38,573 nucleotides of DNA from a virus. The notes below the pieces were generated by a model, which was given only the letters and a program-made list of their open reading frames with translations, did not search any database and was not told the origin of the DNA. The position numbers were made by a program, and so were the translations under genes. Every line of letters begins with the position of its first letter. Positions within the stretch are counted from its first letter, which is position 1. Shown here piece by piece: positions 1 through 38,573 of this stretch. The stretch is from IMG/VR virus record IMGVR_UViG_3300049812_002241, positions 1 through 38,573 of that record. The stretch is one strand, 5' to 3'.

Positions 1-328
1 TGTTGTTACCTTTAAATGGATAACGTGTATCTGATTCAGTCTTGGTGTAATTACCTTGAATGTTAAACACATCATACACAACCATCTCAATGACATCACT
101 AGCTGATGCCCCTGTTGTTAATGTTACAGATGTTCCATTAGTTGCGGCATAGTCTGTGGTAGGTTTTAGTAGCACACCATTCTGATATACATCCATGTAC
201 ATACCATCTGTGTACACAAGGACATTAGAACTGCTGTCACTTCCTGAGAATACTGTTTGATTTGCACTAGCTGTGTATAAGAAGCGTGTGCGTACACCGT
301 TAGTTGGGCTTTTTCCTATGTATGGCAT
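1..328 (-). CDS. Tail-fibre-like protein, N-terminal part (cut by window edge)
   Basis: The gene reads off the left edge, so only about 109 N-terminal residues are visible, beginning MPYIGKSPTNG. The same kind of start (MPYIGG) opens the 148-aa gene at 3760-4206. Both are followed by a short beta-rich domain with a VDG/TDG turn and a DVF/NFLG segment, a pattern I associate with marine-phage fibre or appendage proteins. Its ATG overlaps the stop codon of the preceding paralogue by one base (TAATG), so translation is probably coupled. The visible end (KTESDTRYP) looks like the entry to a fibre shaft, but this is inference. Confidence 0.8.
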   Translation of the reverse strand, partial: MPYIGKSPTNGVRTRFLYTASANQTVFSGSDSSSNVLVYTDGMYMDVYQNGVLLKPTTDYAATNGTSVTLTTGASASDVIEMVVYDVFNIQGNYTKTESDTRYPFKGNN

Positions 329-717
329 TACGCTAAGTCTCCGTGACCCATTGTTGAAACATTTGATGAATCTTGTAAACCCGGAATAGCCTGACTATAA
401 CTATTAACTCTTAGGCTTCCTGTGGCCATACCCCCAAAATACATATTGAAGAAATAAGCAGTGTTGGCTGTACTGCTTCCTTGACTTAACATATTGCCAG
501 CGTAGGTAGCATTACCAAAAGAGTTAGTCCAAGAGGTGGTGTACTGACCTGTGCCGTGGTCTGTGGCACTACTCGTATTCAGTGAATCATTTAATGTTGT
601 ACCTGAACCGCCATAGTTAGCCCAAGCCTTCGCACTACCATTTGCTACATACGACAAGCCAACGGAGTTATTACCACTGGCATCTTTTAGTGTATCTACT
701 CTTAATTCGCTTGCCAT
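328..717 (-). CDS. Short tail-associated paralogue 1 (AKAW/GDLA family)
   Basis: A 129-aa protein, one of five paralogues here. Shared features are an N-terminal L.VDTLKD segment, the motif AKAW near residue 30, a DSLN.SS.TD.GTGQY block near the middle, a TN..........Y stretch, a variable Ser/Thr/Asn-rich second half and the invariant C-terminus GHGDLA. It lies in a run of fibre genes joined by one- to four-base overlaps, so it is probably a virion tip or fibre-associated component. The function is not established. The last codons, GGA GAC TTA GC, also form the ribosome-binding site of the next gene. Confidence 0.85.
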   Translation of the reverse strand: MASELRVDTLKDASGNNSVGLSYVANGSAKAWANYGGSGTTLNDSLNTSSATDHGTGQYTTSWTNSFGNATYAGNMLSQGSSTANTAYFFNMYFGGMATGSLRVNSYSQAIPGLQDSSNVSTMGHGDLA

Positions 718-1109
718 TATGCTAAGTCTCCTGACATCATCGTATTAGTAAACTCAGAATCAGCCCTGTTGGTAGTATAATCCTGACCAGTGTTTATTTG
801 CAAAGAACTGGTTGCATTTGGTATGACAGAACATTCTCTATCAGAATACGCTGTATTTGAACAGGCACTACCAGATGTACCTGCTTGAGCGGCACTTAAA
901 TTATTAGTTAAAGTTTTAGTGTAGTTACCTCCACCATTATCTGTAGCACTAGATACGTTAAAGCTATCTCTTAAACCAAATGTAGAACCATTCAAATCCA
1001 TCCAAGCCTTAATAAGACCCTGTTGCAAGTTAGTTGTGGCAGTACCTTCTGCTACAATATTAGTAGAACCACTGGCTATTACATTAGCTAAATCTGATGC
1101 TCTACTCAT
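717..1109 (-). CDS. Short tail-associated paralogue 2 (AKAW/GDLA family)
   Basis: A 130-aa member of the paralogue set. It has LQQGLIKAW in place of AKAW, then DSFNVSSATDNGGGNY, TNN, a strongly diverged and Cys-containing second half (SACSNTAYSDRECSV), and a C-terminus SGDLA. The start overlaps the stop of paralogue 3 and its stop overlaps the start of paralogue 1, so the three are probably translated as a coupled series. The conserved first half and free second half suggest a common docking part and a variable exposed part; this is inference. Confidence 0.85.
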   Translation of the reverse strand: MSRASDLANVIASGSTNIVAEGTATTNLQQGLIKAWMDLNGSTFGLRDSFNVSSATDNGGGNYTKTLTNNLSAAQAGTSGSACSNTAYSDRECSVIPNATSSLQINTGQDYTTNRADSEFTNTMMSGDLA

Positions 1110-1534
1110 GCTAAGTCTCCGTGATATACAGCATTAATCCAATTTGAATCAGTGTCTGAACCAGATGGATTACTTGTACTCAAATTATGTCTTCCTGTAC
1201 CATCCGTGCTATCTGCGTTCCTTACTTCAGAATCTGTTCGGTCATATGTAAAAGTTTTTACTCCACCAGATGCATACGCAGAAGAAGACGTAGAGGCATA
1301 ATTTGCATTTGCAAAATTATTATTGATAAATATTGCATAGTTTCCTGTTCCTGAATCTGTAATGCTTGTAATATTTAAAGAATCTAGTGTAGATATAGTA
1401 TCTGTTCCATGTAAGGTGTGCCAAGCCTTCGCCAACCCCTGAACAACGGAAGTAGTTACAGCACCGCCATCAGAGTTAACTGTGCTGATTGCGTCTGAAT
1501 TTAATCCATCACCTCTAACTTGTGTTAGTGCCAT
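1106..1534 (-). CDS. Short tail-associated paralogue 3 (AKAW/GDLA family)
   Basis: A 142-aa member of the set with VVQGLAKAW around residue 38, DSLNITSITDSGTGNY near the centre and HGDLA at the end. Its terminal codons, GGA GAC TTA GCA TGA, contain both a GGAG ribosome-binding site and the overlapping ATG of the next gene. The second half, rich in Ser, Asp and Thr, does not align with its siblings. A small gap separates it from the chaperone-like gene upstream at 1544-1918. Confidence 0.85.
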   Translation of the reverse strand: MALTQVRGDGLNSDAISTVNSDGGAVTTSVVQGLAKAWHTLHGTDTISTLDSLNITSITDSGTGNYAIFINNNFANANYASTSSSAYASGGVKTFTYDRTDSEVRNADSTDGTGRHNLSTSNPSGSDTDSNWINAVYHGDLA

Positions 1535-1543
1535 AGCCCATTC

Positions 1544-1918
1544 CTATGCGTAAGGACTAGTTCCTAGCAAACTTGTATCCCATGCGGCTTTTAGTTCTGC
1601 AATCGTTGTTGCATTTGTGATAGCACTAGCTGCTGGAGCATTACGAAGATTAGTTTTCTTTGTTACACTTGCCGCTTTTGCAGTTGCATCATCTGCTTCT
1701 AATGCTTTCATATACACTACATCTTCTGCTTCAAGCAAAGGTGCGCGAACTTCCCTAATTTTATCTTTAAAAATGTTTTTCGCAGTAGCTAAATCTTCTG
1801 ATATTACGTTACCAGAAAGTGTCCAAGCACCACGAAAATGACGGTCAGACGGCTTAGTAACACTAGCGGAATTAGCTTGATTGCCGTCCTTATCTACTAT
1901 GTATGTTGTTACAGCCAT
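1544..1918 (-). CDS. Tail-fibre assembly/chaperone-like small protein
   Basis: A 124-aa protein starting MAVTTYIVDKDGNQ, followed by a SDRHFRGAWTLSGNVISEDLATAKNIFKDKIREVRAP block and a helical C-terminal half with LRNAP and a terminal AWD segment. This pattern (FRGAW, then K.IR..R.PLL, then K..LRN.P) recurs in marine phages beside fibre genes and resembles tail-fibre assembly proteins of the DUF4376 type. That family link is from memory and unconfirmed. Its position in the middle of the fibre cluster agrees with a folding or attachment helper. The start is preceded by a good AGGAGAT ribosome-binding site. Confidence 0.8.
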   Translation of the reverse strand: MAVTTYIVDKDGNQANSASVTKPSDRHFRGAWTLSGNVISEDLATAKNIFKDKIREVRAPLLEAEDVVYMKALEADDATAKAASVTKKTNLRNAPAASAITNATTIAELKAAWDTSLLGTSPYA

Positions 1919-1929
1919 CTAAATCTCCT

Positions 1930-2388
1930 TTATGCGGCTAGTTCTTCAGAGATACGCCAAGCGTTTCTCCACTCTCTTGTTGCAGGAAGTTGATTCTTCC
2001 TACAGATAACCATCTTTGGACGATTACCTTCATCCCAATTCTTCCAAACGTGTTCTGGTATGTCCTTCTGAATTAAATATTCTATTGCTTGTTCCTCTGT
2101 CATTGCCTCGATAGGTTCTGTCTGATGCAACAGATAACCACGAGTATGTTTCTTGAAGTCAGGTTGTGCTTCATCCTTCTTTAATTCCCAATATACCCAA
2201 ACAGGCGGCAATATACCACCCTGTAAAGCACAAGCCATCCAATTTGGGTCAGGCACAAGTATCTTTGCACATTCTTCTATGTTGTCTTCATATACTACAC
2301 GGTAGTCTGATTGTACTCCGTCTAGGTTTTCTTTAGCCCAGCATAGTCTGTCAAATAAATGTGTGCCTTTGAATTGTGGTGTATTCAT
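1930..2388 (-). CDS. Conserved phage protein of unknown function
   Basis: A 152-aa soluble-looking protein, rich in Trp and charged residues (PNWMACALQGG, PVWVYWELKKDE, HVWKNWDEG, ATREWRNAWRIS). I see no catalytic motif or membrane segment. It sits between two fibre-associated genes with spacings of 3 to 11 bp. That makes it part of the same transcript, and a role in fibre maturation or as a minor virion protein is possible. I recognise it only as a type of hypothetical protein seen in marine phages. Confidence 0.8.
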   Translation of the reverse strand: MNTPQFKGTHLFDRLCWAKENLDGVQSDYRVVYEDNIEECAKILVPDPNWMACALQGGILPPVWVYWELKKDEAQPDFKKHTRGYLLHQTEPIEAMTEEQAIEYLIQKDIPEHVWKNWDEGNRPKMVICRKNQLPATREWRNAWRISEELAA

Positions 2389-2391
2389 TGG

Positions 2392-2961
2392 TTATCCTAT
2401 TGCCATTATTTGTAGTGAAGGTGGATGAAGTTGAGAAGAACCTACTCCATCAAAATAATAAGTTTCGTGAAGTTTAGCTTCAGTCGTACTAGAATATTCT
2501 CTACCTTGTATCTTTATAGTTTTTGGAGTTGTCCAACTTGTAAGTGCGCCAGTGTTAAAATCATTAGCACTAGCATTACATTGAAATGAAGCAACAATTG
2601 TAGTGTGATGTCCATAGACAGTGTTTTGACCCGTGGTAAACCTACGATAAATTATTTCATTATCATCAAGATAAACTCGTCCGTTTACCATAGCATTACC
2701 GTCACCCCTAGCTAACATAAAATTGTATGTATAAATTACATTTTTTGTACCTTCAGGCGGTGTATAAGTTATGCTACTACCTGTTATATCTGCATAACTC
2801 GTAGTCATATTTTGCGCACCAGTAACATTTTCTAATGTATATGAACCACTTAAAACTTCAAAAGTTTGTCCAGCACATACACCACCAAACATCTCAAGCA
2901 CTCTACCAGTGCCTTTAGTATTATCTGCTAACAGGAGATTGTCTACTTTCAAAGTACTCAT
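2392..2961 (-). CDS. Tail-associated beta-sandwich-like protein (shares the paralogue N-terminus)
   Basis: A 189-aa protein beginning MSTLKVDNLLLADNTKGTG, which matches the first residues of the GDLA paralogues (MSTLKV, MASELRVDTLKD). The rest differs: beta-strand-rich sequence with SYTLENVTGAQNMTTSYADITGS, a YNFMLARGDGNAMVNGRVYLDD stretch and a C-terminus LQIMAIG rather than GDLA. The N-terminus may be a common docking segment joined to a different distal domain, possibly a tip or adhesin-like knob. Its ATG overlaps the stop codon of paralogue 4. Confidence 0.8.
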   Translation of the reverse strand: MSTLKVDNLLLADNTKGTGRVLEMFGGVCAGQTFEVLSGSYTLENVTGAQNMTTSYADITGSSITYTPPEGTKNVIYTYNFMLARGDGNAMVNGRVYLDDNEIIYRRFTTGQNTVYGHHTTIVASFQCNASANDFNTGALTSWTTPKTIKIQGREYSSTTEAKLHETYYFDGVGSSQLHPPSLQIMAIG

Positions 2962-3386
2962 GCTAAGTCTCCGTGAACTGATGCAAACATATGTGATGAA
3001 TTAATGTAAGCAACTCCAGATTCATTAAATGCGGCAATTTCAAAATTTTCAGAAGTTGGGTCTGTTTGGCTAGGACCACCACAATTATATACTGTTCTTG
3101 CGGTAGTAGAGTTTCTACCATTTACAGATATTGAATAATTTACATTAGCCATGTTATTACTAAATCCTATGCGATAATCGCCTGTACCATTATCAATTAT
3201 CACCGCACAATTCAGTGAACCTCTATCATAATCTCCAACTGCCCCTGTAGAAGTACCATCAAAGTTAATCCAAGCCTTCGCCAACCCCTGTTGCAAAGAT
3301 GTTTGCGTACTACCATTCTCACCTGTTACAGTAACAGCATTAGCAGAGGTCTTGCCTGAGATTTTATCTACTAAGATTTCACTCAT
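2958..3386 (-). CDS. Short tail-associated paralogue 4 (AKAW/GDLA family)
   Basis: A 142-aa member of the set. It begins MSEILVDKISGKT, has SLQQGLAKAWINFDGTST, then DRGSLN and IDNGTGDYRIGFSNNMANVNY, a variable second half, and ends SVHGDLA. Its closing codons give GGAGACTTAGCATG, so the next start lies inside them. The stretch encoding LAKAW is nearly the same in DNA as in paralogue 3 (caagccttcgccaacccctg on the plus strand), which suggests recent duplication or gene conversion of the front half. Confidence 0.85.
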   Translation of the reverse strand: MSEILVDKISGKTSANAVTVTGENGSTQTSLQQGLAKAWINFDGTSTGAVGDYDRGSLNCAVIIDNGTGDYRIGFSNNMANVNYSISVNGRNSTTARTVYNCGGPSQTDPTSENFEIAAFNESGVAYINSSHMFASVHGDLA

Positions 3387-3763
3387 GCTAAGTCTCCAAA
3401 TATTGCAGTGCTTACATATGTTGCGTCAACATTTGCGCTGTAAGCAACATTAAACGCTCGCCACGCATACTGGCTTGATGTGTTAGCAAACGTAGAGTAA
3501 GGTAATGATATTTCATAAGCTGTTGTATTTGACGTTCCTCGCTCTGCTACAGATGAATAATCAGCGTTATTCATACTGTTTGTGAAGCCTAAAGTTGTTG
3601 CTCCAGACCCACCGTCTGTGATTGAGGTAATGTTAAAACTGTCTCTGTTAGACTGTGTGCCTGACATGTTAGTGTTTGCCCAAGCCTTTGCAGCATGTTG
3701 ATTAGTCAGCGTAACTGCACCACCAGCAGAAGTTTGTATTGTTGTTACCTTTAGCGTACTCAT
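3383..3763 (-). CDS. Short tail-associated paralogue 5 (AKAW/GDLA family)
   Basis: A 126-aa member beginning MSTLKVTTIQTSAGG, with HAAKAWANTNMSG, DSFNITSITDGGSGATTLGFTNSMNNADY, and ending AIFGDLA. It is the most promoter-proximal of the five in the leftward transcript and directly follows the MPYIGG fibre-like gene with a four-base overlap. As in its siblings, the second half is not conserved. Confidence 0.85.
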   Translation of the reverse strand: MSTLKVTTIQTSAGGAVTLTNQHAAKAWANTNMSGTQSNRDSFNITSITDGGSGATTLGFTNSMNNADYSSVAERGTSNTTAYEISLPYSTFANTSSQYAWRAFNVAYSANVDATYVSTAIFGDLA

Positions 3764-4206
3764 ATTATCACCAACGTACCGCCATCTTCTACTTGTAGCG
3801 TGATGTTAGAGTTAACTGTTATTGGGCCTGTAGCACTTGCATTCTCTGCGCCACCTATCGTGACATTAGCACCTACAGTCTTATCATTTACACGAAACAT
3901 ACCACCACCAATAAAGTCAGACTTATTAGCTGTCGGGGGTGTGACTGTAGCTATATTAAGACCAAGAAAGTTTACAAAGATATTGCCAGTACCTGTTGAA
4001 GGTGCAGTACTAAAGCTAAGTGTTGTACCACTTACGCTATACTTGTTTGTGTCTTGAATAACGCCATCTACAGAAACAACAATATCCTGGTCGTTTCCTA
4101 CTGTTCTAGATAATGTAAAAGAGGTGGTAGAATTGTTTCCATTAAATCGCTCTACGGATGGAATATCTACAAAGTTTGCTGTTGGTTGACCACCGATATA
4201 AGGCAT
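3760..4206 (-). CDS. Tail-fibre-like protein with MPYIGG N-terminus
   Basis: A 148-aa protein. Residues 1-20 (MPYIGGQPTANFVDIPSVE) are the attachment-type N-terminus shared with the gene at the left edge. Residues 20-85 form a beta-rich domain (FTLSRTVGNDQDIVVSVDGVIQ, then YSVSGTTLSFSTAP, then NIFVNFLGLNIATVTPPT) common in marine-phage fibres. The C-terminal third, TGPITVNSNITLQVEDGGTLVII, resembles the closing strand of a fibre shaft. It is an intermediate or truncated fibre of its own rather than part of the 1303-aa fibre, because separate start and stop signals are present. Confidence 0.82.
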   Translation of the reverse strand: MPYIGGQPTANFVDIPSVERFNGNNSTTSFTLSRTVGNDQDIVVSVDGVIQDTNKYSVSGTTLSFSTAPSTGTGNIFVNFLGLNIATVTPPTANKSDFIGGGMFRVNDKTVGANVTIGGAENASATGPITVNSNITLQVEDGGTLVII

Positions 4207-4214
4207 AACATCTC

Positions 4215-4541
4215 CTATGTACTTATAGCATCAACAACAGATATCCACGCATCCACACTACTTGCCGTATTACTTATAACCTTCAAAGCGTCCCCACTCA
4301 CCAAGGTTATTCTTGCGCCACCATCTAACACCTGTAAAGTACTACCTGTTGGTATAGGTGCATTTTTTATAATGTAATAATCAGCACTACTAACTGTGAT
4401 ATACACACTTACCAGTATCTGCGAGGTATGCACGTTTGCAAGATTTATACCTATGATAGCATCATCTGAATTAGCTGTTCGCAAGGTACTAGCAGATGTT
4501 CCTATATTTCTTGCTATGCTTCTTTCAAAGTCCTGTGCCAT
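4215..4541 (-). CDS. Small conserved virion-type protein
   Basis: A 108-aa protein, MAQDFERSIARNIGTSASTLRTANSDDAIIGINLANVHTSQ and onward, with alternating beta strands (VSVYITVSSADYYIIKNAPIPTGSTLQVLDGGARITLVSGDALKV). This pattern, including YYI.KNAPIP.GS.L...DGG.......GD.L.V, is familiar from marine phages directly after the long fibre gene, and I take it as a beta-sandwich structural protein. Its start overlaps the stop of the fibre gene by one base. Function is not established. Confidence 0.82.
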   Translation of the reverse strand: MAQDFERSIARNIGTSASTLRTANSDDAIIGINLANVHTSQILVSVYITVSSADYYIIKNAPIPTGSTLQVLDGGARITLVSGDALKVISNTASSVDAWISVVDAIST

Positions 4542-7500
4542 TATAACACCATTGCCATTGCTGTTGCGAAAGCGGCTGTTGTACCACCGCTTGTAATACC
4601 AAGATTAGATGGCGTAATTTTCTTTAACACTCCGCCATCATCTACAAGAACAAAGTCTGCATCACCGCTTGATGTTGTAGTGCTGGGTGTATCTGAGTTT
4701 CCTGTTGTGAGAACAGTGCCAGAGGCATCGGGTAATGTAATGGTGTTATCTTGAGTGGGTTCAGTGGCGTTTAATAATGTTTCAAAGTTATCAACATTAG
4801 AACCTTCAAAGTTTACGCCATTGCCATTGTTAATAAATATACCTTCATTAAACTGTACTCTGTCATAGCCAATTTCAATGACGGTAAATTCTGTGCCTCC
4901 ATCACTAACTTTAAGCTTCATTCTGCCTTCTTCGCTACCAGCAGTAGTACCACCTAAGACAGTTTCTATTTCAGCTAAAACTATTTCAGTTCCTGATGCG
5001 TTGTTACCAGTAAATTGAATATGACCAATGCTATCACCACCAGTTGGACTAGCACTGTTTCTAAAAAGTTTTAAAGTCGGGTCTTCTGATGAACTAGCAT
5101 CTGTCGAGGTAAGGGTAAGGTCGCCTGTTATACTTGCGCCATCACTTGTTGTTTGTAATTTAGTTGAACCACTGTAATAAAGATAAACTGCGTTATCGGT
5201 TAAAGATATATTATTATTTCCACCAGCCCTAATATATAAATTTCCAGTTCCTCCTTCGTCTATATAAGAATTTGACCCATCATGATATATTTCTAAATCT
5301 TGAGAAGCACCTAATCGTATTTTCTCATTATCGCCTACATCAACGCCATCACTGGTAAGCACTCCTGTTACTTCAATTCCAGTGCTACTAGTTGAAAACT
5401 TGAGATTATTGTTATGCCTTAATTGTACTGCGCCATTTTTAATAAATTTAGCCATAACTGTCGATGGTGTATCAATTTGAACAAAATCACCATTTGTCCT
5501 CATAACGAGTTGACCCGTACCATTTTCTTTTATAACAGAATTAGCACCATCGTGATATATCTCTAAATCGCTACCAGTACCAAACACCGCCTTAACATCA
5601 TCGCTAAATGTCAAGTTACCACTGGTCTTTGTATCTGCGACATCACTGCGTAAGAATGATGTACTGTCCACACTATCAAGAGTAGTTGCGTTTACATTGG
5701 TAAGGCTAGACCCGTTGCCATTTGTAAGTAGAACAGTGCCACTGGCATTGGGTAGTGTAATGGTGCGGTCTGCTGTGGGGTCAACTACGGTGAGGGTCGT
5801 TTCATGTGCATTGCCTGTTGCACCTTCAAATATAAGATTAACGCCCTCCATTAGTTGAATATCACGATTTAGAAATTGTGTGTTAGTATTTCCCCCAATT
5901 TGAATAATAGGAACTTCAGTTCCTGCCTTCATAACACGAAAGTTTATGCCTCCATCTTCGGTAGCATCTGTCACATCTCTGGAAGTTGCTTGTATTTGTG
6001 CATATACTATCTTTTCACCAGCACTGTTTTCACCACTAAAATCTATATTACCCATTTCATCAAAATCTGCTGGACTGGCACTATTGCGGTATAATTGTAG
6101 GGTTGGGTTTTCTGTAGACCCAGAATCATTACTTATTATCTGCACATCTTTGTAAAATTGAGACTCCCCATCTTGGTGGACTGTGTAAAGGTCTAAACTT
6201 CCAGCGGTTCTAACAAAAGTCTCAATAGCACCATCTTCTGTGGCATCTGTAACATCTCTTATTTTAGCTTGTATCTCACCATAAACAATCTTTTCACTAG
6301 CACTGTTCTCACCAGAATAAGTTATGTGTCCTATGATATCTTGGTCTGCTGGACTAGAACTATTGCGGAATAGGTCGATTGTAGGGTTTTCTGTAGCACC
6401 GCCATCTGTTGAGGTAAGCCTAAAGTCAGTTGTTATTGCTAACGTATTATCAGTTAAGGACATTCGTTCTGGAACAGTTGTGCCACTTGGTGTCCCTGTT
6501 CTAAATTTAATTTCACCAGTAGGATATAACTCTATGCCAGATGCGGTGCTGTTGCTATTAATACCCATTGAAGTGAAAGTGCCACCGTTGTTTCTGTAAC
6601 CGTTAGAAAACAACGAAACAGCGAAAGAACCGTTTGAACCTAAATAACCATAAGGTGTGAAAAACGCAGAATTATCACCACTACCCCACCAATCAGAAAA
6701 GTTAGTATAGGTGCTTCCCTGCATTTGTATGTTGTCAGTGACGATAGCTGTGCCTGTGACTGTCGCACCAGTTGATGAGGTTTCTAGCTTCTTGCTGTTG
6801 TCGTGGTATAAATCCACAGAGCCGTTTACATTTGCAACAAGCATATTTTCTTGGTCATTATCAGCAGTAAGTTTGACTGCACCAAAAGTGTTTTGACCTA
6901 TATTTGTATCACCAGTTGTTCCGTAAATCCTAGAGTTTGTGCCATCATGGAATATGCGTAGGTCGTTCCCTGCACCTACAGATATATTTTCATTATCTCC
7001 AACACTTATACCATCGGCTACTAACGTGCCTGTGATTGTCGCACCAGTGGATGTTGTCTCTAGCTTCTTGCTGTTATCGTGATATAGCTCTACTGCTCCA
7101 TTGTTTATTCCTACGATACTATTCTCTGTAGTATTTGTTCTTAGGTATAAATTACTCCCTGTTGAATTGATTATTAAATGACCAGTGCCTGTTTCTGAAA
7201 TATAGCTGTTTGAACCATCGTGATATATCTGCAAATCATTACCAGTACCAAAAATTGATTTGGCATTATCTGCAAACTCTAATGCATTTGCCGATTTGTC
7301 CCAAAGTACGTTATAACTTGCTCCTGTTAAAGAAACATCATCAGTAAAAGCAAAAGCACCATCATCTGTTTCATACACTTTTGTAACGCTATATTGTGTA
7401 AACCCTGTAGTTACAGAAGTCACTTCGCTATCTTCAGTAGTATTTACAGTAATATTATCTAAATCAGATTCATTACGAGCTATAATTTCTACGTCTGCAT

Positions 7501-8452
7501 TAAGTCTACCGTAAATCTGTGCGTTTACTTCAATAACAAGTTTAAAAGAAGCTGTTGATGTTTCTTTAACCCACAATCTTGGTGTGAGATATTCTATTGT
7601 GCCAGTGATTGTAGATATGTATGAACCTGAGTAAGACAAATCAGGCAGAGTATTAGAACGTAATGCTACGTTTATATCTAATGTATGTACATTAGCCCCA
7701 CTAGTAGCCATAATTCTACCAACAACAGAATAATTTTCTGAATTACCATCTGGTGTTATAGATAAAATTTCTTGAAACTCATTATCTACAAGATAATCAC
7801 CACCACCAGTGTAATCTACCGATATTCTTTTTACGTGCGTATCGCCAAATCGATGAGCATTAGCCTCTAATGTCCCTGTTATGGTTACACCGCTTGATGT
7901 GGTTTCCAGCTTCTTGCTGTTATCGTGATATAATTCTACAGAGCCATCATTGTTAGCAATTATACTTTGCTCACCATACTTACCTTGTATTTTTACATCC
8001 CCTGATGTGTCAGCAATAACTAGTGAACCAGTTCCATTTACAATGTTTGAATTAGTGCCGTCATGCCAAATTTGTAAATCCGAACTACCACTATTGCCAA
8101 ATCGCAATCGAGAATTATCAGCAAGTTCTATATTATCAGAGGCGTTTAAAAACACCGCTTTCTCTGCTGGCTGAGTGCAGAACAGTGTTTTTGTACCAGC
8201 ACCCCAATCAACAGCGTTATCAGAGTTACTAGATTGTAGGATAGTAGTTCGGGCTAATGTAGTGCCAGAAGAGGTGTACGTGCCTATGCCGACTTCAAAA
8301 TCAGAACCAAGAGTACAAGCATAATAGGTAGTGTTACCATTACCGATAGACCCGAAAGACTCAAAACCACTAACAGCACCAGCAAGAGTATACGTGCCAG
8401 TACCCGTTGTGGTGGAGGTTTCCTTGACCCTATCGGCAAGTACGAGAGCCAC
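4541..8452 (-). CDS. Long tail fibre, 1303 aa, built of repeated modules
   Basis: The N-terminal ~105 residues (ending AEKAVFLN) form the common virion-attachment domain of marine-phage fibres. The shaft carries five paired units: a DLQIYHDGSNSYI-like motif, then a VELYHDNSKKLETTSTG..TGTL-like motif. It also has three RNSASPA..D.IGHI..SGENS modules and two TITLPDASGTVL modules, and ends in the short tail SNLGITSGGTTAAFATAMAMVL. Such repeats are typical of trimeric receptor-binding fibres. The start is GTG, preceded by AGGTGA that overlaps the upstream stop region. The modules are similar at DNA level, which allows unequal recombination and length change. Confidence 0.93.
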   Translation of the reverse strand: MALVLADRVKETSTTTGTGTYTLAGAVSGFESFGSIGNGNTTYYACTLGSDFEVGIGTYTSSGTTLARTTILQSSNSDNAVDWGAGTKTLFCTQPAEKAVFLNASDNIELADNSRLRFGNSGSSDLQIWHDGTNSNIVNGTGSLVIADTSGDVKIQGKYGEQSIIANNDGSVELYHDNSKKLETTSSGVTITGTLEANAHRFGDTHVKRISVDYTGGGDYLVDNEFQEILSITPDGNSENYSVVGRIMATSGANVHTLDINVALRSNTLPDLSYSGSYISTITGTIEYLTPRLWVKETSTASFKLVIEVNAQIYGRLNADVEIIARNESDLDNITVNTTEDSEVTSVTTGFTQYSVTKVYETDDGAFAFTDDVSLTGASYNVLWDKSANALEFADNAKSIFGTGNDLQIYHDGSNSYISETGTGHLIINSTGSNLYLRTNTTENSIVGINNGAVELYHDNSKKLETTSTGATITGTLVADGISVGDNENISVGAGNDLRIFHDGTNSRIYGTTGDTNIGQNTFGAVKLTADNDQENMLVANVNGSVDLYHDNSKKLETSSTGATVTGTAIVTDNIQMQGSTYTNFSDWWGSGDNSAFFTPYGYLGSNGSFAVSLFSNGYRNNGGTFTSMGINSNSTASGIELYPTGEIKFRTGTPSGTTVPERMSLTDNTLAITTDFRLTSTDGGATENPTIDLFRNSSSPADQDIIGHITYSGENSASEKIVYGEIQAKIRDVTDATEDGAIETFVRTAGSLDLYTVHQDGESQFYKDVQIISNDSGSTENPTLQLYRNSASPADFDEMGNIDFSGENSAGEKIVYAQIQATSRDVTDATEDGGINFRVMKAGTEVPIIQIGGNTNTQFLNRDIQLMEGVNLIFEGATGNAHETTLTVVDPTADRTITLPNASGTVLLTNGNGSSLTNVNATTLDSVDSTSFLRSDVADTKTSGNLTFSDDVKAVFGTGSDLEIYHDGANSVIKENGTGQLVMRTNGDFVQIDTPSTVMAKFIKNGAVQLRHNNNLKFSTSSTGIEVTGVLTSDGVDVGDNEKIRLGASQDLEIYHDGSNSYIDEGGTGNLYIRAGGNNNISLTDNAVYLYYSGSTKLQTTSDGASITGDLTLTSTDASSSEDPTLKLFRNSASPTGGDSIGHIQFTGNNASGTEIVLAEIETVLGGTTAGSEEGRMKLKVSDGGTEFTVIEIGYDRVQFNEGIFINNGNGVNFEGSNVDNFETLLNATEPTQDNTITLPDASGTVLTTGNSDTPSTTTSSGDADFVLVDDGGVLKKITPSNLGITSGGTTAAFATAMAMVL
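6786..7932 (-). repeat. Direct DNA repeats inside the fibre gene
   Basis: A 25-bp stretch beginning agcttcttgctgtt on the plus strand occurs at 6786-6810, 7062-7086 and 7908-7932 with only two variable positions. It encodes the LYHDNSKKLET motif. The identity at nucleotide level exceeds what the protein motif needs and marks possible recombination points. Confidence 0.8.
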
Positions 8453-8460
8453 ATTGTCAC

Positions 8461-8898
8461 CTATGCAATACGAATGATTGCGTTACTTGCATCCGCTGTT
8501 GGAAACTGAATAGTAAAAGTACCTGATGTAGATGTTTTATCAGCACCAAAATCTAATACTGCAACAGCCCTATCTGCATTAGTGTCATTATAAATTAATG
8601 CACCACGAGCCGTAATTGTAGCATTAGAAAACGAAGCATCTCCAAAATCTGCTATAGCAGTTGTTCCATCTAAAGTAGGAGTAACTTCTGTTAAAGCAAT
8701 TCCTCCTGATGTATATCCGTTTCCGTTTGCCACTTCAGCTATACCACTACTTGCATATGCAGTTGTTGACGCACCAATGTTAGTGGAACTAGTGTGTAAA
8801 GACATTTTAAAAGCATTACCACTACTTGCTGTAAAATTATGTAATCCTTGCAGTAATTCTTGTTTAAAAGAACTACACATTGCTTGAGTTGGGGCCAT
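8461..8898 (-). CDS. Conserved structural protein upstream of the fibre
   Basis: A 145-aa protein. The first 30 residues are helical (MAPTQAMCSSFKQELLQGLHNF), followed by a beta-rich body with KMSLHTSSTNIGASTTAYASSGIAEVANGNGYTSGG, an ALTEV...DGTTAIADFGDASF segment, then ALIYND..ADRAVAVLDFGADKTS.SGTFTIQFP. This is a recurrent marine-phage protein adjacent to fibre genes and likely a virion component, possibly linking tail and fibre. No enzymatic motif is visible. Confidence 0.85.
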   Translation of the reverse strand: MAPTQAMCSSFKQELLQGLHNFTASSGNAFKMSLHTSSTNIGASTTAYASSGIAEVANGNGYTSGGIALTEVTPTLDGTTAIADFGDASFSNATITARGALIYNDTNADRAVAVLDFGADKTSTSGTFTIQFPTADASNAIIRIA

Positions 8899-9185
8899 TA
8901 TAATCTCCTTATTATTTCAGCCAAATCTTTGTGACCGTTATTAGCCAACACTTGAACGATAGTAGCACGTTCTTCCTTTCTTGCCAATGTAATGTAATGA
9001 TACATAATTCTTGCCGCATTATCCTTAAAAGCTCTGGCTTGCGCTTGTATAGCAGGATGCGCTCTATCTGATATGGTTATTAGCTTATCAAGAGCTAATT
9101 CAGTCAACTGTTCTGTTGAATGACCACCTTGGTCAGAAGTCATTACATTTACATTTCCAACTGTTCCTGTTGATAAATCAAGCAT
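8898..9185 (-). CDS. Small helical protein, unknown role
   Basis: A 95-aa protein: MLDLSTGTVGNVNVMTSDQGGHSTEQLTELALDKLITISD followed by a long helix (IQAQARAFKDNAARIMYHYITLARKEERATIVQVL) and a terminal NGHKDLAEIIRRL. The stop overlaps the start of the next gene. The GGHSTEQ.TELALDKLI...D.A.PAI..QA pattern is familiar from marine and cyanobacterial phages next to structural genes, where its function is unassigned. Confidence 0.82.
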   Translation of the reverse strand: MLDLSTGTVGNVNVMTSDQGGHSTEQLTELALDKLITISDRAHPAIQAQARAFKDNAARIMYHYITLARKEERATIVQVLANNGHKDLAEIIRRL

Positions 9186-9194
9186 ATATATTCC

Positions 9195-9839
9195 TTATGT
9201 TTTTTGAACTCTGCGTAGACCTGTTCTATACGCATCTGTATTTTCAAAACCTTCCCCATAATTTTTTAACCGTATGATGGCCTCATTAAATCTATCCGTA
9301 TACATTTGCAAAATATCTGCATCTCCCTTCATAAATACGTAAGATTCATATAAACTTCCATATAACAAAGCATCAGGTGCATTTGTACCTAACCAAGTTG
9401 TACCGTCTCCAGATGCTGTTATTGATACGGGTCTATAGTAATAATGTAGCTCAATAGAATAATTACTATTAGGAGTAGGACTAATAATAAAATTATTGAT
9501 ATCAAAGAGAGCATAGTATTTCGGTATGCCTGTAGTGTTTGGGTTTGGCGCATATTGTTGAACAAAATTTACATCCTTGAATAACAGAAAATCATGTTCA
9601 TTTGAGTTAATGATAGATATTGCAATTGAACCTAAATAATCTGTTGGAACAGCAAGAAACTTATTTCCGTTAGTCAGCGTTCCTGTTACATTCTTTCTGA
9701 AGTAATCTAACTCAACAAGTTTTAAGATTCGCTCTTCCGCGTTTTTTATAAAGTTAGGTATATTTGTTGTGAACGTAGTTTCGTCATTCTCTGTGTAGTC
9801 TTTGATCGCTTGTGTTAGGGTTGTATTAGTGTAACTCAT
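9195..9839 (-). CDS. Neck/tail adaptor-like protein
   Basis: A 214-aa protein with the pattern AIKDYTENDETTFTTNIPNFIKNAEERILKLVELDYFRKNVTGTLTNGNKFLAVPTDYL. The body continues with YYYRPVSIT and a C-terminal helical segment (LLYGSLYESYVFMKGDADILQMYTDRFNEAIIRL). This arrangement matches the head-to-tail adaptor proteins of short-tailed phages (SU10-type adaptor family). It lies between a second neck-like gene and the fibres, as expected for a connector layer. The assignment rests on the sequence pattern only. Confidence 0.75.
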   Translation of the reverse strand: MSYTNTTLTQAIKDYTENDETTFTTNIPNFIKNAEERILKLVELDYFRKNVTGTLTNGNKFLAVPTDYLGSIAISIINSNEHDFLLFKDVNFVQQYAPNPNTTGIPKYYALFDINNFIISPTPNSNYSIELHYYYRPVSITASGDGTTWLGTNAPDALLYGSLYESYVFMKGDADILQMYTDRFNEAIIRLKNYGEGFENTDAYRTGLRRVQKT

Positions 9840-10603
9840 GGTGTATTCGCCTGACCGCCCATGCCGCTATGATTTGTACAATAGTAATATAAGGTTGGCG
9901 CACCAACAGCAACTGTAATTTGCGTATAGGCTCCTGAATTTCCTGGAGTCCCAGCCGTGGTGACTCCTGTTGTGTATTCGCTACCACCTCCGTGTGTTCC
10001 ATTAGAAGTAGTAGAAAATCTTAATGGATGACCTGAATTAGAACTATGACTCTGGTCAAAACGATAGGTCGAACCTTCTGTCAAGGTTAATGCAGAACCT
10101 GTTTGATTAGACCCATCTAAGAAGTATTTATTACCTCCATCATTCACAACTGTAACAGCAAACAACTGATACACTGTAACTGAACCAAGAGAAGTAGCTC
10201 CAGAAACACCATTCTGGGCAACAAACCCAAGCTGGGCAGAGGCTGATACACCTGTAGGAGTTACAGTAACAGAAGAACTAGAGGTTTCTGAAGTAGATAC
10301 TGTAACAGTTCCAACGCTAGTATTTAAAACAGTTAAATCATTTATAGAAGAAGGAATAATGTCTTTCCCTGTGGTAGAGAATACTATAAATGCAGTAGGT
10401 TCTTCTGGTTCGGGTCTTGCATCTTTTAAAGCTTGAGAATCCCCAACTTTTCTAAATGGCCCTAATTGTGGATGTTTTGGTTCAAATTCGTCTGGGCCAA
10501 CTACAGACCCATTCCACTCTCTTCTCATATCTTTATAAGGATATCTAAATCCTGATCTATCAGAAATAAAATAAGCTTTTTTTCCTGATGCAAAGCTTGA
10601 CAT
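9836..10603 (-). CDS. Virion protein with C-terminal cupredoxin-like domain
   Basis: A 255-aa protein. Residues 1-50 (KKAYFISDRSGFRYPYKDMRREWNGSVV, then EFEPKHPQLGP) form a small motif widespread in phage structural genes. Residues 70-150 are low-complexity beta-rich sequence. Residues 155-255 resemble a cupredoxin fold: YFLDGSN, LTEGSTYRFDQS, GHPLRFST and the ending YYYCTNHSGMGG. His192, Cys242, His245 and Met248 occupy the spacing of a type 1 copper site. Its neighbours on both sides are neck/adaptor genes, so it is probably part of the particle. Copper binding is inferred, not shown. Confidence 0.82.
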   Translation of the reverse strand: MSSFASGKKAYFISDRSGFRYPYKDMRREWNGSVVGPDEFEPKHPQLGPFRKVGDSQALKDARPEPEEPTAFIVFSTTGKDIIPSSINDLTVLNTSVGTVTVSTSETSSSSVTVTPTGVSASAQLGFVAQNGVSGATSLGSVTVYQLFAVTVVNDGGNKYFLDGSNQTGSALTLTEGSTYRFDQSHSSNSGHPLRFSTTSNGTHGGGSEYTTGVTTAGTPGNSGAYTQITVAVGAPTLYYYCTNHSGMGGQANTP

Positions 10604-11271
10604 TAGTTTACTCTTAAATATTGATATTGTGGGGTAACACTAAAAGAGGAACGATCTCTATCTTCTATACTTGCTCTTTCAAACTCCTCTTCATATATGG
10701 CTTTTAAAGCTTGTATTCTATCGGGTGCTCTTTTAATAGAAAGATAATAAGCCAAGCCCGCAGCTAAACAGGGGTAAAACCTAAAAGGAACTTCAATAGT
10801 ATTTTGCATAGTGTCAGCATCTTGGATTCTTGTTAAAGCGTTGTAAACTATGGTGTCTGAACTATTTTCAGGAGTGGGATATAATTTTAAAGAAGGTGTA
10901 ATTTGTCTATCTAAGAAAAATTGACTTGGTCTTCCTTGTGTACTCTTTGTCGGAATGTTCAAATACTCGGCTCTACTCACACGCTCTAACGTAAAATCAA
11001 CATCACTTCGTCTTACTACAACCGATAAAATATCAATTACATCTGCGCCTAAATTATAAGCATTAGTTCCTTGAGTCAACGAAAGTGTAAGTTGAGAGAT
11101 AGTCCACTGATTTAAACCCCTATTTGCCCAATCTGCAAATAAAAGGTTAAGAGATCTTTTTGCACTTTTAAGGTCATACCCCGTTCTGACTTCTAAACCA
11201 CAACGTTCAAAAGCCTCTTCGATGTAATCATCAACCGCTAATTCAAAATCAGTGGAACTCGATAAGGTCAT
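10603..11271 (-). CDS. Head-to-tail connector/neck protein
   Basis: A 222-aa protein. An N-terminal helical part (DDYIEEAFERCGLEVRTGYDLKSAKRSLNLLFADWANRGLNQW) is followed by a beta part with NAYNLGADVIDILSVVVRR, GRPSQFFLDRQ and SLKLYPTPEN. A C-terminal helical part (PFRFYPCLAAGLAYYLSIKRAP) ends with a DRDRSSFSV segment. This combination is typical of neck or adaptor proteins (P22 gp4- or SU10-type) in short-tailed marine phages. Its ATG directly follows the stop of the small Lys/Met/Gly protein. Confidence 0.8.
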   Translation of the reverse strand: MTLSSSTDFELAVDDYIEEAFERCGLEVRTGYDLKSAKRSLNLLFADWANRGLNQWTISQLTLSLTQGTNAYNLGADVIDILSVVVRRSDVDFTLERVSRAEYLNIPTKSTQGRPSQFFLDRQITPSLKLYPTPENSSDTIVYNALTRIQDADTMQNTIEVPFRFYPCLAAGLAYYLSIKRAPDRIQALKAIYEEEFERASIEDRDRSSFSVTPQYQYLRVN

Positions 11272-11445
11272 TTATTTTTTCTTCTTTTTTGCCATTCGTT
11301 TTTTTGCTGCACCACCTCCGCGCATCATCATTGGTGGTTTTTTGCCATTAGCCATTCCACCTCCGCGCATCATTGTGGGAGCTTTTTTCATTCGTTTTTT
11401 TGCTGCACCCCCACCCATCATTTTTTTAACTTTTTTCATTACCAT
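11272..11445 (-). CDS. 57-aa Lys/Met/Gly-repeat mini-protein
   Basis: Translation of the minus strand from 11445 gives 57 residues built of Lys/Arg, Met and Gly, with the unit MMRGGG(A/M)A repeated and GGGAAKKRM present twice; it ends in five lysines. AGGAGAT lies seven bases before the ATG. The first 20 bases overlap the end of the 191-aa gene in another frame, and the stop abuts the ATG of the neck gene. I cannot assign a function. The charge suggests nucleic-acid contact or an internal virion role. Confidence 0.75.
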   Translation of the reverse strand: MVMKKVKKMMGGGAAKKRMKKAPTMMRGGGMANGKKPPMMMRGGGAAKKRMAKKKKK

Positions 11446-12001
11446 TTTTTAATCTCCTAAAAAGAGTTTTTCTGTTTTCGTAAAGTTTTGAGCCATTATA
11501 ATAATTTTCTGCATAATTATAATACCCTTTTATTCTAAGTGTATTTGATGCTTCTTGCAACTTACTTAATCGTTGTAAGAAAATCATAGCATACGGAACG
11601 TCTATGGTCGAATCAAAGTCAGCCTCCTCTAATAGTTCATTATCGTCATCATCAGGATGAAAACCCATCAAAAACATATCTTTATTAATAAAAATACCGT
11701 CCGAAATAGCTTTGTTTAACAAATTTAAATACCGATCCATTTCATTTAAAGGAAGAAAACAAAAATCGATTAGAATAATGACATCTTTTGAATCGTCCCA
11801 TTGTGAAATTAAAGAAAACAGATCTTGCCAATGGTTTTCATATTTAAAACAAAACCCTACCTTATCATCTAACCATGCTTTTTTAGCAAAAGGACATGGA
11901 GGCAAACCATTGAAATGTTCATTAGCAACCTCTAAAGCTGTTTTTGACCATGCTTGCGTTTCAGAAATTATTGATTGTTCTAGTTCAAAATTTGGTAACA
12001 T
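11426..12001 (-). CDS. 191-aa protein with PCPFAKKAW motif
   Basis: An acidic, soluble-looking protein. Residues 25-50 read ANEHFNGLPPCPFAKKAWLDDKVGF, after which come VIILIDFCFLPLNEMDRYLNLLN and MGFHPDDDDNELLEEADFDSTIDVPYAMIFLQRLS. The CPFA motif and the following hydrophobic-aromatic strand are reminiscent of the DUF1415 family, but I am unsure. It stands among small basic proteins and is the only acidic gene in that cluster. Confidence 0.75.
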   Translation of the reverse strand: MLPNFELEQSIISETQAWSKTALEVANEHFNGLPPCPFAKKAWLDDKVGFCFKYENHWQDLFSLISQWDDSKDVIILIDFCFLPLNEMDRYLNLLNKAISDGIFINKDMFLMGFHPDDDDNELLEEADFDSTIDVPYAMIFLQRLSKLQEASNTLRIKGYYNYAENYYNGSKLYENRKTLFRRLKNGNEKS

Positions 12002-12008
12002 AATTACC

Positions 12009-12377
12009 TCAAAACTGTACCACCGAACCTTTTGTTCTCTTTCGCCTGTTTGACATCACTTGTCCACAGCCTCTTGCAACGGCAGTACCCGACACTTTTT
12101 TACCTTTAAAAGGTCTTTTCACACGACCCCCATTGGCTAAATTTGTTACTTTTGACTCTTTGGTATTAGAGACAACAGTTTTTCCTTTAGAACCCTCACG
12201 CTTTTTCTTACGAGCGGTAGAAGCCCTTTCTGATTTACTGAGGCTGTTGGCTTTTGCTCTTGGGAGACATCTGTCTGGATTTTTTTTGTCCTTGGACGTC
12301 CCACACTTCCCTTTGATCGACCCATCTGTTCCTATCCTTACCCAATCTTGTTTAAGCCACTTTTTAAGTTCGCCCAT
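12009..12377 (-). CDS. Very basic Cys-containing protein (GTDGSIKG type)
   Basis: A 122-aa Lys/Arg-rich protein. The N-terminal half has WLKQDWVRIGTDGSIKGKCG, KNPDRCLPRAKANSLSKSERASTARKKKR and VVSNTK; the C-terminal part is NGGRVKRPFKGKKVSGTAVARGCGQVMSNRRK. Both segments are recurrent marine-phage motifs. Cysteines occur in CGT, CLP and GCG contexts. DNA or capsid-interior binding would fit the charge but is inference. Its start overlaps the stop of the preceding mini-protein (TAATG). Confidence 0.82.
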   Translation of the reverse strand: MGELKKWLKQDWVRIGTDGSIKGKCGTSKDKKNPDRCLPRAKANSLSKSERASTARKKKREGSKGKTVVSNTKESKVTNLANGGRVKRPFKGKKVSGTAVARGCGQVMSNRRKRTKGSVVQF

Positions 12378-12613
12378 TATTTTTTACCTTTTGCACCCTT
12401 TGCATAATTAGGGTCTTTGCAGTATTTTGAAGCAGCTAAATTTGCATATGCACTTGGGTATGTATCAAAAGTTCTTTTTGCCCAAGCTTTTCCAGCAGGG
12501 CAAATCTTTGAACCCTTACTTTTTTTTGAGGCTTTGCCACCTTTTCGCATATAAGTTACTTCTAATTTTGCAGGTTTTGGTCCTGTTCTAACTCTTGAAA
12601 TTGAATGTCCCAT
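12377..12613 (-). CDS. 78-aa basic protein (KAWAKRTFDTYPSAYAN type)
   Basis: I place the start at the ATG at 12613 (MGHSISRVRTG) because a GAGG ribosome-binding site lies seven bases upstream. The longer reading frame would run through the 52-aa gene next door. The core is RKGGKASKKSKGSKICPAGKAWAKR and then TFDTYPSAYANLAASKYCKDPNYAK, with two cysteines and many lysines. This motif is frequent as a tiny separate gene in marine phages; its role is unknown. Confidence 0.8.
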   Translation of the reverse strand: MGHSISRVRTGPKPAKLEVTYMRKGGKASKKSKGSKICPAGKAWAKRTFDTYPSAYANLAASKYCKDPNYAKGAKGKK

Positions 12614-12630
12614 ATTTGCCCTCGTAATTG

Positions 12631-12789
12631 TCATAGAAGTTGTTCTAAACCCGCAGCTAATACTATCAATACCATAACAGCCCACATTCGGTTATCAAGA
12701 TTTTTTAATTTTTCCTGAATATCCGCATATCTTCTGTTACACTCTTCTTCGTGTCTTTCAAGTTGTTTTAAAACATCCTCTGCTTTCAT
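12631..12789 (-). CDS. 52-aa coiled-coil plus membrane-anchor protein (XhlA-like)
   Basis: Translation from the ATG at 12789 gives 52 residues. A charged heptad-like helix (MKAEDVLKQLERHEEE to QEKLKNLDNR) is followed by one membrane segment (MWAVMVLIVLAAGLEQLL) at the C-terminus. Size and plan match XhlA-type haemolysin/lysis accessory proteins and similar mini-genes of marine phages. The start overlaps the stop of the upstream gene (TGATG). It may help membrane disruption, but no activity can be read from sequence. Confidence 0.75.
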   Translation of the reverse strand: MKAEDVLKQLERHEEECNRRYADIQEKLKNLDNRMWAVMVLIVLAAGLEQLL

Positions 12790-13076
12790 CAACACTTCCA
12801 CCTTTTTCTTGCTTGTCTTAAACGACTATTTGGATCTTTAGCAGCTTTCGGAAATTTTTTCATTTGTCCTGCGGAACGAGCACAAAATGACTTCCTACGT
12901 TTAGCGTCTTTGCTACCTGGTTTTACTTTTCCTGTGACAGCCGTTTTTAATTTTGACCCAGGATTTGCTCTTCGATAAGCAGCCACTCCTGCTTTTGTCA
13001 TTCCCGCCCCAGATTTAGTGGGACGGAAATTTTTCTTATTTCTTTTTGGCATCGTATCTGGTTTACGTTTTGCCAT
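12789..13076 (-). CDS. 95-aa very basic protein (AYRRANPGSKLKTAVT type)
   Basis: The central block AGMTKAGVAAYRRANPGSKLKTAVTGKVKPGS and then KDAKRRKSFCARSAGQMKKFPKAAKDPNSRLRQARKRWKC is a strongly conserved small domain in tailed phages of marine bacteria, which I believe corresponds to DUF6321. It is rich in Lys/Arg and has two Cys. Function is unknown. It belongs to a run of four extremely basic short proteins between 11.27 and 13.08 kb, downstream of the capsid gene. Confidence 0.85.
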   Translation of the reverse strand: MAKRKPDTMPKRNKKNFRPTKSGAGMTKAGVAAYRRANPGSKLKTAVTGKVKPGSKDAKRRKSFCARSAGQMKKFPKAAKDPNSRLRQARKRWKC

Positions 13077-13084
13077 ATCTAAAC

Positions 13085-13357
13085 CTAATTAAAGAATACA
13101 GTTGCAGCCGTAATATTAGTCAACGCTGACACAAATATGTCCGATACCTTTATACCCTCTGCAGGAATATTAACAGAATGAGTATCAGAAGCGTTAAAGT
13201 CTAAATCAAGAACAGTTGCACCTCCACTCGCGTCTGTAATAGTTAATCGCGGTGTTCCAGAGGCTGTTTTAAGCTGTATTTGACGTATCCGTGCAGGACC
13301 AACTGCGAGCGAACCCGTGCCTGTAATCCTTTTGGATCTTACATCTGAGCCTGCCAT
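13085..13357 (-). CDS. Small beta-rich capsid-region protein
   Basis: A 90-aa protein: MAGSDVRSKRITGTGSLAVGPARIRQIQLKTASGTPRLTITDASGGATVLDLDF, then NIPAEGIKVSDIFVSALTNITAATVFFN. The alternating hydrophobic strands and the motif R..G...G..RIR.I.......G...LTI.DA suggest a compact beta protein. It lies two genes downstream of the major capsid gene, past the terminator, so it could be a decoration or minor head protein. Evidence is positional. Confidence 0.82.
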   Translation of the reverse strand: MAGSDVRSKRITGTGSLAVGPARIRQIQLKTASGTPRLTITDASGGATVLDLDFNASDTHSVNIPAEGIKVSDIFVSALTNITAATVFFN

Positions 13358-13369
13358 TTTTGTCTCCTA

Positions 13370-13852
13370 TTAAGCGGTTGGTGAATCAGAAGATATGCCA
13401 AAGAATTTTAAAGCAACAACTCCCCCTGCACCAGCTGTACCAGAGATTACAAGCTCAACCTCATCCGCTGTTTCGGTTGCTGCAGTAGTCGTTCCACCAG
13501 ACATACCTAAAACACCATTACAGGGGAAAAATCCTTTAAAGCCCGTAGAATTAATTGCCACGCTTATTCCATCAACGAATCCATCAGTATCTGCATCAGT
13601 TCCTATATCGTTAATGTTAACAGCATTAGCTGCAGCACTAGTTACTGTAATAGCTACGCCCATTGGAATAAAATTTGATGGAATGCCTACTGATGATTCT
13701 TTATGATCAGTGCCAGAAGCCGCAATTGTAATAGAGGTGCTGTAGGTAGACATAGTCATCTCATTAGTAAGAGCACCTGTAGATGAGTTTTTAATAATTG
13801 TTTTGAAACCGTTTTCTGAACGGACGGGACCGCTGAAAGTTGAATTAGCCAT
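13370..13852 (-). CDS. Capsid-region protein (STFSGPVRSENGFK type), possible decoration protein
   Basis: A 160-aa protein beginning MANSTFSGPVRSENGFKTIIKNSSTGAL, an N-terminus I know from marine-phage genes next to the capsid gene. The rest is Ala/Thr/Gly-rich, with alternating strands and a terminal VVALKFFGISS. Low charge and high beta content suggest a virion surface protein. It is the first gene after the terminator behind the major capsid gene, so its expression is probably lower than that of the capsid protein. Confidence 0.83.
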   Translation of the reverse strand: MANSTFSGPVRSENGFKTIIKNSSTGALTNEMTMSTYSTSITIAASGTDHKESSVGIPSNFIPMGVAITVTSAAANAVNINDIGTDADTDGFVDGISVAINSTGFKGFFPCNGVLGMSGGTTTAATETADEVELVISGTAGAGGVVALKFFGISSDSPTA

Positions 13853-13913
13853 ATTAATCTCCTTGTCGTGGCCAGTGTCTGCTTAATTGCAGTCAAGGTT
13901 TAAATTACTATAC

Positions 13914-13944
13914 AATAAAAAAGGGCGACTGCAAAGTCGCCCTT
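13914..13944 (-). terminator. Intrinsic terminator after the major capsid gene
   Basis: On the minus strand, a perfect 10-bp stem (AAGGGCGACT paired with AGTCGCCCTT, arms at 13921-13930 and 13935-13944) with a four-base loop is followed by a T tract. It lies 20 bases beyond the capsid stop codon. It probably separates highly expressed head genes from downstream tail genes by partial read-through. Confidence 0.93.
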
Positions 13945-13964
13945 GTCTTTCGGAGGAAAGATTT

Positions 13965-14870
13965 TTATGCTCCAGGTGTTGCAAACACGCTTCTCCAATC
14001 GGAAACACCGAAGCTGTAACGCTCACGAGCTTTAAAACGCATATTTCCAGTGTCAAAATCACCTTCCATAGCTGTTTTTATAGCAGCGCGATTAAACATT
14101 TTGAAGCCATTAGGTGCATCTGTCATAATGAAAAATGCATCTGTATCGGTTAAAAAGTGATTTACAACTGCTCCTTGAGGCAACATACCCATATTACGAA
14201 TTGCATTTGGGTCATTGTCGGATGTACCAACACGAAGATTTGAGTTTAACACTCTCTCAGCAATAAACTGTAATTCTTTTGGAATAACTAGTTTCATGCC
14301 ACGAATTGCTACTTTCAAACCTCTCTCATCAGTAATTCCTGCAATATCAATCAACATTTGCTCTAAAGATGTTTCGTTTAAATCCGAAGCTACAGATAAA
14401 ACGTTGGATTGATTACCAGAAAGAGAAGGGTGTGACGCTGAACACAAAGCTGCACCGTCACCTATTGGTGAGCCTGTGCTAAAGGCATTGTTTAAAATTG
14501 ACGCTGCTTTAATTTGCTTTGTTTGTGCCATTGAACGAGCAAGAGCTTTCGTATAACGAGAAGCTAAACGGTCGTACAAATTATCTTCTATAGCTTCTTC
14601 TGTTATGGAAAAAGCCAAAGCAATAGTTTCATGTGTGTACCGGGCAGTATATGTCTCTTGTGCATCATCAAACTGGATTGCTCCACCCTCTGATTTTACA
14701 GGTGCTGTTGAAAACCCGCCCAACATTACCTCTTCTTCAAAAGCACGATCAGAAGCTTCTTCTGTAAAAATTTCAGAATGCTCATTTTCGTACCTGTCGT
14801 ATTCCAGACCGAACAATGCGTTCAAACCTGGTTCTAGCTCTTTTGCTAGTTGTGCTCTAGAAATAGCCAT
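13965..14870 (-). CDS. Major capsid protein
   Basis: A 301-aa protein. It has the features of an HK97-fold head protein: N-terminal arm (AQLAKELEPGLNALFGLEYDRYENEHSEIF), E-loop-like region with FSTAPVKSEGGAIQFDDAQETYTARYTHETIALAFSI, a long central spine helix (DNLYDRLASRYTKALARSMAQTKQIKAASILNNAF), A-domain sequence with MKLVIPKELQFIAERVLNS, and a final ARERYSFGVSDWRSVF strand typical of capsid proteins. It lies directly after the decoration-like 215-aa gene and before a strong terminator, as expected for the most abundant virion protein. Confidence 0.92.
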   Translation of the reverse strand: MAISRAQLAKELEPGLNALFGLEYDRYENEHSEIFTEEASDRAFEEEVMLGGFSTAPVKSEGGAIQFDDAQETYTARYTHETIALAFSITEEAIEDNLYDRLASRYTKALARSMAQTKQIKAASILNNAFSTGSPIGDGAALCSASHPSLSGNQSNVLSVASDLNETSLEQMLIDIAGITDERGLKVAIRGMKLVIPKELQFIAERVLNSNLRVGTSDNDPNAIRNMGMLPQGAVVNHFLTDTDAFFIMTDAPNGFKMFNRAAIKTAMEGDFDTGNMRFKARERYSFGVSDWRSVFATPGA

Positions 14871-14882
14871 TGACTAATCTCC

Positions 14883-15530
14883 TTATATACCAGTTGACAA
14901 CGATGTGGTCTGTGAAGCCGAAGCTGCTACAGGCGCATTGTGATGAATGTTAAACCGAACAATAAAATTAACTCCAGCTGAAGCATACTCTAAATTCGCT
15001 ACATCTGTTGTTAAACCTTGTATTCTCATCAGAAAGGTCGCTGTAGTAGCTGCTGTTGAGATATCAAGTTGTGCAGTTGAACGACCAGTGGATGTTGACC
15101 CAGATGTTGCTGTTGCTAGTTGACAGTTTGCAAAAATATCAGCAATCGCAGTTGCGCGATCTGTGACAGTTTCATCTGCTGCTACCATAAACAACTGACT
15201 AGGGTTATCAGCTACTAAAGCCTTCACAGGGAAATTAGTATCCACGCTGACATTATTGGAACCAGGCCAATAATTTTTGAAGACAGTCTTTTTTGAAGAA
15301 CTATCCACATATTCTACACCCATAAAGACACCCAATGCAGGTACTGTACCACCATTTGCGTTTCCAACAATATCAATAAACCCCGTAGATAAAGGAATTA
15401 CAGGAGAGTATTGAAAAATCGCATTAGTATTATTTGTTGCGATTTCATATTGAGTCACACCAGTAGTATTTGCACCTGCACCGTTAAGTCCGATTGGGCG
15501 TAAACCAAAAGAAGTATCTTGGTTTGCCAT
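14883..15530 (-). CDS. Capsid-associated structural protein (FGLRPIG type)
   Basis: A 215-aa protein starting MANQDTSFGLRPIGLNGAG. The FGLRPI opening, the VIPLSTGF..IVGNANGGTVPALGVFMGVEYVDSSSKKTVFKNYWPG block and the FPVKALVADNP..LFMV block recur in phage head-gene clusters, next to the capsid gene. The beta-rich composition fits a decoration or minor capsid protein. Twelve bases separate it from the capsid gene, so the two are probably made from one message. Confidence 0.87.
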   Translation of the reverse strand: MANQDTSFGLRPIGLNGAGANTTGVTQYEIATNNTNAIFQYSPVIPLSTGFIDIVGNANGGTVPALGVFMGVEYVDSSSKKTVFKNYWPGSNNVSVDTNFPVKALVADNPSQLFMVAADETVTDRATAIADIFANCQLATATSGSTSTGRSTAQLDISTAATTATFLMRIQGLTTDVANLEYASAGVNFIVRFNIHHNAPVAASASQTTSLSTGI

Positions 15531-15542
15531 TTTTTACTCCAA

Positions 15543-16040
15543 TCATTGGTTCTGTTTAGAACCACCAAAGGTTACACGAGATTGACGATCAGGTTTATTA
15601 ATCGTCATGGTAGAGTGAGAATTTTCTCGCATCATATCATGGTCAACTGCATTCATTTGGTCTTGAGTTCTTTGATTAAAATACTCAGTTCTTTCTTCAA
15701 CAGTCTCTAATGGTATTCTGGCGAGAACTAATCCGCCAACTCCAAACACACCAGCATATTTACCTGAATCAATTACTGGGGCCTCAAAATCTGGATATTC
15801 ATCTGATCTGACAAGTTCGTATCCTTCGCGTAGACGAGCAGAAATATTTTTTCTGTCATCAAATCCACGAACTTCGGCTCTGATCCAACGATGTTTAAAT
15901 CCTTGTGGCGCAGGTGGTGCGTCTAGCATAGACGGGGGAGTCCAAGGTCTTCGTCTTGTCTCTTTCTCCCTTGTCTTACTAGCACGAGAGTCACGACTAA
16001 CATCCGATACTTCGGTTTTTGTTACTTCAATTTCAGCCAT
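15543..16040 (-). CDS. Conserved head-cluster protein (GFKHRWIRAE type)
   Basis: A 165-aa protein. After a charged disordered N-terminus comes PWTPPSMLDAPPAPQGFKHRWIRAEVRGFDD, then NISARLREGYELVRSDEYPDFEAPV, then GKYAGVFGVGGLVLARIPLETVEERTEYFNQR. This is a well-conserved small protein found between scaffold and capsid genes of marine phages. Its function is unassigned; a role in prohead assembly is inferred from position. Confidence 0.85.
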   Translation of the reverse strand: MAEIEVTKTEVSDVSRDSRASKTREKETRRRPWTPPSMLDAPPAPQGFKHRWIRAEVRGFDDRKNISARLREGYELVRSDEYPDFEAPVIDSGKYAGVFGVGGLVLARIPLETVEERTEYFNQRTQDQMNAVDHDMMRENSHSTMTINKPDRQSRVTFGGSKQNQ

Positions 16041-16046
16041 TCTTCG

Positions 16047-16931
16047 CTACTCCTTAACGTACTTAGCATATTCCTCAAGTGGCACGCCTAATTTCTTAGC
16101 CATAGCTACCTGAGAGGTGGTCAATCTGACCGTGGTTTTGCGTCCAGAGTTTGCAGTCCTTGATGCTGAAGCAACCGTCTGAACGGGCCTAGATTGCCTC
16201 TGACTGTTTGTGCCAAGCTTTGTTGGAAAAGTTTCCACAAGTTGCTTGTCTAATTCATTATAGTACTCATCTGTCCTTGGGTCAAACCCTTCTGTCTCCA
16301 CTAATTTTTTGTGTATCCCAAAAGCAGCGTATGTCATAGCCTCATCTGTACCAAACCATTCGTTTTTCTGCGCCCATGCTTCTGCTTTTGGGTCTGGTTT
16401 TTGTTGAGGAGTAGCTGTTTGTGGCTGTGACTGCGGTTGTGGATCAGTTTCTTGAGGTTGAGAGTTTTCTTCTCTATCAATTTTTACTTTAGCCTGTGTT
16501 GCTCTTTCCTTTGCAACCATCAAACTAGCTATTTTTTCTTGAGCATCAACAACTGCATCAGTATCGCCAATGGACATTGCTTTTCTTAAAGATTCTTTCA
16601 CAGAGGCAATATCACTATCAACACGTTGACCATATTCAGAAACATAATCTTTGTCTAAACCAGTTAATTTAACTTTAAGATCGTCATTTTCTGCCATTTT
16701 TGCTTGAGCAAAAGCGATTGCATCTTGCTCTCTACGCTCTGCTTCTCGCATTTTTTTAGTAAGTCTATCAATTCTCTGTTTTGAATCACTTACGTGTTGA
16801 CGTTGCTCTGTTTGTGGACTTTCAACCGAAACTTCCGTAGATTCCACACGAGGCTCTTCTTTGAATAAATCTTCTTGTTGAACCTCTACTTCAACCTCTT
16901 GTGTTTCTTCTTCTTTTTGTAAATTATTCAT
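16047..16931 (-). CDS. Scaffolding-like protein
   Basis: About 294 aa from the ATG at 16931 (MNNLQKEEE), chosen because GAGG lies seven bases upstream. A start eight codons earlier exists but lacks such a site. Residues 1-50 are Glu/Gln-rich and 65-150 are a long coiled coil (SKQRIDRLTKKMREAERREQDAIAFAQAKMAENDDLKVK). A Gln/Pro linker follows, then a helical region with WFGTDEAMTYAAFGIHKKLVE and a basic C-terminus that includes VAMAKKLGVPLEEYAKYVKE. Acidic coiled coil plus basic C-terminal helix, located just before the capsid genes, is the plan of head scaffolds. Confidence 0.83.
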   Translation of the reverse strand: MNNLQKEEETQEVEVEVQQEDLFKEEPRVESTEVSVESPQTEQRQHVSDSKQRIDRLTKKMREAERREQDAIAFAQAKMAENDDLKVKLTGLDKDYVSEYGQRVDSDIASVKESLRKAMSIGDTDAVVDAQEKIASLMVAKERATQAKVKIDREENSQPQETDPQPQSQPQTATPQQKPDPKAEAWAQKNEWFGTDEAMTYAAFGIHKKLVETEGFDPRTDEYYNELDKQLVETFPTKLGTNSQRQSRPVQTVASASRTANSGRKTTVRLTTSQVAMAKKLGVPLEEYAKYVKE

Positions 16932-16938
16932 TGAATCC

Positions 16939-17373
16939 TCATATACTGATAACATCTTCTGGGTCTAAAATAGTAGCAAGAATCTCATCATCGTTGAGTA
17001 TCCTTACTTCTCCACCTTCAATTTTAAATCTTGACCCTGCATATCTTGCAAACATAATCCAATCACCCTCTTTGCACCAAGAGCCTGTGGGAAACTTTTG
17101 CATATCTTGATAAGCTAAAGGTCCTAATTTTAAAACATACCCAACTGTTGTTGAAATTTCGTTTGTTTCAATAACTTGATCTGGAATATAAACTCCTCCA
17201 GAAGTTTTTGACTTGCCTTTGTAGGGCAAAACAACAATTCTCCAACCTGTTGGTGAAGGAATTCTTTCTTTTAAAGATTTATCTATGAGTGTTGGGTCTA
17301 ATACCCTCTCCTTGGGATTAACCCAAGGCGTAGACAGAGCCTCCGTCTTTTCTGCCGTGGCTGTTTTATTCAT
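16939..17373 (-). CDS. Phage GroES-like co-chaperonin
   Basis: A 144-aa protein. Residues 41-140 fit the Cpn10 fold: PTGWRIVVLPYKGKSKTSGG at the first strand and mobile loop, VYIPDQ after the loop, TTVGYVLKLGPLAY, W.KEGDWIMFARYAGSRFKIEGGEVRILNDDEILATI at the C-terminal strands. The first 40 residues are an extension absent from bacterial GroES. Viral Cpn10 proteins such as T4 gp31 and marine-phage homologues cap host GroEL to fold the capsid protein. Here the gene is immediately upstream of the scaffold and capsid genes, which fits that role. The stop TGA overlaps the scaffold ribosome-binding site. Confidence 0.87.
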   Translation of the reverse strand: MNKTATAEKTEALSTPWVNPKERVLDPTLIDKSLKERIPSPTGWRIVVLPYKGKSKTSGGVYIPDQVIETNEISTTVGYVLKLGPLAYQDMQKFPTGSWCKEGDWIMFARYAGSRFKIEGGEVRILNDDEILATILDPEDVISI

Positions 17374-17563
17374 CTTGTAACTCCTGTTTATCTAGCAGGC
17401 TCTTGAGTTCCTGTTCTAAAAATTCTAGACCTTCAATGTTACCCATCAAATGCCTATAATGTAGCATATCTTTAACTCCGTTTGAGATAAGTAATTCAGA
17501 TATCTGATTTCTCTTATCATTGATGAGTTTTAAGATATGATTGGTAATTAAAATGCCATCCAT
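17366..17563 (-). CDS. Small helical protein preceding GroES
   Basis: A 65-aa helical protein: HILKLINDKRNQISELLISNGVKDMLHYRHLMGNIEGLEFLEQELKSLLDKQELQ. The motif L..G..KDM.HYR.L.G...GL......L..LL is found as a tiny gene in this position in other marine phages. It overlaps the GroES start by eight bases. It has no membrane segment or recognised domain. Confidence 0.82.
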   Translation of the reverse strand: MDGILITNHILKLINDKRNQISELLISNGVKDMLHYRHLMGNIEGLEFLEQELKSLLDKQELQDE

Positions 17564-17602
17564 ATATTAGAATATATTGTAACACCTTTTTATATGCAAT
17601 CC

Positions 17603-17998
17603 TTATTTTGTTAAACCTTTTAACTTTTCAAAACTGCGTAAGCCACCCAATCCCAGCATTCCAAGTAAAATCGTGGTCAACGTCTCCATGTCAAAACTAG
17701 GTAGTTCAGGAACTTCAACACCAGCATACGCTGTTGCGAACAAAATAATCGGAGCAAGGACAAAGTGGTATGCCAGCGCTGTGCCACAGGTCCAGCCGAT
17801 GAAGGGACGCCATCCAGATACAAAGATGGAACGGTGTTGCGCTTCTGCTTTGTTGACCTCGACTTGTGCGAGGGCTGCTTCGTGCGCTTGTTTTTCTGCG
17901 AGCGTGGCGATTTCGTGGGCGAGGGCATTCTTCTGATCTTTATCTTCAATAAATTTATCTAAAAGCCCTGATACTGGGCCTATCAATGCTTGTAACAT
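17603..17998 (-). CDS. Holin of the GTA 3-TM type
   Basis: A 131-aa protein. A charged amphipathic N-terminal helix (residues 15-45, KNALAHEIATLAEKQAHEAALAQVEVNKAEAQHR) is followed by SIFVSGWRPFIGWTCG, one long hydrophobic stretch (TALAYHFVLAPIILFATAYAG) and a second (TTILLGMLGLGGLRSFEK). The GWRPFIGW motif and terminal GLGGLR.FEK are hallmarks of the GTA_holin_3TM family. It acts in the inner membrane to time host lysis. The endolysin is encoded far away at 32.15-32.58 kb. Confidence 0.9.
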   Translation of the reverse strand: MLQALIGPVSGLLDKFIEDKDQKNALAHEIATLAEKQAHEAALAQVEVNKAEAQHRSIFVSGWRPFIGWTCGTALAYHFVLAPIILFATAYAGVEVPELPSFDMETLTTILLGMLGLGGLRSFEKLKGLTK

Positions 17999-17999
17999 A

Positions 18000-18194
18000 T
18001 CAGTATACCTTTACAGCTTCAATGTTTACATATTTTGGCAAGCAATATGCTGTAATTGTCTCGCCCTGTTTATGCAATTCTTTAGCAAAATATGTGCATT
18101 CATGCAAATTCCTAAAATACATATCTTGACTCTCTAACTTCTTATTAGGCTCTAAACCCGTAAATACAAACAATAAAAACAAATGTTCAAACAT
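18000..18194 (-). CDS. Small exported or membrane-anchored protein
   Basis: A 64-aa protein with a short hydrophobic N-terminus (MFEHLFLLFVFTGLE) and a polar remainder containing two Cys (ECTYFAKELHKQGETITAYCLPKYV). The pattern Y....C..FA.......I.AYC.P.Y is familiar from tiny marine-phage genes near holins. It overlaps the end of the Zn-ribbon gene by eight bases. Periplasmic location and a disulfide are possible but unproven. Confidence 0.78.
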   Translation of the reverse strand: MFEHLFLLFVFTGLEPNKKLESQDMYFRNLHECTYFAKELHKQGETITAYCLPKYVNIEAVKVY

Positions 18195-18369
18195 TTGTTA
18201 TGCAACTTGAACAATACCAAGTCTCCCCATCATCTTTAGAAAAGCCTGATGTTTTAGCACCACAAGACTTGCATTCTGTAGACTGATATATCTTGTGTTC
18301 CTTTGCCCAGCGAATATCATGCCTTTTAAACTTTCTTTCACCGTATCTTCTTACTGCTTTTTCGGCCAT
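18187..18369 (-). CDS. 60-aa zinc-ribbon protein
   Basis: The C-terminal half carries two CxxC knuckles, Cys33/Cys36 (ECKSCGAKT) and Cys53/Cys56 (WYCSSC), separated by 16 residues, the usual plan of a zinc ribbon. The basic N-terminus has RRYGERKFKRHDIRWAKEHKIY. Nucleic-acid or protein binding is likely for such a module, but no target can be named. It overlaps both neighbours, indicating tight translational coupling within the membrane/lysis cluster. Confidence 0.78.
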   Translation of the reverse strand: MAEKAVRRYGERKFKRHDIRWAKEHKIYQSTECKSCGAKTSGFSKDDGETWYCSSCITNV

Positions 18370-18692
18370 ACGGATACAGCCATATAAGCTCCCACAATGC
18401 CCCCACCCGTCAAGTATAACAAATTTGAGAGGTCTGTAAGGAGCTTAACCCTTTCGTCTGATACAAACGGCATGAACATAAGCAGCGTATATAGTGCCAT
18501 AAAGCACAAAACAGCCGTAGCCATACGCCTTTGTGCAGACATTTTGCGAAGCTCCGCTGCTTCTTGCTTCTCCGCTGCCTCTATTTCATGTAACTTTTCT
18601 GCCGCTAGTAACTCATCATCGTCTACAATTCCGTCACCATCTAAATCATACTTGTTATACTCAGACCCTTTTTCTAATTTCTTCTGTATCAA
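18351..18692 (-). CDS. EF-hand membrane protein
   Basis: A 113-aa protein. Residues 16-27 form a canonical EF-hand loop (D-L-D-G-D-G-I-V-D-D-D-E), with Asp at positions 1, 3 and 5, Gly at 6 and Glu at 12. A charged coiled helix follows (AAEKLHEIEAAEKQEAAELRK). Two membrane segments end the protein (TAVLCFMALYTLLMFMPFV and LLYLTGGGIVGAYMAVSVW). It lies beside the holin, so a calcium-responsive membrane or lysis role is plausible, but this is inference. Confidence 0.84.
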   Translation of the reverse strand: MIQKKLEKGSEYNKYDLDGDGIVDDDELLAAEKLHEIEAAEKQEAAELRKMSAQRRMATAVLCFMALYTLLMFMPFVSDERVKLLTDLSNLLYLTGGGIVGAYMAVSVWPKKQ

Positions 18693-19168
18693 AATGACCC
18701 CCTATTAGAAATTAACCAAACCATACCAATTAGAAATAAAGCTCCCACCGTAGTGAATAATATAATTGCTACTATTTCTATGAAATGTTTACGAGCTTCT
18801 CTTTGAGCATAAAGCGTTTCTTGGCGTTGTTTGCGTATATCTCGTTCCATTTTAATAAGCTCCTGCCAGGCCTGTGGCCCAAGCATGGAGCCAATTAACT
18901 TACGAAGTTCATCGCGCTGGTTCTCAAGCTGTTTTTTCTGAGTAAACAACTCCATTGCTTCTTGTTCAACAGATTTTGCATTAAAGATTTTTTTAAAAAT
19001 TGGAGGATTTTTAGCCTCATGATGAGCACGATCAATATCGGATACCGCTGACATCCACTGCGAAAGACTGTTTCCCATCGACTCCAGCTCGCGGCCGATT
19101 GAAACGCCTTTTTTTAGTGCGTTAAAGGCGGAGCCTGCCAGAGCCATTGCAGATACCGGGTCTACCAT
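18689..19168 (-). CDS. Coiled-coil protein with C-terminal membrane anchor
   Basis: A 159-aa protein. The N-terminus (MVDPVSAMALAGSAFNALKKGVSIGRELESMGNSLSQWMSAVSDID) is followed by a long charged coiled coil (residues 60-125, EQEAMELFTQKKQLENQRDELRKLIG and onward) and one C-terminal membrane segment (FIEIVAIILFTTVGALFLIGMVWLI). The gene is recurrent near portal genes in marine phages. It may be an internal virion protein or a lysis accessory such as a spanin-like factor; nothing in the sequence decides. Confidence 0.8.
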   Translation of the reverse strand: MVDPVSAMALAGSAFNALKKGVSIGRELESMGNSLSQWMSAVSDIDRAHHEAKNPPIFKKIFNAKSVEQEAMELFTQKKQLENQRDELRKLIGSMLGPQAWQELIKMERDIRKQRQETLYAQREARKHFIEIVAIILFTTVGALFLIGMVWLISNRGSF

Positions 19169-19191
19169 AAACCTTTCCCCAGATTAGTGGA

Positions 19192-19353
19192 TTAAACTCC
19201 TAAGAATTTACCACCCTTTTTAGCTGCGCCCATACCTCTGGCGGTCATTACTTTTAAATCACCGACAGGAACCTTTACATTCTGTATACCCTTTGACTGT
19301 TCAGGTTTTGGGGCTTTTTTAGGTGAATTTGTAACTATTTTTACCATAGACAT
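19192..19353 (-). CDS. 53-aa basic mini-protein (ARGMGAAKKGGKF type)
   Basis: Translation from the ATG at 19353 gives 53 residues. The N-terminal part is Lys/Pro-rich and the end is VMTARGMGAAKKGGKFLGV. AAGGAGAAA lies eight bases upstream, inside the last codons of the portal gene. The RGMGAA.KGG.F ending is a recurrent marker of tiny marine-phage genes near the portal. Function is unknown. Confidence 0.78.
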   Translation of the reverse strand: MSMVKIVTNSPKKAPKPEQSKGIQNVKVPVGDLKVMTARGMGAAKKGGKFLGV

Positions 19354-19354
19354 T

Positions 19355-21751
19355 CTAATTTCTCCTTTGCATTATGGCTCGTTGTCTAGCTGCTTCCATT
19401 TTTTCTCTGGCTATTTGTTCTTGACTAGCAAGCCTTTCATCAAACTGTCTTGATTTATCCATCTGTTGAGCCTGTTTCAAAGATAGTTCAGCCTGTTCAG
19501 CCTCAACATCGTTCTGTTCCTTTAAGGCTTCAAGCTGTAACTCTTGCTGTTTCAAATCAACGACAGGATCTTTTTCGCCCTGACCACTTAATTGCCTTGA
19601 AAGGGCTTGAACAGCTTGCATACCTTCTGCCATAAATTGTGCCGAAACAGCATCCAGTTGTACTTGTTGTTGTTGCGATACATCTTGCGTTTGAATTCCC
19701 AACTCCTGTACAGCTTTTTCCCTTGCTTCAAGCTGAACGTGTTGCATGACGTGTTTCTGTAAAGCCACTGCCAAAACTGGCGAAGCTCCAACAAGAGGGT
19801 TTCCACCAAATACAAGATGCGAAAGTATATGTGCTTGATGGTTTTGTCCAGGGAAGGCAAAAAGGTTTTTCTGATCCAATACATCGATATTCTCTTGTGC
19901 AGGGTCCTTTGGGGTTGGTTGTTCTTGAGGCGGTGCTTTCAAATATTTATCCACATTTTTTACACCTAATGCTTCATACATATCTCTATAAACTTCATAC
20001 ATATTGTGCATCTGTGGAGCTTGCGCTGCTAATTGTAATTGAGTTTGAGCCAGAGCAATACGTTGAGCCTGACTAAATACATTAGGATTAGAAACAGGTA
20101 CAATATCCACCCTACCATCAAAGTCCTGTGCTTTTACTGCAGCATCAACTCCCTCTAACTCATATGGATAAATAGGTGGTAAGCTCTCCCCCATTACACG
20201 AGCCAAGATTTTAAACTCTATCCGCATTGCATAGTGCAGTCTCTTATGTACCGCACTCATTACTCGTGAGCCTTGTTCCATAAGAGCTATGGTTGTACCA
20301 ACAGCTGCTTGCTGATTTCCATCACCAACTTTCATATCTGTGATTGTGGCAAACCTCCGCCCTGCATCGACCACAAAACCAAGTAACTGAAATAAAGTAC
20401 CGTCAGGTCCTTTGAATGGGAGAGGCATAAGGCTATCTCTAATAGCCCCACCAGGTGCGTCTACATCTCTGAATTCACCTGGCTGAAGAGGATCGTCATC
20501 ATCTCTAATACGAAGTCCACGAGCTTTAAAGCCCGCTGGGAGGTTGGACAACGTACCTGCGTCAATCAACTGCCTCAGTGCCGCGGTGGCTGAACGAGAC
20601 AAGCCACCTATTGTGTGGATTAAACCTAATCCGTAAAAGCCAAACCCAGGTAAAAACTTATAATGCACAAAGTATTGTACCTTTCTTTTATCAGGGTCAT
20701 CTTCTTTATAATTTCTACGTATGGCTAGTATTTGACCGTTATCTTGGCTAATCGTAACCACATACGGCAACTTAATTCCCGTATTTTCTCCGTCTTCGCC
20801 CGTGTCTTCGTAACCTTCTAAATCTAAATCTACATGACACTCTATTAAAGTAGCATCATAATCAATGTTGGACGGCTCAATGCCCCTGATCTTATCAAGC
20901 TCACTTGTAAGATCATCATCCTCACCCTGTTGAGGCAAAACAGGAATATCCAAATAAAACCCAGAAAGTTGCTTCTTACGCAACTCGTTTAGATTTATAC
21001 GCACAACATGGCTAATGTTAGGACAAGTCTCCAAATCAGTTGTCTCGTAAGGAACAACCAAATTCTCAGCAGGAATAAACTTACTTACTGCCCTACCAAT
21101 AGAATCATCAAAATAAATTTTTTTAAAAGTACTTCCAGCTAACGGTAAATAGAAAAGCATCTGATCCATTTCTGGCGTATACTCTTCCATCTCATTGGTA
21201 ATGTAATAGTTCATAAACTCTTTTACACGTTGAGATTGGTCTTCTTTTTCCTTTGTCTGGCTTCCGACAATAGAGGTTCGCACGGGACCACTAGCAGGCA
21301 ACAATTCATTAAATGCTTGCGCCTGAAATTGCACCGCAGCCTCAGCAAGTAACGGGTGAGTGACCCCAGAAGCCCCCCTGAAGGGTTCGGTTCTCTCGGA
21401 ATAGTTGAAACCAAGTAATTCCAAACCATTAGCGTATGCATCCTCCCAATCCTGTCTACTTGCTTTATTAGAATCAAACTCTGATAAAAGGTCACTGGCT
21501 ATCGAACCAAGGACTCTATCATCAAGAACCTCTGCAAGATTATCATAAAATCCTGTTTCTTGCTCAACCCTAGATGACATTGCAAAATCAATTATTGCAC
21601 CACCATCATCCTCAAACTCTATACCTATGTCATCGCCTCGCCCAGACATATCCAAAGATCCAGGTAAATTAACCTCAATTTCAGCTGCAATCTCTTGCTC
21701 ATCTATTTGAGGGTTTACATTCTCAATTAGACTTATAGGTGGTTTTGCCAT
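19355..21751 (-). CDS. Portal protein
   Basis: A 798-aa protein, near the size of P22-type portals and larger than the roughly 500 aa of T7-type portals. Visible parts are RQDWEDAYANGLELLGFNYSERTEPFRGASGVTHPLL near residue 105, then an FIPAENLVVPYETTDLETCPNISHVVRI wing region. A VQYFVHYKFLPGFGFYGLGLIHTIGGLSRSATAALRQLIDAGTLSNLPAGFKARG stretch at the clip/stem follows, then GTTIALMEQGSRVMSAVHKRLHYAM. A Gln-rich helical C-terminus, as in barrel-forming portals, ends the protein. It forms the dodecameric DNA gate at the capsid vertex and partners with TerL, encoded just upstream. Confidence 0.93.
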   Translation of the reverse strand: MAKPPISLIENVNPQIDEQEIAAEIEVNLPGSLDMSGRGDDIGIEFEDDGGAIIDFAMSSRVEQETGFYDNLAEVLDDRVLGSIASDLLSEFDSNKASRQDWEDAYANGLELLGFNYSERTEPFRGASGVTHPLLAEAAVQFQAQAFNELLPASGPVRTSIVGSQTKEKEDQSQRVKEFMNYYITNEMEEYTPEMDQMLFYLPLAGSTFKKIYFDDSIGRAVSKFIPAENLVVPYETTDLETCPNISHVVRINLNELRKKQLSGFYLDIPVLPQQGEDDDLTSELDKIRGIEPSNIDYDATLIECHVDLDLEGYEDTGEDGENTGIKLPYVVTISQDNGQILAIRRNYKEDDPDKRKVQYFVHYKFLPGFGFYGLGLIHTIGGLSRSATAALRQLIDAGTLSNLPAGFKARGLRIRDDDDPLQPGEFRDVDAPGGAIRDSLMPLPFKGPDGTLFQLLGFVVDAGRRFATITDMKVGDGNQQAAVGTTIALMEQGSRVMSAVHKRLHYAMRIEFKILARVMGESLPPIYPYELEGVDAAVKAQDFDGRVDIVPVSNPNVFSQAQRIALAQTQLQLAAQAPQMHNMYEVYRDMYEALGVKNVDKYLKAPPQEQPTPKDPAQENIDVLDQKNLFAFPGQNHQAHILSHLVFGGNPLVGASPVLAVALQKHVMQHVQLEAREKAVQELGIQTQDVSQQQQVQLDAVSAQFMAEGMQAVQALSRQLSGQGEKDPVVDLKQQELQLEALKEQNDVEAEQAELSLKQAQQMDKSRQFDERLASQEQIAREKMEAARQRAIMQRRN

Positions 21752-21796
21752 TACGCTTTTCCCAGTTGTTTTTTTTAGTATAACACAATAAATTCA

Positions 21797-22159
21797 TTAT
21801 TGCATATAGGGGATGTATTCAGCTATGCCCTTCTTTAAATTCTGCTTTGGCCTATCCTCTACGTTAATTACATCCGTAAACTTCATAGCAAACTCTCTGG
21901 CCTGATCTTCTGTATCAAACTCTAAAAACTCGCCCGTGTTAAAAGCCTTGCGAATCGCCATGTCTGGTGAGAATTTCGTGAGCACAGGACCAACAGGACT
22001 ATCCACAGGAAATACCGTGGGAGATACAAAAAACCGACCATCTATTGTAAAGTCCATCAACTGAACCATTGCATTGTCTTGCGTCATTGGAGACTTGGGG
22101 TCCATGATCCGCGATACGAAGTTCGGGGACACCGCGCCCTTAACTGTTTTTTCAGCCAT
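21797..22159 (-). CDS. 120-aa conserved protein between TerL and portal
   Basis: I use the ATG at 22159 (MAEKTVKGAVSPNFVSRIMDPKSPMTQDN), which overlaps the end of TerL by eight bases. A longer frame would extend into TerL. The protein contains a beta-rich segment (VQLMDFTIDGRFFVSPTVFPVDSPVGPVLTKFS) and a C-terminal helical part with FDTEDQAREFAMKFTDVIN and GIAEYIPYM. It is common in this position in marine phages, but I know no function. A role in packaging or portal assembly is only positional. Confidence 0.8.
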   Translation of the reverse strand: MAEKTVKGAVSPNFVSRIMDPKSPMTQDNAMVQLMDFTIDGRFFVSPTVFPVDSPVGPVLTKFSPDMAIRKAFNTGEFLEFDTEDQAREFAMKFTDVINVEDRPKQNLKKGIAEYIPYMQ

Positions 22160-23612
22160 AATACACGCGAACCTTGCTGTACTTCTCTTCGTCAGGGTCC
22201 CAATCATCGTCTGGCAACGTCACAAAATTACCCTGACGATACCGCATCAAAGCTTGGGTCATACTATCTACCAAATCATCATACTCTCCATTTGGAAAAG
22301 CTGCAACCTCCTCAATCATCTCATCTGCAAACACCTTGTCAGGACACCAAACCATCCCAGCCTCAAATAATGGCGATACCGAATGAACCCTCGACACCTT
22401 GTCATTACCCCGACTTGGCGTAAAATTCACAACAGGTATGCCCATGTTCCGTAGTTCGTGAGTCAAGGGCGTTCCAGAAGCCTTCGCCTCAATCACAACC
22501 GTATCAGGGTCCCAATACGTCCACTCATCATACGCAACCTTCTTCAACTCAGGAAAATCCCATCTACCCTTCTTGCTATCTAACAAAATAATCGCAGGCC
22601 GTGGACTGTTAGCCGAAGGACGAAATACACCCCATGTCGTTATCGCACTGTAATCCGATGTCGTGCTCTTCGAAAATGCCGTATCATAACTCTGAATGAC
22701 ATACTCTAACTCTGGTATATCCTCCTCCTCCCAACGCTTCCACCACTCGCGTGGAATAATCGCATTATCATCCCCCGTAGGGTTTTGCTGATACTGAGCA
22801 TTCCACTTACTAGGGGGTATCGATGCCTGTACTTTTTCTAAATCATCTATAGGCCAAAACTCAGGCCAACAAGAATTGCCACTTGGCATAACCGCAGGTA
22901 ACTCAACTATCTCCCATTGATCCGCCCTCTCATCCTTTATCATCTGACGCTGTAACTGACCCGTTAAATCCTTCTCCGACCACCGCGTCATAACCAAAAT
23001 TATAGCACCCCCTGGCTGTAATCTCTGTCTTGGACCACCCGTGTACCAATCCCAATCATTGTCAAACCCACTAGCCGACATCGCAGTCTGCTCCGAATGC
23101 GGATCATCAATGATAATCAAATCACCACCGCGTCCAGCCAAGTTTGAGCCAACCCCAACAGCATAATACATACCACCGCGAGCCGTGTCCCACCTACCAG
23201 AAGCTTTACTGTCAACCGATAACCGCGCATCAGGGAAAATATCCGTGTAATCTTCCCGTTCCAGAAGGTTCTTAATCTTTCTACCAAAAGATACCGCGAG
23301 TTCCGTGGTGTGCGTTGCCTGAATAATCTTCATGTTCGGGTTTTTGCCAATCATCCACGCAGGCAAAAGGTAACTTGCAAACTCTGACTTCGTATGACGA
23401 GGAGCCATATTGATTATCAGACGTTTTAACTCGCCTCGCGCCACTCTTTCAAACTTTTCAGCTATAATCCTGTGGTGTTCTCCAGCTATAAACTCAGGCC
23501 ACATGACGTTTACGAAGGTTAAAAAGTCATTTTTACAGGCATCTACACGATTTAACTGAGCCAACCGTAGTTCAAGCTTATTTATTCTATGTTCAATGTC
23601 TAGTTCGCTCAA
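22152..23612 (-). CDS. terL: Terminase large subunit (TerL)
   Basis: A 486-aa packaging motor. The ATPase domain has an atypical Walker A at residues 69-76 (MAPRHTKS, in place of GxxGxGKS), Walker B at 164-170 (LIIIDDP), and a coupling MTRWSEKDL near 208. The nuclease domain (RNase H fold) shows Asp310 (QSYDTAFSKSTTSDYSA), Glu375 (VVIEAKASG) and Asp446/Asp449 (DDLVDSM). The start is TTG with GGAG seven bases upstream; no ATG lies nearby. The matching small subunit is not adjacent but at 29.3 kb on the other strand. Confidence 0.95.
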   Translation of the reverse strand: MSELDIEHRINKLELRLAQLNRVDACKNDFLTFVNVMWPEFIAGEHHRIIAEKFERVARGELKRLIINMAPRHTKSEFASYLLPAWMIGKNPNMKIIQATHTTELAVSFGRKIKNLLEREDYTDIFPDARLSVDSKASGRWDTARGGMYYAVGVGSNLAGRGGDLIIIDDPHSEQTAMSASGFDNDWDWYTGGPRQRLQPGGAIILVMTRWSEKDLTGQLQRQMIKDERADQWEIVELPAVMPSGNSCWPEFWPIDDLEKVQASIPPSKWNAQYQQNPTGDDNAIIPREWWKRWEEEDIPELEYVIQSYDTAFSKSTTSDYSAITTWGVFRPSANSPRPAIILLDSKKGRWDFPELKKVAYDEWTYWDPDTVVIEAKASGTPLTHELRNMGIPVVNFTPSRGNDKVSRVHSVSPLFEAGMVWCPDKVFADEMIEEVAAFPNGEYDDLVDSMTQALMRYRQGNFVTLPDDDWDPDEEKYSKVRVYYG

Positions 23613-23636
23613 AACAAGCTCCTATATGTTAATAAT

Positions 23637-23665
23637 CTTATATCATAGGTTTTGAATATTGTAAA
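23637..23665 (-). promoter_or_regulatory. Late-operon promoter upstream of TerL
   Basis: Minus strand: TTTACA (23660-23665), a 17-bp spacer, and TATAAG (23637-23642), with an extended -10 (TG one base before the hexamer). The predicted start point is about 15-20 bases before TerL's GGAG. It lacks the TATGCGA core of the early promoters, which suggests a separate timing class. Confidence 0.7.
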
Positions 23666-23897
23666 ATTTTTTGGGGGCTGGGACTCCTGAACAATAATTA
23701 GGCAATCTTCGGTTAACTAATCTAATACTTTGTTTACTTTTTAGGCAATAAACAATTTTTGTACGTTTTTTATGCATATTGTTTGTCAGAAACATGGTCC
23801 TTGACAGCGTTGGCTGACACTGGTGCGCGATTTTTGGATTTTTGACATTAGAAAAGGCGCGTAAATCGTTGTAAATTAAGTTTAAATAGGGGGTCAT
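23643..23897 (-). CDS. Doubtful 84-aa frame in the TerL leader
   Basis: An open frame from an ATG with GAGG eight bases upstream (GTGAGGCGCGAACC ATG) reads MTPYLNLIYNDLRAF and onward to a basic end. No motif, compositional bias or known relative is visible, and its stop lies inside the TerL promoter. It could be a small early gene or chance. I keep it only because the ribosome-binding site is acceptable. Confidence 0.25.
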   Translation of the reverse strand: MTPYLNLIYNDLRAFSNVKNPKIAHQCQPTLSRTMFLTNNMHKKRTKIVYCLKSKQSIRLVNRRLPNYCSGVPAPKKFYNIQNL

Positions 23898-24034
23898 GGT
23901 TCGCGCCTCACTAAACTAGATCAATTTACCAAATAAAACGAGCACCGACTCGCGGATCACGCATCATGAACCGCGAATCACGTCCCATGGGTTTAGGACG
24001 ATTGAGATCGACTCACGGTCGCATATTTAACCAT
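23898..24034. repeat. Non-coding stretch with CGCGRATCACG repeats
   Basis: Between the terminator and the doubtful 84-aa frame there is no convincing gene. CGCGGATCACG (23951-23961) and CGCGAATCACG (23972-23982) are direct repeats exactly 21 bp apart, two helical turns. ATATGCGA on the minus strand (24019-24026) copies the early-promoter core, but no -10 stands seven bases on. The segment is locally GC-richer than its surroundings and could be an operator or a packaging/cos region for the adjacent TerL. Confidence 0.5.
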
Positions 24035-24071
24035 AAAAAAAACCGTGTAAGGATTCGCACCCCTACACGGT
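24035..24071 (-). terminator. Intrinsic terminator after the DUF932 gene
   Basis: Minus strand: an ACCGTGTA/TACACGGT stem (24064-24071 with 24042-24049), extended inward by GG/CC, is followed by eight T. It ends transcription coming from 24.09-25.47 kb and insulates the late operon. Confidence 0.9.
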
Positions 24072-24085
24072 AATTTTAAAAAGTT

Positions 24086-25276
24086 TTAAACCACTGACTC
24101 AAGGAACGAATGCTTATCTAACTGGCTAGCGGTTTTTATTTTATTCCAATTAGAGGCTGACATATTAAGAACCGATCCACCTAATTTTTGCCAATCATCA
24201 ACTAGATCAGGTTTTACTTTATGTGATACAGCGGTTACACCGTTCATTAACGTGGCACGGCTCAACGGTTCATTTCTATACCCATCTTGCTGTAACGTTT
24301 GCATTAAACCGTCCAAAATTAAAGAAGTTTCCTTTTGTGGAATTTTTAAAACTTCACCCAGTGATTCAGACACTTTACTGATTGAATATTCACCTTCGAT
24401 CGTATCTTGCGAAGCTTGTTTCATTTGATCCAAAATTTGATCAAACGATTCACGACTAGCAAACGATTCGACAATATCGCGCAGTTTGAGCGATAAAGCT
24501 TTGTTGTCAGCGTCTTTCGCTTCATCAGTCAGAATCGACCATTGATCGGAATCTTCACGGGCTGAAGTAATATGACTCGATCTTGTTTCGTTACGCGATT
24601 GCATCCCATTTTTGCAAGCTAGCGTCCACGTAATCTGACCGACACGCACCGATCCTTGTCCAACTTCACTATTAGAAATGATGATCCCGTTTGCCATTGT
24701 ATCGCCTACATTCGCACCTTCACCCGTTTGGGTTTGGGATTTAAAACGAGCATACAATTTTGAATCGGTAAGATCCCAGTTCATGATTTGCCAATTTGCA
24801 TCACTTTCAATCAATTTTGGTAATGTTGACTCTAACAAGTGGACGTTATCAAACGTTTTAAATTTATTCGATAAAAAAGCCCTAGCAACATAATCAAAAC
24901 ATTCTTGCTGATCTGTCATGTCAAACATCCGAATCATCTGTCTGGAATTTTCGTTTTGCCAGATTGCATTGATCAGCTTGTCGAATTCAAAAGAATATTG
25001 CTCTTTTAATCTTTTAGCTGTTCGGACATCAATCTGTGCTTTTGACGCTATTTGATTAAAACAAACATCATTCACTTTTGCGATCCTTGTCGGCTCACCT
25101 CTTATACCTTCAATAACAATTTGCGATTGTTTATTGTCTGAAACACTAGATTCAACGGTTCTGAATTGCAGATCTTTTGTTTGTGGCAAAATATCAGCTG
25201 TTCTCTTTTGTTGTTCTTGTACTCTCTCCAATAAAGCTTGCAGATCGTTATTTTGGTTTTCAATTGTAAATTGCAT
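24086..25276 (-). CDS. DUF932 phage/plasmid-like protein
   Basis: A 396-aa protein. I use the ATG at 25276 (MQFTIENQNND) because GGAGTC sits just before it. The longer frame is not supported. The DUF932 core is visible: TRIAKVNDVCFNQIASKA, NWQIMNWDLTDSKLYARF, TMANGIIISNSEVGQGSVRVGQITWTLACKNGMQ, RSSHITS, and then a helical C-terminal half. DUF932 proteins (TIGR03299) are common on phages and plasmids; their function is unresolved. Here it is a single-gene unit between its own early promoter and a terminator, with a leader of about 195 bases. Confidence 0.87.
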   Translation of the reverse strand: MQFTIENQNNDLQALLERVQEQQKRTADILPQTKDLQFRTVESSVSDNKQSQIVIEGIRGEPTRIAKVNDVCFNQIASKAQIDVRTAKRLKEQYSFEFDKLINAIWQNENSRQMIRMFDMTDQQECFDYVARAFLSNKFKTFDNVHLLESTLPKLIESDANWQIMNWDLTDSKLYARFKSQTQTGEGANVGDTMANGIIISNSEVGQGSVRVGQITWTLACKNGMQSRNETRSSHITSAREDSDQWSILTDEAKDADNKALSLKLRDIVESFASRESFDQILDQMKQASQDTIEGEYSISKVSESLGEVLKIPQKETSLILDGLMQTLQQDGYRNEPLSRATLMNGVTAVSHKVKPDLVDDWQKLGGSVLNMSASNWNKIKTASQLDKHSFLESVV

Positions 25277-25478
25277 TTTTGACTCCATAAAAAATAATGA
25301 AAATTTAAAGATTTTTATAAGGTCGCTATATAGTGCCTTGCGACAATTTCGGACTAGCACGAATCAGGCGCGGAAAACTTTAACCAATTTTAGGGCAAGA
25401 TCCAGAATGAATTTCTAAAAGCGTAAACTCGCTGATTTTCGGATCGACTAAAATTGATCTTCCCTAGTCTGAAGGTAG
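25277..25478 (-). promoter_or_regulatory. Long untranslated leader of the DUF932 gene
   Basis: About 195 bases lie between the predicted start point and the ATG at 25276. Inverted pairs include GTCGC with GCGAC around a TATATA loop near 25330-25350 and AGCG with CGCT near 25425. No open frame with a ribosome-binding site stands out. A structured regulatory leader is possible, not shown. Confidence 0.35.
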
Positions 25479-25507
25479 AATATATTAATTTTCGCATATT
25501 GCAAATA
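25479..25507 (-). promoter_or_regulatory. Early-type promoter D (DUF932 gene)
   Basis: Minus strand: core ATATGCGA (25492-25499), seven bases, then TATATT (25479-25484). The -35 region is poor (TATTTG). Spacing is identical to the other four members of this promoter family. Confidence 0.75.
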
Positions 25508-25637
25508 AAATTTTTAAAAGTTTTATAGAATAAATAAAAACATCATTAATAAATAAATGAATACGAATAGAATCGCAGTCGTTATGAATTCAAAAAAAAC
25601 TTGTAATTTATGCGATCTTAAAAATTTAAAAAATAGA

Positions 25638-26339
25638 TCAATCACTCCCAAGATCTCCAACTACATGATGTCTAATGATTGCATTATGGGGTAATTGCTT
25701 TTTAAACTTTTTAAGTTTTTCTGAATCCGATTCGGGTTGGATTTGATTCGGCATTTTTTGCCAGTGAATATTTACATTGCCACCCGATCCATAACATCCG
25801 CCTTTTTTATTCGGATCGCTTGCGTCTTTTTTAAATACGCCATGTGAAGTGAATCCGATCACATATTCGCGATCTTGTCGAGCACATAACGGTTTACCCG
25901 ATCCGCATTGAAGGCAACCCAAATTTTTATTATATTCTGACGGACAACGAACGAATAAAACATTGTCGAATTTTCGGTTTTTTCCATTTTTAAAAAATTC
26001 AGTGTCAACGACTAAAACGGTTGGAATCTTATTTTTTACAGATTGGATCGCTTGTTTTACGGTTTTAGTTGACCAATTGATCGTTGTAGTTTTTTCGCTC
26101 ATTTTATGAAACCAGAATAATGGGCTAAAATGTGAAAATGTAAATGATTCGCCTTTTTTAGGTTTGCAATTTAAAAGGGCATCTAAATACTTTTCATCAA
26201 TTTTATTTGATCCGCATCCACTTGGATTCAACTCGCAATCGGTCGGACACGTACCAAATTTATTTTCAGATCCTGATCGGTATGTAACCGCTAAACCTTT
26301 TGTTTTATTTGCCTGAGAATTTAACGTTGTTTTTAACAT
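25638..26339 (-). CDS. Cys-rich protein of unknown function (GP88-like pattern)
   Basis: A 233-aa protein with nine cysteines. The first group is C31 P T D C35, C42 and C58; the second is C132, C142-x2-C145 and C152 (RCPSEYNKNLGCLQCGSG), followed by REYVIGFTSHG and C182. The opening (GLAVTYRSGSENKFGTCPTDC) and the GFTSHG segment recall phage/plasmid proteins such as the gene-product-88 family, which also carry metal-type Cys clusters. An Fe-S or zinc site is a reasonable guess. It is preceded by promoter A and AAGGTC. Confidence 0.8.
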   Translation of the reverse strand: MLKTTLNSQANKTKGLAVTYRSGSENKFGTCPTDCELNPSGCGSNKIDEKYLDALLNCKPKKGESFTFSHFSPLFWFHKMSEKTTTINWSTKTVKQAIQSVKNKIPTVLVVDTEFFKNGKNRKFDNVLFVRCPSEYNKNLGCLQCGSGKPLCARQDREYVIGFTSHGVFKKDASDPNKKGGCYGSGGNVNIHWQKMPNQIQPESDSEKLKKFKKQLPHNAIIRHHVVGDLGSD

Positions 26340-26352
26340 GATTTTTGACCTT

Positions 26353-26381
26353 ATTATGTAATTTATCGCATATGATAAACT
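26353..26381 (-). promoter_or_regulatory. Early-type promoter A
   Basis: Minus strand: ATATGCGA (26366-26373), seven bases, CATAAT (26353-26358); -35 position AGTTTA. It lies 14 bases before the start codon of the Cys-rich gene, so the message is short-leadered. The core forms part of an imperfect palindrome TTATCATATGCGATAA. Confidence 0.75.
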
Positions 26382-26383
26382 AA

Positions 26384-26415
26384 CAAAAAAAATAGACCTT
26401 TTACAAGATCTATTT
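26384..26415 (-). terminator. Intrinsic terminator after the 108-aa gene
   Basis: Minus strand: AAATAGATCT pairs with AGGTCTATTT (one wobble pair) around a six-base loop, followed by a run of T (arms 26406-26415 and 26390-26399). It separates the 108-aa gene from promoter A. Confidence 0.82.
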
Positions 26416-26431
26416 TTAAAAGTTTAAGTTT

Positions 26432-26758
26432 TTAAAAAACTGATGTTATTTCATCATCATTTGGATCGATTGCTTTTTCCCATTTATCTAAAGGAATTTC
26501 AATTAACTCATGATTCAAACATTCATTAATTGCCTTAGATAAAGATTCAGAATTTTCATAATCCTCTTTATCAAAATAGGTATTAGAAGATAATGAAATA
26601 ACAAAAAGATATTTAGGTTTTAACCATAAATCACAATGGAATGTCCCTTCATCGATTTTTTCGATATATGGCAAAAACTTTTCATCGATTTTAACTTTAA
26701 GAGGATCAAGATCTCGCAAAGTTTTTGGGGTTTTTTTTAAATAAATTTTTTCAGTCAT
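26432..26758 (-). CDS. 108-aa hypothetical early protein
   Basis: An acidic, soluble protein: MTEKIYLKKTPKTLRDLDPLKVKIDEKFLPYIEKIDEGTFHCDLWLKPKYLFVISLSSNTYFDKEDYENSESLSKAINECLNHELIEIPLDKWEKAIDPNDDEITSVF in outline, with mixed alpha/beta composition and no motif I recognise. A strong GGAGGT ribosome-binding site is six bases before the ATG. It is the only gene between promoter B and the terminator at 26.4 kb. Confidence 0.8.
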   Translation of the reverse strand: MTEKIYLKKTPKTLRDLDPLKVKIDEKFLPYIEKIDEGTFHCDLWLKPKYLFVISLSSNTYFDKEDYENSESLSKAINECLNHELIEIPLDKWEKAIDPNDDEITSVF

Positions 26759-26819
26759 GTGACCTCCAATTTTAAAAAGTTAACTTATTATATATCTTTT
26801 TTAAAAACCCCTTTTAAAG

Positions 26820-26848
26820 AGTATATCATAAATCGCATATCATATCAA
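26820..26848 (-). promoter_or_regulatory. Early-type promoter B
   Basis: Minus strand: TTGATA (26843-26848), 17-bp spacer containing ATATGCGA (26833-26840), then TATACT (26820-26825). It drives the 108-aa gene. This is one of the two members with a good -35 element. Confidence 0.82.
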
Positions 26849-26866
26849 ACATTATTTTTAAAAGTT

Positions 26867-27190
26867 TTATTTGATTCTCATAATCGACATATTATCAAGG
26901 GCAAACATAACATCTATGTATTCATCATGATCATATATCGAAGATTCTTGGAAATACTCCCAGAACGGTAATTGATTTTTAAAATAATTATTTGATTCAA
27001 AAATATGATCCTCGTTTTTATCAAATAATCCTGAATCGCCATAAACTTTTTTAAAAGTTTTAGGAGTATGGATTTCTATAATTTCTCCACAATTCCACTT
27101 GCAATAATAAAGCACTTTATGATGATCACCTGATAGATCAATATGTTCTTGAAGTTGAAATCCTTTTAATTTGATTATTTGTTTAGTCAT
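26867..27190 (-). CDS. 107-aa hypothetical early protein
   Basis: MTKQIIKLKGFQLQEHIDLSGDHHKVLYYCKWNCGEIIEIHTPKTFKKVYGDSG and onward: small, with a CKWNC pair that could bind metal or form a disulfide, and aromatic-rich C-terminal part (FWEYFQESSIYDHDEYIDVMFALDNMS). It follows the 160-aa gene after three bases, so the two form an operon from promoter C. I do not recognise a family. Confidence 0.78.
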   Translation of the reverse strand: MTKQIIKLKGFQLQEHIDLSGDHHKVLYYCKWNCGEIIEIHTPKTFKKVYGDSGLFDKNEDHIFESNNYFKNQLPFWEYFQESSIYDHDEYIDVMFALDNMSIMRIK

Positions 27191-27193
27191 TTT

Positions 27194-27676
27194 TTATTCT
27201 TCCTCATCTTCTAAAAAATCATCTTCACTTTGATTTAAAATAATTTTTACATAGTTTAAAGTTTCATCGTCATTAAAAGCACCGTAAACTTCAAACTCTC
27301 CATCGTTACTTGTTGAAAAACAAACACCTAAACCATTTAATTGATCATTTAAATTTTCATCAGGGTTACAAGAAATGTGACAACAACCATTATAACTATA
27401 ATCAACTTTAGGTTTGTTTGATTTTTTTAAAACGTAATGACCATCCGCAATCATTTCATTCATAGTCCTAAAAGTAACAGGAATTTGCGTCATTTGAATT
27501 GGCTCATTATAATCTTGAAAGTCCTTTGGATAGACCATCTTACGACCTCCTTCAAACCATTCGTAAATTCTTTCATCCTCAAACTCATTGTTCTTGAAGT
27601 ACTTCAAGTAACAAGGATCTGTTAATAAAAGTTGACCTGAATCAACTCCACATTTACCTAAATATTTTTCTTTCAT
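27194..27676 (-). CDS. 160-aa early protein with GVDSGQLLLTDPCYL motif
   Basis: Start at the ATG at 27676 (MKEKYLGKCGVDSGQLLLTDPCYL), because GGAGTC lies six bases upstream; four extra codons in the longer frame are just that site. Later blocks are YNGCCHISCNPDEN and LGVCFSTSNDGEFEVYGAFND, ending in an acidic tail (EDDFLEDEEE). The GVDSG....DPCY opening plus G.CFST..GDG.Y.V close is a fold seen in many uncharacterised phage and bacterial proteins. Five cysteines are present. No catalytic role can be assigned. Confidence 0.82.
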   Translation of the reverse strand: MKEKYLGKCGVDSGQLLLTDPCYLKYFKNNEFEDERIYEWFEGGRKMVYPKDFQDYNEPIQMTQIPVTFRTMNEMIADGHYVLKKSNKPKVDYSYNGCCHISCNPDENLNDQLNGLGVCFSTSNDGEFEVYGAFNDDETLNYVKIILNQSEDDFLEDEEE

Positions 27677-27699
27677 TTTTGACTCCATTTTTTATTTAC

Positions 27700-27734
27700 T
27701 TGACTAGTATGCACTTTATCGCATATCATGTCAA
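27700..27734. promoter_or_regulatory. Divergent early promoters C (minus) and its plus-strand partner
   Basis: Minus strand: TTGACA (27729-27734), 17 bp including ATATGCGA (27719-27726), CATACT (27706-27711). Plus strand over the same bases: TTGACT (27700-27705), GTATGCAC, then CATATC or TATCAT. The 35 bases are an imperfect inverted repeat, so each strand presents TTGAC..G..TATGC. The leftward 160/107-aa operon and the rightward small-gene operon start here. Confidence 0.78.
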
Positions 27735-27760
27735 ATATATAATTGTTGAAGGAAAAAGTC

Positions 27761-28111
27761 ATGGAAATAGAAAATAAAAAGAAACTCACTTTATTGTTTG
27801 ATCAATTCGTTGAAAACAATAAATTATCCAAAATTTCATCTGACGATCAAATTTTAGAAAATAAACCTTTGATAAAAGAATTTCACGATTCTGTTATTAT
27901 GAGTTTAGAAGATTTGTTGCCAGAAGAATATGCTAGTGAAAATCAGCAAAAGACTTGTGACGATATTTTAGAATCAGTCGATAGAGTTGCAAGACTCAAT
28001 CATGTTTTAGGTTGGATGGATTGTTTTTCGGCAATTTGGAAAACTTTACACAATGAGGAGCAATTTTACGAACCAAAAGCATTTTATCATACAAACGATG
28101 ATGAGGTGTAA
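27761..28111 (+). CDS. 116-aa hypothetical early protein
   Basis: First gene of the rightward early operon. Start at ATG 27761 (MEIENKKKLTLLFDQF), with AAGGA eight bases upstream, in preference to an in-frame TTG at 27743. Mostly helical and acidic: LPEEYASENQQKTCDDILESVDRVARLNHVLGWMDCFSAIWKTLHNEEQFYEP. No family is recognised. Confidence 0.8.
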   Translation: MEIENKKKLTLLFDQFVENNKLSKISSDDQILENKPLIKEFHDSVIMSLEDLLPEEYASENQQKTCDDILESVDRVARLNHVLGWMDCFSAIWKTLHNEEQFYEPKAFYHTNDDEV

Positions 28112-28113
28112 TC

Positions 28114-28278
28114 ATGGAAATAGAAGAATTTAAACAAAAATATACCACATGGTTAAAATTAATTGTTGTGAATGAATTAGAAAAATCTATGCATGAAAGA
28201 AATTGGCATAATGAAATAGCTAATGTGTTGACGGATTTTGAAAGAGATATTGATGAGGTTTTTAAAAATGGAAAATGA
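28114..28278 (+). CDS. 54-aa hypothetical early protein
   Basis: Starts MEIEEFKQKYTTWLKLIVVNE with GAGGTG seven bases upstream, in the last codons of the previous gene. All-helical and acidic. The first four residues (MEIE) repeat those of the 116-aa protein, and the two ORFs may have exchanged leaders. The stop lies inside the next gene by 11 bases. Confidence 0.72.
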   Translation: MEIEEFKQKYTTWLKLIVVNELEKSMHERNWHNEIANVLTDFERDIDEVFKNGK

Positions 28279-28651
28279 TAAATATATATTTTGGTATTAC
28301 AATCCAGAATGCCAAGTTTTTATTTCAGATCTGATAAAAGATTTAAACGAACAATCCCAACAATATTATTCAAGCCCTGAAAAATGGGAAAACTGTTCAA
28401 ACCACAACGACTCATGTGGTTCTGTTCATTATAATTTAGACAATGACACAGAAACATACGTTCAATTGTTTGCTTTTCATAATCAAGAAGAGGCAACAAA
28501 AGAAGGTGTTGACGAAAGATTTTCTATTGAAGTTTCGATCAATGGTGAGACAGAAATCATAGGAGGAGAGGAGTCTGTGGTTACGAATGATCGGGAAGAG
28601 GCTATCAAACAAGCTTTGGAGGCTGTTTCCGCATTATTAACAAAAGTTTAG
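28268..28651 (+). CDS. 127-aa hypothetical early protein
   Basis: Start at ATG 28268 (MENDKYIFWYYNPECQVFISDLI), with GAGG upstream; a longer frame lacks a site. A charged alpha/beta protein with CSNHNDSCGSVHYNLDNDTETYVQLFAFHN in the middle and a helical end (DREEAIKQALEAVSALLTKV). Two Cys and two His are close together. No known family. Confidence 0.77.
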   Translation: MENDKYIFWYYNPECQVFISDLIKDLNEQSQQYYSSPEKWENCSNHNDSCGSVHYNLDNDTETYVQLFAFHNQEEATKEGVDERFSIEVSINGETEIIGGEESVVTNDREEAIKQALEAVSALLTKV

Positions 28652-28661
28652 GAGGAAAATA

Positions 28662-28841
28662 ATGGCAATTTATAAAGTAACAACACAATCTTATACCTAT
28701 ACACATTATTTCGTAGAAGCTGACAATGCGGAGGCAGCTGAAGCAAACTATTGTGAATTTAAAAAATGTGAAGAAGATCCTCTTCACGGAGATAATGATG
28801 AAACGGTTCTAGAAGTAAACTTATCTGAGGATGAAATATGA
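28662..28841 (+). CDS. 59-aa acidic early protein
   Basis: A perfect AGGAGG seven bases upstream supports the ATG at 28662. The protein is MAIYKVTTQSYTYTHYFVEADNAEAAEANY and an acidic end with two Cys. The form Y.V......Y....V.A.......A..........D......V resembles small phage proteins with one beta hairpin and a helix. Function unknown. Confidence 0.75.
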   Translation: MAIYKVTTQSYTYTHYFVEADNAEAAEANYCEFKKCEEDPLHGDNDETVLEVNLSEDEI

Positions 28842-28927
28842 TTTGGTTATTTAGTAAAATTTATTTGTTTATGGTGACAGGGTCTTTTTCGGAAAAGAAA
28901 GTTAAAAGGAGGTACAGAATAAAATGA
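28838..28927 (+). CDS. 29-aa membrane mini-peptide
   Basis: Starts at the ATGA overlap with the 59-aa gene and reads MIWLFSKIYLFMVTGSFSEKK then a basic end. One short membrane segment plus a positive tail. A second ATG behind a strong AAGGAGG (28.92 kb) begins only a seven-residue frame. Existence of either as a real product is uncertain. Confidence 0.4.
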   Translation: MIWLFSKIYLFMVTGSFSEKKVKRRYRIK

Positions 28928-28994
28928 AAACAAAAACGATTGACTAACAACGAATCATATGCAATTATGATCGTGAATTTTTGACGACATAACT

Positions 28995-29038
28995 AATGGT
29001 GTAACATTTTTATACAGAGTGTTACACCATTTTTTTTA
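28995..29038 (+). terminator. Intrinsic terminator ending the rightward early operon
   Basis: A perfect 12-bp stem AATGGTGTAACA (28995-29006) with TGTTACACCATT (29020-29031), 13-base loop, followed by a run of T. It contains the first GTAAC/GTTAC pair of the repeat cluster that follows. Confidence 0.93.
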
Positions 29039-29255
29039 CAAAAAAGTTACGTGTAACTATATTGAAAACAAACAATTTTTTCTTGTTTGTCTACGTCTAT
29101 TACTATGTGTGAAAAATAAAAAAAAATAAAAAATATTTTTTAAAGGCGTAACAGGTGTGAAAAAAGTTACACTGTTAATAAGTAGTTGATATTATTATAT
29201 AATATAAGAACAGATTGTAACATATTTGGTTTTTCAAAAAAGTTACAAAAGTTAC
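29001..29255. repeat. AT-rich GTTAC/GTAAC repeat cluster, possible origin
   Basis: The 398-base gap 28928-29325 has no gene. Nine GTTAC or GTAAC pentamers occur in 255 bases. Three are the exact 11-mer AAAAAAGTTAC (29040-29050, 29160-29170, 29236-29246) and AAAAGTTAC follows immediately at 29247-29255. GTAAC copies are at 29001, 29053, 29148 and 29217. The surrounding sequence is nearly pure A/T. This organisation resembles iterons beside an unwinding element, or a cluster of operators for TerS. Confidence 0.6.
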
Positions 29256-29282
29256 ATTTGTATATTTCTATATATATATTAG

Positions 29283-29288
29283 TATAAT
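29283..29288 (+). promoter_or_regulatory. Probable TerS promoter -10
   Basis: TATAAT 38 bases before the TerS start codon. A TTGTAT at 29258-29263 could act as -35 with a long 19-bp spacer. It lacks the TATGCGA core. The last GTTAC repeats abut this promoter. Confidence 0.5.
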
Positions 29289-29325
29289 ATTTGCAAACTT
29301 TGTTTAAAATTTATTGGGAACAAAA

Positions 29326-29940
29326 ATGGAAAAAGAAAATAGTCCTATATCTAGAGGTCGTGGAAGACCAAAAGGTAGAGGTTTAAATGAAAACAGCCCT
29401 TTGACAGACAAGCAGAAGCGTTTTGTTACTCAACTCGTGGACAATGATGGTACAATCACGAAGCGACAGGCTGCGATAAACGCAGGATATTCTGAAAAAA
29501 GTGCTCACTCTAAGGCATATGAGTTAACGAACCCAAACATATGTCCCCATGTGGTTGCTGAAATTCGTAAAAAGAAAATTGAATTAGATGAAAAGTTCGG
29601 GATCACCTTTTCGAGGCACGTAAGAGACTTACAACGCATCAGGGACATAGCTTTAGAGAACGGAGCGTATTCAGCTGCGGTTCAAGCAGAATACAGAAGA
29701 GGTCAAGCTCAAGGAAACATTTACGTTAATAAGTCTGAGATAAGACATGGTTCTATCGATTCTATGAGCCGTGAAGAGGTAGAGAAGGCACTTCAGGATT
29801 TAAAGAATTCATATGGAAACAATGTTATCAACATCACTCCTAGCGAAGCAACCAAGCAAATCGAAGAAGCCAGAGTCGAAGCTATATCAGGATTTAAAGA
29901 AATATCAGAAAAAGAATCTATCAAAGTCTCATCTAACTAG
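29326..29940 (+). CDS. terS: Terminase small subunit (TerS)
   Basis: A 204-aa protein. Start at ATG 29326 with GGGAA upstream; the in-frame TTG at 29314 adds four residues and no site. An AT-hook-like RGRGRPKGRG near residue 10 precedes the typical domain: LTDKQKRFVTQLVDNDGTITKRQAAINAGYSEKSAHSKAYELTNP with a helix-turn-helix, then a central coiled-coil region (FSRHVRDLQRIRDIALENGAYSAAVQAEYRRGQAQG). It recognises the packaging site and recruits TerL. The gene is on the strand opposite to terL and 5.7 kb away, an unusual separation. It overlaps the next gene by 128 bases. Confidence 0.9.
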   Translation: MEKENSPISRGRGRPKGRGLNENSPLTDKQKRFVTQLVDNDGTITKRQAAINAGYSEKSAHSKAYELTNPNICPHVVAEIRKKKIELDEKFGITFSRHVRDLQRIRDIALENGAYSAAVQAEYRRGQAQGNIYVNKSEIRHGSIDSMSREEVEKALQDLKNSYGNNVINITPSEATKQIEEARVEAISGFKEISEKESIKVSSN

Positions 29941-30256
29941 AATAGAGACGACAGTAAGTCTTGGTTTTCCTGACATTTTTTATTCTGATCCGCGAGGCGT
30001 GTTTCATTTACTGGAGTTAAAGACAAGTCCTAACTTTGCCGTGAAGATTTCTCCCCACCAACTAAGCTTTATGTTAAGGCATCAGAATTCATCGGCATGG
30101 GTTTTGGTTCGCGGTTTAAAGACGATGGAGCTATATTTATATCATTCTAGCCAGATTATGGGGTTAAACGAATCGGGTCTTCGATTCGCGCCAAAGTGCA
30201 AAACAAGCGATTTTGGTGATATTTTCGACAATGTTTCACGTGAAACATTCCGTTAA
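29813..30256 (+). CDS. VRR-NUC/PD-(D/E)XK nuclease
   Basis: About 147 aa. The catalytic signature is TRIETTVSLGFPDIFY (E and PD), then GVFHLLELKTS (ExK) and PHQLSFMLRH, in the order seen in VRR-NUC and Holliday-resolvase-type nucleases. The N-terminal helix (SKLYQDLKKYQK), normally part of this domain, is encoded within the 128-base overlap with TerS, so the early start (29813 or 29822) is likely correct. It may resolve branched DNA before packaging. The last codons, NVSRETFR, spell out parS site 1. Confidence 0.8.
   Translation: METMLSTSLLAKQPSKSKKPESKLYQDLKKYQKKNLSKSHLTRIETTVSLGFPDIFYSDPRGVFHLLELKTSPNFAVKISPHQLSFMLRHQNSSAWVLVRGLKTMELYLYHSSQIMGLNESGLRFAPKCKTSDFGDIFDNVSRETFR
30230..30249. 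promoter_or_regulatory. parS site 1
   Basis: AATGTTTCACGTGAAACATT is a perfect 20-bp palindrome whose inner 16 bases (30232-30247) equal the consensus bacterial parS bound by chromosomal ParB. It lies in the last codons of the nuclease gene. Confidence 0.88.
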
Positions 30257-30287
30257 CTCGTTGTTTTCATTCACTTTAAAATAAAAC

Positions 30288-30316
30288 TACCAAATGTATG
30301 CGACTTGTGGTATACT
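30288..30316 (+). promoter_or_regulatory. Early-type promoter E, between the parS sites
   Basis: Plus strand: GTATGCGA (30296-30303), seven bases, TATACT (30311-30316); the -35 position reads TACCAA. Same core and spacing as promoters A-D on the other strand. The message would begin near 30323 with a 160-base leader to the gene at 30482. Confidence 0.7.
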
Positions 30317-30410
30317 ATGTATAGGTACTCTTCATGGCGAAGACACTTACGGAATACTTTTTCGAAGGTTGAGCCAACAGTTCCAGTAGCCATGAGGACT
30401 ACCGTCTTGC

Positions 30411-30430
30411 AATGTTTCACGTGAAACATT
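30411..30430. promoter_or_regulatory. parS site 2
   Basis: The same 20-bp palindrome as site 1, 181 bases on, in the leader of the papain-like gene. Core 30413-30428. Both copies are identical over all 20 bases. Confidence 0.88.
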
Positions 30431-30481
30431 GGGCTATTTGAAATAGTTTATAAACAATCAGAAACCTGAAAGGGGTTAGTT

Positions 30482-30988
30482 ATGTCTGAGTCAAAAATTA
30501 CATTAGAGGGTTTAATTTCTGAAGCTCTTAATGGTCATATTAACAAACCTGTTAATAAAACTTTTGTTTTTAATGACGGAGGCGCGAAGGAGGCAGGATT
30601 TAAAGGTCGTGCTGATGACTGTGTATGTCGTTCTTTTGCAATCGTAAGTGGCAAATCATATAATGAGGTTGCAGATCTTATTAAGGAGTTTTCCAAGCGA
30701 GAGCGAAAGTCCAAGCGCAAACGTAATAAATCAACAGTTCGTTCAGGTGTTTATAAAGCTACCGTTAAAAAAGTAGCTGAAGCACTTGATCTTGTCTGGA
30801 CACCGACAATGTCTATTGGTTCGGGTTGCACGGTTCATTTAAGGTCGGATGAATTGCCAAGCGGTACGATTGCAGTCAATTGTAGTCTTCACGTTACAGC
30901 AATGATTGATGGTGTCATCCATGACACGCATGATCCTTCTCGAAATGGGACACGTTGTGTTTACGGTTATTGGTCAAAACAATCGTAA
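30482..30988 (+). CDS. Papain-like fold protein of phages and plasmids
   Basis: A 168-aa protein. Motifs are GRADDCVCRSFAIVSGKSY with Cys47, VWTPTMSIGSGCTVHLRSDELPSG, SLHVTAMIDGVIHDTHDPS with His137 and Asp144/148, and the end GTRCVYGYW. The Cys...His...Asp order and VxDGxxHDT segment suggest a cysteine-peptidase-like fold; an uncharacterised family with the same GSGC.VHLR.DELP...DPSR.GTRCVYGYW is common on alphaproteobacterial plasmids and phages. A long leader with parS site 2 precedes it. AAGGGG lies nine bases before the ATG. Confidence 0.83.
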   Translation: MSESKITLEGLISEALNGHINKPVNKTFVFNDGGAKEAGFKGRADDCVCRSFAIVSGKSYNEVADLIKEFSKRERKSKRKRNKSTVRSGVYKATVKKVAEALDLVWTPTMSIGSGCTVHLRSDELPSGTIAVNCSLHVTAMIDGVIHDTHDPSRNGTRCVYGYWSKQS

Positions 30989-31627
30989 CTGTGTTTTAAT
31001 CACATGAGCATCCGTCTGGTATCTTTTAGAAGTGCCAGACGGATATTCTTCGATTGGATAGTTTAAAGCTTTTTTAAACGTTTTCTTTTCTTTTTTAGAA
31101 CCTAATAGATAGATGTATCTATGTTTCTGGGGTCGCGCTATGTGCTCATATTTATCTGTTTCACGCATACGTTCTTTTAGGGACACTTGCTCACACAAAG
31201 TTTTTGAATGTTTATTAGTTCCTATTTCGCGCCATTCGTTTCTTTTTGCGGATATTCCTGTATAGATAAAGTTACACGCCTGATAGATTGTTCCGACATG
31301 GTTCATGCTTGTATCTGCATAGGACACCACGATTCGTGGGCTGCGCACCATCTTCAGAGTTTTAGCAACAAAGAAGGAGGCTTCGTTTTTATTATTGCGT
31401 AGGAGGCAAACACGGTTTAGTTCGAGAACAAGGTGAGAATAATCATCGCCACAAATGCCCCGACAAAGAGATGGTGAGGGTGGAATTCCATAGGTAATCA
31501 CTCCTATTAGTTCTTTGCCGTCATACAAGCCAAACGCATCGGTGATATTAGGGACACGTTTGGCATAATGACGATTAAGAATCCAATCGTAAGTTTCTTC
31601 TGATTTAATTTTGTCAACGTTTAGCAT
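30974..31627 (-). CDS. Mom-like DNA-modification protein (GNAT fold)
   Basis: A 217-aa protein from the ATG at 31627, which overlaps the upstream stop (TAATG). It shows WILNRHYAKRVPNITDAFGLYDGKELIGVITYG, ELNRVCLLRNNKNEASFFVAKTL, IVVSYADTSMNHVGTIYQACNFIYTG and KHRYIYLLGSKKEKK. This order matches the Mu Mom family, which modifies adenines in phage DNA (methylcarbamoylation) to evade restriction. The chemistry here is inferred from family. It converges with the papain-like gene, overlapping its end by 15 bases. Confidence 0.85.
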   Translation of the reverse strand: MLNVDKIKSEETYDWILNRHYAKRVPNITDAFGLYDGKELIGVITYGIPPSPSLCRGICGDDYSHLVLELNRVCLLRNNKNEASFFVAKTLKMVRSPRIVVSYADTSMNHVGTIYQACNFIYTGISAKRNEWREIGTNKHSKTLCEQVSLKERMRETDKYEHIARPQKHRYIYLLGSKKEKKTFKKALNYPIEEYPSGTSKRYQTDAHVIKTQLRLF

Positions 31628-31857
31628 TAGTACCCACGCAGAACCCTCCGCCAATCTTTACGGATTTTACTTGCGTATTCTTCTGCTTCAATAATGTCGT
31701 ACCCAGCCTTTTCACAACGCATTGCGATTGTTGTTTCTATAAGCAGTCGAATACGTTGCACGGCATCAATAAACGAATCCTCTTCCTCATAATATTTTAA
31801 ATTTTCTTTTGCCAAATTTTCTCTAACAATTTGTAGAGCAATATCATCTTTATTCAT
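31627..31857 (-). CDS. 76-aa helical protein, unknown
   Basis: Charged all-helical sequence: MNKDDIALQIVRENLAKENLKYYEEEDSFIDAVQRIRLLIETTIAMRCEKAGYDIIEAEEYASKIRKDWRRVLRGY in outline. The start and stop each overlap a neighbour by one base. It sits between the 99-aa protein and the Mom-like gene and may be a partner of either. No family known. Confidence 0.78.
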   Translation of the reverse strand: MNKDDIALQIVRENLAKENLKYYEEEDSFIDAVQRIRLLIETTIAMRCEKAGYDIIEAEEYASKIRKDWRRVLRGY

Positions 31858-32156
31858 TAGTTTATTGTTACACCTTCTACTGTGTTTGAACTTTTTGCTA
31901 TTGTTTGTGCTATTTTAATTAATTTATCGACAGGTTCGAAATTTTCATCTTTAGATAAATCCTGATCTTCTGTCATATCATACAAGCATCCGAATATGGC
32001 AACTAAAACACCAATAGATACGACAGGTTCGTTTTCAATCGATCTTGCTTGGATATGTTTCATTATTAAATTCATAACATCCAAGCCCATATCAACTCCG
32101 ATAGAAAAATCAGAACCTTCTTCAGTTGAGAATTGAAATCCATCATCTTTTTTCAT
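31857..32156 (-). CDS. 99-aa hypothetical protein
   Basis: An acidic helical protein (FQFSTEEGSDFSIGVDMGLDVMNLIMKHIQA, then VVSIGVLVAIFGCLYDMTEDQDLSKDENF). The IGVLVAIFGCLYDM stretch is hydrophobic but short for a membrane segment. Its ATG overlaps the stop of the endolysin gene as ATGA, so it is co-translated with it. Confidence 0.78.
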   Translation of the reverse strand: MKKDDGFQFSTEEGSDFSIGVDMGLDVMNLIMKHIQARSIENEPVVSIGVLVAIFGCLYDMTEDQDLSKDENFEPVDKLIKIAQTIAKSSNTVEGVTIN

Positions 32157-32575
32157 TTATAATTCCAACGATAAAATATATGATTATTTATTTGCACGGT
32201 TTTTTCCTTTGATTCAGCCCAATCGGGATACACATAGGTTGCATGATAGTGTGTTGCACCCTCTGTCACATCATACGTGCGAAAGGTCATTACTCCGTAA
32301 GCTACCATAATTGAAACTTCCCACACTTCATTGTTAGGCACAACATCGCTTTTACCATCACAATAAAAACTAAACTGGCATTTGTCACGAACAGGATAGT
32401 CCTGTTCCCACGAATAAGTAGGACCTTGTTTTATGACAGAACAAATATCATCGGGATAACGATGATCAATAACACGGTTCATTACCACGTTTGCCACGGC
32501 AATTTGCCCAACAATAGGTTCACTTCTTGATTCAAAATAAATAGCTGTTGCCATGCAAATTAAAGGATCAATCAT
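32153..32575 (-). CDS. SleB-type cell-wall hydrolase (endolysin)
   Basis: A 140-aa Hydrolase_2 domain with AIYFESRSEPIVGQIAVANVVMNRV (catalytic Glu15 in FESR), YPDDICSVIKQ, CQFSFYCDG and GATHYHATYVYPDWA near the C-terminus. These lytic transglycosylase-like enzymes cut peptidoglycan. There is no signal peptide, so release would need the holin at 17.6 kb. A strong AGGT-type site (GGAGGTAAAA) precedes the ATG. The start of transcription is set by the divergent promoter pair at 32.60-32.65 kb. Confidence 0.88.
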   Translation of the reverse strand: MIDPLICMATAIYFESRSEPIVGQIAVANVVMNRVIDHRYPDDICSVIKQGPTYSWEQDYPVRDKCQFSFYCDGKSDVVPNNEVWEVSIMVAYGVMTFRTYDVTEGATHYHATYVYPDWAESKEKTVQINNHIFYRWNYK

Positions 32576-32595
32576 TTTTACCTCCGTTTTATTAA

Positions 32596-32647
32596 CATAT
32601 AAGATAAATCTTATCTGGTTGCAAGCAAAATTGCTTGAATATATAAA
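32596..32647. promoter_or_regulatory. Divergent promoters sharing one -35 hexamer
   Basis: The self-complementary TTGCAA at 32619-32624 is a -35 for both strands. Plus: 17 bp, then TATAAA (32642-32647), for the methyltransferase. Minus: 17 bp, then TATATG (32596-32601), for the endolysin. Two 7-2-7 palindromes lie over them, ATAAGATAAATCTTAT (32599-32614) and CAAGCAAAATTGCTTG (arms 32622-32628 and 32631-32637). Confidence 0.7.
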
Positions 32648-32669
32648 ATTTATTATATATCATTGCAGT

Positions 32670-33236
32670 ATGAGCAGAGAAAAAAACGATTTTTATCCAA
32701 CACCCGACTATGCAACACATAGTTTTATGAAGCATCACGACATTAGAGAGGGTTCGCCTCATGTGTGGGGCAAGGATGTTTGGGAGCCAGCTTGCGGAGA
32801 TGGTGCAATCTCTAAAATTTTAGAAAAAGACTATGATATGAGGGTCTTGAGCACCGATTTGGTAAACAGGGGCTACGGTCAGTCGGGCATAGACTTTTTA
32901 ATGGAGACAAAGATAGAAGCACCGTGGGTCGTGACTAATCCGCCTTACAAACTGGCTAATGAGTTTGTTACGAAATGCCTAGATTTTATGGATCAGGAAG
33001 AACATTTCAACGGATTTGCTATGTTGTTACGATTGGCATTTTTAGAAGGACAAGGCAGACACGATAAGATTTTTACACGCAAACGTCCTTCGAAGGTCAT
33101 GGTATATAGCAAGAGGCTGACGATGATTCGCGGAGATCATGACGAAGCATGGTATGGTTCTGGCAAAATGGCATTTGCTTGGTTTATTTGGGACAGATGG
33201 GACAGGGATACTGTTTTAACGTGGATAAACGATTAA
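32670..33236 (+). CDS. Adenine-type DNA methyltransferase
   Basis: A 188-aa protein from ATG 32670 (MSREKNDFYPTPDYATHSF); the longer frame runs through the promoter. Motif I is VWEPACGDGAISKILE (SAM binding), then STDLVNRGYG, and the catalytic motif IV is TNPPY; LLRLAFLEGQGR and LTMIRGDHDEAWYGSGKMAFAWFIWDRW complete the family pattern. No target-recognition domain is visible, so the site is unknown and specificity may be broad. Placed beside Mom-like and endolysin genes, it may protect phage DNA. Confidence 0.87.
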   Translation: MSREKNDFYPTPDYATHSFMKHHDIREGSPHVWGKDVWEPACGDGAISKILEKDYDMRVLSTDLVNRGYGQSGIDFLMETKIEAPWVVTNPPYKLANEFVTKCLDFMDQEEHFNGFAMLLRLAFLEGQGRHDKIFTRKRPSKVMVYSKRLTMIRGDHDEAWYGSGKMAFAWFIWDRWDRDTVLTWIND

Positions 33237-33436
33237 GTTTTGTTTATGTATTTTAGTTGTCCTGATAGCATTCGTCTAGTTGACAAGTCTCTTCTCAATG
33301 CTCCCAACTCTCTTGCGTTTTTAGCTTTAGCCATAGACTGATATTTTTTTGGTGGTCTTAAATTAACCACTTTGTTATTTAATTTATCTAATTCTTCGGC
33401 AAATTGTTCAACCGACATTCTACTCGCTTCGTCCAT
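33233..33436 (-). CDS. 67-aa basic hypothetical protein
   Basis: MDEASRMSVEQFAEELDKLNNKVVNLRPPKKYQSMAKAKNARELGALRRDLSTRRMLSGQLKYINKT in outline: a short helix pair with a basic C-terminal part. It overlaps the preceding gene by 17 bases and its end overlaps the methyltransferase stop by four. No family recognised. Confidence 0.72.
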   Translation of the reverse strand: MDEASRMSVEQFAEELDKLNNKVVNLRPPKKYQSMAKAKNARELGALRRDLSTRRMLSGQLKYINKT

Positions 33437-33668
33437 TTAATTTCTCCACGCCTTCCTCTGTAAAAGGATTTTCCTTATGCATGAGTGATGATGCCTCGAC
33501 ACCTAGATTGTACAAAACGTTTTGCATATCATTGTCAGATGCTTTACCCCGACTCGATAAGAATACTTCCACGGGTTTTTTAGATTCAGGATGATAACTG
33601 ACGGTGACAGATATACCCATGCCCATATCAGAAGTTACACACGGTCTGCGATTAGGCAATTCGCTCAT
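33420..33668 (-). CDS. 82-aa TSCPD-like protein
   Basis: RRPCVTSDMGMGISVTVSYHPESKKPVEVFLSSRGKASDNDMQNVLYNLGVEASSLMHK resembles small phage proteins related to the TSCPD domain of ribonucleotide reductases (conserved R, T, V.V..H......PVEVFL...GK). The link is from pattern memory and unconfirmed. GGAGAG precedes the ATG. Confidence 0.75.
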   Translation of the reverse strand: MSELPNRRPCVTSDMGMGISVTVSYHPESKKPVEVFLSSRGKASDNDMQNVLYNLGVEASSLMHKENPFTEEGVEKLNGRSE

Positions 33669-33740
33669 GATTCTCTCCGAATAAAAAAATTGATTTTTAA
33701 GTTTAAAAAAAAGAGAAGAATATGTCTATTAATTTATTAA

Positions 33741-33899
33741 TTATTTTTTTGTTATCTGATAGCCTTCAGACTTGCAAAACACTTCAAACATAATCTTTAA
33801 CTGTCCACCAATGGTTCGCTGTTCAAGTTTTGCAATTTGTTTAATGCCCTCATATACATCCACAGGCACTAAAATAGACTTCCATTTAGTTAAATCCAT
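33741..33899 (-). CDS. 52-aa ribbon-helix-helix-type regulator
   Basis: Translation from ATG 33899 gives 52 residues beginning MDLTKWKSILVPVDVYEGI, then KQIAKLEQRTIGGQLKIMFEVF and a short polar end. A single strand (SILVPVD) plus two helices with the R-T-I turn is the plan of Arc/CopG-type repressors. AAGGAGAT is six bases before the start. Its own promoter contains a near copy of the palindrome found upstream of the endolysin gene, hinting at autoregulation. Confidence 0.75.
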   Translation of the reverse strand: MDLTKWKSILVPVDVYEGIKQIAKLEQRTIGGQLKIMFEVFCKSEGYQITKK

Positions 33900-33920
33900 T
33901 TTTATCTCCTTTATTAATAA

Positions 33921-33949
33921 GAATATATAACATTTATCTTATACATACA
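33921..33949 (-). promoter_or_regulatory. Promoter of the RHH gene with operator in its spacer
   Basis: Minus strand: TTGTAT, a 17-bp spacer, TATATT. The spacer and first -10 base form ATAAGATAAATGTTAT (33927-33942), matching the palindrome at 32599-32614 at 15 of 16 positions. Confidence 0.68.
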
Positions 33950-33952
33950 AGT

Positions 33953-33996
33953 AAAAAAAGACCCCTGACGTAGTTGATACCTAGCAATCAGGGGTC
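33953..33996 (-). terminator. Intrinsic terminator after the DNA polymerase gene
   Basis: Minus strand: GACCCCTGA pairs with TCAGGGGTC around a 19-base loop and is followed by seven T (arms 33988-33996 and 33960-33968). A second inverted pair, GTGGTTT with AAACCAC (34001-34007, 34022-34028), lies between it and the stop codon. Confidence 0.92.
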
Positions 33997-34048
33997 AGTA
34001 GTGGTTTAAAACGCTAGAAAAAAACCACATCTGGGGAGATATGAAAAT

Positions 34049-35947
34049 TTACTTTGCTTCACCCCAACTCAAACCTATTTCAAGATCGGTCTTCATTGGT
34101 ACTTTTAACTGTACAGTATTTTCCATTATGTTAGCAATACTTTTTGCCTGACTTTCATCCTTCACACTTACGGCAAGCTCATCATGTATTTGTAACAATG
34201 GAATAATTTTATGTTCATTATATAAATCAGACATTGCTTTTTTGGTCATATCAGCTGCGCTTGCTTGGATAAGCCTGTTTAAAGCTTTGTATGTGTACGC
34301 ACGTTTCAAAGCAGTATGATCTCCGTAATGTGCTCGTGCTTCCTCATATCCCATCGCTTTATGAACACCAAAACTAGTAGGTTCAAACAAATTAAACCTT
34401 AGTTTTCTGCCAAGAATTGATACAATATATCCGTTTCGTTTATTGTCTTGTAACGTTTGTGATACGATATCCATTGTTTTTTTAACGAAAGGCACTCTCT
34501 CATGGTATTGTGCTGTAAGTTCTTTTGCTTCCTCAAGAGACACGTCCAATTGATTCGACATTTTGGCAACACCCATACCATACATTAAGGCTAAGTTTAA
34601 AACTTTTGCAGATTTTCTGGGTATATCTGCCATCTCTGCAACCATGCTATGAAAATCCATGTCAGGATCATTTACATACCCATTAACGAAATCATCCACA
34701 CCTTTCATAATTCTACCACTTTTTCCGCCCTGTAGAGCAGAAGCAAAATGCACAAGAATGCGTGGTTCTTGTTGTGAATAGTCTATCGAAGCCCATTTCT
34801 CATCTTCTTCAGGTAAGAATACGGAACGAATCATGGGACCAAGTTCCTCGTGCCGTGCTGGAATTTGCTGCAAATTTGGGTTGTTCATACTGATTCGCCC
34901 AGAAACTGTACCACCATCATCAGAACGAATTTGATTTATGTGTCCATGAATGCGTCCTTTGTCATCAACATATTTCAAAAGTCCGTTTATGAATGTGCCA
35001 TTCGTCTTATTGTACTCTCGCGCTTGTAAAATACTTTTAGCAAGCTCGTGATCCGTGGTTTGTAGAAAGTTTTTAGTAAAAGACGGAGCGTTTTTTTCGG
35101 TCTTTGGGTATGGTATACTAAGCTTATCGAATGCCTTGGCAAGCGATTGAGCTGCCCATATTTCTGGCTCGAAACCACATAAATCTTTAATCTTTTTAAC
35201 AGCCTGTATTTCTTTTTTACGAATGTACTGACTTGTTTGTTCTACTCTATCAAGATCTATACGTATGCCACGATACGTCATATCAACAAGGCAAGGTAGT
35301 AAATCTCGTTCTAATTCGAATACAGTTTTTAAATTTTCTTTCGTGATGAGATTTTTAAAACATTCCCAAACTTCTAATGTAATTTCTGCGTCAGCGGTAG
35401 CATAAGGTCCAACAAACATGGGAGGCAATTGCCACATATCCGCCTTTGGGTCTAAGCCAAACTCACGAGCTGCTTGTTCCAAACCTTTTTCAGACTTAAT
35501 TTTCTCTATGTAATCGAATGCTACGGCATTTAGACTATAACTAAACCTATTCTCATCAAGAAGTGACGCAACTACCATCGTATCGATGATTTTACCATTT
35601 ACTTCGAAACCTTCAGATTTTAACCATCCAAGATCATATTGTGCGTTGTGCATTACCTTCGGACATGGAAGACTAAGCACTTCTTGCATGAACTTTTTTA
35701 CAATGTTGGCATCTAAGTTTCCGCCACCTTCATGCTTTATAGGTAAATATCCACTCCAAAAAGACGTTGCCACCGCAAATCCAATGATATATCCATCTTT
35801 ACGAGGCCAACCAGGTCCTAAAGATTTTATGTTTGTATCCCTTGTTTCGAGGTCTACTGCTATTTCTTTTGCGCTAGATAAATCAGGAAGTTCGGTTGGA
35901 GGAATCCAATCAGATTTTTCTTGGAACATAGCAAATTGTAATGTCAT
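34049..35947 (-). CDS. polA: Family A DNA polymerase with 3'-5' exonuclease
   Basis: A 632-aa replicative polymerase. Exo motifs are VDLET (Asp32, Glu34), HNAQYDLGW (Asp105) and YATADAE (Tyr182, Asp186). Polymerase motif A is IDYSQQEPR (Asp389), motif B is RKSAKVLNLALMYG (Arg444, Lys448, Tyr456), motif C is QIHDE (His588-Glu590). There is no 5'-3' nuclease domain. The residue equivalent to E. coli Phe762 is Leu452, a variant reported in marine virioplankton and linked to temperate-like phages. It overlaps the 64-aa gene by four bases and ends at the terminator. Confidence 0.95.
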   Translation of the reverse strand: MTLQFAMFQEKSDWIPPTELPDLSSAKEIAVDLETRDTNIKSLGPGWPRKDGYIIGFAVATSFWSGYLPIKHEGGGNLDANIVKKFMQEVLSLPCPKVMHNAQYDLGWLKSEGFEVNGKIIDTMVVASLLDENRFSYSLNAVAFDYIEKIKSEKGLEQAAREFGLDPKADMWQLPPMFVGPYATADAEITLEVWECFKNLITKENLKTVFELERDLLPCLVDMTYRGIRIDLDRVEQTSQYIRKKEIQAVKKIKDLCGFEPEIWAAQSLAKAFDKLSIPYPKTEKNAPSFTKNFLQTTDHELAKSILQAREYNKTNGTFINGLLKYVDDKGRIHGHINQIRSDDGGTVSGRISMNNPNLQQIPARHEELGPMIRSVFLPEEDEKWASIDYSQQEPRILVHFASALQGGKSGRIMKGVDDFVNGYVNDPDMDFHSMVAEMADIPRKSAKVLNLALMYGMGVAKMSNQLDVSLEEAKELTAQYHERVPFVKKTMDIVSQTLQDNKRNGYIVSILGRKLRFNLFEPTSFGVHKAMGYEEARAHYGDHTALKRAYTYKALNRLIQASAADMTKKAMSDLYNEHKIIPLLQIHDELAVSVKDESQAKSIANIMENTVQLKVPMKTDLEIGLSWGEAK

Positions 35948-36138
35948 AATTTTTCTTCTTTATGCCGTTCAAAAATCTGTAATAGTTCAATGCCAAGCTG
36001 AAAAGCGTTTTTATCGGTAATTTCAAATTGATGAAATTCTGTATCTTTACCATCTTCTCTTTTCAGAACATTAATGACCACTTTTTTTGATTCTGGGTTT
36101 ATATAGGGGTCAGTTGCATAAATAATTTGATAGGTCAT
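35944..36138 (-). CDS. 64-aa protein between helicase and polymerase
   Basis: A small alpha/beta protein (MTYQIIYATDPYINPESKKVVINVLKREDGKDTEFHQFEITD, then a helix AFQLGIELLQIFERHKEEKL). It overlaps the helicase and polymerase genes by four bases each. Possibly a replication accessory; no known family. Confidence 0.78.
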   Translation of the reverse strand: MTYQIIYATDPYINPESKKVVINVLKREDGKDTEFHQFEITDKNAFQLGIELLQIFERHKEEKL

Positions 36139-37688
36139 ATCTGATAGCTTCTAACTGCATCCTCTGGTGTGATTAAATAAAGATTTTCTTTAGTACGAGT
36201 TACTGCAACATAAAAAAGTCTGTGTAAATCTTCAGATATTCTGAATCCTTCCACAGTATTGGACAGACGGGCTTCGTCTGATGCACGGGATATATCTGTA
36301 TAAACTACAACATTTTCAGCTTCACCACCCTTTGCACCGTGTATAGTAGAAATTTTAATTTTTGGGTCTTCATCTATTTTCTGACCTCTGCGTAACAGCG
36401 CAGATATGTAACTGGATTCCTCTTCGGGCAATCTATCTAAAGCAATGTCCCAATTCATTTCAATATCTGCTTTTAAACCCATACTGTTGACTAAATCTTG
36501 GAACTTAAATCTATCATTCATTTCGACATTAGGTAGCTTCTTATAGCCACGTTTAATACGAGTGTTAGTCTTCATCCAAGTATACATATGATTAAGGTCT
36601 GTACCGAAAATTTCTTCATCGTTTTGCAACGCTTTCCAAGCTAAAACAGCGGTAACGATTGAGAAATTAATGCTTCTCTTATTTTTATATTCAAACAATA
36701 CGCCAAAACTTCTTAAATTTTCAGTAATTTCTTGTAACATATAAGCACATTGAGCAAGTATAAGCCAAGTTCCTTTGTTCATTTCATCAACGGGCGCACT
36801 TACTCTAACATTTACAGATCCTTGAACCGTGTGCGGTAGGTATTTCTTAATTCTTCTATTTTTAATTCTAGATACTATCTTTTCTGCAACACTATGCACA
36901 GATTTTGGAACTCTAAAAGACTGTGATAAAACTTCTGATGGACTGTCTAAAGTTAATAAAGATTCAACATCTGCTCCAGCCCACCTGAATATAGCTTGAT
37001 CGTCATCGCCTGCAACATATGCTTTGTTAGATCTGTTTACGATCACGTTTACCATTTCCCATTGTAATTTTGATAAATCTTGTGCTTCATCAACAAAGAC
37101 AACGTCAAAGTGTGGGCAATATTTCCCATTGTTAGCTACAAAGTATTCTAAAATGTCGGTGTAATCATAAAGTCTTAAAGACTGTTTGTACTTTTTATAA
37201 GAATTAAATGCATAAATTACCTCTTGCAAACTCTCTTCAATCGTTGACTCATTATAAGTTACGTCTACAGGCTCTCTTTTAAGCCGTGACAATTGAATTA
37301 TTTGCATTACAGGGCTTTCAGCACTAGTGATAGCTGAGATGCCGTCCTCTGGCTCTACAGAAGCTTTACGAGTAAGATTAAAACCAATCTTTAATCCAAG
37401 CTCTTTAAGATGGTCATCTGTCATTAGTTGGTTTTGCTTAATGTCGGATAACTGGAACGCAAAGCTATGCAATGTTCTAAAAAAATGTAAATCGCTGTCA
37501 TCTTCAAACCCGAAGCGTTTTATTGCACGTTCTTTTGCTTCTTGTGCCGCTTTCCTTGAAAAAGCTACAAAAGCAATTCTATTTGGTTGAACACCCTCCT
37601 CTATAGCTTTATCGACCAAGTCCAATAAGGTAGTTGTTTTTCCAGTACCAGGTGGCCCATAAATTTTTAAAATTTTAGAAGGGGACAT
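36135..37688 (-). CDS. SF1 UvrD/Rep-like DNA helicase
   Basis: About 517 aa, start set at the second ATG (MSPSKILKIYG) with GAGG six bases upstream. Motif I is GPPGTGKTT (residues 11-19), Ia FVAFSRKAAQEA, II FVDEAQDLS, III GDDDQAIFRWAGA, IV QSFRVPKSV, V STIHGAKGGEAENVVV and VI FYVAVTRTKENLYLI. These are the full set for a UvrD-type 3'-5' helicase. It replaces the ring helicase seen in other phages and would open the fork for the polymerase. It overlaps the primase end. Confidence 0.92.
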   Translation of the reverse strand: MSPSKILKIYGPPGTGKTTTLLDLVDKAIEEGVQPNRIAFVAFSRKAAQEAKERAIKRFGFEDDSDLHFFRTLHSFAFQLSDIKQNQLMTDDHLKELGLKIGFNLTRKASVEPEDGISAITSAESPVMQIIQLSRLKREPVDVTYNESTIEESLQEVIYAFNSYKKYKQSLRLYDYTDILEYFVANNGKYCPHFDVVFVDEAQDLSKLQWEMVNVIVNRSNKAYVAGDDDQAIFRWAGADVESLLTLDSPSEVLSQSFRVPKSVHSVAEKIVSRIKNRRIKKYLPHTVQGSVNVRVSAPVDEMNKGTWLILAQCAYMLQEITENLRSFGVLFEYKNKRSINFSIVTAVLAWKALQNDEEIFGTDLNHMYTWMKTNTRIKRGYKKLPNVEMNDRFKFQDLVNSMGLKADIEMNWDIALDRLPEEESSYISALLRRGQKIDEDPKIKISTIHGAKGGEAENVVVYTDISRASDEARLSNTVEGFRISEDLHRLFYVAVTRTKENLYLITPEDAVRSYQI

Positions 37689-38573
37689 CATCAACCTCAA
37701 AGTCTGGTGTTGGTACGTCTGTCGTTGGCACTTCGAATGCAGGAATTTGCCAAACTCTTACAACCCTACCCTTTATCCTCAATGTCGCAGAAACACCCTG
37801 AATGTCTCTTAATCTCTGTGCTATTTTGTGTACTTTAAAATCAAAGAAACGATTTCTTTTTAGATAGTTTTCGAAATCGCGTAGTCGAAAATACGTGTGT
37901 CCTTCTTCCTCGTCAGTCCAAGGTCTACGTAAAAGTATTTCTTCTTTGTTGCTTGCTGTTTGCATATTGCGACAAAATTCTTCTAGATATTCATAGAAAG
38001 CACCTTTAACAGACGAATCATCAGAAGCCTCCATAATATGCCCTTCGGTTTCAGTCATATCACGCAACAAACTTCCTAACCTGTTTTCCCATATTGGTTT
38101 GCTAACAGTAGGTGGCATAAAATTTAATTGGTCTATGCAACATCTTTGAAAAGCAGGTTGGCTCATTAAAGCTTCTGTATCTAATTCTAGAGGCTCACCG
38201 TTTACATCCATAAACCAAACAGGTGGGTTAGAATTGTATTTTCTAAGGTTGGCAATTGTGGCATTTGCCACAGCATTGCCTACACCAAAACGCCTTGTAA
38301 GACATTTAGTCTTATCACAATACTCATTTATCGGAGCGTCACTACACTTGTAGGCATAATCTTTTCTACCAAGTTGTCGTACAATTACATTAACCTCACT
38401 CAATGCTAATGGAGGGTTCATGTATTTCATGTTGTAGCTTACAATTTCCTCTGCCCAAGTATCGGGAAAAGCTTTGCGAAGATATACCCCACAATTGAAA
38501 AGCCCGTTGTTACGTGTGCCATCAGGAAAACCTTGTGTACATAAAGTTTGCAAACAAGGTGGTCCATCTTTGT
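37675..38573 (-). CDS. Primase-like protein, C-terminal part (cut by window edge)
   Basis: The frame continues past 38573 as KDGPPCLQTLCTQGF, so at least 299 C-terminal residues are visible. The segment GPPCLQTLCTQGFPDGTRNNGLFNCGVYLRKAFPDTWAE, then PPLALSEVNVIVRQLGRKDYAYKCSDAPINEYCDKTKCLTRRFGVG, carries the Cys cluster and PriCT-like pattern common at the ends of phage primase/helicase-loader genes. A DNA-binding winged-helix-like region (RLRDFENYLKRNRFFDFKVHKIAQRL) follows. It is the first gene seen of the leftward replication operon. Catalytic motifs lie outside the window. Confidence 0.82.
   Translation of the reverse strand, partial: KDGPPCLQTLCTQGFPDGTRNNGLFNCGVYLRKAFPDTWAEEIVSYNMKYMNPPLALSEVNVIVRQLGRKDYAYKCSDAPINEYCDKTKCLTRRFGVGNAVANATIANLRKYNSNPPVWFMDVNGEPLELDTEALMSQPAFQRCCIDQLNFMPPTVSKPIWENRLGSLLRDMTETEGHIMEASDDSSVKGAFYEYLEEFCRNMQTASNKEEILLRRPWTDEEEGHTYFRLRDFENYLKRNRFFDFKVHKIAQRLRDIQGVSATLRIKGRVVRVWQIPAFEVPTTDVPTPDFEVDDVPF

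Follow-up and report, generated by a model that had tools for sequence, protein, structure and literature searches.

The 38,573-nt stretch of viral DNA analysed here (the window), which is IMG/VR record IMGVR_UViG_3300049812_002241 used in full as a linear entry, carries two exact copies of the bacterial chromosomal parS consensus and no visible ParA or ParB. Few bacterial segregation systems are as widespread as the ParB-parS pair, in which ParB loads at parS as a CTP-dependent DNA clamp. Judging from the sequence, we consider the two sites to be probable loading sites for the chromosomal ParB of the host, with the reader protein supplied by the host (probability about 0.75). The relevant features of the window are the following.

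16939-17373, minus strand: GroES-like co-chaperonin (Cpn10), annotated too in HTVC027P, HTVC023P and DSL-LC04
22152..23612, minus strand: terminase large subunit (TerL), the marker gene defining the phage family
29314..29940, plus strand: terminase small subunit (TerS; Terminase_2 PF03592, phrog_51)
29813..30256, plus strand: nuclease-like protein (phrog_2165), with parS site 1 within its last codons
30230..30249, no strand: parS site 1, a 20-bp palindrome with the 16-mer at 30232-30247, overlapping the 3' end of the nuclease-like ORF (...DNVSRETFR, stop)
30250..30410, plus strand: inter-site element with half-site TGCGAC, promoter-like motif and leader hairpin
30411..30430, no strand: parS site 2, the same 20-bp palindrome with the 16-mer at 30413-30428, 53 bp before the ATG (30482) of the downstream ORF
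30482..30988, plus strand: 168-aa ORF downstream of parS site 2 (phrog_3754, function unknown; no Pfam match)
30974-31654, minus strand: Mom-type DNA modification gene, adjoining the parS region

The window is not a whole genome: relatives measure about 57-65 kb, and the 38.6-kb entry is probably incomplete. Its source was a marine phage, probably a lytic podovirus with a genome of roughly 60 kb. TerL shares 53-60% identity with that of pelagiphages HTVC027P and HTVC023P, 023Pt_psg01 and DSL-LC04 (genomes of 57-62 kb). The gene content (primase, helicase, DNA polymerase A, Mom, terminase and cell-wall hydrolase, together with capsid and portal genes identified via matches to relatives) is podoviral, signs of lysogeny are absent, and no integrase was found in the window or in ten relatives. 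A series of mutually similar small ORFs at 328-4206 (minus strand; at most 38% identity to the first) perhaps encodes paralogous tail or receptor-binding proteins, and the Mom gene had no tblastn match in parS-bearing relatives beyond the near-identical group. TerL and MCP scans gave no host assignment: no TerL relative appeared in the ~85,000 bacterial and archaeal genomes scanned, and the MCP scan placed contigs of the phage family at 43 MAG or SAG loci of mixed taxa, where a phage contig inside a bacterial bin (MAG) is no proof of host. The exact parS was not found in the phage contigs of the SAR11 SAGs AG-422-I02 and AG-404-L13.

Both copies of the 16-mer TGTTTCACGTGAAACA are exact and lie 181 bp apart, start to start. 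Each sits in the perfect 20-bp palindrome AATGTTTCACGTGAAACATT, around which a 21-bp repeat is shared (30229-30249 and 30410-30430). The first-pass annotation had described this pair as chromosomal parS that is not expected by chance, with one site in the last codons of a nuclease gene (ORF 29813-30256) and the other ahead of the ORF at 30482, and all of this was borne out: a first-order Markov model predicts 2.4e-5 exact copies in the window. No further site with three or fewer mismatches to the 16-mer was present in the window, and dinucleotide shuffles of it gave 0.34 sites at that threshold. Site 1 is identical in the near-identical contigs L123, L334 and L339, while site 2 has a homologue with the common flank tatttgaaat in L129, L131, L137, L141, L324, L358, L365 and L369. 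An intrinsic terminator built from the palindrome was also considered; none was found, and there is no T run.

Between the two sites there is an operator half-site, TGCGAC (30299-30304), followed by a promoter-like TGTGGTATACT with a -10-like TATACT at 30311-30316, which we infer to act as a promoter from its sequence; a simple sigma-70 scan did not pick it out. A leader hairpin follows at about 30324-30403 (fold z = -2.4), and no Rfam element was detected between the sites. Relatives in the window's subclade (L040, L129, L324, L329, L358, L365 and L378) likewise carry paired sites, 137-251 bp apart. In relatives the palindrome TGYGACATAGTGTCGCA is conserved between the paired sites (L040:3692-3708; L129:4262-4278; L365:82-98), of which the half-site alone remains in the window, and several relatives have a TGTGGTAnnCT motif at the inter-site location. 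After the site homologous to that at 30413, most relatives show a conserved TATTTGAAAT stretch and then a start codon 44-53 bp on.

The gene that occupies the slot after the paired sites (30482-30988 in the window; L040:3862-4608; L129:3820-4164) is exchanged among relatives in the manner of an accessory gene, with at least four unrelated small proteins. It is a CGPAVISAVTG protein in L040, L378, L329 and L310 and other short proteins in L129, L131, L369, L324 and L358; the 168-aa protein of the window showed no BLASTP homology to the L040-type protein. Thus, what is conserved here is the DNA element, whereas the gene behind it can be exchanged. The label "papain-like" that had been given to the 168-aa ORF is weakly supported, set against a phrog_3754 assignment of unknown function and the lack of a Pfam match, and an operator specific to a papain gene was rejected, this gene being replaced in relatives. 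The terS-nuclease pair is conserved in relatives, yet it can stand in the opposite orientation relative to parS. A specific tie to the nuclease or the papain-like gene is accordingly not supported, as the parS element of relatives heads other genes.

To what extent parS belongs to the phage family was assessed in 80 relative contigs sampled by TerL, independently of parS. The exact 16-mer occurred in 22 copies and nine unrelated flank contexts, against a Markov expectation of 0.00035, and parS was the only widely recurring 16-bp palindrome in these contigs (the next best had two contexts). Pooling the scans gave 99 family loci with 122 sites and about 68 distinct flanks among the matches listed, "family" here requiring an identity of 35% or more in TerL, portal, MCP, PolA or TerS, a definition that admits a few phages at greater distance, L045 for example. 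Most family records hold one to three sites per genome. Sites lay outside ORFs of at least 100 aa in 33 of 54 cases, compared with 16% of the DNA, and within 1 kb upstream of the TerL ORF in 35 of the 52 family loci having TerL (6.3 expected). The presence of parS is patchy, with seven changes on the TerL tree, five of them forced by starred branches. HTVC027P carries a site with one mismatch; no site with two or fewer was present in HTVC023P, 023Pt_psg01 or DSL-LC04. The other two one-mismatch sites of the family (L202 and L239) are changed at the central position, which may represent decay. The first-pass annotation had proposed that its reading would fall if the sites were absent or degenerate in close relatives; this objection failed, because sites persist in close and distant relatives. 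It had also proposed a search for conservation at the same locus: the 16-mer recurs across the family, in dozens of unrelated flanks. Separately, of 64 whole contigs, 15 had parS no more than 300 bp from one end, with 6.4 expected (among them L019, L023, L024, L041, L050, L067, L073, L080, L084 and L099), which may reflect either assembly breaks or genome ends.

When IMG/VR was scanned, the exact 16-mer was found in at least 120 contigs, as was the 20-mer AATGTTTCACGTGAAACATT alone, whereas the control palindromes of the same composition, TGTTTGACGTCAAACA and TGTTTCAGCTGAAACA, occurred in 1 and 33 contigs of the entire collection. Sixteen of the listed 16-mer contigs hold the 20-mer, and all 16 recur among the listed 20-mer contigs; therefore, the scans appear to run in fixed order, and extrapolation by proportion puts the number of 16-mer contigs at an estimated 900 or more. 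Outside the family, 175 distinct parS flanks were counted among the matches listed, and among the carriers are genuine phages whose terminases and portals are unrelated. Arrays also exist: L018 and L045 each have five sites near TerL, and a 5-kb segment of L088 (8906-13878) contains twelve parS-like sites, most of them TGTTTCACGTGGAACA. L088 is a viral contig of 65% GC from a 116.7-kb record with a polynucleotide kinase gene, in which ParB_N was undetected; the phage contig L117, whose terminase is phrog_2, has four copies of CGTTTCACGTGAAACG next to an exact and a near-exact parS (117-2405). A general tie between parS and the terminase was rejected, as unrelated phages gave 5 of 29 against 4.5 expected; the tie holds within the family only. 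The idea that the sites arose by chance, or are host DNA acquired through transduction or assembly, has in its favour the short length of the motif and nothing else. It is refuted by the site counts, both in the window and against the control palindromes, and by flanks that are phage-borne and, by the dozen, mutually unrelated, and we assign it a negligible probability.

The pattern of imperfect sites was then compared with that of bacterial parS. Among one-mismatch sites in the parS-selected viral set, the change fell at folded position 5 (T to C) in four contigs, at position 1 in five and at position 8 in one; 9 of 10 contigs thus concentrate at positions 1 and 5, which concerns viral sites at large, the two sites of the window being free of mismatches. 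The same two positions vary in Caulobacter parS and in P. aeruginosa parS1-4 (PMC7022226, PMC4368675). The reversed-sequence control gave no site at two or fewer mismatches. In L098, TGTTCCACGTGGAACA, a known P. aeruginosa parS, lies 24 bp from an exact site. The identical 16-mer is present in marine alphaproteobacterial chromosomes, namely in SAR11, SAR116, Maricaulis and Rhodobacteraceae assemblies; those of SAR11 and SAR116 that were examined have it within or next to rsmG/mnmG, adjoining parA or parA-parB.

That no ParAB is visible in the window, as the first reading had it, was confirmed by Pfam analysis of 52 window ORFs, which returned no ParA, no ParB and no DNA-binding regulator besides the terminase small subunit. 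Domain searches beyond the window, including records of 59-65 kb, agreed: the window record and 16 relatives lacked ParB_N (PF02195) and AAA_31/ParA (PF13614), and HTH_ParB (PF17762) was likewise missing from that record and 18 relatives, with control genomes positive in each case. A ParABS of the phage's own in the missing part of its genome was rejected on the strength of the 59-65 kb relatives, which lack these domains. The window phage therefore differs from phage-plasmids, which encode their own ParA and ParB, and has parS copies without a cognate ParB, the arrangement of SGI1-type elements. Its sites match TGTTTCACGTGAAACA as chromosomal parS does, and they are not near a parA-parB and oriC of the same replicon. 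Among 100 parS-bearing viral records, many of them short fragments, ParB_N exceeded the cut-off in three, with one weaker match in addition and none in family records; as many contigs are fragments, absence is informative for near-complete records only.

We propose that the phage contributes the DNA site alone and that host ParB reads it. Upon infection, host ParB would load at the phage parS and spread over the adjacent 1-2 kb; in Caulobacter, spreading reaches up to 2 kb. Once phage DNA builds up, its strong sites would compete with the few parS at the host origin, and ParB, and via ParB also ParA, SMC or division-plane proteins, would be drawn from the chromosome to the phage. In Caulobacter, strong parS sites placed on a plasmid reduce viability by as much as about 1000-fold, since the plasmid, and not the chromosome, is then segregated (PMC5815017), and the mobile element SGI1 hijacks plasmid ParB using two parS copies (PMC10954446). 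We put at even odds the broader proposition of a widespread viral strategy: in many lineages, lytic phages would bring along perfect host centromeres as a means of capturing the chromosomal ParB clamp during infection, thereby switching off chromosome segregation and control of the cell cycle or redirecting them to phage use. As for the selected benefit, capture of ParB from the chromosome is tentatively deemed the most likely, at somewhat below even odds. Capture is favoured because the sites span unrelated phages at no fixed place and because arrays occur, and an added local control because the paired sites of the window's subclade bracket a promoter. Capture, local promoter control and positioning or segregation are not mutually exclusive and can act together; the non-random placement within the family is not required by pure titration.

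One rival is a ParB-based promoter switch. Host ParB would clamp or bridge the 181-bp segment and hold the promoter off until phage copies exceed ParB; elsewhere in the family, the target would be the late promoter ahead of TerL. The subclade pairs, which bracket the conserved palindrome, the promoter-like motif and the window's leader hairpin, speak for it, as do the short distance from site 2 to whichever gene follows in most subclade members (44-53 bp), the TerL-proximal loci of the family and the fact that P. aeruginosa ParB represses promoters beside the intergenic parS3 and parS4 (PMC5521831). Weighed against the lack of a TerL tie in unrelated phages, arrays of 5 to 12 sites, members with a single site or none and the sigma-70 scan that did not single out the window promoter, it appears rather unlikely as the benefit. 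Lower still in our estimate is a plasmid-like use, in which ParB-parS would tie the phage genome to host ParA or SMC and thereby secure its positioning or its inheritance in a carrier state. The site is that of the host centromere, and borrowed parS sites stabilise SGI1 (PMC10954446), but the window and ten relatives have no integrase, ParA is lacking and no TerL relative turned up in the bacterial genomes scanned, which also leaves the stable extrachromosomal state suggested in the first-pass annotation unsupported. Quiet maintenance is further argued against because a plasmid-borne strong parS is toxic in Caulobacter (PMC5815017).

It is doubtful, more so than plasmid-like partition, that the palindrome is the operator of a phage-encoded regulator reading the host's sequence by coincidence. 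The sites do lie in promoter-like regions, and many small ORFs have no known function, but unrelated phages and flanks repeatedly show the host sequence without a change, near-matches vary like bacterial parS, and neither HTH_ParB in family records nor another known DNA-binding regulator among the window ORFs was found.

ParB-less phages with chromosomal parS were not reported in the literature searched, outside which lay most subscription papers and all preprints. If phages routinely carry parS without ParB, ParB would be an overlooked host factor for infection, and phage DNA would be a natural probe of ParB sharing between replicons; parS without ParB also offers a simple sequence signature for spotting such phages in public data.

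Centromere sites on phage DNA are known from the phage-plasmids P1 and N15 and from cluster A mycobacteriophages. P1 and N15 encode their own ParABS with private sites, and the same holds for the partition proteins and sites of cluster A mycobacteriophages (PMC7157519), whereas no such proteins were found in the window phage. Bacterial chromosomal ParABS shares the identical 16-bp consensus, with imperfect copies varying at the same positions, but the phage copies sit in ParB-less genomes away from parA-parB. P. aeruginosa parS3 and parS4 are comparable as intergenic sites beside promoters, unlike the phage sites in that the genes are chromosomal (PMC5521831). SGI1, also a mobile element, carries parS in two copies, lacks a cognate ParB and uses the system of another replicon; it differs as an integrated island relying on the ParABS of an IncC plasmid (PMC10954446), whereas the likely target of the window phage, which looks lytic, is the chromosomal ParB of its host.
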